Of a stretch of 64,000 nt of DNA, positions 1 to 64,000 are shown piece after piece. Origin of the DNA: Clostridia bacterium. Its GTDB lineage: Bacteria > Bacillota > Clostridia > Christensenellales > Aristaeellaceae. Numbering within the stretch: position 1 is the first letter of the stretch; every line of letters starts with the position of its first letter. A model generated the notes under the pieces. The model was not told the origin of the DNA, did not search any database, and was given only the letters and a program-made list of their open reading frames with translations. The position numbers and the translations under genes are program-made. The stretch covers positions 62,001-126,000 of the forward strand of contig JAFWQU010000003.1 in the NCBI GenBank assembly GCA_017508975.1. The letters are read 5' to 3'.

Positions 1-42
1 AGATCCCTCCACCGGAAAAATCGGACGGATGGGGGAAGCGCC

Positions 43-519
43 ATGACAAAAGAAGAAATCATGAATCTGGTGAACCGCTCTCTGTTTGCGACCGTCGGCT
101 ATGTCGATGAGATGGACCGGCCGAATGTCCGCCGGGTGTTTTGCGTATGGCACAGGGGCCTGGGCAGACATCTGATCTCGACCAATACAAGCTCAGCCCA
201 TGTGCAGAGCCTGCTGAAGAACGGGAACGCCTGCCTGTATTTCTCGGACGACGCGGCCTTCGAAGGTCTTTGCCTATTCGGAAAAGCCGTGGTGCATTTT
301 GAGAGAGCGTACAAGGAGCTCCTCTGGAACGAGGGCGATGAGCGGTATTATCCGAAGGGCGTCGAGGACGAGGACTACTGCATCCTGGAGTTTATTGCCG
401 AAAACGGGCGGTATTACCGCTTCGACGGAAAGGGCGACCTGTCAGCCCCCGAGATCGCGGCATTTGACGCAGGCAGAGAATTCGAGAACGGATACAATGC
501 CGTCAATGCGCAGAGCTGA
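43..519 (+). CDS. pyridoxamine 5'-phosphate oxidase family protein (FMN split barrel)
   Basis: A 158-residue protein of the pyridoxamine phosphate oxidase-like split-barrel superfamily. The N-terminal part has the usual order for this fold: a short helix, the strand FATVGYVDEMDRPNVRRVF, and the LISTNTSSAHVQSLLKNG segment, where small FMN- or F420-binding family members contact the cofactor. The size fits the general-stress-protein-26-like branch. The start is preceded by GGGGGAAG. No partner gene is visible because the window begins 42 bases upstream. An R1 repeat unit begins directly after the stop. The substrate cannot be assigned, and haem or flavin reductase-like roles are also possible. 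Confidence 0.72.
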   Translation: MTKEEIMNLVNRSLFATVGYVDEMDRPNVRRVFCVWHRGLGRHLISTNTSSAHVQSLLKNGNACLYFSDDAAFEGLCLFGKAVVHFERAYKELLWNEGDERYYPKGVEDEDYCILEFIAENGRYYRFDGKGDLSAPEIAAFDAGREFENGYNAVNAQS

Positions 520-526
520 TCCGGGT

Positions 527-674
527 CTGTCTCAAAGGCTGATTGCCAGCAGCGGGATTTCGCGGCCTGCGGGCCGCGACCAGGTCCGCAGCCGGACTGG
601 CGGCTTTCCGATCGCCCTGGACCTTCGGGCACATGCTGTTGCTGGATTTGTGATTCTTACTTGAGATTAGTATA
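527..674 (-). repeat. R1 repeat, MITE-like unit (long core)
   Basis: R1 core at 556-628 in reverse orientation, with both hairpins: GCGGCC/GGCCGC and the GATCGGAAA-loop hairpin. It carries the longer insert GCCAGTCCGGCTGCGGACC. The flanks carry imperfect terminal inverted repeats: TCTCAAAGG on the left, and on the right TTACTTGAGATTAGTAT, the complement of the ATACTAATCTCAAG end seen in other copies. The unit starts within about 10 bases of the preceding stop codon. Confidence 0.75.
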
Positions 675-731
675 ACTCCCCACATTGTCAAGCGGAAATC
701 GTTGATTTCCAAAGGCTTCCGATATTCTTTA

Positions 732-1652
732 CTATTGCCCGAGTTGTTTTACAAATTCATTTTTGACATAGCCATGCCACCGATTCCATTCTATCTCTGT
801 CCAACCATTTTCAGAACTGTATACATCCACCTCTGTTCCGATACCCAGTTCAAGGATCTTTCTTGCCTTTGTAGTTGGCCTGAAACGGACATTGATCACA
901 GCATTCCCGCTGGTTTTCCCATTCTTGGTCAGAACTGCTGTTCCTGACGGTTCTGTTGATTCCGGATAAACCAATCCCGAATCCTGGATATATCCCCAGC
1001 CTGACGCTTCATATCCTCCCTTTGTGGCATTGTATCGGAACCAAGCCCAGCCATCCACCACATCATCAACAACAATAACCATACCAGTCTGTTCTTTTCC
1101 CAGCGTATAAGAACCTTCGCCTAATCCACTTCGCGAAACCAGTCCTCCTGTGTCTTCCGCTGCGACGATAGCTTTCCGGCTGTCCCAGAAGCGGATCCAT
1201 TCAACCAGCATGAAACTTTCCTGTCCGGTCAATTCTTCTTTCTTGGTAAGAGTTCCGTCAGAGAGAAGGTACCACGTTTCATTCTGATCGCTTACCGCGA
1301 CACACACGACATTGTCGTCAGCCTGCCGATACATTCTGCGAATCATTCCAATCGGATCCTTTCGGTCGCCGATCAACAGCATCTCCTGATTATCAATATC
1401 AATCAGCGCATAAGCTGGTTCTGATTGCGGATTATCGACATAATCCCGCCACTCATATGAAAAAAAGGAATCTTTGAAATTACTGTCATAATGCGGATCA
1501 TGAATTGCCGCACGAAACTCGTCAATGACAGAAATAAATACCGATGCGCTGTCTGCAGAACTGATTTCGCTTTCCGCGTAGCCAAGTGACAAAACAGTAA
1601 AAACCAGCAGGCAGCTAATGCTCATCCAAAGAAAGACTATCGCTTTTTTCAT
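732..1652 (-). CDS. secreted SH3-domain protein
   Basis: A 306-residue exported protein. The start at 1652 is chosen because AAAGGAGG lies 9 bases upstream and the protein then begins with a signal peptide (MKKAIVFLWMSISCLL, hydrophobic to about residue 25, cut near GYAES). Residues 40-170 have no recognised fold. Residues 190-235 (MVIVVDDVVDGWAWFRY) and the C-terminal about 65 residues (VINVRFRPTTKARKILELG ... WHGYVKNEF) look like bacterial SH3 domains, which usually bind cell-wall peptides. The gene is visibly more AT-rich than the genes from 4.5 kb onward, so it may have been acquired. The longer frame to 1697 has no ribosome binding site. Confidence 0.7.
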   Translation of the reverse strand: MKKAIVFLWMSISCLLVFTVLSLGYAESEISSADSASVFISVIDEFRAAIHDPHYDSNFKDSFFSYEWRDYVDNPQSEPAYALIDIDNQEMLLIGDRKDPIGMIRRMYRQADDNVVCVAVSDQNETWYLLSDGTLTKKEELTGQESFMLVEWIRFWDSRKAIVAAEDTGGLVSRSGLGEGSYTLGKEQTGMVIVVDDVVDGWAWFRYNATKGGYEASGWGYIQDSGLVYPESTEPSGTAVLTKNGKTSGNAVINVRFRPTTKARKILELGIGTEVDVYSSENGWTEIEWNRWHGYVKNEFVKQLGQ

Positions 1653-1783
1653 GGTCAGCAACCTCCTTTGAAAAGAAACGATTCGTACCGTAATCACCGT
1701 CCCAGATGGAACGAAAAATCAAAAAATAAGCTTCCGAGATTTCTTTCTATCTGACACCTCGACAAACTGGAATTGTTCGGATT

Positions 1784-2278
1784 TCACAGCTTGTATACTG
1801 CGGGTATTTCCTGATCCTCTTTCCAGAGTTCTTTCTTTTCTTCAAACCCAAACGACAGATACAGCTTTCTCGCTACCTCATTGTCCGGCTCATAAGACAG
1901 CCAGCAGTATTCAGATCTCCCGCTCGGAGAAGTCTTTATAAAGTCTATGGCAAGCTTTAACGCTTCTTTCCCGTATCCATTGCCCTGATATCTATTATCA
2001 ATCATAAAACGCCAAATGTAATAGTAGCCCCTTGGCAGATCGTAATACTCCTTTGCCCAAGGAACGTCGTAGCCGATCATCAGAAAGCCGACGGGCTTTT
2101 CCCCAAGATAGATACCAAACGTGTATACGGGGAATTTCTTTTCTGTCAGAGCAAAATAGGCGTCGATCATACTGTCGCGGTTCGGGGCGACAAATCCCTT
2201 CTGCTCTTTTGAGACTTTAAGCTTCAGCACGTCGTCAACCGTGTCCCACGTAAGCTTTTCAAGGTGTATGTTATTCAT
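1784..2278 (-). CDS. GNAT family N-acetyltransferase (BltD/spermidine acetyltransferase-like)
   Basis: A 164-residue acetyltransferase. The start at 2278 is preceded by GGAAAGGAAA; the open frame runs 20 codons further upstream but without a ribosome binding site. The acetyl-CoA loop is seen as the V/I-D-x-R-YQGNGYGKEAL motif at about residues 102-115, followed by the typical C-terminal NEVARKLYLSFGFEEKKE segment. The IHLEKLTWDTVDDVLKLKV beginning and the EQKGFVAPN segment resemble BltD/PaiA-like polyamine acetyltransferases, but the acceptor is inferred only from this general likeness. Like the SH3 gene downstream, it is AT-rich relative to most of the window. Confidence 0.8.
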   Translation of the reverse strand: MNNIHLEKLTWDTVDDVLKLKVSKEQKGFVAPNRDSMIDAYFALTEKKFPVYTFGIYLGEKPVGFLMIGYDVPWAKEYYDLPRGYYYIWRFMIDNRYQGNGYGKEALKLAIDFIKTSPSGRSEYCWLSYEPDNEVARKLYLSFGFEEKKELWKEDQEIPAVYKL

Positions 2279-2446
2279 GATTATTTCCTTTCCGTTCTCG
2301 TCATTAATACCAAAGTCCCGATTTGTCGATGTCCACATAACTCAAAAGATAAAAGTTGATGGCCGAAGCCACTTCCAGCACAAATGATACCATGAAAGCC
2401 AGGAAAGCGAAACCATGCTGACCGGCAAAAAAGCTGTACAGCAACA

Positions 2447-2482
2447 AGCCGTGACATCACAGGGATGAGCACGGCTTTTTTT
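2447..2482 (+). terminator. hairpin with T-run between two minus-strand genes
   Basis: AAGCCGTG pairs with CACGGCTT and is followed on the plus strand by a run of T. No plus-strand gene ends nearby, so its role is unclear; on the minus strand the T-run is missing. Confidence 0.3.
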
Positions 2483-2490
2483 GCACAGGC

Positions 2491-2931
2491 TCAGCGGATC
2501 AGCCCGCCGTGAAAATAGCATTCATAGATCAGACGGCCCCGGCAGGTGATTGTCTCATAGCCCTGAAACCAGTCGAAGCTTCCGGCGGTTTCGCAGCGAT
2601 AGGCGTAATCCCCGCGGGCATAGGCATCCGGCCCCCGGAAGGGCTTCTCGCGCGGAACCCGGAGCAGCGCCTCCTTCAGAAAATCTCCGCTGAAGGGCTG
2701 TCCCAGGACGCGCCCGGCGTAGTTCATGCTCCAGAACGGGTTTTCCGCGATCCAGAGCGCCTCCTCCCCCGCGAACCGCTCGCCGCCGAGGTAGGTGTCG
2801 AGGTAGAGCAGCTCTCCTTCCCGGTAGGCCAGGTCGTGGGACTGGATCCGGCTGGAGGCGGTCTCCGCGCCCTTTCCCGCGTAGGTGGCCTGCTTGGCCC
2901 GAATCAGGAATGAGATGATTCTTTCGTCCAT
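2491..2931 (-). CDS. DUF5680 domain protein
   Basis: A 146-residue protein that matches the DUF5680 pattern over its whole length: FLIRAKQATYAGKGAE near the start, SHDLAYREGELLYLDTYLGG in the middle, then the FAGEEALWIAENPFWSMNYAG and YECYFHGGLIR blocks. The domain is found alone or at the C-terminus of XRE-type regulators in Bacillota. Its biochemical role is not established. GGAGG lies just upstream of the start. The gene is alone on its strand, separated from the next minus-strand gene by about 210 bases. Confidence 0.75.
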   Translation of the reverse strand: MDERIISFLIRAKQATYAGKGAETASSRIQSHDLAYREGELLYLDTYLGGERFAGEEALWIAENPFWSMNYAGRVLGQPFSGDFLKEALLRVPREKPFRGPDAYARGDYAYRCETAGSFDWFQGYETITCRGRLIYECYFHGGLIR

Positions 2932-3008
2932 GGGAATGGCCTCCGTAATTATAGAATCGTTGATGAGCTTTGACAGTTCCTTGCTGGAATATGGGTTTTA
3001 TATGGAGA

Positions 3009-3420
3009 GATTTCGCGCCTGCGGGCGCGACCAGGTCCGCAGCCGGACTGGCGGCTTTCCGATCGCCCTGGACCTTCGGCAGCATCCTCTTTTGGAGGCT
3101 TTTGGAAATTCAGCGCAGGAGAACCCTCCCCCCAACCCCTCCCTACCGAGGGAGGGGTGGCACCGTCCTGCTGTCCGGGTTTACAGACAGTATCCGGATT
3201 TTTCAAGAGAAACAAATCACGATCTGCTCTTCAACCGCAAGGTCTCCAATTCCAGCTGGAACCGCTCAAGCTGCCCGTGCGCCTTCTCCCCTCCCTCGGT
3301 AGGGAGGGGTCGGGGGAGGGTTCTCACGCCGAAATGCCAGAACTCTCCAAAAGAGTGCATCCCCGAAGAGTCCAGAGGCGATCGGAAAGCCTCTGGCCGC
3401 GCCCGTAGGCGCGGAACCTC
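3009..3420. repeat. composite repeat: inverted R1 cores bounding an R2 module
   Basis: R1 core reversed at 3009-3079 and R1 core forward at 3363-3420 act as long terminal inverted repeats. Between them lies a roughly 230 bp R2 module edged by two copies of the CCCTCCCTACCGAGGGAGGG palindrome (near 3140 and 3295). The same composite occurs in the opposite orientation at 7961-8351. Most of the 610-base gap between genes is this element; no convincing coding sequence is seen in it. Confidence 0.8.
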
Positions 3421-3468
3421 TCTGTCGCCCCAGCTTGCTGGGGAGATGTCGCGAAGCGACAGAGGGGC
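3421..3468 (+). repeat. R3 repeat (CCCCAGCTTGCTGGGG module)
   Basis: Two adjacent hairpins, CCCCAGC/GCTGGGG and TGTCGC/GCGACA, enclosed by CTCTGTC/GACAGAGG. One of eight copies in the window. Confidence 0.75.
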
Positions 3469-3471
3469 TGT

Positions 3472-3545
3472 CTCGAATTCGGAATTATGAATTCGGAATG
3501 CGGAATCAAAGCCGTATACTCTCTCAATTCCGCATTCCGAATTAT
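3472..3545 (+). repeat. R4 palindromic repeat (ATTCCGAAT ends)
   Basis: An AT-richer inverted repeat with arms AATTCGGAATGCGGAAT and ATTCCGCATTCCGAATT around a short loop. Related copies lie at 14163-14236 and 25332-25401. Its end overlaps the stop codon of the Rrf2 gene. Confidence 0.7.
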
Positions 3546-3949
3546 CTCCGCTTTTCCACCAGATCACTCAGCCGAACGCCGCTGAAGTAGTCGCGGGTCA
3601 GGCGGTCGTAGCCGGTCCACAGGGGGAGCGTCTTGCAGCCTGCCACGCGCGGGCAGGGGGCTGCGCCGTCCGCCAGGCACGCGACCGGGGAGAGAGTGCC
3701 CTCCATCTGTATCAGGATCTCGTAGACCGTGTATGCCTCGGGCGGACGGCAGAGCCTGTAGCCGCCGCCTTTTCCGCTGGCTCCCGTGACCAGCCCGCCA
3801 GCGACCAGGTCCCGGGCGATGATCTCCAGGTACTTCTTGGAGATCTCCTGCCGCGCGGAGATGTCCTTCAGGGGGACGTAGCGCCCCTGTTCCTGCTCCG
3901 CCAGGTCGATCATGAACCGCAGCGCATAGCGCCCTTTGGTGGAAATCAT
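3542..3949 (-). CDS. Rrf2 family transcriptional regulator
   Basis: A 135-residue regulator of the Rrf2 family. The winged helix is seen in the N-terminal half: MISTKGRYALRFMIDLAE, LKDISARQEISKKYLEII as recognition helix, and the wing VTGASGKGGGYRLCRPP. Three cysteines, C91, C99 and C105, lie where IscR and NsrR bind a 2Fe-2S cluster, so a cluster is possible. The gene is divergent from metY. In Bacillota the Rrf2 protein CymR represses cysteine and methionine sulfur genes, so control of metY is a reasonable inference. AAGGGGGGC precedes the start and a TTGATT/TATAAT promoter lies upstream. Confidence 0.85.
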   Translation of the reverse strand: MISTKGRYALRFMIDLAEQEQGRYVPLKDISARQEISKKYLEIIARDLVAGGLVTGASGKGGGYRLCRPPEAYTVYEILIQMEGTLSPVACLADGAAPCPRVAGCKTLPLWTGYDRLTRDYFSGVRLSDLVEKRR

Positions 3950-3977
3950 CCGCAGCCCCCCTTTCTTGCTATTGCCT

Positions 3978-4007
3978 ATTATACCGCGGGGTGGATCGGT
4001 GAATCAA
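3978..4007 (-). promoter_or_regulatory. promoter of the Rrf2 gene
   Basis: On the minus strand TTGATT (4007-4002) is followed after 18 bases by TATAAT (3983-3978), about 30 bases before the start codon. Confidence 0.65.
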
Positions 4008-4038
4008 GAAAGAAAACAGCCGAAATACAATTTACCTA

Positions 4039-4067
4039 TTGACATAGTATGCAAATGGTATTATGCT
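4039..4067 (+). promoter_or_regulatory. promoter of the metY leader
   Basis: TTGACA (4039-4044), 17-base spacer, TATGCT (4062-4067). It lies between the divergent Rrf2 and metY genes and reads into the leader peptide and attenuator. Confidence 0.7.
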
Positions 4068-4101
4068 GCAGACAAATCTTCCGAGAAGGAGGTGCGTGGG
4101 A

Positions 4102-4224
4102 ATGCTGCGGTACGGGGCTTGCCATCAGCGGGGAATCATGTGCTGTCGAATGCTTAACTCCCGGGCAAGGCTCGTGGCGGGTGCATCCGGCGGTTTGAGC
4201 ATGCACCTTTGGAGGAGAGGGTGA
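4102..4224 (+). CDS. 40-residue Cys-containing leader peptide of metY
   Basis: A short reading frame with an ideal ribosome binding site (AAGGAGGT at 4086-4093, 8 bases from the ATG). The peptide begins MLRYGACHQRGIMCCRML and ends LWRRG. Cys7 and the adjacent Cys14-Cys15 pair (codons TGC TGT at 4141-4146) precede, by 13 bases, a segment that can pair with the 5' arm of a downstream terminator. This is the layout of a transcription attenuator that senses charged tRNA-Cys, upstream of a sulfur-assimilation gene. Function is inferred from sequence layout only; the peptide itself need have no activity. Confidence 0.7.
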   Translation: MLRYGACHQRGIMCCRMLNSRARLVAGASGGLSMHLWRRG

Positions 4225-4288
4225 CGCTGCAGTCCCCCTATCTGACTGCCATTTGCCCGGGAGCTTGTGAGCAAGGTTCCCGGTTTTT
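4160..4288 (+). promoter_or_regulatory. attenuator: mutually exclusive antiterminator and terminator
   Basis: CCCGGGCAA (4160-4168, inside the leader frame) can pair perfectly with TTGCCCGGG (4253-4261). The latter overlaps the 5' arm of a terminator, CCGGGAGCTTG (4257-4267) with CAAGGTTCCCGG (4272-4283), followed by TTTTT. An inner hairpin GGTGCAT/ATGCACC supports the antiterminator fold. A ribosome stalled at Cys14-15 would leave 4160-4168 free and allow read-through into metY. No SAM-I, T-box or cobalamin consensus was recognised. Confidence 0.65.
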
Positions 4289-4335
4289 GTTAGGAAAAAG
4301 AGTGTTCACGCCTGCGGACAATGCGAGTCACAAGT

Positions 4336-4470
4336 AATACCAATCTCAAGAAAGAATACAGATTCAGTAACAGTATGCACCCGAAGGTCCAGGGCGATCG
4401 GAAAGCCCTGGTCGCGCCCGCAGGCGCGAAATCTCTCTGAGGACGATCAGCATTCTAAACTGAGACAGAA
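4336..4470 (+). repeat. R1 repeat, MITE-like unit (short core)
   Basis: R1 core at 4381-4433 with flanks ACCAATCTCAAG on the left and CTGAGACAGAATAA on the right, forming imperfect terminal inverted repeats. It lies between the attenuator terminator and the metY ribosome binding site, so it is part of the predicted metY transcript. Confidence 0.7.
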
Positions 4471-4516
4471 TAAATCAGTATTATTATGAGAACAGCATAA
4501 AAAGGAGATTGTGAAT

Positions 4517-5803
4517 ATGAGCAGCTACAAATTCGAAACCCTGCAGCTTCACGTGGGTCAGGAACAGGCCGATCCGGCGACCGACGCGCGGGCGGTCCCG
4601 ATCTATCAGACAACGTCCTATGTCTTCCGCAACAGCCAGCATGCCGCGGACCGCTTCGGCCTGGCAGACGCGGGCAATATCTACGGCCGGCTGACCAACT
4701 CCACCCAGGAGGTGCTGGAGAAGCGCCTGGCCGCGCTGGAGGGCGGCAGCGCGGCACTGGCGGTGGCCTCCGGCGCCGCGGCGATTACCTACACCATTGA
4801 AGCCCTGGCGGCGAACGGCGGACATATCGTCGCCCAGAAGACCATCTACGGCGGCAGCTTCAACCTGCTGGGCCATACCCTGCCGCAGTACGGCGTCACC
4901 ACCACCTTCGTCGACGCCCACAATCTCGCGGAAGTCGAGGGCGCGATTCAGGACAACACCCGGGCGATCTACCTGGAGACCCTCGGGAACCCCAACAGCG
5001 ACATCCCCGATATCGACGCCATCGCGGAGATCGCCCACCGCCACGGCCTGCCCTTGGTGATCGACAACACCTTCGGAACACCCTACCTGATCCGCCCCAT
5101 CGAGCACGGCGCGGACATCGTTGTCCACTCGGCTACCAAGTTCATCGGCGGCCACGGCACCACCCTGGGCGGCATCATCGTCGAGAGCGGGAAGTTCAAC
5201 TGGAAGGCCAGCGGGAAATACCCGAATATCGCGGACCCCAACCCGAGCTATCACGGCGTCTCCTTCTACGACGCGGTGGGCCCGGCGGCCTTCGTCACCT
5301 ATATCCGTGCGATCCTGCTGCGGGACACCGGCGCGGCGATCTCGCCCTTCAACGCGTTCCTGCTGCTGCAGGGCGTGGAGACCCTGTCCCTCCGGCTGGA
5401 GCGGCACGCCGAGAACACAAAACGGGTGGTGGAGTTCCTCCAAAACCACCCGCTGGTCGAAAAGGTCAACCATCCCTCTCTGCCCGATCACCCAGACCAC
5501 GCCCTGTACGAGCGCTATTTCCCGAACGGCGGCGCGTCCATTTTCACTTTCGAGGTCAAGGGCGGGCAGCGGGAGGCCTGGGCGTTCATCGACCACCTGA
5601 AGATCTTCTCGCTGCTGGCCAATGTGGCGGACGTGAAGAGCCTGGTGATCCACCCGGCCTCCACCACCCACTCCCAGCTCTCGGAGGAGGAGCTGCTGGA
5701 CCAGGGCATCCGGCCCAACACCATCCGCCTGTCCATCGGCACGGAGCATATCGACGACATTCTGGCCGACCTGGAGGAGGGCTTCGCGGCGATCAGGGCG
5801 TAA
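4517..5803 (+). CDS. metY: O-acetylhomoserine aminocarboxypropyltransferase (O-acetylhomoserine sulfhydrylase)
   Basis: A 428-residue pyridoxal-phosphate enzyme of the Cys/Met metabolism family that makes homocysteine from O-acetylhomoserine and sulfide. The length and the opening [19 protein letters not shown] are typical of MetY rather than of the shorter MetB/MetC. Other blocks are [33 protein letters not shown], and [15 protein letters not shown] with the cofactor lysine at about K208. The start is placed at the ATG at 4517, 10 bases after AAAGGAG; a GTG at 4511 is in frame but too close. Expression is probably set by the leader-peptide attenuator upstream. The 3' end overlaps the convergent GNAT gene by 11 bases with no terminator between them. 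Confidence 0.93.
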
Positions 5804-6293
5804 CCCGCGCGGGACGCCGATACGTCATCCGGATTTCTGCGGCTTCGAGCCTCGGATTGAGCTTCTCGGCTCCGTCCGGCTCGAAGCCGCATTTTTGGTA
5901 GAAGCGGATTGCCCGCCGGTTCTCCTTCAGCGTCCAAAGGCAGATCTCCCGGCTGTCCTTCAGCTGTTCCAGCGCCGCCTCCAGCAGCCTGCGGCCGATG
6001 CCACGGCCCTGGTATTTCAGCAGCACGTACAGCGCGAAAACCTCGCCGGTCTCCGGGGGCTCCCCGTCCCGGTGGCCGTAACTGACAAAGCCGACGACCC
6101 GGCTCCGGTCCTTTGCGACGAGCAGCGGGTCCGGCGAGGTGTAGGCCACCTTCTCGAATTTCTGCAGGGTGAGCTCATTCAGATAACTCTGCCGGATCAT
6201 CCCCGGGTAAGTTTGATGCCAGGCCGCCCAGGCCACAAAAGCCTTCCCCCGGATTTCCGGCTCCGTCTCCGCCCGCTTGATGAGGATCTCCAT
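5793..6293 (-). CDS. GNAT family N-acetyltransferase
   Basis: A 166-residue acetyltransferase. The conserved core is FALYVLLKYQGRGIGRRLLEAAL at about residues 86-108 (acetyl-CoA loop Q-G-R-G-I-G) and NRRAIRFYQKCGFEPDGAEK near the C-terminus. The N-terminal YPGMIRQSYLNELTLQKFEK part resembles RimI-like small-molecule acetyltransferases. Acceptor unknown. It runs convergent to metY and ends inside it. The esterase gene upstream ends 24 bases before its start on the same strand, so the two may share a transcript. Confidence 0.85.
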   Translation of the reverse strand: MEILIKRAETEPEIRGKAFVAWAAWHQTYPGMIRQSYLNELTLQKFEKVAYTSPDPLLVAKDRSRVVGFVSYGHRDGEPPETGEVFALYVLLKYQGRGIGRRLLEAALEQLKDSREICLWTLKENRRAIRFYQKCGFEPDGAEKLNPRLEAAEIRMTYRRPARVTP

Positions 6294-6317
6294 TGTGGAC
6301 CGCCTTTCCGGAGGCTC

Positions 6318-7916
6318 TCACCTCGTAAACTGACTCATGAACCGCCAGGCGTGCTCGCAGGTATGTTCGCGGCACTCGTGGCCCTGGCCGCTGACGCTGG
6401 CGAAGGCGGTGCGGACGACGCCGTCGCGGCTCTCGAAGAGCTGGACGGTGAGCACGCTGCCCCGGGAGGGGTCGTCATAGCGCTCGGTCCGGTCGCCATC
6501 CAGGCCCCAGATGGGATTCTCCCAGCGTTCCCTGTCCTCAAAGCGGACGTCATAGGACCTGCGGATTTGGTTGACCTCGAAGACGTAGCGCATCCGGTCC
6601 CAGCATTTCTCAGCCTGGAAGGGCAGCTCCGGCAGGGGCGTGATTTCGCCGCCGGCGTAGAACAGCGGCACCGGCACGGTGCGGTTGACCGCGGCGGGCG
6701 CGGGCTGGCCGTAGACGTTCAGGCCGACCTCGAAGGTGGCGTCCATGGGTGCGAGGGCTGCGAACACCTCCGGGTACTCCTGCATCAGATCCCAGGACTT
6801 GCAGCCGCCCATGGAGAAGCCGCTGGCATAGATCCGGCTCCCGTCGATGGGGTAGCGCTCCCGGAGCCGGGCGATCAGCTCGACGGCCTCCGTGGCGGTG
6901 CTGTTGAGATGGTTCTCGACCGCGACCAGCAGGAAGCCGTGCCGCATCGCGACCCGCCACCAGCCGGAGACGTGCGCGATGTGCAGCGCCGAGTCCCCGC
7001 CGCCGTGGAAGGCCAGCACCAGCGGCACCGGGCCCTGCTCAAACAAATCCTTCCAATAATAAGCGATATAGCCGATGCGGTGCTCCTCCGTGCCCGCGTC
7101 GTCCCCGCGGTTGTCCGGGGAGGTTTTCACCGTCGCGCAGCCGGGCTCCTCGACCATGCCGCAGCCCGCCATGTCGGGCTCCTCCTCCAGATGGCCGCAC
7201 CAGCGCTTCCAGCGGCCGAGGAGGGCGTGATAGTCCTCCCGGCAGGCGTTCTCCGCGCTGACCCGGAAGAGGTCGCAGCGCGCCTGCAGCGCGGCGTTGA
7301 CGGCGTCGGAATTGTTCACGGAGACGATCGGAATGTCCCGCCGCTCCGGCTCAGGGACGACGGACAGCCGCTCCAGCGTCGCTCCCAGGGGCGTGATCTC
7401 CCCCGGACCCCACAGATAAAGCCCCTCGATCGTCTTCAGTAGGCAGCGGGCGATGTAGTCGGCGGACTTCCCGGCGCCGTAGAGGCACACCCGGAAGATT
7501 GCGCCGCGGATAAAGCACTCGCCCCACTCGTGGGTGAAGCGGTTCCGGCTGAGAATCACGCCGTCGCGGTAATACTGCTGGATGCGGGACTCTGCGATGA
7601 GGTCGATGTAGAGCTGCTCGTCCGCGGCGTCCCATCCGCCCTCGCCGGCAGGGGATACGAAAACCACGCTGGTGGAGTACTCCCCGGCGAGGGCCAGGAG
7701 CCCGCGCTTCTCCGCGTAGTCCAGGGCCTCCTCGGGCGAGAGCTCCGTTTCCTCCAGCACCAGCAGATACGGCGCCTGAAAGCCGAAGTTGACGATGTCC
7801 GCCAGCGGCGCGGGGGTCGGGACCAGCGTCTTGACCCGGAAGCGGTCGAACGCGTGGGACCAGAAGCGGACACCCCTGCGGAGTTCGGTGACGGCTGGCA
7901 TTTGCGGCATACCCAT
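6318..7916 (-). CDS. alpha/beta hydrolase, PHB depolymerase/esterase-like, two-part
   Basis: A 532-residue protein without a signal peptide. The C-terminal half (about 280-532) is a clear esterase of the polyhydroxybutyrate-depolymerase/feruloyl-esterase-like group: LVLAFHGGGDSA (oxyanion loop, 300-310), nucleophile elbow ASGFSMGG with Ser368, and a late SGQGHECREH with His513 as the likely catalytic histidine. The N-terminal half (VNFGFQAPYLLVLEETELS and VVFVSPAGEGGWDAA) looks like a second alpha/beta hydrolase-type sheet with no visible nucleophile elbow. GGAGG precedes the start by 8 bases. It lies next to the GH51 gene, so action on plant-wall esters is plausible but unproven. Confidence 0.75.
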   Translation of the reverse strand: MGMPQMPAVTELRRGVRFWSHAFDRFRVKTLVPTPAPLADIVNFGFQAPYLLVLEETELSPEEALDYAEKRGLLALAGEYSTSVVFVSPAGEGGWDAADEQLYIDLIAESRIQQYYRDGVILSRNRFTHEWGECFIRGAIFRVCLYGAGKSADYIARCLLKTIEGLYLWGPGEITPLGATLERLSVVPEPERRDIPIVSVNNSDAVNAALQARCDLFRVSAENACREDYHALLGRWKRWCGHLEEEPDMAGCGMVEEPGCATVKTSPDNRGDDAGTEEHRIGYIAYYWKDLFEQGPVPLVLAFHGGGDSALHIAHVSGWWRVAMRHGFLLVAVENHLNSTATEAVELIARLRERYPIDGSRIYASGFSMGGCKSWDLMQEYPEVFAALAPMDATFEVGLNVYGQPAPAAVNRTVPVPLFYAGGEITPLPELPFQAEKCWDRMRYVFEVNQIRRSYDVRFEDRERWENPIWGLDGDRTERYDDPSRGSVLTVQLFESRDGVVRTAFASVSGQGHECREHTCEHAWRFMSQFTR

Positions 7917-7960
7917 ACGGAAGACCTCCTGTTTTATGGTTTTGATATATGTTTAGGAAG

Positions 7961-8351
7961 AGGTTCCGCGCCTGCGGGCGCGGCCAGGGCTTTCCGATCG
8001 CCCTGGACCTTCGGGTGCACTCTTTTGGAGAGTTCTGGCATTTCGGCGTGAGAACCCTCCCCCGCCCCTCCCTACCGAGGGAGGGGAGAAGGCGCTCGGG
8101 CAGCTTGAGCGGTTCCAACTGAAATTGGAGTCCATACGTTTAAAGACCAGATCGCGATTTGTTTCTCTTGAGAAAATCCGGATGCTGTCCGTAAACCCGG
8201 ACAGCAGGGCTGCGGCACACCCCTCCCTCGGTAGGGAGGGGTTGGGGGAGGGTTCTCCTGCGTCAACTCTCCCCAAACCACCAAAAAGGTGCATTCCCGA
8301 AGGTCCAGGGCGATCGGAAAGCCCTGGTCGCGGCCCGCAGGCCGCGAAATC
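7961..8351. repeat. composite repeat: inverted R1 cores bounding an R2 module (opposite orientation)
   Basis: R1 reversed at 7961-8014 and R1 forward at 8297-8351 enclose a module that is the reverse complement of that at 3080-3362, again edged by CCTCCCTACCGAGGGAGG palindromes (near 8065 and 8225). It fills the 470-base gap between the esterase and the GH51 gene; no coding sequence is seen in it. Confidence 0.8.
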
Positions 8352-8389
8352 CTCTTCCGAGAACTGAGTATTGAAAGCTGGGATCAGAG

Positions 8390-10006
8390 TCAGCCCTGAT
8401 CCGGTTTGCGGGTGAGCCGGAACACATTCCAGGAGTCCGGGTGCAGCTGCGCGGTCACGATGCCTTTGTCCAGGCGGGTGTCGGGATTCCGGCGGGGCAG
8501 GATCGCGTCCGGGTGCTCCCAGGTGTTCGCGGCGTGCGGATCCTCCGCGAACATCTCCACGTGCTCCTCCAGCCGCCAGTCTTCGAAGCCGCGCACATCC
8601 AGCTCCAGCGGCTGGGATTCCCCGGCGTCGCCGCAGACCACGAACACGTTCAGCGCCTCGGCCGCCTCGTCCAGCGCGGCGCCGGCCTGGACCACCGGCA
8701 CGCCGGTGAAGCCGCCGTACTGGTTCATGTCGTCGATGGCGTAGCCCGGGACGTCGTAGCGCGCGCAGCGGACCTCGCACTGCAGGGACTCGCCCCGCGC
8801 CCAGCGGATCATCTGCGTGAAGGGGTAGTGGGACGCGCCCTTCCAGACGTGCTCGCGGTCGGTGCGGCACAGCGCGCCGAGGCCGCCGGTGGCGCAGCCG
8901 ATCTTCAGCCGGTCCGCGTGGCGGAGCATCACGAGCATGGTGCTCGCCATGCCCAGCGCCTGCAGCATCTCGTGGTCCGACGGCGGCATCCGCCGGGTGG
9001 ACCAGTCGTCCGGGTCGTGCCGCACATAGGTGCGCCTGGGGTCGAACACGCCGAACATCTCCGCGTTCTGCCGCCCGGCCAGGCCCAGGTGCGCCTCGCC
9101 CCGGGGACGGAACATGCTGCCGTACTCGTCCAGCGCGAGCATCATAGTCTTCTTCGTGCGGAGCTTGGTGCGGATGAAATCGCACAGCGCGATCTCGGTG
9201 CGGATATAGTCCTCGAAGGCCTGGCAGCCCGCCAGCAGCGCCCGGGGCAGGTCCGGCGGCGCGGAGTGGTAGTGGTGCAGGGAGATATAGTCCACCGCGC
9301 TGTAGCACTCCTCGAGGACCTCCCGGTCCCACTCCGGATAGTGGTTCAGGAAGGGCGAGGAGGAGACGCAGGCGATGGTCTCGATGGTCGGGTCCACCCA
9401 TTTCATGGCCTTGCTGGTCTCGTGGGCGAGGACGCCGTAGCCGCGGGGGTCCTTCTCCCGGGAAGCGATCTGCCAGGGGCCGTCCATCTCGTTGCCGAGG
9501 CACCAGGTTTTCACCCCGTAGGGCGCCTCATGCCCGTTCCGCCGCCGCAGATCCGACCACCAGGTGCCGCCGGGATAGTTGGTGTACTCCACGCAGTCCG
9601 CCGCGTCCTGCAGCGTGCCCGTGCCCAGGTTGACCGTGTAGATCGGCTCCACGCCCGCGCGCTCGGCCCACTGCAGATACTCGTCGTGGCCCACGTCGTT
9701 CGGAATCAGCTGGAACCATGCCATGTCGAGGTGGGTCTTGCGCGCCTCGCGGGGACCGATGGAGTCCTTCCACTGCCAGCCGGAGACGAAATTGCCGCCC
9801 GGCATGCGCACCGCCGGCAAGCCGGACACCCGCAGGGCCTCATAGAAATCCCGCCGCAGGCCCAGCTCGTCCGCCGAGGGGTGTTTGGGGTTGTACATGC
9901 TGCCGTTCACCATGGAGCCGATCGGCTCGAGAAACGCGCCGAAAAGCCGCGGTGAGATTTCTCCGATCCGATAGTCCGGGTGCAGGGTGATTTTCGCTTT
10001 CTCCAT
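8390..10006 (-). CDS. abfA: GH51 alpha-L-arabinofuranosidase
   Basis: A 538-residue glycoside hydrolase of family 51, which removes terminal arabinofuranose from arabinoxylan and arabinan. No signal peptide, as expected for intracellular family members that act on imported oligosaccharides. Visible blocks: PRLFGAFLEPIGSMV, RMPGGNFVSGWQWKDSIGP, the acid/base loop WCLGNEMDGPWQ with Glu173, ISLHHYH, and MLALDEYG with Glu294 as the likely nucleophile. The start at 10006 follows GGAGGGCG. The frame stays open for about 740 further codons upstream, but that part is antisense to another gene and has no coding signs. Confidence 0.92.
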   Translation of the reverse strand: MEKAKITLHPDYRIGEISPRLFGAFLEPIGSMVNGSMYNPKHPSADELGLRRDFYEALRVSGLPAVRMPGGNFVSGWQWKDSIGPREARKTHLDMAWFQLIPNDVGHDEYLQWAERAGVEPIYTVNLGTGTLQDAADCVEYTNYPGGTWWSDLRRRNGHEAPYGVKTWCLGNEMDGPWQIASREKDPRGYGVLAHETSKAMKWVDPTIETIACVSSSPFLNHYPEWDREVLEECYSAVDYISLHHYHSAPPDLPRALLAGCQAFEDYIRTEIALCDFIRTKLRTKKTMMLALDEYGSMFRPRGEAHLGLAGRQNAEMFGVFDPRRTYVRHDPDDWSTRRMPPSDHEMLQALGMASTMLVMLRHADRLKIGCATGGLGALCRTDREHVWKGASHYPFTQMIRWARGESLQCEVRCARYDVPGYAIDDMNQYGGFTGVPVVQAGAALDEAAEALNVFVVCGDAGESQPLELDVRGFEDWRLEEHVEMFAEDPHAANTWEHPDAILPRRNPDTRLDKGIVTAQLHPDSWNVFRLTRKPDQG

Positions 10007-10165
10007 CGGGGGCGCCCTCCTGTGTGGTTTTTTGCTGGATCCAGTATAGCAGAATCCCTTCTTCCGGAAAAGCCGCGGGAAAAATTGTTTTTTGCGAAAA
10101 GTGTGTAACCTTTTGCGGACTCCACGGATATTACGGGTGAAAGGGCAATCGAAGGAGGGATCCTC

Positions 10166-12214
10166 ATGAAGAAAATGGTGAGTGTTCTGCTGGTGCTGGT
10201 GCTGATCTGGGCGGCGATTCCCGCCCTCGGCGAGACTGCCGCGGAGCAGACGAATGCCGTCGCGATGCTGAATTACCTCGCGGTGATGAGCGAGCGGATC
10301 CGCTCCGCGCGCAGCAGCCGCCTGGTGCTGAACGAGGTGTACGACGAGCTCATCAACGATCTGGATCCCAGCCAGGTGGATCTCGAGACGCTCGGCCATG
10401 TGCAGGGCATGATGAACGCGATCCAGAAATTCCGCACCTTCGAGGCGAAGCGGTTGCACGCGCAGTACCTGCTGGAGCAGGGACAGGCGCAGGCGATCTG
10501 GCAGGGCGCCTCCGCGGCCGTGAAAAACGGCACGGTCAAGTCGGGCGGCTATCTCGCCCTGGGCGTCCGGATGGCGGACGGCTTCCTGACCTGGCAGCAG
10601 GCGGACGCGGCGGCCCGGCTGGCCAGCGTCAAGACCGGCTGGGAGCTGGACGAGGCGGAGCAGCAGACGCTGCACGAGCTCCGGCTGAGCTCCTTCAGCT
10701 ACATGGTCCGGATCTCCAACGAGTTCAACCTCTCCTGGAACCAGACCCTGAACGAGGAGAACGTGCGGGCGCTGGTGCGCATGGAGAACGAGGCCAACCC
10801 CGTCCTGCGCATCCAGTACCTCGAGACCGGCCGGCGGATCTACGCTTCCTACGGCGGCTACTGGCTGCTGCTGGCCCGGAGCTACTACGAGGTCGGCGAG
10901 TGGGAGAAGTGCCTGGAGGCGGTGGACGCCTACCGCGCGCTGGACATCCGCATCTTCCGCCGGGACCACGAGCTGGCCCAGGTGATGCCCATGGCGATCG
11001 ACGCGCTGAACCATCTGACCAGCTACAGCGTGGGTTTCATCCGCAAAGCGACCCCCTATCTGGAGATCCTGCGGGAGAACGCCGGCGCGGACGACTGGCA
11101 GCTGCACTTCAGCGCCGCGCTGACCTGGCTCGACTTCTGCGCCCGGACCCCGGACAGCAGGAAGGAGGAGCGCTGGGAATACTTCGACGCGGCCTATGAA
11201 GAGCTGATCAGCGCGCTGCCCTGCCTGATCCAGGAGCAGCGGCGGCTGAACGAGGTCTGGCTGGCTCCCGTGGCCGTCATGCCGCTCACGGAAGGCCTCA
11301 CCGCCGCGCAGCGGGCCGAGCGCCAGGAGTATAACGCCGCGATGACCCTCCGCCGGAGCACCGAACTCGCGCCGGTCTACGAGCCCCTGCGCCTCTACCT
11401 CCGGCTGCTCCACGGCATGCAGACCGCCGCGGGCGACGCCTTCGCCGAGCACGCCGAGCATCTGGATCAGATGCTCCATCCGGAGCAGTCCTCCGTCCGG
11501 AGCAAGACCTTCAAAGGCAACGACATTCAGATCCCGCAGCAGCTGCTCAGCGCGAAGGACTCCTCCGGCCAGCTGGCCGGCGAGGTCAGCGCGCGCCTGG
11601 GTGTGCCGACCGGCACCAAAGAGAACGTGCTCTTCTGGAATGAGGCCGTCGAGGCGGAGTCCTGGTTCCGGGGCCAGCCGTTCACCGCGTTCCGGCACGA
11701 CGTAAGCGCGAGCTGCACCGATACGGGCTGGTTCAACTACGTCTACGAATCCGTCACCTTCTCCTTCCCGCTGACCCAGATCGCCGACGGCACCGAGGTC
11801 ACGATGGCCGTCGCCCGGGGAACGGAGCTTGCCAACAGCGATCGGGTGACCGATCTCCGGATCACCTCCGTGATCCGCGCGGACCCCGAGGATCCCACGA
11901 GCTTCCGGGTGATCTACAGCAGCGCGAAGCTCAACAAGGCAGTCCGGGCTTTCCGGTATCAGACCCGCAAGAGCGAGATGATTGATCTGGCCTTCGCGTG
12001 GCGCCTGACCGGCACGGCCGTGCGGGAGGGCTTGGACTGGGGCGCGGCGCTGCTGAACCGGGAAGGCAAATACGCCACCACCTACAGTGTCAATGCTGTG
12101 ACGGGCAAGAGTACCCGGCTCTCCGACGCCTGCACCGCTCGGCTTCTCAGCAAAATCCATGCCCCGCAGGAGCCCGCGGAGCCGCCGATGATCTCGCTCC
12201 GCAAGCTGCCGTGA
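10166..12214 (+). CDS. large secreted protein of unknown function, helical repeat-like
   Basis: A 682-residue protein with a clear signal peptide (MKKMVSVLLVLVLIWAAIPALG, cut near residue 22). Residues 25-430 look almost entirely helical, with spaced aromatic and leucine positions (for example WLLLARSYYEVGEWEKCLEAV) that suggest TPR-like repeats. Residues 470-650 are richer in strands (WFNYVYESVTFSFPLTQI, DLRITSVIRADPEDPTSFRV). No catalytic motif or anchor is recognised. GAAGGAGGGATCC precedes the start. It is divergent from the GH51 gene and stands alone, ending just before a promoter for the next gene. Function cannot be assigned. Confidence 0.75.
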   Translation: MKKMVSVLLVLVLIWAAIPALGETAAEQTNAVAMLNYLAVMSERIRSARSSRLVLNEVYDELINDLDPSQVDLETLGHVQGMMNAIQKFRTFEAKRLHAQYLLEQGQAQAIWQGASAAVKNGTVKSGGYLALGVRMADGFLTWQQADAAARLASVKTGWELDEAEQQTLHELRLSSFSYMVRISNEFNLSWNQTLNEENVRALVRMENEANPVLRIQYLETGRRIYASYGGYWLLLARSYYEVGEWEKCLEAVDAYRALDIRIFRRDHELAQVMPMAIDALNHLTSYSVGFIRKATPYLEILRENAGADDWQLHFSAALTWLDFCARTPDSRKEERWEYFDAAYEELISALPCLIQEQRRLNEVWLAPVAVMPLTEGLTAAQRAERQEYNAAMTLRRSTELAPVYEPLRLYLRLLHGMQTAAGDAFAEHAEHLDQMLHPEQSSVRSKTFKGNDIQIPQQLLSAKDSSGQLAGEVSARLGVPTGTKENVLFWNEAVEAESWFRGQPFTAFRHDVSASCTDTGWFNYVYESVTFSFPLTQIADGTEVTMAVARGTELANSDRVTDLRITSVIRADPEDPTSFRVIYSSAKLNKAVRAFRYQTRKSEMIDLAFAWRLTGTAVREGLDWGAALLNREGKYATTYSVNAVTGKSTRLSDACTARLLSKIHAPQEPAEPPMISLRKLP

Positions 12215-12222
12215 GGACAGGG

Positions 12223-12251
12223 TCGACAAAAACGGAAAAATGTGGTAGGAT
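12223..12251 (+). promoter_or_regulatory. candidate promoter of the S33-like hydrolase
   Basis: TCGACA (12223-12228), 17-base spacer, TAGGAT (12246-12251). The next gene starts 82 bases further on. Confidence 0.45.
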
Positions 12252-12277
12252 ACTTATTGAACAATAGGCATCCGACA

Positions 12278-12315
12278 GGCCCAGGGGCGCTCGGAAAGCC
12301 CCTGGGCCTCGTTTT
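12278..12315 (+). repeat. R1-related single hairpin with T tail
   Basis: GGCCCAGGGGC and GCCCCTGGGCC pair around the loop GCTCGGAAA, which differs by one base from the R1 loop GATCGGAAA. It is followed by TCGTTTT. It looks like a degenerate R1 hairpin 1 that could act as a weak terminator or leader hairpin before the hydrolase gene. Confidence 0.55.
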
Positions 12316-12332
12316 GACGGAGGTGCGGGGAG

Positions 12333-13238
12333 ATGATTTGGGTGCTGCTGGCCGGCGGGCTGCTGATGCTGCTGGTCCTGCTGACGGGCTTCCTGATGGC
12401 GCGGTTCGCGATGAGCGGCGGGAAGCGGCAGACGCTGGAGGAGGCGCGGGCCTGGCAGGCGGCACACTACGATCTCTCTTGGCTGGACGCGCTCCGGCAG
12501 GAACCCTTCACCGTGCGCTGCCGGGACGGGTACGTCCTGCACGGCCTGCTGCTGCGCGGCGGCGGGGAGCGGACGCGCTGCGTGGTGATCTCCCACGGCT
12601 ACACCGACAACCGTTGGGGCGCGATGAAGTACGCGAGGATCTATCTCGACCGGGGCTACGACGTGGCGGTGTACGACCTGCGGGGCCACGGCGAGAACGC
12701 GCGCACCTTCTGCACCTACTCGGTGCGCGAGGGGCACGACCTGGCGGACCTGCTCGGGCAGCTGCAGCGCGAGCACCCGGAGTACACACTCTGGGGCCTG
12801 CAGGGGGAGTCCCTGGGGAGCGCGTCAACCACCGCCTGCCTCGGCGAGCGTCCGAGGGTGGCCTTCGCGGTGGCGGACTGCGGCTTCAGCGAGATCCGGA
12901 GCGTGCTGGAGGCCGGCGTCCGCGGGATGCACCTGCCGGGCTGGATGACCGGCGTGGCCTCCCTCTGCGCGAAGATCCGCTACGGTTATTCCTTCGGGGA
13001 GATGCGCCCGGTGGACCGGCTGCGCGGGAACACGGTGCCGCTGCTGCTGATCCACGGCGCGGACGATACCTTTATTCTCCCGAAGCACAGCGAGGCCCTG
13101 CGGGCGGCGACCTCCGGGCCGTGCCGCCTGGTCCTGATCCCCGGCGCCGGGCACGCGGCGTCCGTCCTGACCGATCCGGAGGCCTACGGACGGGCGGTCA
13201 CGGAATTCCTGCGCGAAAACCATCTGCCGACTGCTTGA
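12333..13238 (+). CDS. membrane-anchored alpha/beta hydrolase (serine aminopeptidase S33-like)
   Basis: A 301-residue protein with an N-terminal membrane segment (MIWVLLAGGLLMLLVLLTGF) and an alpha/beta hydrolase domain. Key residues are VVISHGYTDNRWG (oxyanion region), YDLRGHGEN, nucleophile elbow GLQGESLGSAS with Ser160, LLLIHGADDTFI with Asp244 or Asp245, and GAGHA with His274. This resembles the YqkD/YtmA-type cell-surface hydrolases of Bacillota. GGAGGTGCGGGG precedes the start. The DegV gene follows after 12 bases, so the pair is probably co-transcribed. Confidence 0.85.
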   Translation: MIWVLLAGGLLMLLVLLTGFLMARFAMSGGKRQTLEEARAWQAAHYDLSWLDALRQEPFTVRCRDGYVLHGLLLRGGGERTRCVVISHGYTDNRWGAMKYARIYLDRGYDVAVYDLRGHGENARTFCTYSVREGHDLADLLGQLQREHPEYTLWGLQGESLGSASTTACLGERPRVAFAVADCGFSEIRSVLEAGVRGMHLPGWMTGVASLCAKIRYGYSFGEMRPVDRLRGNTVPLLLIHGADDTFILPKHSEALRAATSGPCRLVLIPGAGHAASVLTDPEAYGRAVTEFLRENHLPTA

Positions 13239-13250
13239 TGAGGTGATCCC

Positions 13251-14102
13251 ATGATCCGATTGCTGACCGACTCCACCAGCGACCTCTCGCCCGAACTGCG
13301 GGAGCGCTGCTCCGCCACCGTCCTGCCCCTGATCACGATCCTGGGCGAGGAGGAACACACCGACGGCGTGGACATTACGCCGGAGGAGCTCTACGCCTGG
13401 TCCGACCGCACGCACCAGTCCCCGAAGACCGCGGTCTTCTCCGTCCAGCAGGCGAAGGACTGCTTCCGCTCGCTGCTGGGAGACGGGGACGAGCTGATCT
13501 GCTTTGCGATCTCTGAGAAAATGTCGGCCTCCGCGAGCGTCATGCGGCTGGCCGCCCAGCAGATCCACGCGGAGGACCGCATCCATGTGGTGGACTCGGA
13601 AAACCTGTCCACGGGCATCGGCCTGCTGATCCTCGCGGCCTCGGAATTCCTGGCCCAGGGGCTCTCCGCCGCGGAGACCGTCGCCCGGGTGGAAGCGCTG
13701 CGTCCGCTGGTCCGCGCGAGCTTTGTCGTGGACACGCTGACCTACCTGCACCGCGGCGGCCGCTGCAGCGGCGTGGTCGCGCTGGCGGGCAACGCGCTGC
13801 GGCTGCACCCGCAGATTGTCGTCCAGGACGGCGCCATGCACCCGGACCGCAAGTACCGCGGGAGTATCCGCCATGCCCTGACGCAGTATATGACCGATCT
13901 GATTCCGGAGATGAAAAGCGCCCGCCCGGACCGTGTGTTCATCACGCACAGCGGCTGTCCGGACGAGATCGTGCAGGCAGTGTATGAAAAGGTTCAGTCC
14001 CTGAATCACTTCCGCGAGATCCATATCACCCGCGCCGGCGGCGTGATCTCCAGCCACTGCGGCCCGAACACGCTGGGCGTGCTGTTCATTGACCGGGGAT
14101 GA
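13251..14102 (+). CDS. DegV family fatty-acid-binding protein
   Basis: A 283-residue DegV/FakB-type protein. Family members bind a fatty acid and present it to the FakA kinase for phospholipid synthesis. The N-terminal TDSTSDLSPELRERC loop and LPLITILGEEEHTDGVDI block are typical, as are PKTAVFSVQQAKDCF, TGIGLLILAASEFLAQG, SFVVDTLTYLHRGGR and the C-terminal HCGPNTLGVLFIDRG. No fakA homologue is present in the window. It follows the hydrolase after 12 bases with GAGGTGATCCC as ribosome binding site, and a terminator follows it. Confidence 0.92.
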   Translation: MIRLLTDSTSDLSPELRERCSATVLPLITILGEEEHTDGVDITPEELYAWSDRTHQSPKTAVFSVQQAKDCFRSLLGDGDELICFAISEKMSASASVMRLAAQQIHAEDRIHVVDSENLSTGIGLLILAASEFLAQGLSAAETVARVEALRPLVRASFVVDTLTYLHRGGRCSGVVALAGNALRLHPQIVVQDGAMHPDRKYRGSIRHALTQYMTDLIPEMKSARPDRVFITHSGCPDEIVQAVYEKVQSLNHFREIHITRAGGVISSHCGPNTLGVLFIDRG

Positions 14103-14116
14103 GAATGTGAATTGCC

Positions 14117-14148
14117 AAGCCTCCTTGTGCCGACGGGGAGGCTTTTTC
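14117..14148 (+). terminator. terminator after the DegV gene
   Basis: AAGCCTCC pairs with GGAGGCTT and is followed by TTT, within 20 bases of the stop codon. Confidence 0.8.
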
Positions 14149-14162
14149 TGGTATGGGTGATG

Positions 14163-14576
14163 AATGAATTCAGAATGCGGAATTGAGAGAGTGTGCGGCT
14201 TTGATTCCGAATTCCGCATTCATCATTCCGAATTAAAGACCGCCCCTCTGCCGCTGCGCGGCATCTCCCCAGCAAGCTGGGGTGACTGGAGAGAGGTTCC
14301 GCGCCTGCGGGCGCGGCCAGAGGTCCGCAGCCGGACTGGCAGCTTTCCGATCGCCTCTGGACTCTTCGGGGATGCACCTATTTGGAGTGTTCGGGTCAGC
14401 ATTGTCCGGTAACCAGTGCCGCCCCAGCTTGCTGGGGAGGTGCCCGAAGGGCGGAGGGGCTGTCTCTGTCGTACTTTCTCCAAACCTCCAAAAGAGGATG
14501 CTGCCGAAGGTCCAGGGCGATCGGAAAGCCGCCAGTCCGGCTGCGGACCTGGTCGCGGCCCGCAGGCCGCGAAATC
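14163..14576. repeat. composite repeat R4-R3-R1(rev)-R3-R1(fwd)
   Basis: Modules in order: R4 at 14163-14236; R3 reversed at 14243-14282; R1 reversed, long core, at 14293-14369; a linker with GATGCACCTATTTGGAGTG; R3 forward at 14421-14460; a linker with CCTCCAAAAGAGGATGCTG; R1 forward, long core, at 14504-14576. The same order occurs at 25332-25720. It fills most of the 620-base gap before the peptidoglycan-binding protein gene. Confidence 0.8.
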
Positions 14577-14657
14577 CCTTGCCGAAAAAACAATATGCAT
14601 ACAGGAAAGAAACGACCGCAAAATATTTCACAAATGTGACAAATTATGTTTTTCTTG

Positions 14658-14686
14658 TTGACACTTTGACTCAAATGCTTTACAAT
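14658..14686 (+). promoter_or_regulatory. strong sigma-A promoter
   Basis: TTGACA (14658-14663), 17-base spacer, TACAAT (14681-14686), 40 bases before the start of the peptidoglycan-binding protein gene. Confidence 0.85.
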
Positions 14687-14726
14687 CAGGCTGGAAATCT
14701 GTATTGACCTTCGGGAGGCATGGTTT

Positions 14727-17414
14727 ATGCGCAAGAAATCCAGCGTTTGGCTCCGGATCCTGGCGGGGGTGCTGCTTGTGGCGCTGCTGCTGACGGCGAC
14801 GGCGGGACTCGCGGCGACGCGCTATCCATATCAGAGCGTGACGACCGACAAGGTGAATCTCCGCAAGGGTGCGTCCAGCGGCTCGGACCTGGTCCGGCGG
14901 CTGGAGCCGGGCACCGAGGTCACCGTCATCGGGAAGAACGGCAAGTTTTACCATGTGCAGGTGGACGGGGACAAGGGCTATATCCACGAGGACTACCTGG
15001 CCGCCTACGGCAGCGAGACGCAGAAAGCGCTGAACGCGGTCGGCGGCTATCCCTACGAGACCACCGCCCACACGCGCACCACGCTCTATGCCAAGAATGA
15101 CCGCACCAGCAAGGTGCTGGGCACCATCCGCGCCGGGGACACCGTGACGGTGCTGGGCGAGACAAACTCCTACGCCAAGGTGACCTGGAACGGGACCACC
15201 GGCTACACGAAAAAAGCGAACCTGCGGATGAAGACCGTGACCAAGGCCGCAGCGACGCCGACCCCCGAACCCACGCTGGCGCCCGGCGCGGACAGCACGA
15301 ACTACCAGAGCCTGACCCTGGACAGCCAGGGTGAGGCGGTGACCGCGCTGCAGCAGGCGCTGACGGAGCTGGGCTACTTCAGCGGCACGGCGGACGGCAT
15401 TTTCGGCGAGAACACGGCCGCGGCGGTCCGCGCATTCCAGGAGAGAAACGAGTATCCGGTCACCGGCGCGGCGGACGCGAACCTGCAGGCGTTCCTCTAC
15501 TCCGGCAAGCCGAAGAACAGCACCGGCACCGCGACCAAGGTCAAGACCCTGGCGCCCATCGAGGGCGCGGCGATCACGTCGGGCTCCACCGGCATGCTGG
15601 TGGGTACCCTGCAGATCCGCCTGCGGGAGCTGGGCTATTATAACGGCGCCATCACCATGACCTACGACACCGCGACGCAGCGGGCCCTGAAGAGCTTCCA
15701 GAAGGCCAACGGGCTGACCGCGGACGGCGTGGCGGGCGACACCACACAGGACCTGCTCTTCTCCGCGCAGGCGATCGCCGCGAACAGCGCGCCCGCCGTG
15801 ACGGAGGTCCCGACGCCGACCCCCGAACCCACCTACGAGCGCCCGAAGACGACCGTACAGCGGCACTCCACCGGCGCGGACGCCAAACTGGTGCAGCGCC
15901 GGCTCAAGCAGCTGGGCTATTACCGCGGAGCGGTGGACGGCAACTTCGGCTCCGGCTCCGTGACCGCGCTGAAGAACTTCCAGCGCAACAACGGCCTTGT
16001 GGACGACGGCATCGCCGGAAAGGGCACCTACGACATCCTGTTCTCGAACGAGGCGCGGGCGATGGGCGTGACGCCCACCCCGGTGATCCTGGCCACCCCG
16101 GAACCCACACCGAGCCCGACCCCCGCGCTCACCGTGCTGACCCCCGATAGCGCCACGGTGATCCGCCAGGGCGTCACCGGCGAGGCGGTGGCAAGCCTGC
16201 AGCGCCGGCTGACGGAGCTGGGCTACTACCAGGCGACCGTCGACGGGATCTGCAAGGCGGACGACGTGGCGGCGATCCGGACCTTCCAGCAGCGCAACGG
16301 GCTGAAGGTGGACGGCGTCGCGGGCTATGAAACCCAAGCGAGGCTCTACTCCCAGAGCGCAGTGCTCTACTCGGGTGCCGTGGCCGCGGGCAACATCGGA
16401 ACGACCCAGACCCTCCGCGTCGGGATGACCGGCACGGAGGTTTCCCAAATCCAGGCGCAGCTGATCAAGCTCGGCTATCTCTTCGGCGAGCCGGACGGAA
16501 TCTTCGGCACCGCCACGGCCAACGGCCTGATCAGCTTCCAGCGCAACAACGGGCTCAAGCAGGACGGCATCGCCGGCAGTCAGACCCAGCAGAAGCTGTT
16601 CTCGACCTCGGCGGTCTCCGCCAAGGCGGCGGCAACGCCCGCCCCCACGGCCAAGCTGACTGTCACCGGCTCCAACCCGACCTCCAGCGGGCTGCTGAAG
16701 CTCGGGGACACCTCCACCGCCGTAAAGAGCATGCAGCAGCAGCTGATCACCCTCGGATACCTGAAGGGGTCCGCGGACGGCAATTTCGGCAAGCAGACGC
16801 TCTCCGCGCTGCAGGCCTTCCAGCGCGCGAAGGGATTGAAGGCGGACGGCGTCGCGGGCGCGCTGACCCTGGCGGCGCTGGGCAGCTCGAGCAGTTCAGG
16901 CAGCACCTCCGCGACGGAGAAGAAATCGACGGCCGCGCCCACCGCGACCGCCGCGCCGGTCACCGCGAACTCCGGCTCCACGCCCAAGGCCAGCCAGGTG
17001 CTGTACGACAACTGGTATTCGACCATCAAGAGCGTGGCACGGAAGTACTCCTACATCACGGTCTATGACTTCTCCAGCGGGCTGAGCTGGCAGATGCACA
17101 TCTTCTCGGTCGGCGCCCACGCGGACTGCGAGCCGCTGACCACCAACGATACTGCGCGGATGGAGCGCGCCTTCGGCGGGAATACCTGGAATCCCAAGGC
17201 GGTCTGGGTGGTCTTCGGCGACGGTTCCGTCTATCTGGGTTCCACCCACTCCAATCCCCACGGCGTGCAGCACATCACGACCAACGGGTTCGCGGGGCAC
17301 ACCTGCATCCACTTCCCGCGGACCACGGCGCAGGTCACGGCCATCGGGCCCTACGCCACCAGCCATCAAGCTTCCATTGATGCCGGGTGGCGCGTGACAC
17401 AGAATATGAGGTAA
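14727..17414 (+). CDS. secreted multi-domain cell-wall protein: 2 SH3 + 6 PG_binding_1 + novel C-terminal domain
   Basis: An 895-residue exported protein (signal peptide to about residue 30, ending AGLAA). Two SH3 domains at about 32-90 and 108-168 are followed by six PG_binding_1 repeats at about 194-258, 285-347, 378-438, 478-541, 562-625 and 657-720. Each has the ALQ..L..LGY..G..DG.FG...AV..FQ..NGL..DG.AG pattern, and PTPEPT-rich linkers separate several of them. The last 130 residues (from YDNWYSTIKSVARKYS) form a domain with NPHGVQHI and NGFAGHTCIHFPR; the histidine-cysteine arrangement around Cys860 recalls the active site of L,D-transpeptidases but the fold is not recognised. Probably binds and perhaps modifies peptidoglycan outside the cell. 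Confidence 0.85.
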   Translation: MRKKSSVWLRILAGVLLVALLLTATAGLAATRYPYQSVTTDKVNLRKGASSGSDLVRRLEPGTEVTVIGKNGKFYHVQVDGDKGYIHEDYLAAYGSETQKALNAVGGYPYETTAHTRTTLYAKNDRTSKVLGTIRAGDTVTVLGETNSYAKVTWNGTTGYTKKANLRMKTVTKAAATPTPEPTLAPGADSTNYQSLTLDSQGEAVTALQQALTELGYFSGTADGIFGENTAAAVRAFQERNEYPVTGAADANLQAFLYSGKPKNSTGTATKVKTLAPIEGAAITSGSTGMLVGTLQIRLRELGYYNGAITMTYDTATQRALKSFQKANGLTADGVAGDTTQDLLFSAQAIAANSAPAVTEVPTPTPEPTYERPKTTVQRHSTGADAKLVQRRLKQLGYYRGAVDGNFGSGSVTALKNFQRNNGLVDDGIAGKGTYDILFSNEARAMGVTPTPVILATPEPTPSPTPALTVLTPDSATVIRQGVTGEAVASLQRRLTELGYYQATVDGICKADDVAAIRTFQQRNGLKVDGVAGYETQARLYSQSAVLYSGAVAAGNIGTTQTLRVGMTGTEVSQIQAQLIKLGYLFGEPDGIFGTATANGLISFQRNNGLKQDGIAGSQTQQKLFSTSAVSAKAAATPAPTAKLTVTGSNPTSSGLLKLGDTSTAVKSMQQQLITLGYLKGSADGNFGKQTLSALQAFQRAKGLKADGVAGALTLAALGSSSSSGSTSATEKKSTAAPTATAAPVTANSGSTPKASQVLYDNWYSTIKSVARKYSYITVYDFSSGLSWQMHIFSVGAHADCEPLTTNDTARMERAFGGNTWNPKAVWVVFGDGSVYLGSTHSNPHGVQHITTNGFAGHTCIHFPRTTAQVTAIGPYATSHQASIDAGWRVTQNMR

Positions 17415-17456
17415 ATCTGACTCCGCGTAAACTGTACATCCGGCAAGGGGATTTGC

Positions 17457-17617
17457 CCGAAGAGTCCAGAGGCGATCGGAAAGCCTCTGGTCGCGGCCCG
17501 CAGGCCGCGAAACCTCTTGCGGATAAGCGCTTCGCAGGAGATCAATTGGAGTATTTTACAGAGGGGTTTCGCGCCTGCGGGCGCGACCAGGGCTTTCCGA
17601 TCGCCCTGGACCTTCGG
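17457..17617. repeat. inverted pair of R1 cores
   Basis: R1 forward at 17457-17514 (stem AGAGGC/GCCTCT) and R1 reversed at 17564-17617 (stem GGGC/GCCC), with 49 bases between. Here the cores point toward each other, unlike the outward pairs at 3009, 7961, 14293 and 25455. Confidence 0.8.
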
Positions 17618-17666
17618 CGATGCACCCTGGTTAAGACGATGGGAAGTCAGTAATAGGCACTACAAG

Positions 17667-17708
17667 AGCGGGAGAATCCCGGACGCGGATCCGGATCGCC
17701 CGCTTTTT
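17667..17708 (+). terminator. terminator before the ABC-F gene
   Basis: AGCGGG (17667-17672) pairs with CCCGCT (17699-17704), with an internal CCGGA/TCCGG hairpin, followed by TTTTT. Likely ends the upstream transcript. Confidence 0.65.
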
Positions 17709-17730
17709 CTTATTCCTGCCAAAACCGGAA

Positions 17731-17759
17731 TTCCCATTTCAGAGAAAATATGGTACAAT
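17731..17759 (+). promoter_or_regulatory. candidate promoter of the ABC-F gene
   Basis: TTCCCA (17731-17736), 17-base spacer, TACAAT (17754-17759), 43 bases before the start codon. Confidence 0.5.
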
Positions 17760-17802
17760 GCTTTTATCCCCCTGGACTACGACGCGGAAACGAGGAACAG
17801 CC

Positions 17803-19389
17803 ATGATCACAGTCAACAACGTCTCCCTGACCTTCGGCGGACAGAAGCTTTTTTCCGGCGCGGACCTGAAGTTCCTGCCGGGCAACTGCTACGGCATCAT
17901 CGGAGCCAACGGCGCCGGGAAATCCACCTTCCTGCGGATCCTCTCCGGCGACCTCGAGCCCACCACCGGGTCGGTCACGATCCCGGCCAACGAGCGCATG
18001 TCGGTGCTGCAGCAGGACCAGTTCAAGTACGATGAGCTGCCCGTCCTGGACACCGTGATCATGGGCAACCAGCGCCTCTGGGACGTGATGCAGGAGAAGG
18101 ACGCGCTCTACGCGAAGCCGGATTTCTCCGACGCGGACGGTGAGCGCGCGGCGGAACTGGAGGGCGAGTTCGCCGAGATGGACGGCTGGAACGCCGAGGC
18201 GGATGCCGCCACGCTGCTGACCGGCCTGGGCATCCCCGTGGAGCTCCACAGCGCGAAGATGGCCGACCTGAACGGCGGCGACCGCTTCAAGGTGCTGCTG
18301 GCGCGGGCGCTCTTCGGCCACCCGGACATCCTGCTCCTCGACGAGCCGACCAACAACCTGGACAACCGCAGCGTCGTGTGGCTGGAGGACTTCCTGATGG
18401 ACTTCCCCGGCACGCTGATCGTGGTCAGCCACGACCGCTGGTTCCTGAACAATATCTGCACGCACATCGTGGACATCGACTACAACCAGGTCAAGCTCTA
18501 CGTGGGCAACTACGACTTCTGGTACGAGTCCTCCAAGCTGATGCAGAGCCTGATGAACGACCAGAAGAAGCGCCGCGACGACAAGATCAAGGAGCTCAAG
18601 GCGTTCATCCAGCGCTTCTCCTCCAACAAGTCCAAGGCCAAGCAGGCCACGAGCCGCCGCAAGCTCCTGGACGAGTTGACCCTCGAGCAGATGCCCGCCT
18701 CCTCCCGGCGCTATCCCTGGGTGTCCTTCACCCCGGACCGCGAGGCCGGCAAGGACATCCTGACCGTGGACAAGCTCAGCTACAGCCAGGACGGGGTGCA
18801 GCTGCTCAAGGACGTCTCCTTCATCGTCACCAAGGGACAGAAGATCGCCGTGGTGGGCAACGAGCACGCGGCCACTGCGCTGTTCCGCATCCTGATGGAG
18901 GAGATCGAGCCGGACAGCGGGTCCTTCAAGTGGGGCGTGACGATTACCACGTCCTATTTCCCGCACGACAACACCAAGTTCTTCGAGGGCTGCGACATGA
19001 CCATGATGGAGTGGTTCGCCCAGTACTCCCCGGAGCAGCTGGAGACCTACATGCGCGGTTTCCTCGGGCGGATGCTCTTCTCGGGCGACGACGTCTACAA
19101 GCCCGTGAACGTCCTCTCCGGCGGCGAGAAGGTGCGCGTCATGCTCTCCCGGATGATGCTCTCCGGCGCGAACTTCCTGATCCTCGACCAGCCGACCAAC
19201 CACCTGGACCTGGAGTCCATCACCGCGGTCAACAACGGCCTGATCGCCTTCCCGGGCAATGTGATGTTCACCTGCCACGACCACCAGTTCATCTCCACTG
19301 TGGCGGACCGGATCCTGGACATCCATGACGACGGCACGGTCAGCGACTACTACTGCACCTACGACGAATTCCTCGAGAAGAAGGGCTGA
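17803..19389 (+). CDS. ABC-F family ATPase with a degenerate second nucleotide-binding domain
   Basis: A 528-residue soluble protein with two ATP-binding cassettes and no membrane segments, as in ABC-F translation factors that act on the ribosome. NBD1 has Walker A GANGAGKST (34-42) and Walker B LLLLDEPTNNLD; its signature is the weak LNGGD. The charged linker at about 240-300 (DQKKRRDDKIKELKAF) is typical. In NBD2 the Walker A position reads VVGNEHAATALF (about 350-361), lacking the GKS/T core, and Walker B reads LILDQPTNHLD with Gln463 where the catalytic Glu is expected, while the LSGGE signature is intact. The start at 17803 is chosen by homology; the ribosome binding site GAGGAA is modest. 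Closest in style to YbiT-like proteins. Confidence 0.88.
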   Translation: MITVNNVSLTFGGQKLFSGADLKFLPGNCYGIIGANGAGKSTFLRILSGDLEPTTGSVTIPANERMSVLQQDQFKYDELPVLDTVIMGNQRLWDVMQEKDALYAKPDFSDADGERAAELEGEFAEMDGWNAEADAATLLTGLGIPVELHSAKMADLNGGDRFKVLLARALFGHPDILLLDEPTNNLDNRSVVWLEDFLMDFPGTLIVVSHDRWFLNNICTHIVDIDYNQVKLYVGNYDFWYESSKLMQSLMNDQKKRRDDKIKELKAFIQRFSSNKSKAKQATSRRKLLDELTLEQMPASSRRYPWVSFTPDREAGKDILTVDKLSYSQDGVQLLKDVSFIVTKGQKIAVVGNEHAATALFRILMEEIEPDSGSFKWGVTITTSYFPHDNTKFFEGCDMTMMEWFAQYSPEQLETYMRGFLGRMLFSGDDVYKPVNVLSGGEKVRVMLSRMMLSGANFLILDQPTNHLDLESITAVNNGLIAFPGNVMFTCHDHQFISTVADRILDIHDDGTVSDYYCTYDEFLEKKG

Positions 19390-19393
19390 GACC

Positions 19394-20737
19394 ATGCGCA
19401 AGATACTGTGCCTGCTGCTCGCGCTGACGCTGCTTGCGGGCTGTGCGGCGGCGGAGGAGAGCTGGATACCCCTGCAGGACTGCCACCGGGTGAAGCTCAC
19501 CTGGAAGGACACCAAGCAGTCCAACGGCTCGATCGTCCGCCTCTGGCACGCCGAGACCGCGCTGCCGGAGGTGACGCAGTTCGTCAACTCGCTGGCGGAG
19601 GACCTCGCGGAGGAACTCGGGCCTGCCCTCCCCAAGGGCAAGGGCACCGGCTCCGGCTCCTCCCGGGCGGACGTCGAGATCCGCTACAGCCGCACGGGAC
19701 TGAGCTGGCTCTCCTTCCTGGTGCAGGCGCGCGTGAGCAAGAGCCGCAAGCTGACCGATCAGCGGATCGCCTCCGTCACCTTCGACATGGCCACGGGCGC
19801 GGAGATCGGACTGACCGACATCTTCGCGGACGACAGCCCCGCCTGGGAGCAGCTCGCCGGGCCGATCCGGGAGCAGATCACCGCCTATTTCCCGGACAAG
19901 GCGCCGGACGAGGCGGCGCTCGCGGCAGCGGTCACCGCCGAGGGGCTCTCGGAGACGGACTTCACGCTGCACGGGATGTCCCTCGTGCTGCACTACCCGG
20001 CGGAGCGCTTCTACCCGGGCGTGCACACGCTGCTGGAGGTCACGCTGATGTACCCGGACATCCGGGAGTACATGACTCCGGAGGCGCAGGCGGCGACAGA
20101 TAACACGGCCTACTACCGCTTCGCGGCGCTGACCTTCGACGACGGCCCGTCGCGCACGAACACCACGCTGGTGCTGCAGAGCCTGATGAAGGCCGGCGTC
20201 CGGGGCACCTTCTTCGTGATCGGCAACCGGATTGCGAACTATCAGGACCTGGTGCAGCGCGAGCACGACGAGGGTCACGCCATCGGCGGCCACAACTGGC
20301 ACCACGGCAACGTCTCCAAGTCCGCCGCGAGCGCCCTTCGGCAGATGCCCGCGAAGGTCAACCGCGCCCTGATCGCGGCCATCGGGATTCCCACGCGTTA
20401 TGACCGGGTGCCCTACGGCCTGTATCCGAAGATGGAGAAGGCGAAGGCCGGCTGGGCGTACATCCAGTGGAGCCTGGACACCTACGACTGGCGCGGGCGC
20501 TCCACGGCGAACATCATGCAGAAGGTGCGCAAGCAGGCCACGGACGGCGACATTGTGCTGATGCACGACATCAAGGACAAGACCCCGGCGACCACGCTGG
20601 AGATGGCGCAGTGGATGCAGGAGAACGGCTTCATGCTCCTGACCGTCGATGAGCTCTTTGCCAAGGACGGCATCACGCTGGAGCCGAACCGCACCTATTG
20701 GCGCAACGCCGGCGGCGAGACCGGTATCAAGCACTGA
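19394..20737 (+). CDS. lipoprotein polysaccharide deacetylase (NodB domain)
   Basis: A 447-residue exported protein. LLAGC at residues 13-17 is a lipobox, so it is probably a lipoprotein anchored at Cys17. Residues 25-235 form an N-terminal region of the DUF4163/DUF3298 kind, as in PdaC. The NodB domain starts with TFDDGPS (Asp249, Asp250), has the metal-binding GGHNWHHGN (His300, His304), VPYG in place of the usual PPYG, and VLMHDI near the end. These are the residues needed for N-deacetylation of peptidoglycan or xylan acetyl groups. It starts 4 bases after the ABC-F stop, so the two are translationally close. Confidence 0.85.
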   Translation: MRKILCLLLALTLLAGCAAAEESWIPLQDCHRVKLTWKDTKQSNGSIVRLWHAETALPEVTQFVNSLAEDLAEELGPALPKGKGTGSGSSRADVEIRYSRTGLSWLSFLVQARVSKSRKLTDQRIASVTFDMATGAEIGLTDIFADDSPAWEQLAGPIREQITAYFPDKAPDEAALAAAVTAEGLSETDFTLHGMSLVLHYPAERFYPGVHTLLEVTLMYPDIREYMTPEAQAATDNTAYYRFAALTFDDGPSRTNTTLVLQSLMKAGVRGTFFVIGNRIANYQDLVQREHDEGHAIGGHNWHHGNVSKSAASALRQMPAKVNRALIAAIGIPTRYDRVPYGLYPKMEKAKAGWAYIQWSLDTYDWRGRSTANIMQKVRKQATDGDIVLMHDIKDKTPATTLEMAQWMQENGFMLLTVDELFAKDGITLEPNRTYWRNAGGETGIKH

Positions 20738-20790
20738 AACCACCAAGGATGATTCTCAAGCAGGGATTCAGAATCAATCCAGGGACGCGC

Positions 20791-20957
20791 CCGAAGAGTC
20801 CAGAGGCGATCGGAAAGCCTCTGGCCGCGCCCGCAGGCGCGGAATCCCTGGAAAGTAAGCATTCAAAATCAACTCAGGGATTCACCTGAAGAATTAAAGG
20901 CGACCGGAAAGCTGCCAGTCCGGCTGCGAACCTCTGGCCGCGCCGGAAGGCGCGAAT
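20791..20957 (+). repeat. two tandem R1 cores, second degenerate
   Basis: Core one at 20791-20847 (stem AGAGGC/GCCTCT, GCGCC/GGCGC). Core two at 20885-20957 is a decayed long-type copy: loop GACCGGAAA, insert GCCAGTCCGGCTGCGAACC, and second hairpin CGCGCC/GGCGCG with the loop changed to GGAA. They fill the gap between the deacetylase and SEC-C genes. Confidence 0.7.
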
Positions 20958-20984
20958 TCTTTCATCGCAGAGGGGGGTGAGAAG

Positions 20985-22043
20985 ATGACACAGGAGGAGC
21001 TGCTGCGCCGCAGCACGGTGACGGAGCTCCGCTCCGTCTGTGAGCGCATGGGCGCCGAGCCGCCGCGCGCGCTCCGCGGAAAAGAAGGCCTGATCCGGCT
21101 CCTGCAGGAGACCCTGCGCGCGCACCCCGAGCGCCTGTGGATGGCGCTCAGCCCGGACGGAATGGACCTCCTCTGGGACTGCATGACCCGGGGCGCCGCC
21201 GGATCGGAGCGCTGGCCGCTGAACCCCGCCGAGGCGGAGGCGATGGCGGACGACCTGGAACTGCTCCGCTGGATGGGACTCAGCACCTGCCGGGGACATG
21301 CCTGGTCCCTGCTGCCGGAGCTCTGGCCCCTGCTGCCCGCGACTGACGCACAGTGGCAGAAGGTCGACCAGCTGGGCGCCTGCCTGGACGAGGGGATGGT
21401 ACTGCTCTCCTACTGGGGTATGGCGACCGCCGAGATGCTGCTGCGGGAGATCCGCCGCTCCTATCCGGACGCGGTGCTGCCCGGACCGGAGGAGCTGAAC
21501 CGGATCTACACCGCGGGCAGCGGCACCGAGAACACCTGGCGCTCGCCCGACGGCCGGCTGTGGCTGCTGCACCCGGACTGCACACCGGAGGACCTCTGGA
21601 ACCTCTGGGAACGGGAACCCATCCTGAAGCTGCTGCCGTGGGCGGAAATCAACCTGCCTGCGCTGGAGAAGGTCCCCCTGGACGTGCCGCTGCCCCAGGA
21701 GGCCTGGGACGCGCTCTGCGGCCTGCTCGAGCGCCGCGGGATGCGGGAGGAGGACATCGCCCCGAACCTGGTGGACTGCCTGTGGAAGCTGCAGACCGAG
21801 AGCCTCGGCGACGCGGTGGATACCCTGCGGGAGGGCTTCCCCCAGCCGCTGGAGGCCGCCGACGCCTGGGTGATCACCTACTGCGTGGAGTGCCTGCCGC
21901 TATGGCGCTTCCGCGGCCGGAGCCTCCACACCCTGCGCAAGGAACGCGCCGCCTTCATCCGCGAGCATAAGCCCGACCCCAACGCCCCCTGCCCCTGCGG
22001 CAGCGGCCGTCCCTATGCCCGCTGCCACGGAAGGCTGAATTGA
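20985..22043 (+). CDS. SEC-C motif protein with SAP/Rho-N-like N-terminus
   Basis: A 352-residue cytoplasmic protein. It ends in PCPCGSGRPYARCHG, the zinc-binding SEC-C motif also found at the end of SecA. The first 45 residues (EELLRRSTVTELRSVCERMG ... GKEGLIRLLQETL) have the helix-extended-helix pattern of SAP or Rho-N domains, which bind nucleic acid. The middle (60-320) is helical and tryptophan-rich with no recognised family. GAGGGGGGTGAG precedes the start. Function unknown; a nucleic-acid or ribosome-linked role is only an inference from the two terminal motifs. Confidence 0.72.
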   Translation: MTQEELLRRSTVTELRSVCERMGAEPPRALRGKEGLIRLLQETLRAHPERLWMALSPDGMDLLWDCMTRGAAGSERWPLNPAEAEAMADDLELLRWMGLSTCRGHAWSLLPELWPLLPATDAQWQKVDQLGACLDEGMVLLSYWGMATAEMLLREIRRSYPDAVLPGPEELNRIYTAGSGTENTWRSPDGRLWLLHPDCTPEDLWNLWEREPILKLLPWAEINLPALEKVPLDVPLPQEAWDALCGLLERRGMREEDIAPNLVDCLWKLQTESLGDAVDTLREGFPQPLEAADAWVITYCVECLPLWRFRGRSLHTLRKERAAFIREHKPDPNAPCPCGSGRPYARCHGRLN

Positions 22044-22089
22044 TTTTCTCCCATCAAACAGATAAAAAACAGACAGGCAAAAGTAACTT

Positions 22090-22160
22090 CCGAAGGTCCA
22101 GGGCGATCGGAAAGCCGCCAGTCAGGCTGCGGACCTGGTCGCGCCCGCGGGCGCGAAAAC
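22090..22160 (+). repeat. R1 core (long type)
   Basis: CCGAAGGTCCAGGGCGATCG start, insert GCCAGTCAGGCTGCGGACC with one base change from other copies, and second hairpin CGCGCC/GGCGCG with loop CGCG. It lies between the SEC-C and dehydrogenase genes. Confidence 0.75.
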
Positions 22161-22210
22161 CCCTTGTTGAAAAAGAGATCAGGAAATAAACCGAAAAAGG
22201 AGAATGAAAC

Positions 22211-23392
22211 ATGGCTGACAAGGTTCGCATCGGCATCATCGGTATCGGCAACCAGGGTTCCGGATACTTCCGCCACTTCACCGGCGAGGGCTGGTGCCCC
22301 GAGGCGGAGCTGACCGCGGTGGCGGACATCAACCCCGCGCGTCTCCAGTGGGCGGAGAGCACCGCCCCGCAGGTTCGCCGCTTCGGAGACGCCCTCGAGA
22401 TGCTGGACTCCGGCCTCGTAGACGCGGTGATCGTCTCCGTCCCCCACTACGACCACCCGAAGTACGTCATCGCCTGCCTGCAGCGCGGCATCCATGTCAT
22501 GTGCGAGAAGCCCGCGGGCGTCTATACCAAACAGGTGCGCGAGATGAACGCCGAGGCGGAGAAGCACCCGGACGTCGTCTTCGGCATGATGTTCAACCAG
22601 CGGACCAACTGCCTGTACCGCAAGATGCGCGAACTGGTGCAGAGCGGCAAGTACGGCCGCGTACGCCGCGCCAACTGGCTGATCACCAACTGGTACCGCA
22701 GCCAGTTCTACTATGACAGCGGCGACTGGCGCGCCACCTGGTCCGGCGAGGGCGGCGGCGTGCTGCTGAACCAGTGCCCCCACAACCTGGACCTCTGGCA
22801 GTGGATCCTCGGCATGCCCAAGAAGGTGCAGGCCTTCATGCGCTTCGGCCAGTGGCACGATATCGAGGTCGAGGACGACGTGACTGCGGTGATGGAGTAT
22901 GAGGACGGGCACACCGGCGCGTTCATCACCTCCACCGGCGACCCCCACGGCACCAACCGCCTGGAGGTGCAGATGGACGGCGCGCAGCTCATCGCCGAGG
23001 ACGAAAAGCTGACCGTGATCGAGTTTGAACAGCTGGAGCAGGAGTGGACGAAGACCAACCGCGAGTCCTTCGGCCGGGTGCCCAGCAAGCAGATCGAGGT
23101 GGAGCTGGAGGGCGGAAACCCGCAGCACCGCGGCGTTCTGGATGCCTGGGTCGGCGCGATCCTGCACGGCACGCCCCTGGTAGCCGGCGGCGCCGAAGGC
23201 CTGCAGGGCCTGACCCTCTCCAACGCCATGCACCTCTCCGCCTTCCTGGGCCGCCCCGTGGAGCTCCCGCTGGACGAGGATCTCTATTATGAAGAGCTCA
23301 TGAAGCGCGCCGCAGCCTCCCGCCGCAAGGAGCACGTCGAGGCGGTCTTCGCGGACACCGCGGGGACGTTCGGAGGATCAACGAAAGGCTGA
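22211..23392 (+). CDS. Gfo/Idh/MocA family oxidoreductase
   Basis: A 393-residue NAD(P)-dependent sugar-type dehydrogenase. The Rossmann motif is RIGIIGIGNQGSG near the N-terminus, followed by the family signature CEKPAGVYTKQVREM with the EKP lysine at about residue 100. The SEGEGGGVLLNQCPHNLDLWQW-like region (GEGGGVLLNQCPHNLDL) carries the catalytic His and nearby Asp. AAAAGGAGAATGAAAC precedes the start. It is strongly similar to the gene at 51116-52294, including the ITNWYRSQFYYDSGDWRATW stretch. Substrate unknown; a keto-sugar or inositol-type compound is likely. Confidence 0.88.
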   Translation: MADKVRIGIIGIGNQGSGYFRHFTGEGWCPEAELTAVADINPARLQWAESTAPQVRRFGDALEMLDSGLVDAVIVSVPHYDHPKYVIACLQRGIHVMCEKPAGVYTKQVREMNAEAEKHPDVVFGMMFNQRTNCLYRKMRELVQSGKYGRVRRANWLITNWYRSQFYYDSGDWRATWSGEGGGVLLNQCPHNLDLWQWILGMPKKVQAFMRFGQWHDIEVEDDVTAVMEYEDGHTGAFITSTGDPHGTNRLEVQMDGAQLIAEDEKLTVIEFEQLEQEWTKTNRESFGRVPSKQIEVELEGGNPQHRGVLDAWVGAILHGTPLVAGGAEGLQGLTLSNAMHLSAFLGRPVELPLDEDLYYEELMKRAAASRRKEHVEAVFADTAGTFGGSTKG

Positions 23393-23400
23393 TTCGGGAC

Positions 23401-23429
23401 TTGACATTCCGAACATAACCCTTTACAAT
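23401..23429 (+). promoter_or_regulatory. promoter of the type III toxin-antitoxin module
   Basis: TTGACA (23401-23406), exactly 17 bases, TACAAT (23424-23429). Transcription would begin about 23436, ten bases before the first repeat. Confidence 0.85.
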
Positions 23430-23445
23430 AGTCTTGCGTAACAGC

Positions 23446-23549
23446 GGGTGTTTCTCAGCCCTGAATGAGACATTTACGAGTGAGCTTCTCTTGGCTCTGA
23501 TCAAGACACTTATGAGTGAGTGTTTCGCGACTCTGATAGCGATCGTAAC
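23446..23549 (+). repeat. tandem 36-base antitoxin repeats, about 2.9 units
   Basis: Units at 23446-23481, 23482-23517 and 23518-23549 (partial). Units one and two agree at 24 of 36 positions. Shared positions include the initial G-x-G, TTCTC or TTTC near positions 7-9, CTGA at 16-19, AGACA at 23-27 and GAGT at the end. Confidence 0.75.
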
Positions 23550-23550
23550 A

Positions 23551-23580
23551 GGGCAGGCTTTCGCCTGCCCTCGTTCTTTT
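23551..23580 (+). terminator. terminator between antitoxin RNA and toxin
   Basis: GGGCAGGC pairs perfectly with GCCTGCCC around TTTC, followed by TCGTTCTTTT. In this class it lets only a fraction of transcripts reach the toxin gene. The toxin ribosome binding site GGAGG begins in the next base. Confidence 0.85.
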
Positions 23581-23591
23581 GGAGGTATATC

Positions 23592-24086
23592 ATGCAAGAC
23601 TTGCGTTTGTTTACTGTGGACGAGGCTTATGTGGATTATCTGATCCGGTTTGCGCCGCATATGTTCCATAACAGCCAGACAGGTCAGACAAATACAAGAA
23701 AATACATAGGCGTCATTCTGTCTGTAAATGGGATAGAATATTTTGCACCACTATCCTCCATGAAACCCAAACACAGAAAAATGAAGGAATCTGTCGACTT
23801 TCTTAAAGTCGGAGATTATGCGGTCATCAATATCAATAATATGTTCCCGGTTCCGAATGGTCTTGCGGTATACGTTGACTTTTCAAAGGAGCGGGATCCC
23901 AGGTACAGATCCCTTCTGCTGGCTGAATACAGAATCATCAAGCAAAAGCAGGATTTGATCAGGAAAAACGCACAGACGCTGTATCGTCTGGTTACGCAGA
24001 ATAAAGGCGAGTCATCCCTCCTGAATCGATGCAATGATTTTGAACTGCTGGAGAAAGCATGCAAAGAGTATCAATCCATCAGGTAA
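23592..24086 (+). CDS. toxN: type III toxin-antitoxin endoribonuclease, ToxN/AbiQ family
   Basis: A 164-residue protein matching ToxN/AbiQ over its full length. The first 65 residues carry the family pattern: LFTVDEAYVDYLI, then TRKYIGVILSVNGIEYFAPL and SSMKPKHRKMKES. K37, S55/S56 and K58 correspond by position to the catalytic K33, T52/S53 and K55 region known in Pectobacterium ToxN. The C-terminal part (YRSLLLAEYRIIKQKQDLIRK ... FELLEKACKEYQ) is the usual helical half. The start at 23592 is set by GGAGG 6 bases upstream; the open frame reaches back through the terminator, which is not coding. The gene is clearly more AT-rich than its neighbours. Known relatives cause abortive infection or plasmid maintenance. 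Confidence 0.87.
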   Translation: MQDLRLFTVDEAYVDYLIRFAPHMFHNSQTGQTNTRKYIGVILSVNGIEYFAPLSSMKPKHRKMKESVDFLKVGDYAVININNMFPVPNGLAVYVDFSKERDPRYRSLLLAEYRIIKQKQDLIRKNAQTLYRLVTQNKGESSLLNRCNDFELLEKACKEYQSIR

Positions 24087-24088
24087 TC

Positions 24089-24242
24089 CTGGTCTCAAGT
24101 AAAAGTGCAAATCAAGCAGCAGCGGACGCCCGAAGATCCAGGGCGATCGGAAAGCCGCCAGTCCGGCTGCGGACCTAGTCGCGCCCGTAGGCGCGAAATC
24201 TCTCTGTTGACAATAAGCATTCTAAACAGAGATCAGTATAAA
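24089..24242 (+). repeat. R1 repeat, MITE-like unit (long core)
   Basis: Begins 2 bases after the toxN stop. Left end CCTGGTCTCAAGTAAAAG, right end ACAGAGATCAGTATAA; core at 24130-24200 with the long insert and second hairpin GCGCC/GGCGC (loop CGTA). Confidence 0.8.
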
Positions 24243-24270
24243 TAGACAGTTTGAGAAGGAGCTTTGAACA

Positions 24271-25326
24271 ATGAATAATCTGGACCATACCTCATCCATG
24301 ATCCGTTTCACCGGCCGGATCGCCTTGCTCCCGGAGGGAGCGCGGTTCTACTGGCCGGGATCCTTCGCGCAGGTGACCTTCACGGGGACCTGGCTGCGCT
24401 GCGCGGTGACGCCGGCGCTGGTCTGGGGAAGCAACAGCCTGGGGCTCGTGGTGGACGGACGGCTGTCCCGGATTCCGCTGACCCCGGCGCAGAACGGGCA
24501 GCGGCTGGACCTGCTGCTGGCGGAGAACCTGGAGCCGGATCCGCTGCACACGGTGATGCTCTTCAAGCAGCTGGACTGCTCCTACAGCTATACGCTCCAC
24601 GGTTTCTCGACGGACGGCGCGTTCGGCGAGCCCCCGGCGCGGGAGCCGCTGCGGCTGGAGTTTTACGGAGACAGCGTGACCAGCGGCGCCTGTGTGGAGG
24701 CGGTGGACTATGTCGGCCGCACGGACCCGTGCAGCAACGACGCGATTTATGACAACGCCTGGTGGTCATATGCCTGGCAGTGCAGCCGCCTGCTGGGCGC
24801 GGAATGCCACCTCACGAGCCAGGGCGGCATCGCGGTGCTCGATCGGACCGGCTATTTCCACTGGCCCGACGGCATCGGCATGGTCCGGACCTGGGACCGG
24901 CTGTGCTATTTCCCGGAGGCCGGGGAGTATACGAAATGGGACTTCAGCCGCTTCATCCCCCACGCGGTAATCTTCGCCCTCGGCCAGAACGACCAGCACG
25001 ACGCCGCCACGGACAGCAACATCCTGACCTGCAATGACCCGGAGCACCGCCGGGAGTGGAAGGAAGCCTACAAGGGCATCGTCCGCGGCGTGGCCGGGCA
25101 CTATCCGTCCGGCACCCCGCTGGTGTTCATCACCACCCTGATCCGCCACGACCGCTGCTGGGACGACGCGATCGACGAGATGGTCCGGGAGCTCTGTGCG
25201 GAAGGCCTGAACGCCCATCACTTCCTCTTCGCCCGTAACGGTGACGGCACCAACGGCCATCCCCGCATCCCCGAACAGACCGAGATGGCGGAGGAGCTGG
25301 CGGGATTCTTGAGGAAGGTGCTGTGA
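24271..25326 (+). CDS. carbohydrate esterase family 2-type acetyl esterase (SGNH fold)
   Basis: A 351-residue esterase with the two-part layout of CE2 enzymes: an N-terminal beta-sandwich (about 5-115, GRIALLPEGARFYWPGSFAQ) and an SGNH hydrolase domain. The nucleophile is in FYGDSVTSG (Ser135), the Asn-containing FALGQNDQHD follows, and the late NGHPRIPEQTEMA carries the catalytic His. CE2 enzymes remove acetyl groups from xylan and related sugars. No signal peptide is visible, so it may act on imported oligosaccharides. GAGAAGGAGC precedes the start. An R1 unit separates it from toxN. Confidence 0.85.
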   Translation: MNNLDHTSSMIRFTGRIALLPEGARFYWPGSFAQVTFTGTWLRCAVTPALVWGSNSLGLVVDGRLSRIPLTPAQNGQRLDLLLAENLEPDPLHTVMLFKQLDCSYSYTLHGFSTDGAFGEPPAREPLRLEFYGDSVTSGACVEAVDYVGRTDPCSNDAIYDNAWWSYAWQCSRLLGAECHLTSQGGIAVLDRTGYFHWPDGIGMVRTWDRLCYFPEAGEYTKWDFSRFIPHAVIFALGQNDQHDAATDSNILTCNDPEHRREWKEAYKGIVRGVAGHYPSGTPLVFITTLIRHDRCWDDAIDEMVRELCAEGLNAHHFLFARNGDGTNGHPRIPEQTEMAEELAGFLRKVL

Positions 25327-25331
25327 GGAAA

Positions 25332-25720
25332 TGAGGGATTCGGAATTGAGAGTGTGTGCGGCATTGATTCCGAATTCCGCATTCATCATTCCGAATTGAG
25401 AAAGGCCCCTCTGCCGCTGACGCGGTATCTCCCCAGCAAGCTGGGGAAACAGAGGGTTTCCGCGCCTGCGGGCGCGGCCAGGGGCTTTCCGATCGCCCTC
25501 TGGACTCCTTCGGGGATGCACCTATTTGGAGCATTTGGGTCAGCATTGCTCAGTAACCTGTGCCGCCCCAGCTTGCTGGGGAGGTGCCCGAAGGGCGGAG
25601 GGGCCGTCCCAGCCATGCTGTCCCCGAACATCCAAAAGAGGATGCTGCCGAAGGTCCAGGGCGATCGGAAAGCCGCCAGTCCGGCTGCGGACCTGGTCGC
25701 GGCCCGCAGGCCGCGAAATC
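25332..25720. repeat. composite repeat R4-R3-R1(rev)-R3-R1(fwd)
   Basis: Same order as at 14163-14576: R4 25332-25401, R3 reversed 25405-25446, R1 reversed 25455-25513 (short core), linker GATGCACCTATTTGGAGCA, R3 forward 25565-25603, linker with CATCCAAAAGAGGATGCTG, R1 forward long core 25648-25720. The reversed core is short here but long at 14293, so cores vary independently of the rest. It fills most of the 550-base gap. Confidence 0.8.
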
Positions 25721-25805
25721 CCCTTGCGAAATTCCCAAATCAAGAATTAGGAAAAAGGTCCTTCCCCATCATTCCCCGGGGCAAGGACTTTTTTTCTGAA
25801 CCCCC

Positions 25806-25857
25806 TTGACAAACACAAAAACATAGTGTACTATTCAGATAGTGCACTGGTGCACTA
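25806..25857 (+). promoter_or_regulatory. promoter with overlapping GntR/YtrA-type operator
   Basis: TTGACA (25806-25811), 17 bases, TACTAT (25829-25834). The palindrome TAGTGTACTA (25824-25833) overlaps the -10 box, and TAGTGCACTGGTGCACTA follows at 25840-25857. These suit the AGTGTAC-type half sites of YtrA regulators and imply autoregulation of the regulator-transporter operon. Confidence 0.75.
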
Positions 25858-25875
25858 AGAGAGAGGAGGGGGGCC

Positions 25876-26235
25876 ATGCAATTCGATCCGATGATTCCGA
25901 TCTGGCTGCAGGTCATGGAGGACCTGGAGGTCGGAATAATCACGGGCAAGCATCCGCCGGGAAGCAAGCTGCCGGGCGGGCGGGAGACCGCGGTCCAGTA
26001 CGGGATCAACCCGAACACGGCGGCGCGGGTCTACCAGGAACTTGAGAAGCTGGGGCTCAGCGAGACCCGCCGGGGACTCGGGAGCTTTGTCACCGAGGAC
26101 GGGGCGCTGATCGCCCGGGTACGGGAACAGCTGGCGGGCAAGGCGGTGGACCGCTGCATGCGCGACCTGGCTCGGCTGGGCGTCGAACGGAGCGCCGCGA
26201 TCCAGATGCTATTGGAACGGGAGGAGAAGAACTGA
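25876..26235 (+). CDS. GntR family regulator, YtrA subfamily
   Basis: A 119-residue regulator made of the GntR winged helix (PIWLQVMEDLEVGIITGKHP, GSKLPGGRETAVQYGINPNT as helix-turn-helix, VYQELEKLGLSETRRGLGSF as wing) and only a short helical tail, the mark of the YtrA subfamily. Such proteins repress adjacent ABC transporter genes and often respond to cell-wall antibiotics. GAGAGGAGGGGGGCC precedes the start. The ABC ATPase gene starts 1 base after its stop. Confidence 0.9.
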   Translation: MQFDPMIPIWLQVMEDLEVGIITGKHPPGSKLPGGRETAVQYGINPNTAARVYQELEKLGLSETRRGLGSFVTEDGALIARVREQLAGKAVDRCMRDLARLGVERSAAIQMLLEREEKN

Positions 26236-26236
26236 C

Positions 26237-26941
26237 ATGCTGGAAAGCAGAGAACTCACGAAAAAATACGGCAGCAAGACCGCCGTGTCGGGCATCAGCC
26301 TGAAGCTTGAGGCGGGGCACATCTGCGCGATGCTGGGGCCGAACGGCAGCGGCAAGACCACCTGGATGAAGATGGCGGCGGGGCTCGTGAAGCCCACCTC
26401 CGGCGAGATCCTCTTTGAGGGCGCGCCGGTGAGCATTGAGAGCCGCAGGCACATCGCCTACATGTCCACGGAGCCCTACTTCTACACCTGGATGAGCGCG
26501 AAGGACGTGGGCAAGTACTATGAGGACTTCTTCGAGGACTTCTCGGTCGAGCGCTACCGGAATCTCCTCGCGCGCATGGAGCTGACCGAGGACCTGAAGG
26601 TGAAGGCCCTCTCCTCCGGCATGGCGGCGAAGCTCAAGATCGCCGCGACCCTGGCGCGGGACGCCAAGGTCTGGATGCTGGACGAGCCCTTCAACGGGAT
26701 CGACCTGCTGGCCCGGGACCAGATCCGGGAGTGTATCGTCGAGCGCGCCGGGGAGGACCGGCTGTTGCTCCTCTCCAGCCACCTGGTGGAGGAGATGGAG
26801 ACGCTGGTGGACCGCGCGGTCTATATCCGGGAGGGCGTGCTCATTGAGTCTGTCGATCTGGAGCAGCTGCGCACCGAGCGCGGGCTGTCCATGGCGGACC
26901 TGTATCGCCAGATCTACACCGGCAAGGAGGTGATCGCATGA
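26237..26941 (+). CDS. ABC transporter ATP-binding protein (YtrB-like)
   Basis: A 234-residue ATPase with Walker A GPNGSGKTT at about 34-42, a signature reading LSSGMAAKLKIAATLA, and Walker B VWMLDEPFNGID. The LSSGM form of the signature and short length are common in YtrB/CcmA-like exporters. It overlaps the permease gene by 4 bases (ATGA). It would energise the membrane protein encoded next, under control of the GntR protein. Confidence 0.9.
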   Translation: MLESRELTKKYGSKTAVSGISLKLEAGHICAMLGPNGSGKTTWMKMAAGLVKPTSGEILFEGAPVSIESRRHIAYMSTEPYFYTWMSAKDVGKYYEDFFEDFSVERYRNLLARMELTEDLKVKALSSGMAAKLKIAATLARDAKVWMLDEPFNGIDLLARDQIRECIVERAGEDRLLLLSSHLVEEMETLVDRAVYIREGVLIESVDLEQLRTERGLSMADLYRQIYTGKEVIA

Positions 26942-27687
26942 TCCGCCTGATGAAATATGAACTGCGCAAGAGCTGGTATCTCAAGGCGATTCTGCTGCTG
27001 GTGACCGCGGTGGCGGAGGCGGTGTTCCTGATCGGCCTGTGGGGCGGGAAGGACTCGCTGACCGCGACGGGCGTTCTCCTGCTGACGATCCTGGCGACCA
27101 CCGGAACCATGGTCATCGGCCTGGGCACGGTGTTCGTCCTGCACCGGGACATCAACACCAAGCAGAGCTGCATGCTCTTCATGACCCCCCACTCGAGCTA
27201 CGAGATTCTGGGCGCGAAGCTGCTGGAGAACGCGATCTCCATCCTGCTGATCGGCGCGTTCTTCTTCGGCCTCGGCGCGCTGGACATCACGCTGCTCTTC
27301 GCCAAGGAGCAGGCGCTGGACCGGCTCTGGCAGATTATGTCGGAGATGCTGCGCACCATCAACGAGAACCTGACCATCGACGCGCCGCATCTGGCGGCCT
27401 TCCTGTGGATGCTGATCGCCGACTGGCTCACCACGGTGGTGACGGCCTGTCTGGCGGACGTGCTCTCCGCCTCGCTGCTGGCGGGCAAGCGCTTCTCGGG
27501 GCTGATCAGCGTGCTCTTCTTCCTGGCGCTCAATGTCGCGCTGAACTGGCTGATCCGGCTGATCATGAACCAGATTCCGACGGACTTCGTCACCTCCTGC
27601 GTGGTGGGCGGCTGCCTGTCGATCGTTCTCGGCGCGGCGATGTATGTGGTCACCGCGGTGCTCATGGAGCGCAAGCTAAGCGTCTGA
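26938..27687 (+). CDS. ABC-2 type membrane protein, transporter permease
   Basis: A 249-residue membrane protein with about six hydrophobic segments, for example AILLLVTAVAEAVFLIGLW (20-38), GVLLLTILATTGTMVIGLG, ISILLIGAFFFGLGAL, LISVLFFLALNVALNWLIRL and CLSIVLGAAMYVVTAVL. No sequence signature beyond the ABC-2 layout. Last gene of the YtrA-type operon; an R1 unit begins right after its stop and a strong terminator follows at 27835. Substrate unknown; export or lipid II-linked stress response is only a family-based guess. Confidence 0.8.
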   Translation: MIRLMKYELRKSWYLKAILLLVTAVAEAVFLIGLWGGKDSLTATGVLLLTILATTGTMVIGLGTVFVLHRDINTKQSCMLFMTPHSSYEILGAKLLENAISILLIGAFFFGLGALDITLLFAKEQALDRLWQIMSEMLRTINENLTIDAPHLAAFLWMLIADWLTTVVTACLADVLSASLLAGKRFSGLISVLFFLALNVALNWLIRLIMNQIPTDFVTSCVVGGCLSIVLGAAMYVVTAVLMERKLSV

Positions 27688-27826
27688 TACCAATCTCAGT
27701 ATTATGCGCTAAATGTCATCAGAGAGATTTCGCGGCCTGCGGGCCGCGACCAGGGCTTTCCGATCGCCCTGGACCTTCGGTTGCATGCCATTTCTTGATT
27801 TGAAATTTTGCTTGAGATCAGTCTGA
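27688..27826 (-). repeat. R1 repeat, MITE-like unit (short core)
   Basis: Starts directly after the permease stop codon (TACCAATCTCAG) and ends TTGAGATCAGTCTGA. Reverse core at 27726-27780 with GCGGCC/GGCCGC and CCAGGGC/GCCCTGG stems. Confidence 0.8.
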
Positions 27827-27834
27827 ACGTTCTT

Positions 27835-27865
27835 CTGTCCGGCCGGTAGGCCGGACAGATTTTTT
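27835..27865 (+). terminator. terminator of the YtrA-type transporter operon
   Basis: CTGTCCGGCC pairs perfectly with GGCCGGACAG around GGTA and is followed by ATTTTTT. Confidence 0.9.
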
Positions 27866-27999
27866 GCTGCGGTTTACGGTTTTTGCCGCAGACAGCAAAA
27901 ATCGCTTTGACTGACTGCCATCCCGGTCCTCCATGCGTATCTATCCATGCAGCGATGAAACAGGCGCTGCGGAAGATCAGAATGATTTTTTACAGGTGC
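27866..27999. other. intergenic stretch with no recognised feature
   Basis: Between the terminator and the BIG2 promoter. A second weak inverted repeat (TGCTGCGG with CCGCAGACAGCA) follows the terminator; nothing else is recognised. Confidence 0.5.
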
Positions 28000-28030
28000 T
28001 TCACACAAATGGCATAATTCGTGTTATACT
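28000..28030 (+). promoter_or_regulatory. candidate promoter of the BIG2 protein gene
   Basis: TTCACA (28000-28005) and TATACT (28025-28030) match consensus well, but the 19-base spacer is longer than ideal. Confidence 0.45.
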
Positions 28031-28091
28031 GATATACCCGGTTAACGGGAAAACACCCGTGCCGGATCCTGGCTGAATGGAGGTCATCGCA

Positions 28092-30116
28092 ATGAAAAGG
28101 ATCCTGATTCCCCTGCTGCTTCTGACAATGCTCTTCGTGAGCCTGTCGGCGGCCGCGGAGGGAAACACCATGGCTTTTGACCGCAAGGTCAATACCGTCT
28201 TCGAGGGTGAGACGCTGCAGACGGTGCTGAACCGCAGCGGCAGTCCCGCCCAGGGGGAAGTCACCTACGTCTCCTCGAACCAGAAGGTTGCCACCGTGGA
28301 TGAGGCCGGCGTCGTGACCGGCGTGTCCAAGGGACAGGCGACCATCACCGCCACCGTGCAGGTCGAGAAGAAGACCTACCGGGCGCAGCTGAACGTGACC
28401 GTGGCGCGCAAGGTGACCGCCGTGTCGGTGAACACCTCCCGCCTGGCGGTCTACACGGCGGACGACCCGAAGGTGGCCGGCCTGCTGAGCGCTGACGGCG
28501 ACAGCACGCTGCCGGTGCTGGTGCTCCCGACCCGCAAGAGCGCGGAGCTCAAGATCACGGTCGAGCCCAAGGACGCCACGAACCGCAGCGTGACGCTGTC
28601 GACCACCGACGAGACCGTGGCCCGTGTCCGCGGCAGTTCGATCACTTCCGCGGCTCCGGGCGAGACCGTGGTGACGGTCGCCAGCGCGTCGAATCCCGAG
28701 GTGAACACGCAGCTGCGTGTGCTGGTGGTGCAGCCGGTGACCGGCATGAAGCCCACCGTGAAGAACCCCCGGGCGTCCGTGGGCGGACAGATTGCGCTGG
28801 GCGTCGAGGTGACGCCCGCGAACGCGACCATTCCGGGGATCGCCTGGTCCTCCTCCGATGAGAGGCTGGCCACGGTGGACGCCGACGGCGTCGTGACGGG
28901 CCTCAAGCGCGGCACCGTCCGCATCATCGCCAGCGCCACGGACGGCAGCGGCGTCCGCGCGAACATTAGTGTGCAGGTGGTGCAGAGCGCCGAGCAGATC
29001 ACCCTGGACAAGCAGGAGCTGACCGTCGACGTGAGCCGCACGGGCATGCTGACCGCGACGGTGCTGCCCCGCGACACCAACGACAAGAGCGTGGTCTGGA
29101 GTTCCTCCGACGAGTCCATCGCGAAGGTCTCCGCCGGCGGCCGGGTCACCGGCGTCCGGGTGGGCAGCTGCGTGATCACCTGCACCAGCAAGGAGGCCGG
29201 CACCGTCCAGGCGACCGCGCTGGTCCATGTGCAGCAGCCCGTGACCAAGGTCCACCTGAACGAGGTGCCGATGGTGTTCGTCAACGACACCTGGCAGCTC
29301 TCCGCGTCCGTGGAGCCCATCACGGCCACCAACCCGACCCTGGCGTTCACCTCCTCCAAGCCGGACGTGCTGAGCGTGGATGAGGCGGGCATCATGCGCG
29401 GCCTGAAGGCCGGCGAGGTCTATGTGACCGCCACCGCCACCGACGGCAGCCGCCGCAGCTCCCGGATCCGCGTCAAGGTCGCGCCGCATGCCACGGGCGT
29501 GCATATGCGCCGCCACACCGCCTACATCGACGTGGGCGAGACCGCCACGGCCGGCGCGGTGTTCGAGCCGGAGAACGCGGGCAACAAGAACATGAGCTGG
29601 GAGATCGAGAATACGGCCATCGCCACCGTCACGGGCAATTCGAACCAGGCGCGCATCACCGGCCGTGCCCTGGGCGACACGGTGCTGCTGGGCGTCACCG
29701 AGGACGGCGGCTTCCAGACCAGTATGCTCGTGAAGGTCGGCAACTGGGAGAAGTCCCTGCGCTTCGTGATGGCGGAGATGAGCGGCAAGCACGACTTCCT
29801 GATCGAGGTGAAGAACGTCGGCACGCTGCCGGTCTCGAACATCAAGGTGGAGATCACGGCCTTCGACGATGACAACGATCCGATCGCCATCAACGAGAAG
29901 AACGGCTCCAACGTGGTCACCGGCACCTTCAAGCGCACGCTGAGCCCCGGCAAGACCACGGATATGTACCAGTGGAGTTTCCCGGACTACCACCGGCCGG
30001 AAAATGATCGGATTGCACGGTTTGTGGCCAAGATTGTCAGCTTCCAGATTGATAACGACTGGGTGAAGACGATCCGGGAGCGCAACCGTCCCAAGATGGA
30101 ATACAGGATTAACTGA
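28092..30116 (+). CDS. secreted protein with tandem bacterial Ig-like (BIG2) domains
   Basis: A 674-residue exported protein. The start at 28092 follows GGAGG by 9 bases; an ATG five codons earlier sits on top of that site. Signal peptide to about residue 23 (SLSAAAEG). It then carries about six BIG2 domains of 80-90 residues, each with the pattern VTYVSSNQKVATVDEAGVVT or a close variant (IAWSSSDERLATVDADGVVT, VVWSSSDESIAKVSAGGRVT, LAFTSSKPDVLSVDEAGIM). The last 120 residues (LRFVMAEMSGKHDFLIEVKN) look like another beta-sandwich. Probably a cell-surface adhesive or spacer protein. Two more secreted-protein genes follow closely. Confidence 0.88.
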   Translation: MKRILIPLLLLTMLFVSLSAAAEGNTMAFDRKVNTVFEGETLQTVLNRSGSPAQGEVTYVSSNQKVATVDEAGVVTGVSKGQATITATVQVEKKTYRAQLNVTVARKVTAVSVNTSRLAVYTADDPKVAGLLSADGDSTLPVLVLPTRKSAELKITVEPKDATNRSVTLSTTDETVARVRGSSITSAAPGETVVTVASASNPEVNTQLRVLVVQPVTGMKPTVKNPRASVGGQIALGVEVTPANATIPGIAWSSSDERLATVDADGVVTGLKRGTVRIIASATDGSGVRANISVQVVQSAEQITLDKQELTVDVSRTGMLTATVLPRDTNDKSVVWSSSDESIAKVSAGGRVTGVRVGSCVITCTSKEAGTVQATALVHVQQPVTKVHLNEVPMVFVNDTWQLSASVEPITATNPTLAFTSSKPDVLSVDEAGIMRGLKAGEVYVTATATDGSRRSSRIRVKVAPHATGVHMRRHTAYIDVGETATAGAVFEPENAGNKNMSWEIENTAIATVTGNSNQARITGRALGDTVLLGVTEDGGFQTSMLVKVGNWEKSLRFVMAEMSGKHDFLIEVKNVGTLPVSNIKVEITAFDDDNDPIAINEKNGSNVVTGTFKRTLSPGKTTDMYQWSFPDYHRPENDRIARFVAKIVSFQIDNDWVKTIRERNRPKMEYRIN

Positions 30117-30134
30117 TGAGGAGGCACTGAAACC

Positions 30135-30761
30135 ATGACCAAGCGCATTGTAACCCTGCTGGCGGCGCTGCTGCTGGCGCTCTCCTGCATCCCCGCTGCG
30201 CTGGCGGTGGACGACACGCCCGCTGCGGGAGCCGGCTATTACTACGTGTATACGGAAAACGGCAAGGGCCTGAACGTCCGCTTCATGCCCGGCGGCGAGA
30301 AAGTGGGCTCCCTGCCCTACGGCAGCCGGATCTATGTGGAAGCGTTCACCGATGACAACTGGGCGATGATCATCTACCGCTACAACATGCCCGGCGTGGG
30401 CGTGGGCGACTACGCCTGCTATGTCTCCCGCCGCTTCCTGGTGAAGAACAAGCCCGCTCCCCGGACCAACCCCTCCACGACCTCTGCGCCCAGCACCACG
30501 ACCAGCGCCTGGAGCGAGATCACCGCGGAGTTCAACAGCGCCCGTCCGGTGACGCCCTACGTCATCACCGTGCGGCCGACCCGTGTGTCCGGCTGGGTCA
30601 ACCTGCGCTGGGCGCCCAGCAAGAGCGCGCCGCTGATGGCCACCTATCCGGCCAACTACCAGCTCACCGTGCTGCAAGAGTCCAAGAACTGGTATCAGGT
30701 GACGGACACAGTGACCGGCGCCGTCGGATTTGTCAACAAGGCTTTTGTCCCCGGAAACTGA
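30135..30761 (+). CDS. secreted protein with two SH3 domains
   Basis: A 208-residue exported protein with a signal peptide to about residue 27 (CIPAALAVDD). SH3-type domains lie at about 36-105 (KGLNVRFMPGGEKVGSLPYG) and 140-205 (GWVNLRWAPSKSAPLMATYP), joined by a Ser/Thr-Pro-rich linker. No catalytic part. It lies 18 bases after the BIG2 gene with GATGAGGAGGCAC as ribosome binding site, so it is probably in the same transcript. Likely binds the cell wall. Confidence 0.85.
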   Translation: MTKRIVTLLAALLLALSCIPAALAVDDTPAAGAGYYYVYTENGKGLNVRFMPGGEKVGSLPYGSRIYVEAFTDDNWAMIIYRYNMPGVGVGDYACYVSRRFLVKNKPAPRTNPSTTSAPSTTTSAWSEITAEFNSARPVTPYVITVRPTRVSGWVNLRWAPSKSAPLMATYPANYQLTVLQESKNWYQVTDTVTGAVGFVNKAFVPGN

Positions 30762-30790
30762 CCTACATTCGGATTCAGGAGGATTGAAAT

Positions 30791-31864
30791 ATGAAGAGAA
30801 TACTGGCTGCTCTTTTATGCCTCGCGCTGCTGCTGAGCGGCGCCGCCCTGGCGGAGGAGAAGGAAGTTCTGGGAACCATCAGCATCAACGGTGCGTTCCT
30901 GCTGCAGTGCGATCTGCCGACCGGCTACACCGTGAAGCCCTATAGCGTGACCCGCGACCAGATCATCGCCACCATCTCCGCCGAAGACGCCGCCCGGCCC
31001 CGCATGGTGCTTTCGGTGGCCTTCGACGAGACCTACGCCGACGTGGACCGCATGAACGACCTCACCGAGGAGGAGCTCGGCATCCTGGAGGCGACCTTCA
31101 CCGAGATGGATCCCACCGTGGACATCTCCTACAGCGAGACCGCCTACGGCACCCGCCTGCTGATCGCCCGCCAGACCAAGGATGAGGCCGGCATGAGCTA
31201 TGTGGACTTCCTGAGCGTCTACAAGGGATATTTCGTGGAGTTCGTGATGTTCCCCGGCGAGGCCTCGGACGGCGTCCTCACCGACGAACAGATCCAGATG
31301 TGCATCGATTACCTGAGCGAGCTGGACTTCGTGCCGGTCGACCTGGACGCCATGGCTCTGGCCAATCTGGCCGGCAAGCGCTACGCCGCCCGCATCCTGT
31401 CCTATGACGAGGCCCATAACGAGCTGAAGGTGGAGCTCCGCGAGCCCCGCGTCTGGGACGAGGCGGCCGTGTCCGCGCTGGCCGTGGGCAGCGAGTTCGC
31501 GCTGGAGGGCGAGACGATCGTCATCGACTCCATCAAGGAGGATGAGGGCGTCATCGTGCTCAACGACGAGGTGGAGCTGCGCCCCGACGGCGAGGGCGGC
31601 TACAACGCCTTCTTCTATGACGCCATCGAGCAGGTCGTGCTCGCGGAGCTGTCGCTGCCGGTGAGCGAGAACCTGGTCTTCGAGGACAACATCGACCGCG
31701 ACTCCCTCGAGTTCCTGGATGAGCCGATCGTGATGAACGCCGAGGAGTTCCTGGCGCTTCTGGACAACGATTCGGTGGGCTTCGCCGCTGACAACGTCTT
31801 TGTCACCTTCGACGCGGACAGCAGCCTGAAGCTGATCGAGCGCGTGTACGTGCCGTGGCAGTAA
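30791..31864 (+). CDS. secreted protein of unknown function, acidic
   Basis: A 357-residue exported protein; signal peptide MKRILAALLCLALLLSGAALA. The mature part is strongly acidic. It begins with a roughly 160-residue domain (ISINGAFLLQCDLPTGYTVK ... QIQMCIDYLSELDFV) and continues with beta-rich segments (RYAARILSYDEAHNELKVEL, TIVIDSIKEDEGVIVLNDEV). No known domain is recognised. AGGAGGATTG precedes the start, 29 bases after the SH3 gene, so the three genes form a likely operon. Confidence 0.75.
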   Translation: MKRILAALLCLALLLSGAALAEEKEVLGTISINGAFLLQCDLPTGYTVKPYSVTRDQIIATISAEDAARPRMVLSVAFDETYADVDRMNDLTEEELGILEATFTEMDPTVDISYSETAYGTRLLIARQTKDEAGMSYVDFLSVYKGYFVEFVMFPGEASDGVLTDEQIQMCIDYLSELDFVPVDLDAMALANLAGKRYAARILSYDEAHNELKVELREPRVWDEAAVSALAVGSEFALEGETIVIDSIKEDEGVIVLNDEVELRPDGEGGYNAFFYDAIEQVVLAELSLPVSENLVFEDNIDRDSLEFLDEPIVMNAEEFLALLDNDSVGFAADNVFVTFDADSSLKLIERVYVPWQ

Positions 31865-31904
31865 TGCCCGGTTGAATCCCAAGCCCGCCAGCGGGCCGGA
31901 GGCA

Positions 31905-31933
31905 TTGCATTTTCATCGGATTTCCCGTATACT
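31905..31933 (+). promoter_or_regulatory. promoter of the GH44 gene
   Basis: TTGCAT (31905-31910), 17-base spacer, TATACT (31928-31933), 41 bases before the GH44 start codon. Confidence 0.65.
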
Positions 31934-31974
31934 CGCCCTGATGTGCGATACGCACGGAAAGGGGTGGCGGATCC

Positions 31975-33543
31975 ATGAAGATGAGGCGCATTCTGGCAGG
32001 CCTGCTGGCGGGCTTGCTCTGTCTCATGGGCATGGCGCAGGCGGAGGGACTCCGGGAGATCACGGTTACAGTGGACCTCTCGGCCCCGGGCAAGCCGATC
32101 AGCCCGCTGATCTACGGCGTGAACCAGACCGGGGAGAAAACCTGGCTGCGGAGCACCCACGCCACGGCCATCCGGCAGGGCGGCAACCGCTGGTCCGCCT
32201 ACAACTGGGAGACCAACGCCTCCAGCGCGGGCAGCGACTGGCGCCACTCCTCCGACGGATACCTCTCGAACTCCGCGGAGCCCGCCGAGCCGGTGCTCCG
32301 CTGGGCCCGGGAGGCGGCCGCGCTCGGCATCCCCTATCGGCTGGCGACGCTCCAGCTGATGGGCTACGCCGCGGCGGACCGGCTCGGCACCGTGAGGGAG
32401 AGCGAGGCCGCACCCTCCGCCCGCTGGGTGGAGGTACTGCCCGACGGCGGCGACCCGGCGCGCGCCGAGCCGGACCTCACGGACGGCCGCGTCTATCTGG
32501 ACGAGTTTGTGGGCCGGCTGATCGCGCAGCTGGGGGACTCGTCCTCGCCGGAGGGCATCCGGGGCTACAGCCTGGACAACGAGCCCGCCCTGTGGGAGCA
32601 CACCCACGTCCGGGCGCACCCGGGAACGCTGAGCGTCGACGAGCTGCTGGAGAAGTCCGTCGCCGCCGCGCGGATGGTGAAGCGCCTGGATCCGGGCGCG
32701 GAGGTGTTCGGCCCGGCGCTCTACGGCTACACCGCCTACGATCACCTCTCCGACGAGCAGGAGTGGAAGCGGATCCGGCGGGCCAACGGCTACCGCTGGT
32801 TCCTGGACTGCTATCTGGACCGGATGCGGGAGGCCGGCGAGGAGGCGGGCGTGCGCCTGCTGGACGTGCTCGACATCCACTATTACTCCGAGTCCGCGCG
32901 GGTCAGCGCGGAGGACCGCGTGCAGGCCGCGCGCACGCTCACGGAGCCGGGCTTTTACGAGAACAGCTGGATCGGCCAGTGGTGCCGGCAGAACCTGCCG
33001 CTGCTGCCGACCGTGCAGGCGTCCATCGACCGGTACTATCCGGGGACGAAGCTGGCGATCTCGGAGTACAATTTCGGCGGGGACGGGGATCCCTCGGGGG
33101 CCATCGTGCAGGTGGAGGCCCTGGGTGCCTTCGCGGACGCCGGCGTGTATTTCGCGGCGCTGTGGGGCGGAGAGGGCTTCATCGTCGCCGGGCTGAATCT
33201 CTACACGAACTACGACGGGCAGGGCGCCCGCTTTGCCCCGGTGCTGCTGCCTTCGGAGACCTCGGACATCGCGGTGACGGGCGCCTGGGCGGCGGCGGAT
33301 GAAGACCGGAGCCGGCTGACCGTGGCGCTGACGAACAAATCCGAGGACGACGACGCCTGCGTGACGCTGGATTTGCGGGGCGCGGAGCGGGACTATCCGC
33401 GGGTCCGGGTCTGGGGCATCGAGGGCGCCTCGCCCGTGGTCCGGGAACTGCCGGGCGCGGCGGAGTCGGCGGACGGCGTGCTGCGCGTCACGCTGCCGCC
33501 CTGGTGCGCGGCGCTTGTCGAACTGCGGAGCGGGGAGGAATGA
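31975..33543 (+). CDS. secreted GH44 endoglucanase/xyloglucanase-type glycoside hydrolase
   Basis: A 522-residue exported enzyme; signal peptide MKMRRILAGLLAGLLCLMGMAQA. The body matches family 44: ISPLIYGVNQT near the start, IRQGGNRWSAYNWETNASSA, acid/base loop YSLDNEPALWEHTH (Glu203), VLDIHYYSE, nucleophile LAISEYNFGGD (Glu364), and a small C-terminal beta-domain (LTVALTNKSEDDDACVTLDL). GH44 enzymes cleave xyloglucan and beta-1,4-glucans. No carbohydrate-binding module or dockerin is attached. The CotH-domain gene starts 2 bases after its stop. Confidence 0.88.
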   Translation: MKMRRILAGLLAGLLCLMGMAQAEGLREITVTVDLSAPGKPISPLIYGVNQTGEKTWLRSTHATAIRQGGNRWSAYNWETNASSAGSDWRHSSDGYLSNSAEPAEPVLRWAREAAALGIPYRLATLQLMGYAAADRLGTVRESEAAPSARWVEVLPDGGDPARAEPDLTDGRVYLDEFVGRLIAQLGDSSSPEGIRGYSLDNEPALWEHTHVRAHPGTLSVDELLEKSVAAARMVKRLDPGAEVFGPALYGYTAYDHLSDEQEWKRIRRANGYRWFLDCYLDRMREAGEEAGVRLLDVLDIHYYSESARVSAEDRVQAARTLTEPGFYENSWIGQWCRQNLPLLPTVQASIDRYYPGTKLAISEYNFGGDGDPSGAIVQVEALGAFADAGVYFAALWGGEGFIVAGLNLYTNYDGQGARFAPVLLPSETSDIAVTGAWAAADEDRSRLTVALTNKSEDDDACVTLDLRGAERDYPRVRVWGIEGASPVVRELPGAAESADGVLRVTLPPWCAALVELRSGEE

Positions 33544-33545
33544 AC

Positions 33546-35525
33546 ATGCACAGATTCTGGCTGGCCCTGGCGGTGCTGGCGCTGCTGGCGGGCGCGGCCT
33601 GTGCGGAGGATCTGGTGATCAGCGAGGTGATGGCCTCCAACGGCACCTACTCCGGCGGCCACGCCTACGACTGGGTGGAGCTGCACAACGTCAGCGGCGG
33701 CATGCTGGACCTGTCCGGCTGGATGCTCTCCGACAGCCCGAAGAAGCCGGCGAAATTCGTCTTTCCCGCCGGCAGCAGGGTGAAAAAGGACGGCTATGTG
33801 CTGGTCTACTGCACCGGGGACGCAGGGCTGGACCCGGGCTCCGGCAGCGTGTTTTACGCGCCCTTCAAGCTCTCCGCCTCCGGGGACGAGGCGGTGCTCA
33901 CCTCCCCCGGCGGCGAGACGAGCACGCTCTCCTTCGGGCAGCAGTACGGCAACATCAGCTGGGGTCTGCCCCAGGGCGGGACGGCGTACGGCTACCTGAC
34001 CCAGGCGACCCCCGGCGCGAAGAACGCCGCGTCCGCCTGCGCCGCGCGCGCGGAGACCCCGGTGATCGACACCGCCGGCGGCTTCTACAGCGGCACGCTG
34101 ACCGTGGCCGCCCACGCGGCCCCAGGCGACACCCTGCGCTACACCACCGACGGCGGGACGCCCACCGCAAAGTCCAAAAAGTTTCCGGAGGGCGGGCTGA
34201 AGCTCCGGAAAACCACCGTGCTGCGGGTCGCGGCGTTCCGGGAGGACGCGATCCCCTCGGCGGCGGTCAGCGCCACCTACTTCTTCGGCGAGGACCTGCC
34301 GGTGGCGGTGGTGAGCCTGGTGACGGACAGCGACTATTTCTTCGCGAAGAAGAACGGCGCGCTGGTCAAGGGCACCGGCGCGGTCCCCAACTACGACAAG
34401 CCCTACGAGTACCCGGTGAACATCGAGTACTTCGACGAGGAGGGTGTCTGCCGCATCAACCAGATGGGCACCTTCACCGCCTCCGGGCACTCGGCGCGGC
34501 AGAACCCGCAGAAATCCATCGCCCTGCACGCCCGCAAGGCGTTCGGGCCGGCCTTCTTCGACTACAACCCCTTCCCGAATCGGGACTACACGCGCTACCA
34601 CTCGCTGCTCCTGCGCTCGACGAACTCCGATGCCTTCTCCGAGCGGCTGCGGGACGCGGTGTTCTCCTCGCTGGCGGAGGGGCTGGACCTGTGCTACCAG
34701 GACGCCCGGCCGATCGTGGTCTTCCTGAACGGCGCGTACTGGGGGCACTACAACCTGCGCGAGAAGATCAACAAGTACATGGTCGCGCAGTGGGAGGGCG
34801 TGGATCTCGCCGATGAGGACACGGTGGACGGGATCGACCTCCTTTCCCGGACCGGCGCGGACCGCTGGGTGCAGAACGGCTCCAACGCTGACTGGCTGGC
34901 GCTGTGCGACTTCTGCAAGACCCGCGACCTGAACGACCCGGAGAACCTGCGCTACGTGACCGACCGGGTGGACGTGGACAACCTCTTCACCCACGCGGCC
35001 TTCGAGATCATCGCCGGCAACACGGACATCACGAACGTGCGCGTCTACCGGGTGCCCGGCGGGAAGTGGAAGTGGCTGCTGTTCGACGTGGAAGCCTCCT
35101 TCGGCTCCGGCTCGGACGCGGACACCACGCCGCTGAACAACTACATCAAGCATGTGGGCGCGAAATACTCCGCCTTCCGGCATGAGCCGCTCAACGCGCT
35201 GCTCGCCGTGCCGGAGATGCGGGACCGCTTCCTGCGGCGCTTCGCGGAGGTGCTGGACCACTCGTTCCTCTGGCCGTACGTGGAGGCGCACTTCGCTCCG
35301 TGGGAGGCCGCGCTCGAACAGCTCCTGCCCCGGCATGTCCAGCGCTGGGGCTCGCCCAAGATGAAAAACTGGCGCAAGAATGTCAACGCCACCAAGTATT
35401 ACGCCCGCGTCCGGCCGAAGAAGGTCGTCGCCTGGCTGCAGCAGCGGATGAACCTCTCCGCAGCGGAGGTGGAGACCTATTTCGGCGCGGTGCAGCAGAA
35501 GCTGGAGACGCTGAACACCCGCTGA
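33546..35525 (+). CDS. secreted CotH-kinase protein with lamin-tail and chitobiase-like domains
   Basis: A 659-residue exported protein. The start at 33546 is preferred over ATG 33540 because GGGGAGGA lies 6 bases upstream of it. Signal peptide to about residue 20 (GAACAED). A lamin-tail domain (about 20-125, LVISEVMASNGTYSGGHAYD) is followed by a chitobiase C-terminal-like domain (about 165-250, DTLRYTTDGGTPTAKSKKFP) and a CotH domain (about 260-620). The CotH signature WKWLLFDVEASFG has DVE where most relatives have DLD. Co-transcribed with the GH44 gene, so a role at the fibre-degrading cell surface is plausible. Confidence 0.85.
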   Translation: MHRFWLALAVLALLAGAACAEDLVISEVMASNGTYSGGHAYDWVELHNVSGGMLDLSGWMLSDSPKKPAKFVFPAGSRVKKDGYVLVYCTGDAGLDPGSGSVFYAPFKLSASGDEAVLTSPGGETSTLSFGQQYGNISWGLPQGGTAYGYLTQATPGAKNAASACAARAETPVIDTAGGFYSGTLTVAAHAAPGDTLRYTTDGGTPTAKSKKFPEGGLKLRKTTVLRVAAFREDAIPSAAVSATYFFGEDLPVAVVSLVTDSDYFFAKKNGALVKGTGAVPNYDKPYEYPVNIEYFDEEGVCRINQMGTFTASGHSARQNPQKSIALHARKAFGPAFFDYNPFPNRDYTRYHSLLLRSTNSDAFSERLRDAVFSSLAEGLDLCYQDARPIVVFLNGAYWGHYNLREKINKYMVAQWEGVDLADEDTVDGIDLLSRTGADRWVQNGSNADWLALCDFCKTRDLNDPENLRYVTDRVDVDNLFTHAAFEIIAGNTDITNVRVYRVPGGKWKWLLFDVEASFGSGSDADTTPLNNYIKHVGAKYSAFRHEPLNALLAVPEMRDRFLRRFAEVLDHSFLWPYVEAHFAPWEAALEQLLPRHVQRWGSPKMKNWRKNVNATKYYARVRPKKVVAWLQQRMNLSAAEVETYFGAVQQKLETLNTR

Positions 35526-35551
35526 GAGAGACCATGAAGGAGGAACCCCTG

Positions 35552-35875
35552 ATGAAAGCCTATGACAACCTCGACGACTTTATTGCCGACATGCCTGCGC
35601 TGGCGGAGCGCGCCAGGGGGAGACTGCAGGGCCATGACGGCCGCTTCCGCCTGGAGACGAAGGAGGGCCGCCGCCTGAACCTGACGCTGCAGAACGGCGC
35701 GCTCACCGTCGCCCCCGCCGACGACAGCCCCGTGGACTGCTCCGTGAAGGCCGCGGAGAGCGACCTGCTCGCCGTGGTGCAGGGAAAGCTCAGCCCCGCC
35801 AAGGCGCTGCTCTTCGGAAAGCTCCGCGTCCAGGGCAGTCCCGCCAAGCTCTGGGAACTGATCCGCCTCCTGTGA
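35552..35875 (+). CDS. SCP-2 sterol-transfer-like small protein
   Basis: A 107-residue cytoplasmic protein. The start at 35552 follows AAGGAGGA by 7 bases. The sequence fits the SCP-2 fold, with RFRLETKEGRRLNLTLQNGA and the end VQGKLSPAKALLFGKLRVQG that is typical of the domain. SCP-2 domains bind lipids or other hydrophobic ligands. Its place 26 bases after the CotH gene may mean co-transcription, but the functions do not obviously match. Confidence 0.75.
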   Translation: MKAYDNLDDFIADMPALAERARGRLQGHDGRFRLETKEGRRLNLTLQNGALTVAPADDSPVDCSVKAAESDLLAVVQGKLSPAKALLFGKLRVQGSPAKLWELIRLL

Positions 35876-35878
35876 GGC

Positions 35879-35907
35879 TTGACAAGCCAAGCCCCCGCGG
35901 CTATAAT
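35879..35907 (+). promoter_or_regulatory. perfect consensus promoter of the ABC importer operon
   Basis: TTGACA (35879-35884), 17 bases, TATAAT (35902-35907). It begins 3 bases after the SCP-2 gene stop. Confidence 0.9.
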
Positions 35908-35964
35908 AGCGGCAGATGGATTCGTCCATAAAACTGCATATGCATATTGAGGAGGTCTTTTTCC

Positions 35965-37050
35965 ATGAAGAAACTGTTGGCAATGCTGCTGGCTCTGGCG
36001 ATGCTGCTGGGCTGTGCTTCCTTCGCGATGGCGGATGCCAGCGATTTTGATCCCGAGCTGGTCGCCGCTGCGAAGGCGGAGGGCGAGCTGGTGGTCTACG
36101 GCTCCTGCGAGGAGGAGTATCTCTCCGCGGTCTGCGACCGTTTTGAGGAGCTCTTCGGCATCAAGGTGACCCATCAGCGCCTGTCCACCGGCGAGGTGCA
36201 GGCCAAGATCGAGGAGGAGGCCGGCAATCCCTCCGCGGACGTCTGGTTCGGCGGCACCACCGATCCCTACAACGTCTGCGCGGCGGAAGACCTGCTCATG
36301 CCCTACGAGGCCGCGAACGCCGCCCACCTGCTGGGCCCGGCCTACCGTGACGCCGACGGCAAGTGGTACGGCATCTACAAGGGCATCCTGGGCTTCATGG
36401 TGAACACCGAGGAGCTGCAGCGCCTGGGCCTGGAGACCCCCCAGGATTGGGCGGACCTGCTCAAGCCCGAGTACAAGGGCCTGATCTGGCTGTCCAACTA
36501 CAACACCGCCGGCACCGCGAAGCTGGTCATCAACACCATGATCCAGAAGTACGGCCACGACGAGGGCATCAAGTACCTGGTGGACCTGGACAAGAACATC
36601 CAGGTGTACACCAAGTCCGGTTCCGGCCCCTCCAAGAACGTGGGCACCGGCGAGTGCGTCATCGGCATCGGCTTCCTGCATGACGGCATCTATCAGATCC
36701 TGGACAACGGCTATGACAACATCGGCCTGGTGATCCCCTCCACCGGCACCTCCTTCGAGATCGGCGCTACCGCCATCTTCCGCGGCGCGAAGCATGAGAA
36801 TGCCGCGAAGCTGTGGATCGAGTTCGCGCTGAGCCCCGACTGCGTCGAGCTGGGCGTGCCGAACGGCTCCTATCAGTTCCTGGTGATCGACAACGCGCAG
36901 CAGCCCGAGGCGGCCGCGCAGTTCGGCCTCGATCCCGAGAACGTGATGGACTATGACTTCGAGGACGCCAAGGTGAACATCACCACCTACATCGCCGAGG
37001 TGATGGAGGCCCTGGGCAGCGCAGCGGACGATCGTTTCCAGACCAAATAA
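35965..37050 (+). CDS. ABC transporter substrate-binding protein (Fe3+/2-AEP-type)
   Basis: A 361-residue exported binding protein; signal peptide MKKLLAMLLALAMLLGCASF, with LLGC at about residues 14-17 as a possible lipobox. Start at 35965 after GAGGAGGTC. Family features of the FbpA/AfuA/PhnS group: ELVVYGSCEEEYLSAVCDRFEE, PSADVWFGGTTDPYN, WYGIYKGILGFMVNTEELQR, and KSGSGPSKNVGTGECVIGIG. These proteins bring Fe3+, 2-aminoethylphosphonate or polyamines; the ligand cannot be fixed here, and typical FbpA tyrosine pairs were not confirmed. First gene of a three-gene importer operon. Confidence 0.88.
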   Translation: MKKLLAMLLALAMLLGCASFAMADASDFDPELVAAAKAEGELVVYGSCEEEYLSAVCDRFEELFGIKVTHQRLSTGEVQAKIEEEAGNPSADVWFGGTTDPYNVCAAEDLLMPYEAANAAHLLGPAYRDADGKWYGIYKGILGFMVNTEELQRLGLETPQDWADLLKPEYKGLIWLSNYNTAGTAKLVINTMIQKYGHDEGIKYLVDLDKNIQVYTKSGSGPSKNVGTGECVIGIGFLHDGIYQILDNGYDNIGLVIPSTGTSFEIGATAIFRGAKHENAAKLWIEFALSPDCVELGVPNGSYQFLVIDNAQQPEAAAQFGLDPENVMDYDFEDAKVNITTYIAEVMEALGSAADDRFQTK

Positions 37051-37063
37051 TCCCGCCACCCTG

Positions 37064-37101
37064 CGGAGGGGGGCAGTCATGAAACTGCCCTCCTCCGTTT
37101 T
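37064..37101 (+). terminator. intercistronic hairpin after the binding-protein gene
   Basis: CGGAGGGGGGCAGT pairs with ACTGCCCTCCTCCG with a small bulge and is followed by TTTTC. It probably reduces read-through or protects the upstream mRNA, so the binding protein is made in excess over the permease. Confidence 0.7.
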
Positions 37102-37121
37102 CATCGGAGGAGGAAGTGACG

Positions 37122-39317
37122 ATGAGTCAGAAACAGAGCGCCAGTCTGGACCGCAAAAAATTCTTTGCGGACCCGGTGATGGTCTCCACCATCATCCTCT
37201 TGATAGTCTTTCTCGCGGTGTTCATTCTCTATCCCCTGGCCATCCTGCTGGTGGACAGCATCTATTCCAACAAAACCGGCATCACGGCACAGTTCTTCTC
37301 CGGCATCTTCGGCGAGGGCGCGTTCGCCACTTCCCTGTGGAAGGCGCTGCTGATCAGCGTGCCGGCGCTGCTCTTGTCCATCCTGGGCGGCTCGGCGCTT
37401 GCGCGCGCCGAGAAGAGCTCCCAGAACGGCACGGTCCAGTCCCTCTGCCGCATCATGCCGCCCCTGGGGCTGATCCTGCCGCTGCTGGCCGCGGCGGCCT
37501 ACACCCTGGCGGTGTTCGACAACCGCGGTTCCGTGGCGGTCTTCCTGCAGCAGGCGTTCAACGGCGGCGCCGGGGCCTGCCTGCTCATCGCCCTGGTGCA
37601 GGCGGTCATCCTCACGCCGCTGTGCTACCGGCTCATCGACGGGGTCACGCGGCTGTCCGTCACCGCCGCCCGGGACGCGGCAGAGGAGAAGGCGCTGCAG
37701 CATAAGCAGCTGATGCGCAACGTCATCCTGAGCCTGGTGGTCTTCGGGGTCAACCTGCTGATGATCGTGTTCCTCTACGCCAGCGTCCACGGCAAATACA
37801 GCTTCATCGTGGCCATCTCGAACACGCTCAAGGTGGGCTTCCTGGTGGGCATCCTGTCGGCGGGCGTGGGCCTGCTGTTCGCCTACGTGGAGGTCTACGT
37901 CAAGGTCCGGACCCGGTTCATGTCGGGCCTCTTCAAGGTGGTCTCGATGCTGCCCGTGGTCTCGCCGCCTTTCGTGCTCTCCCTGTCCATGATCATGCTC
38001 TTCGGCAAGGCGGGCATCATCACGCGGCACCTGCTGGGCATCTACGACAACGACGTCTACGGCTTCTGGGGCATCGCGATCGTGCAGACCATGACCTTCT
38101 TCCCGGTCTGCTACATGATGTTCCGGGGCCTGCTGAAGAACATCGACCCCTCCATGGAGGAGGCCGCCCGGGACATGGGCGCCTCCCGGATGAAGGTGTT
38201 CACCACCGTCACCCTGCCCCTGCTGCTGCCGGGCATCGGCAACGCCTTCCTGGTGACCTTCATCGAGTCCATCGCGGACTTCGCCAACCCGATGATCATC
38301 GGCGGCAGCTACGACACCCTGGCCACCACGATCTATCTGCAGATCACCGGCGCCTATGACAAGAACGGCGCCTGCGCCATGGCCGTTGTGCTCCTGGCGA
38401 TCACCATGCTGATGTTCGCCGTGCAGAAGTATGTGCTGGAGCGCAAGACCGCCGCGACCCTGACCGGCAAGGCCTCCCGGATGCGCATGCTGATCGAGGA
38501 CAAGAGCGTGACGATCCCGCTGGCGATCCTCTGCTCGCTGATGGCGCTCTTCGTGGTTCTGATGTACGTCTGCGTGCCCTTCGGCGCGATGTTCAAGACC
38601 TGGGGCCGCGACTTCACCCTCACCACCAAGTGGTTTGAGCAGGTCTTCACCAAGTACAAGGGCCTCAAGGCCTTCCAGGACTCCTTCGTCCTGTCCATCA
38701 TCTCCGCGCCGATCACGGCTCTGCTGTCCATGATCATCTCCTACCTGGTCGTGAAGCGGAAGTTCAAGGCCAAGGGCTTCATCGAGCTGGTCTCCATGCT
38801 CGCCATGGCCGTTCCCGGCACCGTGCTGGGCATCGGCTATATCCGCGGCTTCGCGGGCGGCATGTTCCACACCGGCTTCCTGCAGGGGATCTACGGCACC
38901 GGCGTGATCCTGGTCATCGTGTTCGTGGTGCGCTCGCTGCCCACGGGCACCCGCTCGGGCATCTCCGCCCTGCGGCAGATTGACAAGTCCATTGAGGAGA
39001 GCGCCTACGACATGGGCGCGGGCAGCCTCAAGGTCTTCACCTCCGTCACCCTGCCGCTGATCAAGGACTCCTTCCTCTCCGGCCTGGTCACCGCCTTTGT
39101 GCGCTCCATCACGGCCATCTCCGCCATCATCCTGCTGGTCACGCCGAGCTACCTGCTCATCACCGTGCAGATCAATGAGTTCGCGGAGAAGGGCTCCTAC
39201 GGCATCGCGTGCGCGTTCGCGACGATCCTGATCGCGATCACCTACGGCGCCGTGCTGCTGATGAACCTGGTGATCCGCTTCTTCGGCACCAGCAGAAAAA
39301 CCAAGGAGGTCGAGTAA
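37122..39317 (+). CDS. ABC transporter permease, fused double-unit (FbpB-type)
   Basis: A 731-residue membrane protein made of two BPD-type permease units, each with about six membrane segments. The EAA cytoplasmic loops that touch the ATPase are seen twice: EEAARDMGASRMKVFTTVTL (about residue 345) and EESAYDMGAGSLKVFTSVTL (about 625). Start at 37122 after GGAGGAGGAAG; an in-frame GTG at 37116 is too near that site. Fused permeases are typical of Fe3+ and 2-aminoethylphosphonate importers. It lies between the binding protein and the ATPase. Confidence 0.92.
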   Translation: MSQKQSASLDRKKFFADPVMVSTIILLIVFLAVFILYPLAILLVDSIYSNKTGITAQFFSGIFGEGAFATSLWKALLISVPALLLSILGGSALARAEKSSQNGTVQSLCRIMPPLGLILPLLAAAAYTLAVFDNRGSVAVFLQQAFNGGAGACLLIALVQAVILTPLCYRLIDGVTRLSVTAARDAAEEKALQHKQLMRNVILSLVVFGVNLLMIVFLYASVHGKYSFIVAISNTLKVGFLVGILSAGVGLLFAYVEVYVKVRTRFMSGLFKVVSMLPVVSPPFVLSLSMIMLFGKAGIITRHLLGIYDNDVYGFWGIAIVQTMTFFPVCYMMFRGLLKNIDPSMEEAARDMGASRMKVFTTVTLPLLLPGIGNAFLVTFIESIADFANPMIIGGSYDTLATTIYLQITGAYDKNGACAMAVVLLAITMLMFAVQKYVLERKTAATLTGKASRMRMLIEDKSVTIPLAILCSLMALFVVLMYVCVPFGAMFKTWGRDFTLTTKWFEQVFTKYKGLKAFQDSFVLSIISAPITALLSMIISYLVVKRKFKAKGFIELVSMLAMAVPGTVLGIGYIRGFAGGMFHTGFLQGIYGTGVILVIVFVVRSLPTGTRSGISALRQIDKSIEESAYDMGAGSLKVFTSVTLPLIKDSFLSGLVTAFVRSITAISAIILLVTPSYLLITVQINEFAEKGSYGIACAFATILIAITYGAVLLMNLVIRFFGTSRKTKEVE

Positions 39318-39320
39318 GCC

Positions 39321-40427
39321 ATGAGCGAAACCCAGAAAGTCAAGCAGCCGAAAGGCGTCGTACTGGACCATATCTCGAAAATCTACCAGGATCCCAAGAC
39401 CGGCAAGAATTTCTACGCCGTGCACGACGTGAGCCTGGAGATGGCGCCGGGCAGCTTCATCACCCTGCTGGGCCCCTCCGGCTGCGGCAAGACCACGACC
39501 CTGCGCATGATCGCCGGCTTCGAGTCCCCGGACGAGGGCGAGATCTACCTGGGCGGCGAGCCCATCAACGCCCTGACCCCCAACAAGCGCGACACCGCCA
39601 TGGTCTTCCAGTCCTACGCGCTGTTCCCCCACTACAACGTGTTCGACAACGTCGCCTACGGCCTGCGCCTGCGCAAGGTGCCCAAGCCTGAGATCGAGCG
39701 GCGGGTGAAGAACATCCTGGAGCTGGTGGAGCTCTCCGGCATGGAGCAGCGCATGACCAACCAGCTCTCCGGCGGTCAGCAGCAGCGCGTTGCCCTGGCC
39801 CGCGCGCTGGTGGTCGAGCCCGGCGTGCTGCTCTTCGACGAGCCTCTCTCGAACCTGGACGCGAAGCTGCGCGTGCAGATGCGCACGGAGATCCGCCGCA
39901 TCCAGCAGCAGCTGGGCATCACCGCCATCTACGTCACCCACGACCAGAGCGAGGCCATGGCCATCTCCGACCAGATCATCCTGATGCGCAAGGGCGTCAT
40001 CGCGCAGATGGGCAGCCCGCTGGACATCTACTACCATCCCAACAGCGAGTTCGTCGCGGACTTCATCGGCGAGTGCAACTTCCTCAAGGGCTTCGCGAAG
40101 AAAACCTGGGAGGGCATCACCGAGGTCGAGCTCGACGCGGGCATCGCGCGGGTCAAGGCGGACCACATCCCGGACGAGGGCGCCCGCTGCGAGATCGTAG
40201 TGCGCCCCGAGGCCATCGTCATCGGCCGCACTGGCGACCTGCCCTGCACGGTGGAGCTGAGCTGCTTCATGGGCAGCTACCAGAACTACCATGTGCGCGT
40301 GGGCGACACCCTGGTCAAGATCACCGACAACTGCCCGATCAACAAGGAGATCTTCCAGGTCGGCGAGCAGGTCTTCATCAGTTTCGCGCCCGAGTGCGCG
40401 CACCTGCTGGACCAGATTGAGGAGTAA
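39321..40427 (+). CDS. ABC transporter ATP-binding protein (PotA/FbpC-type)
   Basis: A 368-residue ATPase. Walker A GPSGCGKTT, Q-loop AMVFQSYALFPHYNVFDNV, signature NQLSGGQQQRVALARAL, Walker B VLLFDEPLSNLD and the switch His in IYVTHDQSEAMAISD are all intact. The C-terminal part (about 245-368, ECNFLKGFAKKTW ... GSYQNYHVRVG) is a TOBE domain as in spermidine and iron importers. It starts 3 bases after the permease stop and ends the operon before a strong terminator. Confidence 0.93.
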   Translation: MSETQKVKQPKGVVLDHISKIYQDPKTGKNFYAVHDVSLEMAPGSFITLLGPSGCGKTTTLRMIAGFESPDEGEIYLGGEPINALTPNKRDTAMVFQSYALFPHYNVFDNVAYGLRLRKVPKPEIERRVKNILELVELSGMEQRMTNQLSGGQQQRVALARALVVEPGVLLFDEPLSNLDAKLRVQMRTEIRRIQQQLGITAIYVTHDQSEAMAISDQIILMRKGVIAQMGSPLDIYYHPNSEFVADFIGECNFLKGFAKKTWEGITEVELDAGIARVKADHIPDEGARCEIVVRPEAIVIGRTGDLPCTVELSCFMGSYQNYHVRVGDTLVKITDNCPINKEIFQVGEQVFISFAPECAHLLDQIEE

Positions 40428-40452
40428 TTCTCATACAGATCCTAGCCAAACC

Positions 40453-40507
40453 GCACCCGAAGACCCGGGGTGTTCCGATCCCCCTGGGGCTTCGGGTGCT
40501 TTCTTTT
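40453..40507 (+). terminator. terminator of the ABC importer operon, R1-derived fold-back
   Basis: GCACCCGAAG pairs perfectly with CTTCGGGTGC, with an inner CCCGGGG/CCCCTGGGG stem, followed by TTTCTTTT. The loop side TTCCGATC and the right arm CTTCGGGTGC match the reversed R1 core and its flank (compare 7991-8019), so the terminator seems to have arisen from an R1 copy. Confidence 0.8.
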
Positions 40508-40520
40508 CTATTGTTTATGA

Positions 40521-40660
40521 TACTGATCTCAAGTAAAAGCAGTAAATCAAGCAGCAGCATGCATCCGAAGGTCCAGGGCGATCGGAAAGCCCTGGTCGCG
40601 GCCGGCAGGCCGCGAAATCCCGCTGCTGACAACAAGCATACTCAACCGAGATCAGCATAA
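40521..40660 (+). repeat. R1 repeat, MITE-like unit (short core), best-preserved ends
   Basis: Left end TACTGATCTCAAGTAAAAG, right end CGAGATCAGCATA; inner flanks GCAGCAGC and GCTGCTG also pair. Core at 40565-40619 with CCAGGGC/GCCCTGG and CGCGGCC/GGCCGCG stems. Confidence 0.85.
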
Positions 40661-40689
40661 AGCCTGATCGGAGAGGAGAGGATCCGGAT

Positions 40690-41220
40690 ATGATTTATGT
40701 TCAGGAGGAGCATCTTGTGATCCGGGACCTGCGGCAGTCGGATGCGCAGATCCTGACGGACGAGGAGATCGCACAGGGATGGCACACGGACATCTCCAAG
40801 TTCCTGATGAGACTGAGCGACCAGGCGGAGGGAAAATGCGTCGCCCTGGCTGCCGAGGCGGACGGCTGCCCCGCCGGATACGTGAATGTCTATCGGACCG
40901 GCTTAGGCGGCGCCTTCCAGGGGCAGGGACTTCCGGAGATCGTGGACTTCGGGGTGCTGGAAAAGTACCGCAGGAGAGGCATCGGGAGCAGACTGATGGA
41001 TGTCGCCGAAGAGATTGCCGGGCAGTACGCGGACGTGGTGTGGCTCGGCGTGGGTCTTCACGAGGGCTACGGCAGCGCGCAGCGGATGTACGTCAAGCGC
41101 GGCTATATCCCGGACGGCTCCGGCGTGTGGTATCGGCACAAACCCTGCGAGCCCTATGCGGAAGGAATTGCCAACGACGACGAACTGGTGCTGTATCTGT
41201 CGAAGAGACTGCGGGGGTGA
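40690..41220 (+). CDS. GNAT family N-acetyltransferase
   Basis: A 176-residue acetyltransferase. The core is VDFGVLEKYRRRGIGSRLMD at about residues 98-117 (acetyl-CoA loop R-R-R-G-I-G-S) and GYGSAQRMYVKRGYIPDGSG. The N-terminal LVIRDLRQSDAQILTDEEIAQG part resembles aminoglycoside acetyltransferase AAC(6')-like or RimI-like enzymes, but the acceptor is unknown. GAGAGGAGAGGATCCGG precedes the start. A strong bidirectional hairpin follows. Confidence 0.85.
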   Translation: MIYVQEEHLVIRDLRQSDAQILTDEEIAQGWHTDISKFLMRLSDQAEGKCVALAAEADGCPAGYVNVYRTGLGGAFQGQGLPEIVDFGVLEKYRRRGIGSRLMDVAEEIAGQYADVVWLGVGLHEGYGSAQRMYVKRGYIPDGSGVWYRHKPCEPYAEGIANDDELVLYLSKRLRG

Positions 41221-41260
41221 GTTCTCCCAATACCGATCAACCAGCCAGAAACACCGAAAA

Positions 41261-41300
41261 GAGCCGGCGCGATTGCGCCGGCTCGGCTTGTTTCCGGAAT
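41261..41300. terminator. bidirectional terminator between convergent genes
   Basis: GAGCCGGCGC pairs perfectly with GCGCCGGCTC around GATT (41261-41284). It lies between the GNAT gene on plus and the 1186-residue protein gene on minus; T-runs are weak on both sides. Confidence 0.6.
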
Positions 41301-41303
41301 GGA

Positions 41304-44300
41304 TTACTTTCCGCAGAGGAGCAGGACCTGTTCACGCTCGATCTCGCACAGGACCTCCGCCACGGTGGCGGGGCTGCTGGGATAGAGGAGGTCGAGCAGG
41401 GTCTTCCGGGCCAGGATCCACTCGTCGAAGGCACGCCGCTGCTGCACGAGCACCGCGCGGCCGTCGGTATCCATCGCCGCGAAACGGGCTTTGGTGTCCT
41501 TATCGAGATAGGCGCGCCACTGCCGCAGGCCGCGGTTGAACACGTCCGCGAACTCCGCGCGGGTGGTCGACCGATGCAGCATCGTGAGGATGCTGGTCTC
41601 CGGTACCACGTGCTCCGTGCACAGCCACTGGCTGATCACATAGTTGCCGTTCTCCACATTGAGGGACATCAGCTGCTCGCAGCAGTCGAAGGCGTTGCTC
41701 GCGCTCATGCCCTTGCAGGTGCCGTTCAGCAGGCTGTCCGGCCGCGGGGTCTCGGGGGCGTAGCCCTCCAGATAGCACAGCTCCGCCACCTGCCGCATCA
41801 GCATTTCCGCCTTGAACTGGCCGACGCTGACCGGGTCGTCCGGGAACAGGGTCGGGAGGAACTGCTCCATGGTCTTGTAGTAGTGGTTGAAGTACGCGCT
41901 GTCCGCGACGATCGCCGCGCTGAGCTCACCGCCGGTGGCTTTGCTGTAGCGCTCATAGAGCTCGTCCAGCGACGTCTGCCACAGCGCGATGACCTGCTCC
42001 CAGGCCGCCGCGAGCTGTTCGTCGGTCTCCGCCGCGTCCAGGATTTCCTCCATCTGCTCGGCGATCTCGCCGTGCTCCGGGCAGGGATCCAATTCGTACT
42101 TCGCCAGCACATCGCCCTTGCCGATCAGGGTCGTGATGCAGCTGACCTCCTTGCCGGAACCGGGGTCATCCGGCGGCGGGTTGCCCTTCACGGGGCTGCG
42201 CACGATGTTGGACAGCCGCGGCACATCCTGCGCCGTCCGGGTGTTGAAGACCGCCATCGCCTGGTTGACGGCCTCGTGGTGGCCCTGATCATTGGTATTG
42301 ACAATGTGGGTGTAGTAATAGAGATAGCTTTCCTCCGGGTGCATGATCGCGATCGTGCCCAGCAGGATCTTGCCGCCGTCCAGGTCGTAGACCCGCACGT
42401 TCGTCACGGGCAGCTCGCCGTCGTTGGTCACGGTGATCTTGTAGTTGATGGGCTCATTGAGATCGTAGCCGTTGATCAGGTCCAGGGGAGCGCTGATCTC
42501 CTCCTTGAAGATGAACACGCTGGAGGACCTCGGCGGAACCGGGTGGCCGGTGGGCACCGTGCAGTCGTCGGAGTAGGCGTAGGCGTTTCCGTCCTCGTCA
42601 TAGCCGATGATGGTCGCGGTGTTGGTGATTGCGCCGGCGTCGGCGTCTGGATCCGTGACCGTATAGGTGAAGTGCAGCCAGTCCTCCGCGCCCACGGGCA
42701 TCATATCATAGTGGGCCAGCAGGCTCGGCGACGCCATCGGGTCGGTGACGTTGACGTTGTACAGCGCCCTGTCGGAGGTGTTCTTGACATAGACGGTATA
42801 GGTGATCGGCTCGCCCGGCTTGAAGCAGACGTCCATCGTGCTCGTGTCTGCGCTCTTGTCGAGGAAGACGCCGTACACCACGGGCTGCGGGGTTCCGGTG
42901 GTATACACCAGCTCGGAGTCGCTGGAGCTCATCGGGATGCCGTAGAGCGGACTGGTCCAGGAGACGGCCGCCGTGTTGATAATCACGCCGTCGTCCACGT
43001 CCGGCGTCTTCACGACAGTGTAGGTGTACTCCAGCACCCGGCTCTCATGCGGCTGCAGGTTGTACAGGTCCATGCTGTCGGCCTGATGGTCATCCGTGAG
43101 CGTGACGGAGGGAATCTCCACGTCCAGATGATTGGTAATGGTGAGCTTGTAGCGGACCTGCTCCCCCTCGGCATAGCCGTTGGGGCTCAGGGAGCTCCCG
43201 GCCTCCTCCTTGACGATGGTCACCTCGTTCTCGTCCAGCTCAAAGGGCGGCTGAACGTCTGTGGGATGCTTCAGTTCGACAATGTTCGAGAAGACCTGGA
43301 TGTCCTCGAAATAGCCGTAGACCTGGAAGGCGATCGGCAGCTTGCCGTCCGTGCCGAGCATCGCATCCGTGAACACATAGGACGCGTTGAGCGTTTTGTG
43401 CTCCCCGGGCAGCAGGGACGCAGGCGCCACGGCCGTGGTCACGTCGGAGCCGTTGATGATCACATGGTTGACATCCAGGCACTCCGCCTTGCCTGTGTTG
43501 GTGACGGTCAGGACATAGTGGATTTCCTGGGTCTTGCCGTCAGCGTCGAAGTAGAAAGGCTCCGGGTCCGTGCAGAGGACGCTCAGGCTCAGATTCGGCA
43601 CCTTGTCCTCCGGAACCTCGATGTCCTCGTCCAGGGGGATCACGATCCGGGCCTGGTTGGAATTCACAGTGGCGCCGGTATCGCTGCGGATCTCCATGTC
43701 CTCGACGGTGCGGATCACCGCGTGGCTTGCCGCGTCATCCGGCGTGACGAGAATTTCCAGCTGATAGCTGAAGCCCTGTGTCGGCTGGAATTCCGTACCC
43801 ATGTAGCTGGTGCTGTCGCCCCATTTGTACTGGACGCCGGCGGCGCTGGAGATCACATGACTGTTCTGGTGCTTCCACGCCACCGCGCCGGTGTTGGTGA
43901 CGGTGATGTCCGCGGTGACCCAGTCGCCGATCTTCGCGCCTGCGCCGGATCCCTCGACCGCGGTCAGCGTCGCCTCCGCGAGGTCTCTGTTCAGGACGCG
44001 CACGGGGAAGGCAACCTCATTGGATTTGACGATCCCCTCCCCGGCGGCCGGGGTTGCCTCCAGGCCGCTGATGATATCGTTGCCGTCCGAGCCCATGGTT
44101 CCGGTGGGGAAGAGGGCACTGGTCTGCGCCATGCCGTAGCCCTGCCAGAGGAAGGTAAAGCTCTCCAGCCCGACGTCCCGGCTGTCAAAAGTGTGGATCC
44201 AGGTGTCGTTGAAGCCTTCGCCCGGCGCGAGGTCCATCGTCGAACCGTTCCCGTAGACGAGCCCCTCGCTGTCGTAATACTGGACATAGACGTTCGTCAG

Positions 44301-44864
44301 CGGAATGCTGCCCGTGTTCTCAATCCGGGTCTCCATATGGACGGAGCTGTTCTCCGGGTACGCGGGCAGGTTCGGGCTGACGGAGACCAGGGTCAGCGTC
44401 AGCTGCGGGCCGGAGGGCTCCAGTTTCGGGATCGCCCGCTCCTCCACATGGCTCGGGTCCCGGGCGCAGACGCGCTGCTCCAGGCCCTCGCTGGTGGTGG
44501 TCGGCGGGACGACGACCGTCCACTCCCCCCAGTCATGCCCCAGCGCCGGCACCTCAATATACCAGATGTGGTGCTTGTCCCGCCGGCAGACGCGCACGTC
44601 CCGTCCGGGTTCCGTGCAGGTCGCGGGGATATCCGGCTGCGGCGGGCCGTAGTCGTGCCCCAGCGGCGGCGTGCGCTCCTCGTAGCCGTAGCCGCACTTC
44701 GGGCAGTAGTAGGTGGTTAATCCCCACTCCCCGCAGGTTGCGGTGGTGTGCTTCTGGAATGAGTGATTGCAATCCGTCACGCCGTCTGCCGCCATCGCCG
44801 CGGGCACCAGTCCCGCCAGCAGCGTCAGCATCAGCAGCAGTGCCAGCCAGCTTCTCGCTCTCAT
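41304..44864 (-). CDS. large secreted protein: Cys-rich N-terminus, DUF11-type repeats, helical C-terminus
   Basis: A 1186-residue exported protein (signal peptide to about residue 25, ending AAMAAD). Residues 30-145 hold two Cys-containing repeats (TTYYCPKCGYGYEERTPPLG and CRRDKHHIWYIEVPALG), a pattern common in gut Clostridia surface proteins. Residues 150-880 are repeated Ig-like units of the DUF11 kind, with KLTITNHLDVEIPSVTLTD, TVYVKNTSDRALYNVNVTD and KITVTNDGELPVTNVRVYD. The last about 250 residues are helical, with several cysteines and RAFDEWILARKTLLDLLYP, which faintly recall the LprI lysozyme-inhibitor-like domain. No LPXTG or transmembrane anchor is seen. Ribosome binding site AAAGGAGGAAATC. 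Confidence 0.82.
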   Translation of the reverse strand: MRARSWLALLLMLTLLAGLVPAAMAADGVTDCNHSFQKHTTATCGEWGLTTYYCPKCGYGYEERTPPLGHDYGPPQPDIPATCTEPGRDVRVCRRDKHHIWYIEVPALGHDWGEWTVVVPPTTTSEGLEQRVCARDPSHVEERAIPKLEPSGPQLTLTLVSVSPNLPAYPENSSVHMETRIENTGSIPLTNVYVQYYDSEGLVYGNGSTMDLAPGEGFNDTWIHTFDSRDVGLESFTFLWQGYGMAQTSALFPTGTMGSDGNDIISGLEATPAAGEGIVKSNEVAFPVRVLNRDLAEATLTAVEGSGAGAKIGDWVTADITVTNTGAVAWKHQNSHVISSAAGVQYKWGDSTSYMGTEFQPTQGFSYQLEILVTPDDAASHAVIRTVEDMEIRSDTGATVNSNQARIVIPLDEDIEVPEDKVPNLSLSVLCTDPEPFYFDADGKTQEIHYVLTVTNTGKAECLDVNHVIINGSDVTTAVAPASLLPGEHKTLNASYVFTDAMLGTDGKLPIAFQVYGYFEDIQVFSNIVELKHPTDVQPPFELDENEVTIVKEEAGSSLSPNGYAEGEQVRYKLTITNHLDVEIPSVTLTDDHQADSMDLYNLQPHESRVLEYTYTVVKTPDVDDGVIINTAAVSWTSPLYGIPMSSSDSELVYTTGTPQPVVYGVFLDKSADTSTMDVCFKPGEPITYTVYVKNTSDRALYNVNVTDPMASPSLLAHYDMMPVGAEDWLHFTYTVTDPDADAGAITNTATIIGYDEDGNAYAYSDDCTVPTGHPVPPRSSSVFIFKEEISAPLDLINGYDLNEPINYKITVTNDGELPVTNVRVYDLDGGKILLGTIAIMHPEESYLYYYTHIVNTNDQGHHEAVNQAMAVFNTRTAQDVPRLSNIVRSPVKGNPPPDDPGSGKEVSCITTLIGKGDVLAKYELDPCPEHGEIAEQMEEILDAAETDEQLAAAWEQVIALWQTSLDELYERYSKATGGELSAAIVADSAYFNHYYKTMEQFLPTLFPDDPVSVGQFKAEMLMRQVAELCYLEGYAPETPRPDSLLNGTCKGMSASNAFDCCEQLMSLNVENGNYVISQWLCTEHVVPETSILTMLHRSTTRAEFADVFNRGLRQWRAYLDKDTKARFAAMDTDGRAVLVQQRRAFDEWILARKTLLDLLYPSSPATVAEVLCEIEREQVLLLCGK

Positions 44865-44922
44865 GCGATTTCCTCCTTTGTCAAAACGGTCACTTCATCT
44901 TTCAGGACGACTCTCTGAAATT

Positions 44923-44951
44923 ATTATAATACATCTTGCGATGCTTGTCCA
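44923..44951 (-). promoter_or_regulatory. promoter of the DUF11-type protein gene
   Basis: On the minus strand TGGACA (44951-44946), 17 bases, TATAAT (44928-44923), about 60 bases before the start codon. Confidence 0.75.
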
Positions 44952-45096
44952 CCAGTTGTCCAGCAGAATTCCGCGGGGCGGGTGGGCTTTTTCTCCGTCC
45001 GAAATCTGAATTACGGCGTTATCCGGCGGGTCGGTATGATGAAGCTGCCGGCGGAAAAAACACAAAAAGAAAAGAGACTGAGAAAGGATGGGTTCT

Positions 45097-46872
45097 ATGA
45101 GACACTGGATCGTTTGCTGGATGACGGCGCTGCTGGCGCTGACAATGCTGTGGATTCCCGCGGGGCTCGCGGAGGAGGATTGGACGGATCCGGTCAAGAC
45201 CATCTACTCGGACGGCCATACGCGGTGCGAGAACGGAACTGAGTTCAACACGGATGACTTCGGCAAGGTGGTGAACGTTCAGGACCGCGTGGGCGGATGG
45301 TTTATCCTGAACGCGCCGGAGGACGGGGATTATGTCTTCTCGGTGCGGGCGCCCGAACTGACGCGGAGCGACAGCTTCCAATTCCGCTTCTGCGACGAGG
45401 AGGGCAAGCAGTTCCAGACCGAAAAGATCAACCAGTCGGACGAGGTGCAGAGCTTTGTCCTGGAGGGAGTCCAGGGTGGGCAGACGATCTACTGGTGGGA
45501 CGACGACAACACGGGGCGCGGATGGACCCTGATCGATCCCTATGAACTGAGAATCTCGATCGGCGGCAAGACGGAGCAGGCTCCGCCGCCCGCACCCAAA
45601 GCCGTGCCGGTGCAGGCCGCCTTCCAGTATATTCCCGCCACGCCCGTTGAGGGGAGCGACATGGGGGTGCCGGCGATCAGCTACACGGTGGCCGGCAGCC
45701 ACGCGGCCACGGACGCGGAGGCGGCGAAGCTGCTCTATCACCTCGTGCAGGAGGGCGCGAGTGCCGTGTACTACGGCTCCACCGGCGGCCTGACCATCCA
45801 TTTCCCGGCGGAGAACGCGCAGCACTACCATGTGCTGGCTTTCACGACGAACAATGAGCCGTGCTTCGACGGGGAGAAGCACCGGCTGGCGGTTCTCAAA
45901 AAGCTGTATGACGATGATTTCAGCGATCCGTCCGTGCCTTTTGCGCAGAAGGACCTGCAGAAAGGCCGCTACCTGGTGGTCGTGGTGACCGCCTATGACG
46001 CCGAGGGGCAGGCGATTGTCAGCACCTCCGTGGTTGAGCTGCGGAATACCGTCTACCAGCTTGCGGGCCTTGGCAAGATCGATTTCGCGCCTGGCGAGTA
46101 TTTCACGGTCGACCATCAAAGCCATGCCGTGGACTACGTACACAAGAAAAGCTCATACACGAGCAGAAGCTCCTATGATTACTGGGACGGATCGAGGTTT
46201 GAGTGCTATGGCTTCGCGACCCATGTCCAGAGCCTGATCGCGGAGCAGAAAAAGCAGGCGCAGTACACGACATACTACAATATTGACCATGCGGACAGAA
46301 GCGATCCGCGGCCTCTGTACGCGGATTACACGAAGGCCGAGAATCCCGCTTCGGCCTACGGCACGGCGCTCCAGGAGTGGAAGGCGCGCGGAGGGAACGC
46401 GGAGCGGGAGGCGAACGTCAAGTCCGCCATCATCGCGGCCGGCGTCGGCGCGCATATCCGGACCATGGGCCATGTGACCAGCAGCAACAAGAACGGGACG
46501 CCCTCCGACAACAAGCACTCCTACATCATCACCAAGATTACGGAGGAGGGGATCGGGATTATCCAGGCCAACGGATCCTGGGGCGGCCGCGCCTATGAGC
46601 GCAATCTGATCACGGAGGCCTTCTGGTCGTGGGATCAGTACTTTGAGAGCCAGGCGCAGTACCAGGATTTCTACTTTGACCGGGGTGTCCATTACACGGT
46701 GTCCCTGGCGAAGAACGAGAAGGAATACCGGATCAACACAATTCTGAACCTCGTGAAGTACGACGGAAAGACGGTGGACGAGGCCGTCGAGTGGCTCAGC
46801 AGCCACACGGACTGCGGAAAGTTAGATGAATACGCGGACCTGGCGCGCAGAAAGGTGCAGGCCATGCGGTAA
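45097..46872 (+). CDS. secreted protein with a putative papain-like (NlpC/CHAP-type) C-terminal domain
   Basis: A 591-residue exported protein. ATG 45097 is chosen because GAAAGG lies 9 bases upstream; the ATG at 45088 overlaps that site. Signal peptide to about residue 27 (WIPAGLAEED). Residues 40-165 form a beta-sandwich (WFILNAPEDGDYVFSVRAPE). Residues 180-330 contain two strand-rich units. The C-terminal 230 residues carry SRFECYGFATHVQSLIA, NKHSYIITKITEEGIGIIQA and NGSWGG, an arrangement of Cys, His and Asn/Gln that fits a papain-like peptidase or amidase. Peptidoglycan or protein substrates are possible. Divergent from the DUF11-type gene. Confidence 0.72.
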   Translation: MRHWIVCWMTALLALTMLWIPAGLAEEDWTDPVKTIYSDGHTRCENGTEFNTDDFGKVVNVQDRVGGWFILNAPEDGDYVFSVRAPELTRSDSFQFRFCDEEGKQFQTEKINQSDEVQSFVLEGVQGGQTIYWWDDDNTGRGWTLIDPYELRISIGGKTEQAPPPAPKAVPVQAAFQYIPATPVEGSDMGVPAISYTVAGSHAATDAEAAKLLYHLVQEGASAVYYGSTGGLTIHFPAENAQHYHVLAFTTNNEPCFDGEKHRLAVLKKLYDDDFSDPSVPFAQKDLQKGRYLVVVVTAYDAEGQAIVSTSVVELRNTVYQLAGLGKIDFAPGEYFTVDHQSHAVDYVHKKSSYTSRSSYDYWDGSRFECYGFATHVQSLIAEQKKQAQYTTYYNIDHADRSDPRPLYADYTKAENPASAYGTALQEWKARGGNAEREANVKSAIIAAGVGAHIRTMGHVTSSNKNGTPSDNKHSYIITKITEEGIGIIQANGSWGGRAYERNLITEAFWSWDQYFESQAQYQDFYFDRGVHYTVSLAKNEKEYRINTILNLVKYDGKTVDEAVEWLSSHTDCGKLDEYADLARRKVQAMR

Positions 46873-46912
46873 TGGTTTCTGTCCAAAGCAAGGATTTTTC
46901 AAAGAGGTTCAC

Positions 46913-47192
46913 CCGAAGGTCCAGGGCTTTCCGATCGCCCTGGACCTTCGGCAGCATCCTCTTTTGGTGGTTCGGGGATAGCATGGGAGAGGACGACCCC
47001 TCCGCCCTTCGGGCACCTCCCCAGCAAGCTGGGGCGGCACAGGTTACTGAACAACACTGACCCGAACACTCCAAAAAGGTGCATCCCCGAAGAGTCCAGA
47101 GGCGATCGGAAAGCCTCTGGCCGCGCCCGCAGGCGCGGAACCTCTCTGTCACCCCAGCTTGCTGGGGAGATGCCGCGCAGCGGCAGAGGGGG
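46913..47192. repeat. composite repeat: R1 fold-back, R3(rev), R1(fwd), R3(fwd)
   Basis: 46913-46951 is a chimeric fold-back: forward left arm CCGAAGGTCCAGGGC and reversed right arm GCCCTGGACCTTCGG around TTTCCGATC, with no second hairpin. Then R3 reversed at 46997-47036, R1 forward at 47087-47143 and R3 forward at 47152-47191. The linkers match those at 14370-14503 and 25514-25647 in reverse complement. The 440-base gap before serS holds this and nothing coding. Confidence 0.75.
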
Positions 47193-47311
47193 CGGTCCCC
47201 TCTGGATTTTCTATCGACTTCCCTGGAGAAGCGTTTAGAAAAACCGCCGTCCCCCGCGGAATTCGGGAGACGGCGATCTGTGAAAATGATTCTTTGGAGC
47301 GGCGGGCGGCC

Positions 47312-48592
47312 TCAGCCGATCCACTCTTTGCCACCCATGTAGGGCTGAAGCACCGTGGGGATGTGGATGCGGCCGTCCTCGCGGAGGTTGTTCTCCAGGA
47401 AAGCAATCAGCATCCGGGGCGGGGCGACGCAGGTGTTGTTCAGCGTGTGGGCCAGGTACTTCTTGCCGTCGGGGCCCTTCACGCGGATCTGCAGGCGGCG
47501 GGCCTGGGCGTCGCCGAGGTTCGAGCAGGAGCCGACCTCGAAGTACTTCTGCTGGCGGGGGCTCCAGGCCTCCACGTCCAGCGACTTGACCTTCAGGTCC
47601 GCCAGGTCGCCGGAGCAGCACTCCAGCGTGCGCACGGGGATATCCATCGAGCGGAAGAAGTCCACGGTGTTCCGCCAGAGGCGCTCGAACCACATCGGGG
47701 AGTCCTCGGGTTTGCAGACCACGATCATCTCCTGCTTCTCGAACTGGTGGATGCGGTAGACGCCGCGCTCCTCGATGCCGTGGGCGCCAACCTCCTTGCG
47801 GAAGCAGGGGGAATAGCTCGTCAGCGTCTGCGGCAGCTGGCTCTCGTCGAGGATCGTGTCAATGAACTTGCCGATCATCGAGTGCTCGGAGGTGCCGATC
47901 AGGTACAGGTCCTCGCCCTCGATCTTGTACATCATGTTCTCCATCTCCGCGAAGGACATGACGCCGCTGACCACGTTGCCGTGGATCATGAAGGGCGGGA
48001 TGCAGTAGGTGAAGCCCCGGTCGATCATGAAGTCCCGGCCGTAGGAGAGGATCGCCGAGTGCAGGCGCGCGATGTCGCCCATCAGATAATAGAAGCCGTT
48101 GCCGGAGGTGCTGCGCGCGGCGTCCAGGTCGATGCCCTTCAGGCGCTCCATGATGTCCACGTGGTAGGGAATCTCGTACGGCGGCACAACGGGCTCGCCG
48201 AAGCGCTCGAGCTCCACGTTCTCACGGTCGTCGCGGCCGATCGGCACCGAGTCGTCGATGATGTTCGGGATCACGAGCATGCGCTTGCGGATCTCCGCCT
48301 GCAGCTCCTCCTCCCGCGCCTCCAGAGCGGCCAGCTCATCCGCGGCGTCGGCGACCTGCTTCTTCACGGCCTCGGCCTCCTCGCGCTGACCCTTGGCCAT
48401 CAGGCCGCCGATCTGCTTGGAGAGCACCTTGCGCTGGTTGCGCAGGGTGTCGGCGCGCTGCATGGTCTCGCGCCACTCGCGGTCCATGGCCACGACCTCG
48501 TCCACCAGGGGCAGCTTCGCGTCCTGGAACTTCTTGCGGATGTTCTCTTTCACGCGCTCCGGGTCCGTCCGGAGCAGGTTGATATCCAGCAT
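47312..48592 (-). CDS. serS: serine--tRNA ligase
   Basis: A 426-residue class II synthetase that charges tRNA-Ser. The N-terminal coiled-coil arm is clear (RKVLSKQIGGLMAKGQREEA to about residue 100), followed by catalytic motifs: motif 2 SPCFRKEVGAHGIEERGVYR and motif 3 in the PRMLIAFLENNLREDGRIHI end. EVGSCSNLGDAQARRLQIR (class signature for SerRS) is present. The length and order match standard bacterial SerRS. GGGAGTTGACTCACC precedes the start. It has its own promoter 30 bases upstream and lies 62 bases after argS on the same strand. Confidence 0.96.
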   Translation of the reverse strand: MLDINLLRTDPERVKENIRKKFQDAKLPLVDEVVAMDREWRETMQRADTLRNQRKVLSKQIGGLMAKGQREEAEAVKKQVADAADELAALEAREEELQAEIRKRMLVIPNIIDDSVPIGRDDRENVELERFGEPVVPPYEIPYHVDIMERLKGIDLDAARSTSGNGFYYLMGDIARLHSAILSYGRDFMIDRGFTYCIPPFMIHGNVVSGVMSFAEMENMMYKIEGEDLYLIGTSEHSMIGKFIDTILDESQLPQTLTSYSPCFRKEVGAHGIEERGVYRIHQFEKQEMIVVCKPEDSPMWFERLWRNTVDFFRSMDIPVRTLECCSGDLADLKVKSLDVEAWSPRQQKYFEVGSCSNLGDAQARRLQIRVKGPDGKKYLAHTLNNTCVAPPRMLIAFLENNLREDGRIHIPTVLQPYMGGKEWIG

Positions 48593-48618
48593 GGTGAGTC
48601 AACTCCCTTCGAGTCTCT

Positions 48619-48647
48619 ATGATACGCCCGTCCGCTTAGGTTTGCAA
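48619..48647 (-). promoter_or_regulatory. promoter of serS
   Basis: On the minus strand TTGCAA (48647-48642), 17 bases, TATCAT (48624-48619). No T-box leader is visible between it and the start codon. Confidence 0.6.
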
Positions 48648-48654
48648 GGGCTTT

Positions 48655-50373
48655 TTACATCCGCTCCGGGGCTTCGATGCCGATGAGGCGCAGGCCCGTG
48701 CGGATCACGCTGCGGGTGGCGTCAGTGAGGGCGATGCGGGCGGAGGCCGCGGCGGGCTCGCCATCGAGGATCCGGTGCTCGTAGTAGAACTTGTTGTACG
48801 CCTGGGCGATGTCCGTCACCGCGCGGGTGATCAGCGAGGGCTCATAGCGGGCGGCGGCCTCCCGGATGACGTCCGGGAAGCGGCCGATCAGCCGCAGTAG
48901 CGCCTGGCTCTCGTCGTCGGTCAGCGTGGAGAAGTCCGGCTCCGGCCAGCTCTGCTCCGCCGCCTTGCGCAGCAGTGAGCAGCAGCGCGCGTGGGTGTAC
49001 TGCACATAGGGGCCGGTCTCGCCGTCGAAGTTCAGCGCGCGGCTCCAGGAGAAATCGATGTCCTTGATCCGGTTGTTGGACAGGTCGGCGTAGACCACCG
49101 CGCCGATGCCCACCTGCCGGGCGACCTCGTCCTTGTTCTCGAGGTTCGGGGACTTCTCCTCAATGATCGCCCGCGCCTTGTCCACCGCCTCGCGCAGCAG
49201 GTCGTCCAGATGGACGGTGTTGCCCTTGCGGGTGGAGAGCGCCTGGCCCTCGAAGCTGATCATGCCGAAGGAGACGTGCACGCAGTCCTTCGCCCAGTCG
49301 TAGCCCATCTTCTCCAGCACGCGGAACACCTGCCGGAAGTGCAGGTCCTGCTGGTAGGCCACGACATAGAGGCACTTGTCGAAATGGTAGGTGTTCTGCC
49401 GGTAGATGGCGGCGGTGATGTCGCGGGTCGCGTAGATCGTCGCGCCGTCCTTCTTGAGGATCAGGCAGGGGGGCATGTTGTCCTCGGAGAGGTCCACCAC
49501 CCAGGCGCCCTCGCTCTGGGTCAGCAGGCCCTTGTCCCGCAGCTCCTGGATCACGGGCTCCATCTTGTCGATGTAGAAGCTCTCGCCCGCGTAGCTGTCG
49601 AAGGACACGCCCAGCAGATCGTACACCCGGGCGGCGTCCTTCAGCGTCAGCGCCTTGAACCAGTTGAAGATCTCCAGCGCCTCCGGGTCGCCGTCCTCAA
49701 TCCGCTTGAACCAGGCGCGGCCCTGGTCCTCGAGGGTCGGATCCTGCTCCGCCTCCCGGTGGAAGCGGACGTAGAGCGCCTCCAGCGCGTCGACACCGCC
49801 GGCCTCGACCTCCTCCTTCGTGCCCCAGAGCTTGTAGGCGCAGATCATCTTGCCGAACTGCGTGCCCCAGTCGCCGAGATGGTTGATGCCCACCGTCTTG
49901 TATCCGAGGAACTCGTAGATCCGCCGCAGACTGTGACCGATCATGGTGGTGGACAGGTGGCCGATGTGGAAGCGCTTGGCGATGTTGATGGAGGAGTAGT
50001 CCAGGCAGACGGTCTTGCCGGCGCCCTCGTCCCCTGCGCCGTAGCGCTCCCCGGCGGCCAGCACCGCCTCCAGGGTCTCCCTGGCGAAGTTCGCGCGGTT
50101 CAGGAAGAAGTTCAGGTACCCGCTGAGCGCCTCCGCCCGGGCGACCTCCGCGTGCGGCCAGGCCGCCGCCAGCTTCTGCGCGATCATGGGCGGTCCCATG
50201 CGCAGTGTTTTCGCCAACCGGAAGCAGGGGAAGGCATAGTCGCCCATCTCCGGGTTCGGCGGCACGGCCAGCAGTCCCCGCAGCTCCTCCGCCGCAGGCA
50301 GCCCCTGGGCGTCCGGCCAGGTATTTGCGATCGTCTCCGCCGTCAGCGTCGCGATCCGGGTCAGCATATCCAT
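48655..50373 (-). CDS. argS: arginine--tRNA ligase
   Basis: A 572-residue class I synthetase that charges tRNA-Arg. The HIGH motif is present in SSINIAKRFHIGHLSTTMIG and the KMSKS region appears as ALSTRKGNTVHLDDLL, the degenerate form usual for many ArgRS. The N-terminal tRNA-contact domain and C-terminal DALR-type anticodon domain (SLITRAVTDIAQAYNKFYYE ... RTGLRLIGIEAPERM) complete the protein. Start at 50373 after GAGGAG; ATG 50367 is two codons inside. Promoter at 50413-50440. The open frame upstream of 50373 has no ribosome binding site. Confidence 0.95.
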   Translation of the reverse strand: MDMLTRIATLTAETIANTWPDAQGLPAAEELRGLLAVPPNPEMGDYAFPCFRLAKTLRMGPPMIAQKLAAAWPHAEVARAEALSGYLNFFLNRANFARETLEAVLAAGERYGAGDEGAGKTVCLDYSSINIAKRFHIGHLSTTMIGHSLRRIYEFLGYKTVGINHLGDWGTQFGKMICAYKLWGTKEEVEAGGVDALEALYVRFHREAEQDPTLEDQGRAWFKRIEDGDPEALEIFNWFKALTLKDAARVYDLLGVSFDSYAGESFYIDKMEPVIQELRDKGLLTQSEGAWVVDLSEDNMPPCLILKKDGATIYATRDITAAIYRQNTYHFDKCLYVVAYQQDLHFRQVFRVLEKMGYDWAKDCVHVSFGMISFEGQALSTRKGNTVHLDDLLREAVDKARAIIEEKSPNLENKDEVARQVGIGAVVYADLSNNRIKDIDFSWSRALNFDGETGPYVQYTHARCCSLLRKAAEQSWPEPDFSTLTDDESQALLRLIGRFPDVIREAAARYEPSLITRAVTDIAQAYNKFYYEHRILDGEPAAASARIALTDATRSVIRTGLRLIGIEAPERM

Positions 50374-50412
50374 CCGGTTCCACTCCTCTTGATGAAAATC
50401 GTTACGAGATGC

Positions 50413-50440
50413 AGTATAACACAGTTTTCCGAAATCGCAA
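50413..50440 (-). promoter_or_regulatory. promoter of argS
   Basis: On the minus strand TTGCGA (50440-50435), 16 bases, TATACT (50418-50413), 40 bases before the start codon. Confidence 0.65.
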
Positions 50441-50449
50441 ACGGTGGAA

Positions 50450-50941
50450 TCACGGGATCTCCCGGATCCAGTACCAGTCCTCGCTCTCCATGTACGGCGT
50501 TTTCCGGAAACCGTGGCGCGCGTAGAAGCGCTCCGCGGCGTGGTTGTCCCGATGGCAGCCGACGGCGATCGGGCGGTCGCCGAAGTCCCGCCGGACGGCG
50601 CGGATGGTCTCCTCCAGCACCGCCCCGCCGAGCCCCTGGCCGCGAACCCGCCGGTCCAGGACAAAATGCATCAGGCGGTAGAAGGGCCGCGCCTGCATCT
50701 CGGGCGGGTCCGTCTCCCAGGGGATCGCCTCGCCGAGCAGGATAAAGCCGACGAGCTTTCCGTTCTGCCGGATCCCGTAGGAGTGTCCCACGCAGCCGTG
50801 CTCCGCGCCGTATTCGATGTGCGCCTGCATGGTCTCACAGCTGCCGACAAAGGCCTCCGGCACATCCCCGCGGTCGATCTCCCGGAGCTGTTCCGCAGTC
50901 TCCGGCCCCAGCTCCGTCAGCTCAAATTCCAATCCGATCAC
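50450..50941 (-). CDS. GNAT family N-acetyltransferase
   Basis: About 163 residues. Core FVLDRRVRGQGLGGAVLEET (acetyl-CoA loop R-G-Q-G-L-G) and HAAERFYARHGFRKTPYMES. WETDPPEMQARPFYRLMHFV and the overall order resemble spermidine acetyltransferase-type enzymes such as BltD/SpeG. The start is uncertain: a GTG at 50941 gives MIGLEFELTELG, a TTG at 50932 is also possible. The frame extends to 50992, but that stretch covers the terminator of the upstream gene, so it is unlikely to be translated. Confidence 0.75.
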   Translation of the reverse strand: MIGLEFELTELGPETAEQLREIDRGDVPEAFVGSCETMQAHIEYGAEHGCVGHSYGIRQNGKLVGFILLGEAIPWETDPPEMQARPFYRLMHFVLDRRVRGQGLGGAVLEETIRAVRRDFGDRPIAVGCHRDNHAAERFYARHGFRKTPYMESEDWYWIREIP

Positions 50942-50951
50942 CTGCCTGTCT

Positions 50952-50986
50952 GAGAAAGAGAAAGCCGCCCGCGCTGTCCGGACGGC
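50952..50986 (-). terminator. terminator of the murB-to-dehydrogenase gene run
   Basis: On the minus strand GCCGTCC pairs with GGGCGGC (one G-T pair) around GGACAGCGC, followed by TTTCTCTTTCTC. Confidence 0.65.
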
Positions 50987-51009
50987 TGGCACTGTCCTTC
51001 AATAAAAGG

Positions 51010-51107
51010 GATTTCGCGGCCTGCGGGCCGCGACTAGGTCCGCAGGCGCGGAACCTCTCTTCAGACTCCCCAGCTTGCTGGGGCGATGCCGCGACAGCGG
51101 CAGAGGA
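51010..51107. repeat. chimeric R1 remnant followed by R3
   Basis: 51010-51058 joins the outer half of a reversed R1 (GATTTCGCGGCCTGCGGG...) to the outer half of a forward R1 (CGCAGGCGCGGAACCTC), as expected if the middle of an inverted pair was deleted. R3 follows at 51067-51107 (CCCAGC/GCTGGG and GCCGC/GCGGC). The stretch ends a few bases before the dehydrogenase stop codon. Confidence 0.7.
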
Positions 51108-51115
51108 GCCTTCCC

Positions 51116-52294
51116 TCAGTTCCACCTCACCTGCCAGCGCTCGCTGTAGGTGGCATCGGGGGCGGGGCCGCTGACGGACTCTCGCGCAACGGAGGCGGCC
51201 TGCTTCTCGCGCAGCGCCGCGTCGAAGGCGGCGTCGTCCAGCGGAAGCGGGATCTCGCGGCCGCCCTGCCAGGCGGAGAGATAGGCCGCGTTGGAAAGGC
51301 TCAGCTCCGCGAGCCCCTCCTCGCCGCGCGCGATCAGCGGTTCGCCGTGCAGGATCGCGTTCACAAAGTTCTGCAGGATGCCCGCGTGGGCCGTGCCGGG
51401 AGCCTCCGGGGTGTAGACCTGCTCCCGCATCGGAATCTCCGGCATGCTCTGTTCGGAGCTGAAGCAGACCTCGCGCTCGTCCCGCTCCAGCTCCCACCAG
51501 CGCAGCGTCCCCTGCTCAAGGACGAGCTTGCCGCGGGTGCCGGAGATCTCCAGACGGTTGGTGCCGGGGTACTCGCCGGTGGAGGTCACGAAGAGACCCG
51601 TGGCGCCGTTTGCGAAACGGGTGAGAAGCGTCGCGTCGTCCTCGACCTCAATCCGGTGGAAGCGCGCGCAGTCGCAGCGTGCGGACACCGAGACCGGCAT
51701 GCCGCAGATCCACTGCCACAGGTCGAGATTGTGGGGCGCCTGGTTCATCAGCACGCCGCCGCCCTCGCCGCTCCAGGTCGCGCGCCAGTCGCCGCTGTCG
51801 TAATAGTGCTGCGTACGGTACCAGTTGGTGATCAGCCACACCGAGCGCTTGAGCTCCCCGAGCGCGCCGCTGTGCACCAGTTCCCGGGCGCGCCGGAACA
51901 GCGGCTCCGTGCGCTGGTTGAACATGACGGCGTAGAGGCGGCCGGTCTCCCGGGCGGCCTCCGCCGCGAGCCTCGCCTGGGACACACGGATGTCCACCGG
52001 CTTTTCGCTGAGGACATGCAGCCCCGCGCGCATGGCCGCCGCGGCGATCTCGCCGTGCAGCGGGTGCGGCGTGGCGATCAGGACGGCGTCCGCGCAGCCG
52101 GAGGCGATCAGGGCCCGCCAGTCGTCAAAGCCCTGCGCCTCGGGCAGCGCCTCCCGCGCCCAGGCAAGCCGCTCCGGGCGCACGTCGCACACCGCCGTCA
52201 GCCGCACGTCCCGGATCAGCCCGTCGTGGACGCCGCGGGCGTGCGCGGAGCCCATATGGCCGATGCCGATAACCCCCAAACGAACTTCCTGCAT
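51116..52294 (-). CDS. Gfo/Idh/MocA family oxidoreductase
   Basis: A 392-residue dehydrogenase. Rossmann motif VRLGVIGIGHMGSAH, signature SEKPVDIRVSQARLA with the EKP lysine, and catalytic region GEGGGVLMNQAPHNLDLWQW. It is a close paralogue of 22211-23392: the ITNWYRTQHYYDSGDWRATW stretch is nearly identical. It starts 5 bases after the sugar isomerase-like gene, a common pairing in which the two enzymes work on the same cyclic or keto-sugar. Last gene of the seven-gene minus-strand run. Confidence 0.88.
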   Translation of the reverse strand: MQEVRLGVIGIGHMGSAHARGVHDGLIRDVRLTAVCDVRPERLAWAREALPEAQGFDDWRALIASGCADAVLIATPHPLHGEIAAAAMRAGLHVLSEKPVDIRVSQARLAAEAARETGRLYAVMFNQRTEPLFRRARELVHSGALGELKRSVWLITNWYRTQHYYDSGDWRATWSGEGGGVLMNQAPHNLDLWQWICGMPVSVSARCDCARFHRIEVEDDATLLTRFANGATGLFVTSTGEYPGTNRLEISGTRGKLVLEQGTLRWWELERDEREVCFSSEQSMPEIPMREQVYTPEAPGTAHAGILQNFVNAILHGEPLIARGEEGLAELSLSNAAYLSAWQGGREIPLPLDDAAFDAALREKQAASVARESVSGPAPDATYSERWQVRWN

Positions 52295-52299
52295 CGATA

Positions 52300-53139
52300 T
52301 CACCCCAGAATCGCGCGGAAGGCCGCGCAGGCCGCGTCGAAGGCGGCGTCGGGCGTGGGATAGCTCTGGCTGATGCCGGAGCGCTCGCCGCCGCGCTCGA
52401 GCTGCGCCAGGCCGTCGAAAACCCGCAGATGCGGCTCGACGGTGGCCGCGTCGCCGCCGCGGGCGATCCAGTCCGCCGTGATCTCCTTCACGTGCCCGAT
52501 GCCCTTGCCGGCGGGAACGACCTCGCCGCTGGCCAGGGCGTCCTTGATGTGCAGATAGTCGATCCGGTCCCGCAGGAGCTCCCAGGCCTCCCAGGTGTCC
52601 TGACCGCACTGGACGAAGTTCGCCGGGTCGAAGACCGCGTGCAGCTCCGGCATCGCGCCGAGCAGCTCCGCGCAACGCGCGGCGTTGTCGCCGTAGATGC
52701 CCTTCTCGTTCTCATGGCAGAGCAGGATGCCGCTGCCCTCGGCGGCGCGCAGGAGCTCGCCCATCCGGTCGAGCACCGCCTGCTTCCACGCCGCGGGGTC
52801 GTCATTCTGCGGGATATAGTAGGAGAACATCCGGATGCGCCGGCTGCCCAGCGCCTCCGTCACCTCCAGCGCGTGCCGGAAGCGGTCCAGGTGCGCCGCG
52901 TGGCCGGCGGCGTCGCTGTCGATCGCGATCTTGCCGATGGGCGAACCCAGCGCCCACACGCACAGGCCCTCGTCCGCCAGGATTTTCCGGATCTCCCGGG
53001 CGCGCGCGAGCGGCAGGTCCGTGGCGTTCCCGCCGTCGACATTGCGCATCTCGACGCCCTGGAGGCCGTTGCGCTTCATGGCCGTGATCTGTCCGGCCAG
53101 CGACGGGCTGGCCTCATCCGCGAAAGCGTGGATTCTCAT
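52300..53139 (-). CDS. sugar phosphate isomerase/epimerase-type TIM barrel protein
   Basis: A 279-residue protein of the xylose isomerase-like (AP endonuclease 2) TIM-barrel family. Typical strands are MRIHAFADEASPSLAGQI, GLQGVEMRNVDGGNATDL, RIRMFSYYIP, ILLCHENEKGIYGDN, LHAVFDPANFVQCGQDTWEA and IDYLHIKDAL, the last three carrying the metal-binding Glu, Asp and His positions. Start at 53139 after GAGAGGAGC. It lies 14 bases after the cyclophilin gene and 5 before the dehydrogenase. Substrate unknown, probably a hexose or inositol derivative. Confidence 0.85.
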   Translation of the reverse strand: MRIHAFADEASPSLAGQITAMKRNGLQGVEMRNVDGGNATDLPLARAREIRKILADEGLCVWALGSPIGKIAIDSDAAGHAAHLDRFRHALEVTEALGSRRIRMFSYYIPQNDDPAAWKQAVLDRMGELLRAAEGSGILLCHENEKGIYGDNAARCAELLGAMPELHAVFDPANFVQCGQDTWEAWELLRDRIDYLHIKDALASGEVVPAGKGIGHVKEITADWIARGGDAATVEPHLRVFDGLAQLERGGERSGISQSYPTPDAAFDAACAAFRAILG

Positions 53140-53153
53140 GGATCGTGCTCCTC

Positions 53154-54242
53154 TCATTTCATCGTCAGGCTGTCCAGGATCGCGCGGCTGGCGTCGGCGT
53201 CCTCGCGGGAGGCGTTCTGGGTCAGCAGCACGAAGATGCCGTTGCGCACGCCCACCCAGAGCGTGGCGCGGGTGCCGTCCGGCAGTTCGGACTCGCAGGT
53301 GTAGTACATCCGGTCGCCGCGGGTCTCCTCGCTCAGGTTGGCCTCCTCCTCGCCGATCATCTGCGCGATGCTCGCCGTGCCGAAGCCGCTGGTCTCGACC
53401 TGGTCCCGGGTCAGGCCGTTCTGCATGTAGTACGCGCGGTAATTGGGGGACAGCGTGGCCCACCAGTTCACGGTCTCCAGCCGGATCTGCCCCTCCGCGC
53501 CGTCGGTGAACACGCTCTGGTTGTTGCCCTGGGCGGCGAGGTTCCAGCCCTCGGGCACGGGGAAGGTCACGGGGGTGCCCGCGTCCGTGAAGGTGCCGCC
53601 GCTCTGGCCGTTCAGGCGCTCCTCGGCCGCCGCGATCTCCGCCTCCTCGCGGGTGCTCCGGCGGATGGCGGTGATGACCGGCTTGTTCGCCTGCGCGACG
53701 GTGCCGTTGGTGTCCTCCACCGGGGTCATGCCGCAGATGCGGTCCACCGCCGGCATACCCGCCAGCACCTTGCCGAAGGACGCGTACTGGCCGTCCAGAT
53801 GGCTGCTGTCCGCGTGCATGATGAAGAACTGGCTCGAGGCGCTGTCCATGTCCTGGGCGCGCGCCATGGAGAGCACGCCGCGGGAGTGCTTGAGGTTGTT
53901 CTCCACGCCGTTGGCCGTGAACTCGCCCTTGATGTTCTCGTCGCTGCCGCCGGTGCCGTTGCCCAGCGGGTCGCCGCCCTGGATCATGAAGCCGGAGATG
54001 ATCCGGTGGAAGGTCAGCCCGTTGTAGAACTCCGCGTCGACGAGCTTCAGGAAGTTCTCGACGGTGATCGGCGCGATCTCCGGATAGAGCTCGGCGTAGA
54101 CGTCGCCGTAGCCCTCGATGGAGATGCACACCACCGGGTGTTCGGTCTCGGCCGTCTCGGCGGTTTCGGCGGTCTCCGCGAGGGAAGCGCAAAGGGTCAG
54201 GCACAGGCTCAACGCAAGCAGCGCGCAAAGGGTTTTCTTCAT
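53154..54242 (-). CDS. secreted cyclophilin-type peptidyl-prolyl isomerase with C-terminal extension
   Basis: A 362-residue exported protein. Signal peptide to about residue 22, then a short AET microrepeat (four units). The cyclophilin domain spans about 35-200: FHRIISGFMIQGGDPLGNGT with the catalytic Arg, SSQFFIMHADSSHLDGQYAS and FGKVLAGMPAVDRI. Residues 225-362 are an unrelated domain (VPEGWNLAAQGNNQSVFTDG ... LWVGVRNGIFVLLTQ) resembling lipoprotein-type beta domains. Likely helps fold exported proteins. Start codon overlaps the whiA stop by 4 bases. Confidence 0.9.
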   Translation of the reverse strand: MKKTLCALLALSLCLTLCASLAETAETAETAETEHPVVCISIEGYGDVYAELYPEIAPITVENFLKLVDAEFYNGLTFHRIISGFMIQGGDPLGNGTGGSDENIKGEFTANGVENNLKHSRGVLSMARAQDMDSASSQFFIMHADSSHLDGQYASFGKVLAGMPAVDRICGMTPVEDTNGTVAQANKPVITAIRRSTREEAEIAAAEERLNGQSGGTFTDAGTPVTFPVPEGWNLAAQGNNQSVFTDGAEGQIRLETVNWWATLSPNYRAYYMQNGLTRDQVETSGFGTASIAQMIGEEEANLSEETRGDRMYYTCESELPDGTRATLWVGVRNGIFVLLTQNASREDADASRAILDSLTMK

Positions 54243-55192
54243 GTTGATTCCGTCTCCTGTTCTGTATTTTCGATTTCGAGCTCCGCCGCGGCCTGCATGA
54301 GTCTCCGCATGCGGCTGGCGGCGGCGCTCTTCTGAAGGGGCGGCCGGTGCAGCGCGCCGAGCTGCTCCAGGGAGAGCTCCGGGTGCGCGAGCCGCAGTTC
54401 CGCCATGCCGCGCAGCGCGGGGGTCAGGGCGGAGAGGTTCAGCCGCCGGATGGCGGTCAATTGCGCCTCGGCGGCGGTCAGCTGCCGCTCGCTGTTGTGC
54501 TCGTCGCAGTTCAGCGCCCGGTTGGCCGCGCCGCGCATCTGCCGGGTGATCCGCTGGTTCTCCAGCTGCAGCATGGCGCCGGAGGCCTCCATCAGCGCGA
54601 GTGCGTCGGCGATGGCCTGGCCGTCCTTGAGGTAGACGACCTCCACCCCCCGGCGCTCGCGGTGGCGGGCGGGGATGCCGGCGTGCGCCAGCTGCCGCTC
54701 CACCAGGTCCCGCAGGCCCTCCTCACGGGTGGTGATTTCAAGATGATAGCCCCGGGCGGGGTTCGTGACGGAGCCCGCGCCGAGGAACGCGCCCCGCAGG
54801 TATGCCCGGCGGCAGCACTGCCGCGTCACCTGCGGCCGCGGGGTCATGCGGCGCAGGAAGCCCTCCTGGGGGTCCATCATGCGCAGCGCCACCAGCAGCC
54901 GGCGGGCGTCCTCACCCTCGACGGTCAGCACGCAGGTGCGGCGGCCGCCCAGGCGGCTGTGCTCCACGAAGTGCAGCGAGGGGCTCAGGCCCAGGCTGTC
55001 CTTGAGCATGCGGAAGATCCGCCGGGCCAGCGCGGCCTGCTCCACCTGCCAGGTGAGGCGGAAGCGCCCCGCGCCCAGAAGGTTCAGGCTTCCGGTGGTC
55101 TGAGTCAGGGCGCTGAGCTCCGTCAGCACGCAGCAGGGGCGCTGCAAAGGCAGGCGGATCAGCTCCGCCTTGGTGTCGGACGAGAAGGACAT
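54239..55192 (-). CDS. whiA: WhiA sporulation/cell-division regulator
   Basis: A 317-residue protein of the WhiA (DUF199) family: N-terminal LAGLIDADG-like fold (SFSSDTKAELIRLPLQRPCC, RRAYLRGAFLGAGSVTNPARGYHLEI) and a C-terminal helix-turn-helix (LSALTPALRGMAELRLAHPELSLEQLG). In Bacillota it affects chromosome segregation and division. It starts 4 bases after the C11 peptidase stop and overlaps the cyclophilin start. The usual neighbour yvcK/glmR is absent; see the neighbouring C11 gene. Confidence 0.95.
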   Translation of the reverse strand: MSFSSDTKAELIRLPLQRPCCVLTELSALTQTTGSLNLLGAGRFRLTWQVEQAALARRIFRMLKDSLGLSPSLHFVEHSRLGGRRTCVLTVEGEDARRLLVALRMMDPQEGFLRRMTPRPQVTRQCCRRAYLRGAFLGAGSVTNPARGYHLEITTREEGLRDLVERQLAHAGIPARHRERRGVEVVYLKDGQAIADALALMEASGAMLQLENQRITRQMRGAANRALNCDEHNSERQLTAAEAQLTAIRRLNLSALTPALRGMAELRLAHPELSLEQLGALHRPPLQKSAAASRMRRLMQAAAELEIENTEQETEST

Positions 55193-55196
55193 GGGG

Positions 55197-57692
55197 TCAC
55201 CTCCCGGCCCCCGCGCCGAGCGTATACGCGTTGGTCCACCAGCTCTGCCGGTAGAGGTCGATCAACCGGTAGGTGCACAGGATCTTCTCCGGCTCGGGGA
55301 TGTCCAGCTCCTGGATGCGCAGCCCGTCGGCACAGGAAATCGGATTCCCGTAGCGGTAGCTGTCCCGGTACTCGCCGCTGTAGGTGTAGTAGTCGCAGAC
55401 GACCTGGATCGTGCTCGTGGGCTCGATCGCCTCCACGGCCTTGGCGACGGTGTCGGTCTCGCTCTGGTAGACCCGGCGCGCGCCGACGATCTGATAGCCG
55501 CCGTCCTGCGTCCAGCGGGTCAGGATCTCCGCGCGCTCGCCGTCCAGCAGCACCGGAATGTAGCCCCAGGTTTCCAGCGCCGTGCCGCTCTCGCGGTAGT
55601 AGGGGACGATCAGCCCGTTCAGGGCCACCCAGACGCCGCTCTCGTCGGCGATCAGGCCGCCCGCGGTGTCCGACTGGTAGATGTTGTCCGCGCCCAGGTC
55701 GACATAGCCCTCGCCGTCATCGTAGAAGAGGTTCAGGTCCACGTCCTGCACCAGCGCCCACTGGTCGGCGGAGAGGCGCAGCACGAGCCCGGCGGCCTCC
55801 CGCTCGAAGACCAGCGACGCGCCGTCCAGCGCGTTCTGGCCGATATAGCCGGTCAGCTCCTGCGCGTCCATGCCGCCCGCGCGGTCGGGATTGCTCCGCA
55901 GGAACAGGGACAGAAGGTCGCTGATGGAGTCCATCGAGAAGCTCTCATACCCGCCGCCGCCGAGGCTCTGCACCGGAGTCGCGTGGCCCATGGCCGCCTG
56001 GCCGCCGGCCTCCAGGGAGGCGAAGGCGCGGATGCACTCTCCGTAGCTGTCGTCCATGCCGATGGACTGGTAGTTGGAGATCGCGCGGTTCACGTTCGAG
56101 GTCTTCTGGTAGGGGAAGTAGATGGACAGGCCGTAGGCGCCCGAGAGGGAGCCGCTGCGGTTGTATTTCACCGCGCCGCGCACCGCCTCGGACAGCGCCT
56201 GAGCGCTCTCGCCGCCCACCCGGTTGGCCAGGTCCGCCAGGTCCACCTGGTCGATCTTGGAGGAGGTGGCGAACTCGCGCGCGCCGTGGCGGGCGTTGGA
56301 GATCTGCCGGTAATCGCCCTGCTTGACCATGCCGGTGACCGTCTGGGAGAAGTCCTTCAGCGCGCCGGGCACCGTCGCGGCCAGCTCCGCCAGGTCGACG
56401 ACAGACAGGGTGGTCTTCTGGCCCCGCGCCTGGGTGCTGCAGGCCTGGACAAAGTCGTCGCAGATCATCCGGCCCAGCTCGGTGGTGGGCATGGAGGTGT
56501 TCTTCCCCAGCTCGGTGAGCCAGTGGGTGTAGTACCAGCCCACGCCGGGCTCCGTCTCCTCGGAGGCGATCAGGTAGTCCGCGTAGTCCGAACAGACCAG
56601 CGCGGTCTCCACCGTCGCCATCAGGCAGGCGTCGAAGCCGATGAAGTCAAACTGCACCCGGGCGTTGCTCAGCGCGCGCTTGATCGAGGGCAGCGACATG
56701 GAGCCGGAGGACTTGTATTTCTCGTCATAGCCGTAGCCGGAGACCGAGCCGCCGCCGTGGTCCCAGAGGATCAGCCCGTAGCGGCTGGCCGGATAGTTCT
56801 CCGCGCAGAAGCGGATGAAGTTCGTCAGGTTGTCCGGGTTGGTCATGGCGGAGGCGGGCTCGCTACCCAGCGCCTCGACCTTGCCGTTGCGCAGCCGCCA
56901 GGTCTGGTTCTGCGAGGTGGAGAAGGCGTTGTTCTGCCAGCGGGAGCAGCCGCCCGAGTAGACGATCACCTTCACGTTGTCGCCGTAGGAGGCTTTCAGG
57001 ATTTCCTGCAGGTCGCGGGTCGCCATGCCGCTGCGGCTCTCCAGGTCGGTGCCGCAGAGGTAGAGCATCAGCGTGACCGTGTCCCTGCCGTTGCCCTTCA
57101 GCCGGGTAAACTTTTCCCGGGCGCCCGCGGCGACCTGGGTGGAGACCGCCTGGTTGTCCGTGCTTTCGGAGTAGGCCGTCTGCGCGCTGCCGCCGCCGAT
57201 CAGGTCCCAGACCGTGGCGTTCTGGGCCGTGGCCGCGGGCTTGCGCGTGGCCTTCGCCTTTGGGGTGGCGGTGGGCTTCGCCGTGGGCCTGGGGGTCGCG
57301 GTAACCCGCGGACGGGCGGTGGCCGTGACCTGCGCCTGGGGCGCCGTGGTGACCCAGACCTCGGTGGCCTGCGGCGTTCCGCCGTCGCCGCCGTTGAAGC
57401 CCAGTCGGCCGCCCAGCAGCAGCACCACCGCGATGACAATCAGCAGCATGGGGTTGAAACCGCCGCCGTTCCGGCCGCCGCCCATGCTGCCGCGGTTCAT
57501 CCGGCGGCCGCCGTTGTAGCCGCCGCCGACTCCGCCGCCGCCCGAACTCCCGGTGCCGCCGGAGCTGCCGGAACCGCCGCCGCCCGCCGCGGGACGGCGG
57601 ACCGGACCGGTGCCGAGGCCCCCGCCCTGCCGCTGGCCCATCTGGCCGGTGCCCTGGGATTGACGGGTTCTGCCCTGCGGAATATTGCTCAT
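55197..57692 (-). CDS. membrane-anchored clostripain-family (C11) cysteine peptidase
   Basis: An 831-residue protein. Residues 1-75 are a Gly- and Arg-rich, probably cytoplasmic tail; about 76-95 (FNPMLLIVIAVVLLLGG) is a membrane segment; then a Thr/Pro/Lys-rich stalk and an outer domain. The C11 peptidase is seen in VTLMLYLCGTDLESRSG, LILWDHGGGSVSGYG with His312, and DFIGFDACLMATVET with Cys356, the expected catalytic pair. The C-terminal 350 residues are beta-rich. It lies between rapZ (4-base overlap) and whiA (4-base gap), where yvcK is usual. Substrate unknown. Confidence 0.88.
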   Translation of the reverse strand: MSNIPQGRTRQSQGTGQMGQRQGGGLGTGPVRRPAAGGGGSGSSGGTGSSGGGGVGGGYNGGRRMNRGSMGGGRNGGGFNPMLLIVIAVVLLLGGRLGFNGGDGGTPQATEVWVTTAPQAQVTATARPRVTATPRPTAKPTATPKAKATRKPAATAQNATVWDLIGGGSAQTAYSESTDNQAVSTQVAAGAREKFTRLKGNGRDTVTLMLYLCGTDLESRSGMATRDLQEILKASYGDNVKVIVYSGGCSRWQNNAFSTSQNQTWRLRNGKVEALGSEPASAMTNPDNLTNFIRFCAENYPASRYGLILWDHGGGSVSGYGYDEKYKSSGSMSLPSIKRALSNARVQFDFIGFDACLMATVETALVCSDYADYLIASEETEPGVGWYYTHWLTELGKNTSMPTTELGRMICDDFVQACSTQARGQKTTLSVVDLAELAATVPGALKDFSQTVTGMVKQGDYRQISNARHGAREFATSSKIDQVDLADLANRVGGESAQALSEAVRGAVKYNRSGSLSGAYGLSIYFPYQKTSNVNRAISNYQSIGMDDSYGECIRAFASLEAGGQAAMGHATPVQSLGGGGYESFSMDSISDLLSLFLRSNPDRAGGMDAQELTGYIGQNALDGASLVFEREAAGLVLRLSADQWALVQDVDLNLFYDDGEGYVDLGADNIYQSDTAGGLIADESGVWVALNGLIVPYYRESGTALETWGYIPVLLDGERAEILTRWTQDGGYQIVGARRVYQSETDTVAKAVEAIEPTSTIQVVCDYYTYSGEYRDSYRYGNPISCADGLRIQELDIPEPEKILCTYRLIDLYRQSWWTNAYTLGAGAGR

Positions 57693-58603
57693 GGTGTCTC
57701 CTCCTTCTCCTCACGGACCAGCCAGCGCGCCTGCTCCAGCTCGACGTCCCGGTGATTGCGCTCCACGCGGTATCCCTGTTTCTCCAGCCAGTCCGCCAGC
57801 GCCTCCGCGATGGCCACCGAGCGGTGCGCGCCGCCGGTGCAGCCCACGGCGATCACCAGCCGGCGCTTGCCCTCCTCGCGGTAGTGGGGCAGCAGATAGG
57901 CCAGCATATCCTCCTCTTTCTCCAGAAAGGTCTGGGTCACGGGATGGCCCAGCACGAAGTCCCGCACCGGCGCCTCGAGCCCCGAGTGCCGGCAGAGCTC
58001 CGCGATATAGAACGGGTTCGGCAGGAAGCGGACGTCCAGCACCAGGTCGGCGCCGCGGGGCAGGCCCCGCTTGAAACCGAAGGACTCCACCTCCACCCGC
58101 AGCGGCGGCTCGCGCCCGCCGGTGAGCTCCTGCAGGATCTCCGCCATGCGGCTCTGCAGGCCGCGGGGCCGCAGATTGCTCGTGTCCACGAGGTAGTCCG
58201 CGGCCTCCCGCAAGGGCTGCAGCCGCGCGCGCTCCAGGGCGATCGCCTCGGTCAGCGTGATACCGTCCGCGCACAGCGGGTGCTCGCGCCGTGACTCCTT
58301 GAAGCGGCTGAGCAGCACCTCGTCGCTGGCCTCCAGGAAGAGGATCTGCACGCCGTGGCCGGTATCCTGCGCGTCCCGCAGCGTCTGGCTGACCTGCCAG
58401 GCGTTGAAGGACGCGCCGCTGCGCACGTCCACGGAGAAGGCCGCCGCCTGCGCCGCCATGGCCGTGCTCTCGCAGCTCTCCATCAGCCCCGGGATCATGC
58501 CCGCGGGCAGGTTGTCCACACAGAAGGCGCCCAGGTCCTCCAGCGACCGCAGCGCCAGGGTTTTTCCGGCACCGCTCATGCCGGTCAGCAGCAGGTATTT
58601 CAT
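57689..58603 (-). CDS. rapZ: RNase adapter protein RapZ (YvcJ family)
   Basis: A 304-residue nucleotide-binding protein. P-loop GMSGAGKTLALRSLEDLGAF at about residues 8-27, CVDNLPAGMIPGL, and the C-terminal FGFKRGLPRGADLVLDVRFL and GCTGGAHRSVAIAEALADWL blocks are family signatures. In E. coli RapZ adapts RNase E to GlmZ; in Bacillus the role of YvcJ is GTP-linked and less clear. Start at 58603 overlaps the murB stop by 4 bases; it overlaps the C11 gene by 4 bases. The open frame upstream is a shadow of murB. Confidence 0.95.
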   Translation of the reverse strand: MKYLLLTGMSGAGKTLALRSLEDLGAFCVDNLPAGMIPGLMESCESTAMAAQAAAFSVDVRSGASFNAWQVSQTLRDAQDTGHGVQILFLEASDEVLLSRFKESRREHPLCADGITLTEAIALERARLQPLREAADYLVDTSNLRPRGLQSRMAEILQELTGGREPPLRVEVESFGFKRGLPRGADLVLDVRFLPNPFYIAELCRHSGLEAPVRDFVLGHPVTQTFLEKEEDMLAYLLPHYREEGKRRLVIAVGCTGGAHRSVAIAEALADWLEKQGYRVERNHRDVELEQARWLVREEKEETP

Positions 58604-59469
58604 GCGCGCACCGCCTCTCCCAGAATCCGGACCTCCGGCGTCAGCGCGACGCCGGTCTCCTGCAGCACCCGGCGCGCCACCTCGTTCATCAGGGCCTCGA
58701 AGTCCGCCGCGGTGCCGCCGAGGTTGACCAGGAAGCCCGCGTGCTTCTCGCTGACCTGCGCGCCGCCGATCCGCAGCCCCTTCAGGCCGCAGCGGTCGAT
58801 GAGCTCCGCCGCGAAGCCGCCCGCGGGGCGCTTGAAGGTCGAGCCCGCGCTGGGCAGGTTCAGCGGCTGCTTCTCCGCGCGCCGCCGGTTGAACTCGCGC
58901 ATCTCGGCGCGGATCGCCTCCGGGTCTCCGGGCGTCAGCCGCATCTCCACGCGAGTCAGCAGGACCTCCTCGTGCTGCAGCCGGCTCTCCCGATAGCCGA
59001 AGCCCAGCTCCTCCGCGGTATACCGGAAGGGCGTGCCGTCCGGGCGCAGGCCCTCGACGGAGACCACCGTCTGGCACAGCTCGCCGCCGTAGGCCCCGGC
59101 GTTCATCACGGTGCCGCCGCCCACGCTGCCGGGAATGCCCGCCGCGAAGCTCAGCCCCGCGAGCCCGCGGTCCGCGGCCAGCCGCGACACCTCCGTCAGC
59201 GCGGCGCCCGCCCCGGCGGTCAGGGTTTCGCCGGCAACTGTCAGACCGCCCAGGCTGCCCGCGATGCGGATCACCAGCCCGCGGATGCCGCCGTCGCGCA
59301 CCAGCAGGTTCGAGCCCCGGCCGATCACCGTGACCGGCAGGCCCCGTTCCCGCGCCCAGGTCAGCGCCTCCCGCAGCTCCGCCTCACTCCCCGGTTCCGC
59401 CAAAAAATCGGCTGGCCCGCCCAGCCGTAGCGTGGTACAGGCGCTCAGGGGGACGTTTTCTCGGATCAC
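58600..59469 (-). CDS. murB: UDP-N-acetylmuramate dehydrogenase (MurB)
   Basis: A 289-residue flavoprotein for the second step of UDP-MurNAc synthesis. FAD-binding blocks are TTLRLGGPADFLAEP, VTVIGRGSNLLVRDGG and GIPGSVGGGTVMNAGAYG; the C-terminal PSAGSTFKRPAGG and GAQVSEKHAGFLVN hold the catalytic Ser and Glu. The start is the GTG at 59469, 8 bases after AAGGAGG. The ATG at 59511 lies only about 10 bases from the promoter -10 box and has a poor ribosome binding site. First gene of the seven-gene run. Confidence 0.95.
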   Translation of the reverse strand: MIRENVPLSACTTLRLGGPADFLAEPGSEAELREALTWARERGLPVTVIGRGSNLLVRDGGIRGLVIRIAGSLGGLTVAGETLTAGAGAALTEVSRLAADRGLAGLSFAAGIPGSVGGGTVMNAGAYGGELCQTVVSVEGLRPDGTPFRYTAEELGFGYRESRLQHEEVLLTRVEMRLTPGDPEAIRAEMREFNRRRAEKQPLNLPSAGSTFKRPAGGFAAELIDRCGLKGLRIGGAQVSEKHAGFLVNLGGTAADFEALMNEVARRVLQETGVALTPEVRILGEAVRA

Positions 59470-59499
59470 CCCGGCCCACCTCCTTATTTCGCTGGCGAC

Positions 59500-59528
59500 A
59501 TTGTACCCCATTTTTCCCCCGCGCGCAA
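59500..59528 (-). promoter_or_regulatory. promoter of murB and the following gene run
   Basis: On the minus strand TTGCGC (59528-59523), 17 bases, TACAAT (59505-59500). It supports the GTG start of murB. Confidence 0.65.
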
Positions 59529-59536
59529 CCGCCGTG

Positions 59537-59564
59537 TTGACAACTTTTCCCGAATTGATATAAT
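59537..59564 (+). promoter_or_regulatory. promoter of xylB
   Basis: TTGACA (59537-59542), 16 bases, TATAAT (59559-59564), back to back with the murB promoter. Confidence 0.85.
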
Positions 59565-59609
59565 GAAGGAAGCGTGTATCCATTCAAAACGACAGGGAGG
59601 AAGATTGCC

Positions 59610-61136
59610 ATGAAATACGTCCTTGGAATCGATCTTGGAACCTCCGGCACCAAAACGGTGCTCTTTGACCGGGAGGGACGCGCGCAGGCCTCCGCGCTGG
59701 TGGAGTATCCGATGTATCAGCCGCACAACGGCTGGGCGGAGCAGGATCCGCAGGACTGGTACCAGGCCGCGGTCTCCACGATCAAGCAGGTGCTGCAGAA
59801 GAGCGGCGTCGATCCCCGCGACGTCGTGTCCCTGGGCATCTCCGGCCAGATGCACGGCCTGGTGATGCTCGACGAGCAGGGCCAGGTGCTGCGCCGCTCG
59901 ATCATCTGGTGCGACCAGCGCACGCAGAAGGAGTGCGACGAGATCCATGAGCGCGTCGGCCGGGAACGGCTGATCCAGATCACCGCGAACCCCGCGCTGA
60001 CCGGCTTCACGCTCTCCAAGCTGCTCTGGGTGCGCAACCATGAGCCCGAGATCTACGCCCGCTGCGCGCACATCCTGCTACCCAAGGACTACGTGCGTTT
60101 CATGCTCACCGGCGACTACGCCACCGAGGTCTCCGACGCCTCCGGCATGCAGATGCTGGACGTGCCGAACCGCTGCTGGTCCAAGGAGCTGCTGCAGATT
60201 CTGGACATCGACGAGAGCCTGCTGGCGAAGGTCTATGAGAGCCCCGAGGTCACCGGCCACATCTCCGACGAGGCGGCCCAGCTGACCGGCCTGAGCACTG
60301 CGACCCTGGTGGTCGGCGGCGCGGGCGACAACGCGGCCGCGGCCGTGGGCACGGGTGTGGTGGAGGACGGAACCGCCTTCACGACCATCGGCACCTCCGG
60401 CGTGGTGTTCGCGCACACGAGCCAGCTGGCCATCGACCCCAAGGGCCGCGTGCACACCTTCTGCTGCGCGGTGCCGGGCGCCTGGCACGTCATGGGCGTG
60501 ACCCAGGGCGCGGGCCTCTCCCTGAAATGGTTCCGCGACCAGTTCTGCGGCGCGGAGAAGAACGCCGCGAACCAGATGGGCGTGGATCCCTATGATCTCC
60601 TGAACAAGGAGGCCGCCCTGTCGCCCATCGGCGCGAACAAGCTGCTCTACGCCCCCTATCTGATGGGCGAGCGCACTCCGCACCTGGACGCGGACTGCCG
60701 CGGCATGTTCTTCGGCCTCTCCGCCATGCACACCCGCCGGGATCTCCTGCGCGCGGTGATGGAGGGCGTCACCTACTCCCTGGCCGACTGTCTGGGCGTC
60801 CTGCATGAGATGGGCGTCGATCCGGCGGAGATGCTGGCCTGCGGCGGCGGCGGACGTTCCCCGCTGTGGCGGCAGATGCTGGCGGACGTGTTCGGCTGCC
60901 CGGTGGCCACCACCGTGAACACCGAGGGCCCCGCCCTGGGCGTCGCGATTCTGGCTGGCGTCGGCGCGGGCCTGTACACGTCGGTGCCCGAGGCCTGCCA
61001 TGCGATGATCCACAAGAATCCCGCCCAGGACCCGATCCCGGAGGATCAGGAGAAGTACCGGAAGTTCTATGACGTCTACCGTCAGCTTTACCCCGCCAAC
61101 AAGCAGGTCTTCAAGGCCCTGGCCGCGGCGGAGTGA
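59610..61136 (+). CDS. xylB: xylulokinase
   Basis: A 508-residue FGGY kinase. MKYVLGIDLGTSGTKTVLFD is the first phosphate-binding motif; QDWYQAAVSTIKQVL, SGQMHGLVMLDEQGQVL (substrate region typical of XylB), WCDQRTQKECDEI and TTIGTSGVVFAHTS (second phosphate loop) follow. ACGGGGRSPLWRQMLADVFG is the C-terminal FGGY signature. It phosphorylates xylulose to feed the pentose phosphate pathway. Start at 59610 after AGGGAGGAAG. No xylose isomerase is in the window. Confidence 0.95.
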   Translation: MKYVLGIDLGTSGTKTVLFDREGRAQASALVEYPMYQPHNGWAEQDPQDWYQAAVSTIKQVLQKSGVDPRDVVSLGISGQMHGLVMLDEQGQVLRRSIIWCDQRTQKECDEIHERVGRERLIQITANPALTGFTLSKLLWVRNHEPEIYARCAHILLPKDYVRFMLTGDYATEVSDASGMQMLDVPNRCWSKELLQILDIDESLLAKVYESPEVTGHISDEAAQLTGLSTATLVVGGAGDNAAAAVGTGVVEDGTAFTTIGTSGVVFAHTSQLAIDPKGRVHTFCCAVPGAWHVMGVTQGAGLSLKWFRDQFCGAEKNAANQMGVDPYDLLNKEAALSPIGANKLLYAPYLMGERTPHLDADCRGMFFGLSAMHTRRDLLRAVMEGVTYSLADCLGVLHEMGVDPAEMLACGGGGRSPLWRQMLADVFGCPVATTVNTEGPALGVAILAGVGAGLYTSVPEACHAMIHKNPAQDPIPEDQEKYRKFYDVYRQLYPANKQVFKALAAAE

Positions 61137-61144
61137 GACGGGGG

Positions 61145-61200
61145 GATTCCGCGCCTGCGGGCGCGGCCGGGGGCGTGTCAATCGCCCCCGGACCCCTTCG
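61145..61200 (-). repeat. R1 core with covaried stem
   Basis: Reversed core with CCGGGGGC/GCCCCCGG in place of CCAGGGC/GCCCTGG, and loop GTGTCAATC. Second hairpin GCGCC/GGCGC is kept. It lies right after the xylB stop. Confidence 0.7.
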
Positions 61201-61244
61201 CGAGGACTTGATTTGCAGGATGAGATGCCGGAAGGAGGATGCGC

Positions 61245-61757
61245 ATGGGAATTTTTGACGAAGCCAAGAAAAAGGTCCAGGAGCTGCTGGACCAGACGGA
61301 TCTGGACGAGAAGCTGGTCGCGGGCGTGCAGGGCGTAAAGGAGCGCGTGCAGGGTCTGCTGGACCGGACGGACACGGATGAGATCGCCGCGGGCGTGCAG
61401 AGCGCCAAGGAGGGCCTGTCCGGCCTGCTGGACGCGCTGGACGAGACCGAGCGCGCCATCCAGAAGCCCATCGTGGAGGGCGCGCAGGAGCTGCGCGGCC
61501 AGGTGCAGGACGCGATCGACCAGGCGAAGGTCGAGGAGAAAATCAACACCGGCGTACAGACCGTGCAGGAGCGCCTGCAGAGCTTCGTGTCGCAGTTCAC
61601 GCAGCCCGTGGAGACGAAAGCCGTGGACACCGCCGTCCCCGAGGAGCGCGTGGCCGCCGTTCCCACGATCCAGGTCGAGGAGCCCGAGATTCCGATGATC
61701 GAGATTCCCCCGGAAGCCGAACAGACGACGGATAATCCCCCGGAGGACGGGCAATAA
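61245..61757 (+). CDS. small helical repeat protein of unknown function
   Basis: A 170-residue cytoplasmic protein. Start at 61245, 6 bases after GGAGG. It begins with internal repeats: QELLDQTDLDEKLVAGVQGV, QGLLDRTDTDEIAAGVQSA and SGLLDALDETERAIQ, then QVQDAIDQAKVEEKINTGVQ. It is probably a long amphipathic helix bundle or coiled coil, followed by an acidic Pro-rich tail (VEEPEIPMIEIPPEAEQTTD). No family recognised. It lies between xylB and nrdR, 12 bases before the latter. Confidence 0.7.
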   Translation: MGIFDEAKKKVQELLDQTDLDEKLVAGVQGVKERVQGLLDRTDTDEIAAGVQSAKEGLSGLLDALDETERAIQKPIVEGAQELRGQVQDAIDQAKVEEKINTGVQTVQERLQSFVSQFTQPVETKAVDTAVPEERVAAVPTIQVEEPEIPMIEIPPEAEQTTDNPPEDGQ

Positions 61758-61769
61758 GGAGGGGTTCGC

Positions 61770-62261
61770 ATGCGCTGTCAGGTCTGCAACTGCCTGGAGA
61801 GCAGAGTCATCGACTCCCGCCCCACGGAGGAGGGCAACTGCATCCGCAGGCGCCGGGAGTGCACGCGCTGCGGACGGCGCTTCACCACCTACGAGAAGGT
61901 TGAGCAGCTGCCGCTGATGGTCATCAAGCGCGACGGCAGCCGCGAGCCTTTCGAGCCCCAGAAGATCCGCGCGGGCATCCTCCACGCCTGCGGCAAACTG
62001 CCGGTCAGCGCCCAGCAGATGCAGGAGATCGCCGACCGCGTGGAACAGGCGGCCTACAACAGCGGCGACGCGGAGATCTCCAGCCAGCGCATCGGCGACA
62101 TGGTCATGGCCGAGCTGAAGCAGGTCAACGACGTGGCCTACGTCCGCTTTGCCGCGGTCTACCGGAAATTCACGGACCTGACGACCTTCATGTCCGAACT
62201 GCAGAAGCTGGTGGAGGAGAACCAGACCAATCCCGCGGCGGACGACAAACAGGGAGAGTAA
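61770..62261 (+). CDS. nrdR: transcriptional repressor NrdR
   Basis: A 163-residue repressor of ribonucleotide reductase genes. The zinc ribbon is MRCQVCNCLESRVIDSRPTE with its partner RRECTRCGRRFTTYEKVEQ, and the ATP-cone follows (VIKRDGSREPFEPQKIRAGI ... RIGDMVMAELKQVNDVAYVR). Length and motifs are canonical. It lies 2 bases before rhaB and shares the xylB-direction transcript. No NrdR box was recognised near it. Confidence 0.96.
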   Translation: MRCQVCNCLESRVIDSRPTEEGNCIRRRRECTRCGRRFTTYEKVEQLPLMVIKRDGSREPFEPQKIRAGILHACGKLPVSAQQMQEIADRVEQAAYNSGDAEISSQRIGDMVMAELKQVNDVAYVRFAAVYRKFTDLTTFMSELQKLVEENQTNPAADDKQGE

Positions 62262-62263
62262 GC

Positions 62264-63532
62264 ATGAAAACCGCGTTGGCCATCGATATCGGCGCGTCCT
62301 CCGGAAGGCACCTGCTGGGCTGGATGGAGGACGGCACCCTGAAAACCCGTGAGGTCTACCGCTTTCCCAACGGCGTGACGGAGGCGGACGGCCATCTGAC
62401 CTGGGATCTGGAGGCGCTGGAGGCGCATGTCCGCAGGGGCATCGACGAGGCGCTGCAAATCGAGCCGGGGCTGGAGAGCCTCTCCGTCGACACCTGGGGC
62501 GTGGACTACGTCCTGATGAACGGGTCTGAGCCGATCCTGCCCTGCTACGCCTACCGCGACGGCCGCACCAGGGACGTGATCCCGCTCGTGCACGGGAAGA
62601 TCCCCTTCCCGGAGCTCTACCGGCGCACGGGCATCCAGTTCCAGCCCTTCAACACGATCTATCAGCTGTACGCCGATCAGCTGGCCGGCCGCCTGACGGA
62701 TGCCACGGACTTCCTGATGATGCCGGAGTATCTGCTGTACCGGCTCTGCGGCGAGAAGAGCCACGAGTACACCAACGCCACCACCGGCGGCATGGTCAGC
62801 GCCGCGACAGGCGAGTACGACGGGGAGATCATCCGCGCGCTCGGGCTGCCGGAGCGGTTCTTCAGGCCCCTGCAGCGCCCGGGCACCGTGATCGGCAGGT
62901 ACAAGGGCATCCGGGTGGTGCTCTGCGCCACCCACGACACCGGCAGCGCCGTCGAGGGCATCCCGATGGAGCCGGACGAGCTGTTCCTCTCCAGCGGCAC
63001 CTGGAGCCTGCTGGGGATGCGCACGCCGCACCCGCTGACCGACGAGGCCAGCCTCGCCGCCAACTACTCCAACGAGGGCGGCGTGGGCTACAACCGCTAT
63101 CTGAAGAACATCATGGGCATGTGGCTGGTGAACCGCCTGCGCGAGGAGCTCTGCCCGGGCAAGCCCTGGAATGAGATCACCGCCGCGGCGGAGGCGAGCG
63201 CCTTCGACGGCCTTGTGGACGCCAACGACCCCGTATTCCTCGCCCCGGCGAGCATGCGGGAGGCCTTCGACAGCCGCCTGACGCCGCCGCCGGAGGAGGC
63301 CGCGGGCTATTTCCGCTGCGCCTACCGCTCCCTGGCCCAGGCCTACCGGCAGGCCATCGGCGACATCGAGCGCGCCACCGGCCGTTCCTGCCACAAGCTC
63401 TACATCGTCGGCGGCGGCGCGAAGAACGCCTTCCTGAACCGCCTGACCGCGGAGGCCACCGGCAAGGAAGTCATCGCCCTCCCCATCGAAGCCACCGCCC
63501 TGGGAAACTTGAAGGTGCAGATGGGAGAATAA
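62264..63532 (+). CDS. rhaB: rhamnulokinase
   Basis: A 422-residue FGGY kinase, a little shorter than most RhaB. Phosphate loops are ALAIDIGASSGRHLLGW and LFLSSGTWSLLGM; SVDTWGVDYVLMNGS and IPFPELYRRTGIQFQPFNTI are typical of rhamnulokinase, as is FLMMPEYLLYRLCGEKSHEY. The end YIVGGGAKNAFLNRLTAEAT is the FGGY C-terminal signature. It phosphorylates rhamnulose from pectin or similar sugars. It starts 2 bases after nrdR and is followed by an R1 unit and a terminator. Confidence 0.9.
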   Translation: MKTALAIDIGASSGRHLLGWMEDGTLKTREVYRFPNGVTEADGHLTWDLEALEAHVRRGIDEALQIEPGLESLSVDTWGVDYVLMNGSEPILPCYAYRDGRTRDVIPLVHGKIPFPELYRRTGIQFQPFNTIYQLYADQLAGRLTDATDFLMMPEYLLYRLCGEKSHEYTNATTGGMVSAATGEYDGEIIRALGLPERFFRPLQRPGTVIGRYKGIRVVLCATHDTGSAVEGIPMEPDELFLSSGTWSLLGMRTPHPLTDEASLAANYSNEGGVGYNRYLKNIMGMWLVNRLREELCPGKPWNEITAAAEASAFDGLVDANDPVFLAPASMREAFDSRLTPPPEEAAGYFRCAYRSLAQAYRQAIGDIERATGRSCHKLYIVGGGAKNAFLNRLTAEATGKEVIALPIEATALGNLKVQMGE

Positions 63533-63668
63533 GACTGATTTCAAGTAAAGCAGCAAATCAAGCAACAGCATGCATCCGAAGGTCCAGGGCGATCGGAAAG
63601 CCCTGGTCGCGCCCGCAGGCGTGAAATCTCACTGTTGACGATAAGCATTTTAAACTGAGAACAGTATA
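63533..63668 (+). repeat. R1 repeat, MITE-like unit (short core)
   Basis: Begins right after the rhaB stop: GACTGATTTCAAGTAAAG; ends ACTGAGAACAGTATAA. Core at 63576-63628; the second hairpin has one unpaired change (GCGTG for GCGCG). Confidence 0.8.
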
Positions 63669-63680
63669 AGACCGTTTTCC

Positions 63681-63748
63681 AAACCCCTTCTCCTGAACAG
63701 AGATAATACATCGCAGTATTGTCGATGATTTCGGGAGAAGGGGTTTTT
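63681..63748. terminator. terminator after rhaB
   Basis: AAACCCCTTCTCC (63681-63693) pairs perfectly with GGAGAAGGGGTTT (63734-63746) with T after it, and an inner loop of about 40 bases. It can act in both directions. Confidence 0.75.
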
Positions 63749-63824
63749 ATGAATCCGGATTACGGAACCGCGCGCGGGGTGGATATGCTGGGAGTGTCAG
63801 AGAACAGACGAAGGAGGCATTCCG

Positions 63825-64000
63825 ATGAAACGCATGTTTGGAATCCTGATGCTGCTGGTGCTGCTGGTGCCGCTGGGCGCGCTGGGCGAGGGCGGAATGC
63901 CCACCATGCTGGTGTCCGCGGTGAACGGGGAGGCGTCCGGACTGGTGGAGATCCCCGTCTGGACCGCTCCCGCGAAAACCATGGTCTCCGAGGACGGCGC
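63825..64000 (+). CDS. secreted protein, cut by the window end
   Basis: The first 58 residues of an exported protein: signal peptide MKRMFGILMLLVLLVPLGAL, then EGGMPTMLVSAVNGEASG and VEIPVWTAPAKTMVSED. AAGGAGG lies 7 bases before the start. The visible mature part is too short to name; it may begin an SH3-like domain. The remainder lies beyond the window. Confidence 0.7.
   Translation, partial: MKRMFGILMLLVLLVPLGALGEGGMPTMLVSAVNGEASGLVEIPVWTAPAKTMVSEDG

Follow-up and report, generated by a model that had tools for sequence, protein, structure and literature searches.

In ToxIN systems, the toxin ToxN cleaves the precursor of its RNA antitoxin and assembles with the antitoxin units into a ring that contains three copies each of toxin and RNA (PMC5086642, PMC5772629, and PMC8860590, accessible text). 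The arrays described in the accessible text of PMC5086642 and PMC8860590 are composed of repeats of 34-36 nt under one consensus, and antiQ, the antitoxin of lactococcal AbiQ, is given in the former as 2.8 repeats of 35 nt. According to the accessible part of PMC4627078, the scissile base is an adenine in the structures of both CptIN and ToxIN, and one CptI repeat is fully antitoxic, which provides a precedent for single-unit antitoxins.

The window (the whole stretch of 64,000 nucleotides of DNA analysed here) carries at positions 23401-24086 a complete type III toxin-antitoxin locus, in which a promoter is followed by three 36-nt RNA units, a terminator, a ribosome-binding site, and toxN. 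With the ToxIN systems of Pectobacterium (2xd0/2xdd), of Bacillus thuringiensis (4ato), and of 7d8o, it shares a toxin of the ToxN family, H-type pseudoknot units of about 36 nt, in the window read from the sequence, and the order promoter, repeats, terminator, toxin. Its toxin also matches the AbiQ profile and thereby resembles AbiQ/antiQ of Lactococcus (4glk). An antitoxin made of H-type pseudoknots is shared with CptIN (4RMO) as well, whereas the units of CptIN are 45 nt long and its ring joins two toxins with two RNAs, and the toxin of the window belongs to the ToxN family. In contrast to the described ToxIN arrays, the group to which the window belongs has three different pseudoknots in a fixed order or, in a spirochaete branch, a single one. 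The sequence comparisons reported below make it probable, at roughly 0.87 in our estimate, that this is a ToxIN-family type III locus with an antitoxin made up of three different pseudoknots in a set order.

Layout of the locus and its toxin

A sequence-only reading of this DNA had proposed a complete type III order with a consensus promoter, a strong terminator, a ribosome-binding site, and a ToxN/AbiQ-like gene, and all of these elements were found in place (Table 1), so that the gene order is evident from the sequence. Of the 28 loci of the close group defined below, 25 have a promoter site with at least 9 of 12 consensus positions ahead of their first unit and L032-L034 reach 8 of 12, in a count made without a shuffle control. 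The same reading had described the module as AT-rich in GC-rich surroundings, and indeed GC contents of 0.44-0.46 were obtained in 500-base steps over toxN, compared with about 0.59-0.71 in most other steps of the region 20000-30000.

Table 1. Features of the type III locus, numbered from the first letter of the window
Feature	Position	Strand	Basis
Sigma-70 type promoter, TTGACA-17-TACAAT	23401..23429	+	consensus match 11/12
Putative ToxN processing motifs: UAA 23439-23441, UUA 23474-23476, UUA 23510-23512, UAA 23546-23548	23439..23548	+	about 36 nt apart; cutting predicted
Unit A, H-type pseudoknot GGGU-guu-UCUCA-GCCC-ugaa-UGAGA; S1 GGGU/GCCC, S2 UCUCA/UGAGA	23446..23470	+	pseudoknot scan; position kept in alignment A3; S1 independently predicted by RNAalifold
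Unit B, H-type pseudoknot GAGC-uuc-UCUUG-GCUC-ugau-CAAGA; S1 GAGC/GCUC, S2 UCUUG/CAAGA	23482..23506	+	pseudoknot scan; covariation in A3
Unit C, H-type pseudoknot GAGU-guu-UCGC-g-ACUC-ugaua-GCGA; S1 GAGU/ACUC, S2 UCGC/GCGA	23518..23542	+	pseudoknot scan; last unit in 22/22 non-spirochaete leaders (L007 included)
Intrinsic terminator between antitoxin and toxin, 9-bp stem	23550..23571	+	terminator search
Ribosome-binding site GGAGGT	23581..23586	+	read from sequence
toxN, 164 aa, ToxN/AbiQ family	23592..24086	+	PF13958, AbiQ, solved relatives

The 164-aa protein matches the ToxN_toxin profile PF13958 with an E value of 6.1e-47 and 160 bits (cut-off 25) over profile positions 2-159 of 159, and the PADLOC AbiQ profile with an E value of 5e-37, while an NCBIfam search returned no family. 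Comparison with solved chains by phmmer gave 4ato (E 7.2e-19), 2xd0 (3.4e-13), 7d8o (1.8e-12), which we take to be an E. coli ToxN-family toxin, and AbiQ 4glk (1.5e-8), establishing the toxin family from the sequence. The motif PLSSxKxKH is present in all 28 toxins of the close group and is set by the phmmer alignment against PLTSPK of 2xd0; the serine/threonine pair and the lysine of these motifs are presumably the ToxN active-site residues. By kinship, the window toxin would be an endoribonuclease. It is the single PF13958 match in its genome, a draft assembly that is 66% complete.

A pseudoknot scan of the window leader detected three H-type pseudoknots of 25 nt each, whose starts are spaced by 36 nt, and three were detected again when the limits on geometry and score were made stricter. 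Among 2000 dinucleotide shuffles of the leader, three pseudoknots were never obtained, two were obtained in 9, and one in 281. The stem sequences differ between A, B, and C, and pairing is retained in every unit. A direct-repeat search and Tandem Repeats Finder both reported zero repeats in the window leader, because the units are too unlike each other; near-identical units that this program can find are usual in ToxIN without being definitional, and the window leader lacks them.

Unit orders among relatives and pairing of the units

Protein searches, with the own genome counted, gave matches in 5 of 200 related genomes, 10 of 396 genomes of the order, and 34 of 391 genomes of the class, and in addition at 10 loci in genome contigs, at 4 and 10 loci in viral contigs (these contigs being partly shared), in 168 plasmid records, and in 3 phage records. 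Five duplicates were removed from the fetched loci and tblastn then yielded 62 loci, window included. The close group consists of the window and 27 loci whose toxins are 49-65% identical to that of the window (n = 28). It excludes L037, with a leader that is cut off by the contig end, and L007, with a fragmentary toxin match. Whether repeats occur upstream of close homologues had been set beforehand as a check, and pseudoknot units were found upstream of the toxin in all 28 close homologues (window included) for which the whole toxin and the region before it are available.

The order A-B-C is present in 14 of the 28 loci (window, L003, L009, L018, L019, L022, L031-L034, L036, L061, L063, and L066) and also in the fragment locus L007, which brings the leaders with this order to 15, window included. 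A-A-C was observed in six loci (L004, L008, L010, L020, L021, and L023) and A-C in one, L035. The seven remaining loci, L011-L017, all from spirochaete assemblies, have a single pseudoknot. In these, the first stem begins 6-8 nt past the best -10 box and therefore there is no space for another unit behind the promoter. As A takes the place of B in six loci, the full A-B-C order is non-essential. The pairs L018/L019, L020/L021, and L015/L016 are near copies, so that independent cases are fewer than the loci counted. Sequence comparison thus reveals a recurrent A-B-C order; the recurrence of one set of unlike units, in constant order, over many loci was observed in the close group only. By eye, L040, L067, and L038, ToxN loci outside that group, have unlike units too, and heterotypy as such is therefore not limited to it. 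Two further arrangements were seen. In L035, a second A-C copy lies about 264 nt further upstream with no toxin directly behind it. In the spirochaete loci L011-L017, the toxin start follows right after the T run of the terminator, and no ribosome-binding site is evident by eye.

In L010 the toxin gene is interrupted near its start and in L007 it is matched in part; the antitoxin leader is intact in both. These two loci would agree with the idea that the window locus, too, is a decayed or silent relic, a family member by sequence that is inactive. However, the window toxin is of full length, and the promoter, the terminator, the ribosome-binding site, and PLSSxKxKH are all present, which renders a relic improbable.

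A tree was calculated from 53 of 62 toxin proteins (L007, L037, L049, and L055-L059 were left out by name and L028 by length) and was rooted at its midpoint for display. A branch with support 100/99 separates the 28 toxins of the heterotypic and single-unit loci from the others, so that a supported toxin group is evident at the level of sequence, and the toxin closest to that of the window is 65% identical to it. Within the 28, the seven single-unit toxins form one group (100/100), whose position next to A-A-C loci and the window depends on a weakly supported fork (87/67). Mapping of the unit architecture on the tree required 5 changes compared with 24.9 in shuffles, and as few were reached in 0 of 200. 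A-B-C alone needs 4 changes and A-A-C alone 3, so that neither is established as a single lineage.

Altogether 74 units were typed (29 A, 15 B, 23 C, and 7 single) with patterns that partly presuppose the pairing; three units that the patterns missed and the three units of L007 were entered manually. Mean same-type identity across loci amounts to 0.79 for A, 0.86 for B, and 0.79 for C, in comparison to a mean of 0.55-0.59 for different types inside one locus. The nearest match in other loci is of the same type for 67 of 67 units, a figure inflated by near-copy loci, and 53 of the 67 have a mean identity to their own type that is above their identity to the best neighbour within the locus, the 14 exceptions all belonging to A-A loci or to the duplication in L035. 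These data bear on the possibility that an ordinary uniform ToxIN array is decaying by drift while some of its units still work. The blank output of the repeat finders in the window and the low identity between types inside a locus are what such decay would produce, but the changes in the stems are compensated, the three types recur in one order in 15 leaders, and units of the same type in different loci are far more similar than unlike neighbours in the same locus, so that we regard decay by drift as very improbable. Of the earlier description as about 2.9 degenerate 36-base direct repeats, the number of three units and the 36-nt spacing hold, but instead of degenerate copies the units are three conserved, different pseudoknots.

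Because the typing patterns partly presuppose pairing, pairing was tested apart on structure-blind MAFFT alignments. Alignment A3 comprised 20 leaders (15 A-B-C and 5 A-A-C; L035 and the near copy L021 were left out). In A3, 99.0% of 520 pseudoknot cells were paired, compared with 95.2% in shuffles and 34-54% when the pattern was slid. Changes on both sides of a pair occurred in 9 of 26 pairs and in 28 cells, and either count was matched by 0 of 500 shuffles. The covariation score was 0.194 versus 0.113 in shuffles, and further pair types showed no excess over shuffles, 460 of 500 being equally high. All four S1 pairs of unit B have both-side changes over A3, six rows of which have a unit of type A here or deviate by substitution. 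In alignment A2, restricted to the 15 A-B-C leaders, 99.7% of the cells were paired and 4 pairs and 7 cells had changed on both sides, which was equalled by 0 of 500 shuffles; further pair types were equally high in 63 of 500. When RNAalifold was applied to A3, it returned, unprompted, exactly the three S1 stems. The S2 stems are almost invariant within each type, their support coming mainly from differences between types and from complete pairing, and they are less supported than S1. Compensatory changes in the pseudoknots are evident from these alignments. The U and the A of the linkers are invariant over the 20 rows of A3 in both internal linkers and in the 3' linker and would mark cut sites; the 5' processing-type motif varies among rows. 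That the leader is instead a long nested hairpin or attenuator controlling toxN expression is just as improbable as drift. In its favour, energy minimisation folds the window leader into a long hairpin across the units (z -3.34), and this hairpin has 8 cells changed on both sides in A3, above all 500 shuffles. However, it pairs in 80.2% of 440 cells with 3 both-side pairs, where the pseudoknots reach 99.0% and 9, one of the three hairpin helices consists largely of the S2 stem of unit B, and the consensus fold chooses the three S1 stems instead.

Linkage, mobility, and pseudoknots without a toxin

It had also been proposed to check whether repeats and toxin move together across related genomes. 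The unit C pattern with up to 2 mismatches was found in 6 of 391 genomes of the class (reversed control, 0) and a close ToxN is present in all six. Two more genomes have a close ToxN without the pattern, namely G780, with a diverged C, and G738, where the leader runs off the contig. In the window, the module lies between an oxidoreductase gene and a carbohydrate-esterase-like gene; homologues of the upstream gene exist in 12 of 12 genomes of the genus and of the downstream gene in 10 of 12 (own genome included). No empty insertion site was found in the genus, the best copies of the flanking genes outside the own genome being on different draft contigs. The window flanks had no match at E 1e-10 in the flanks of 24 other loci, some of which are short. 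Shared flanks were detected among other loci (L018/L063, L020/L022, L022/L061/L066, L032/L033/L034, and L013/L014). As judged by eye from translations, L018 adjoins terminase- and portal-like genes and L022, L061, and L066 adjoin a gene with a tail tape-measure-like start, and from these phage-like neighbours we conclude that the module is also carried by prophages. A search of 50,697 phage records with the L018 leader (116 nt) gave no match at E 1. A mobile-like unit, R1, had been thought to border the module downstream. R1 (24105-24205) is real, but it is a palindromic-looking repeat dispersed over the genome, with at least 50 matches among those listed, 278 candidates at a first look, and related repeat families across the window; it marks no border of the module in particular and is unrelated to it.

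ToxI-like pseudoknots, one to three per phage, were found in nine lactococcal phages (L105 901-931, L106 901-938, and L108-L113). They lie between the lysin gene and a gene with a resolvase or holin annotation, in some phages overlapping the annotated lysin start, and no ToxN gene is among the genes seen beside them. At E 0.01, the matches comprise 14 records of these nine phages, with two records each for 62402, CHPC967, CHPC1183, CHPC1242, and 05802. Those whose taxonomy was checked belong to Ceduovirus, which we take to be the c2 type. The neighbouring resolvase/holin-annotated gene is found in 123 phage records, and hence most of its carriers have no pseudoknot match at E 0.01. Of 72,556 plasmid records, four, all lactococcal, match the CHPC1183 stretch (86.7% over 45 nt, E 4e-6), and the others have no match at E 1. 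In L107, the one of the four that was retrieved, the stretch corresponds to the ToxI array of a ToxN/AbiQ-family gene. L107 is a relative with 36.7% identity, not pSRQ900 itself, and differs from the window in that its three units are at least 97% alike. It is possible that the phage pseudoknots are natural decoy antitoxins, for which the pseudo-ToxI of phage TE is a precedent (PMC3475682, accessible text).

In viral contigs, the spirochaete-type pattern had no match, and about three chance matches were estimated for the second viral pattern, for which reason L030 and L060 are candidates weighed on their surrounding sequence only. L060, a 140-kb viral contig, has on the minus strand at about 5900-5830 two tandem ToxI-like pseudoknots of different types, and L030 has at about 9430-9530 a unit A, the beginning of a unit resembling B, and a stem of terminator type, near ORFs that look recombinase-like by eye. 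By tblastn with the window toxin, no ToxN was found within 6.8 kb in L060 or within 10.5 kb in L030.

Proposed mechanism and place in the ToxIN family

By analogy with the described systems, RNase activity, RNA processing, ring assembly, and phage defence would apply to the window locus as follows. One promoter would give rise to a short RNA carrying the three units. Most transcripts would end at the terminator and few would read on into toxN, thus providing more antitoxin than toxin. ToxN would cleave the antitoxin RNA in the common UUA/UAA linkers into units of about 36 nt, each of which would block ToxN within a closed protein-RNA ring, and, as known ToxIN rings contain three RNAs, one transcript would supply the RNA for one ring. 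On a halt of transcription, for instance during phage takeover, the labile RNA would disappear and the freed ToxN would cut RNA; a function of the locus in phage defence is plausible. Unlike units should also withstand the slippage and recombination that alter repeat number in uniform arrays.

A more far-reaching joint reading holds that A, B, and C are non-interchangeable and that each occupies a fixed place in an asymmetric A-B-C ring whose RNA comes from a single transcript, gene order thereby setting antitoxin stoichiometry, that unlike units arose in an arms race with phages, since a phage can copy, expand, or capture a uniform array as a single decoy but not three different units, and that the spirochaete branch was then cut down to one pseudoknot. 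We consider this combination unlikely, and put it forward tentatively. The best reading is that the heterotypic ordered antitoxin is new to the described ToxIN architectures and that the locus is otherwise ordinary in kind. In the open-licence literature, as far as it was accessible and supplements aside, no description of unlike ordered units or of a single-unit spirochaete antitoxin was found. HMP2_3156, a candidate structured RNA of 106 bp, is one of three from Clostridiales and Leptotrichia directly upstream of ToxN (PMC8040213, accessible text) and, compared by description alone, could be an earlier sighting of the A-B-C RNA; in contrast to the units reported here, the accessible main text of that paper does not use the word pseudoknot and describes no distinct ordered units.

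With the settings 2, 7, 7, and score 50, as quoted in PMC8860590, Tandem Repeats Finder detected repeats in 2 of 28 group leaders, the near copies L020 and L021, or fairly in 2 of 21, as seven of the 28 leaders have one unit. For the other ToxN leaders the figure was 19 of 32 (L007 not counted), toxin fragments lying beside some of these leaders. According to their accessible text, the surveys PMC5086642 and PMC8860590 required a tandem repeat array upstream of ToxN, and one of them used this program for verification. An Rfam search of the whole window gave no family at threshold, and with the leader alone the best hit was TLS-PK3 at 30.5 bits (E 5e-5 in a small search; cut-off 80). Six ToxN loci with classical repeat arrays gave no Rfam match either, and the blank result for the window antitoxin is therefore uninformative.

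Since Tandem Repeats Finder misses most antitoxins of the close group, our results suggest that the surveys underestimate the size of the family. Natural sets of unlike units with their matching toxins offer a direct way to test what ToxN recognises in the pseudoknot and whether order in the ring matters, and the single-pseudoknot spirochaete branch would represent a minimal natural antitoxin.
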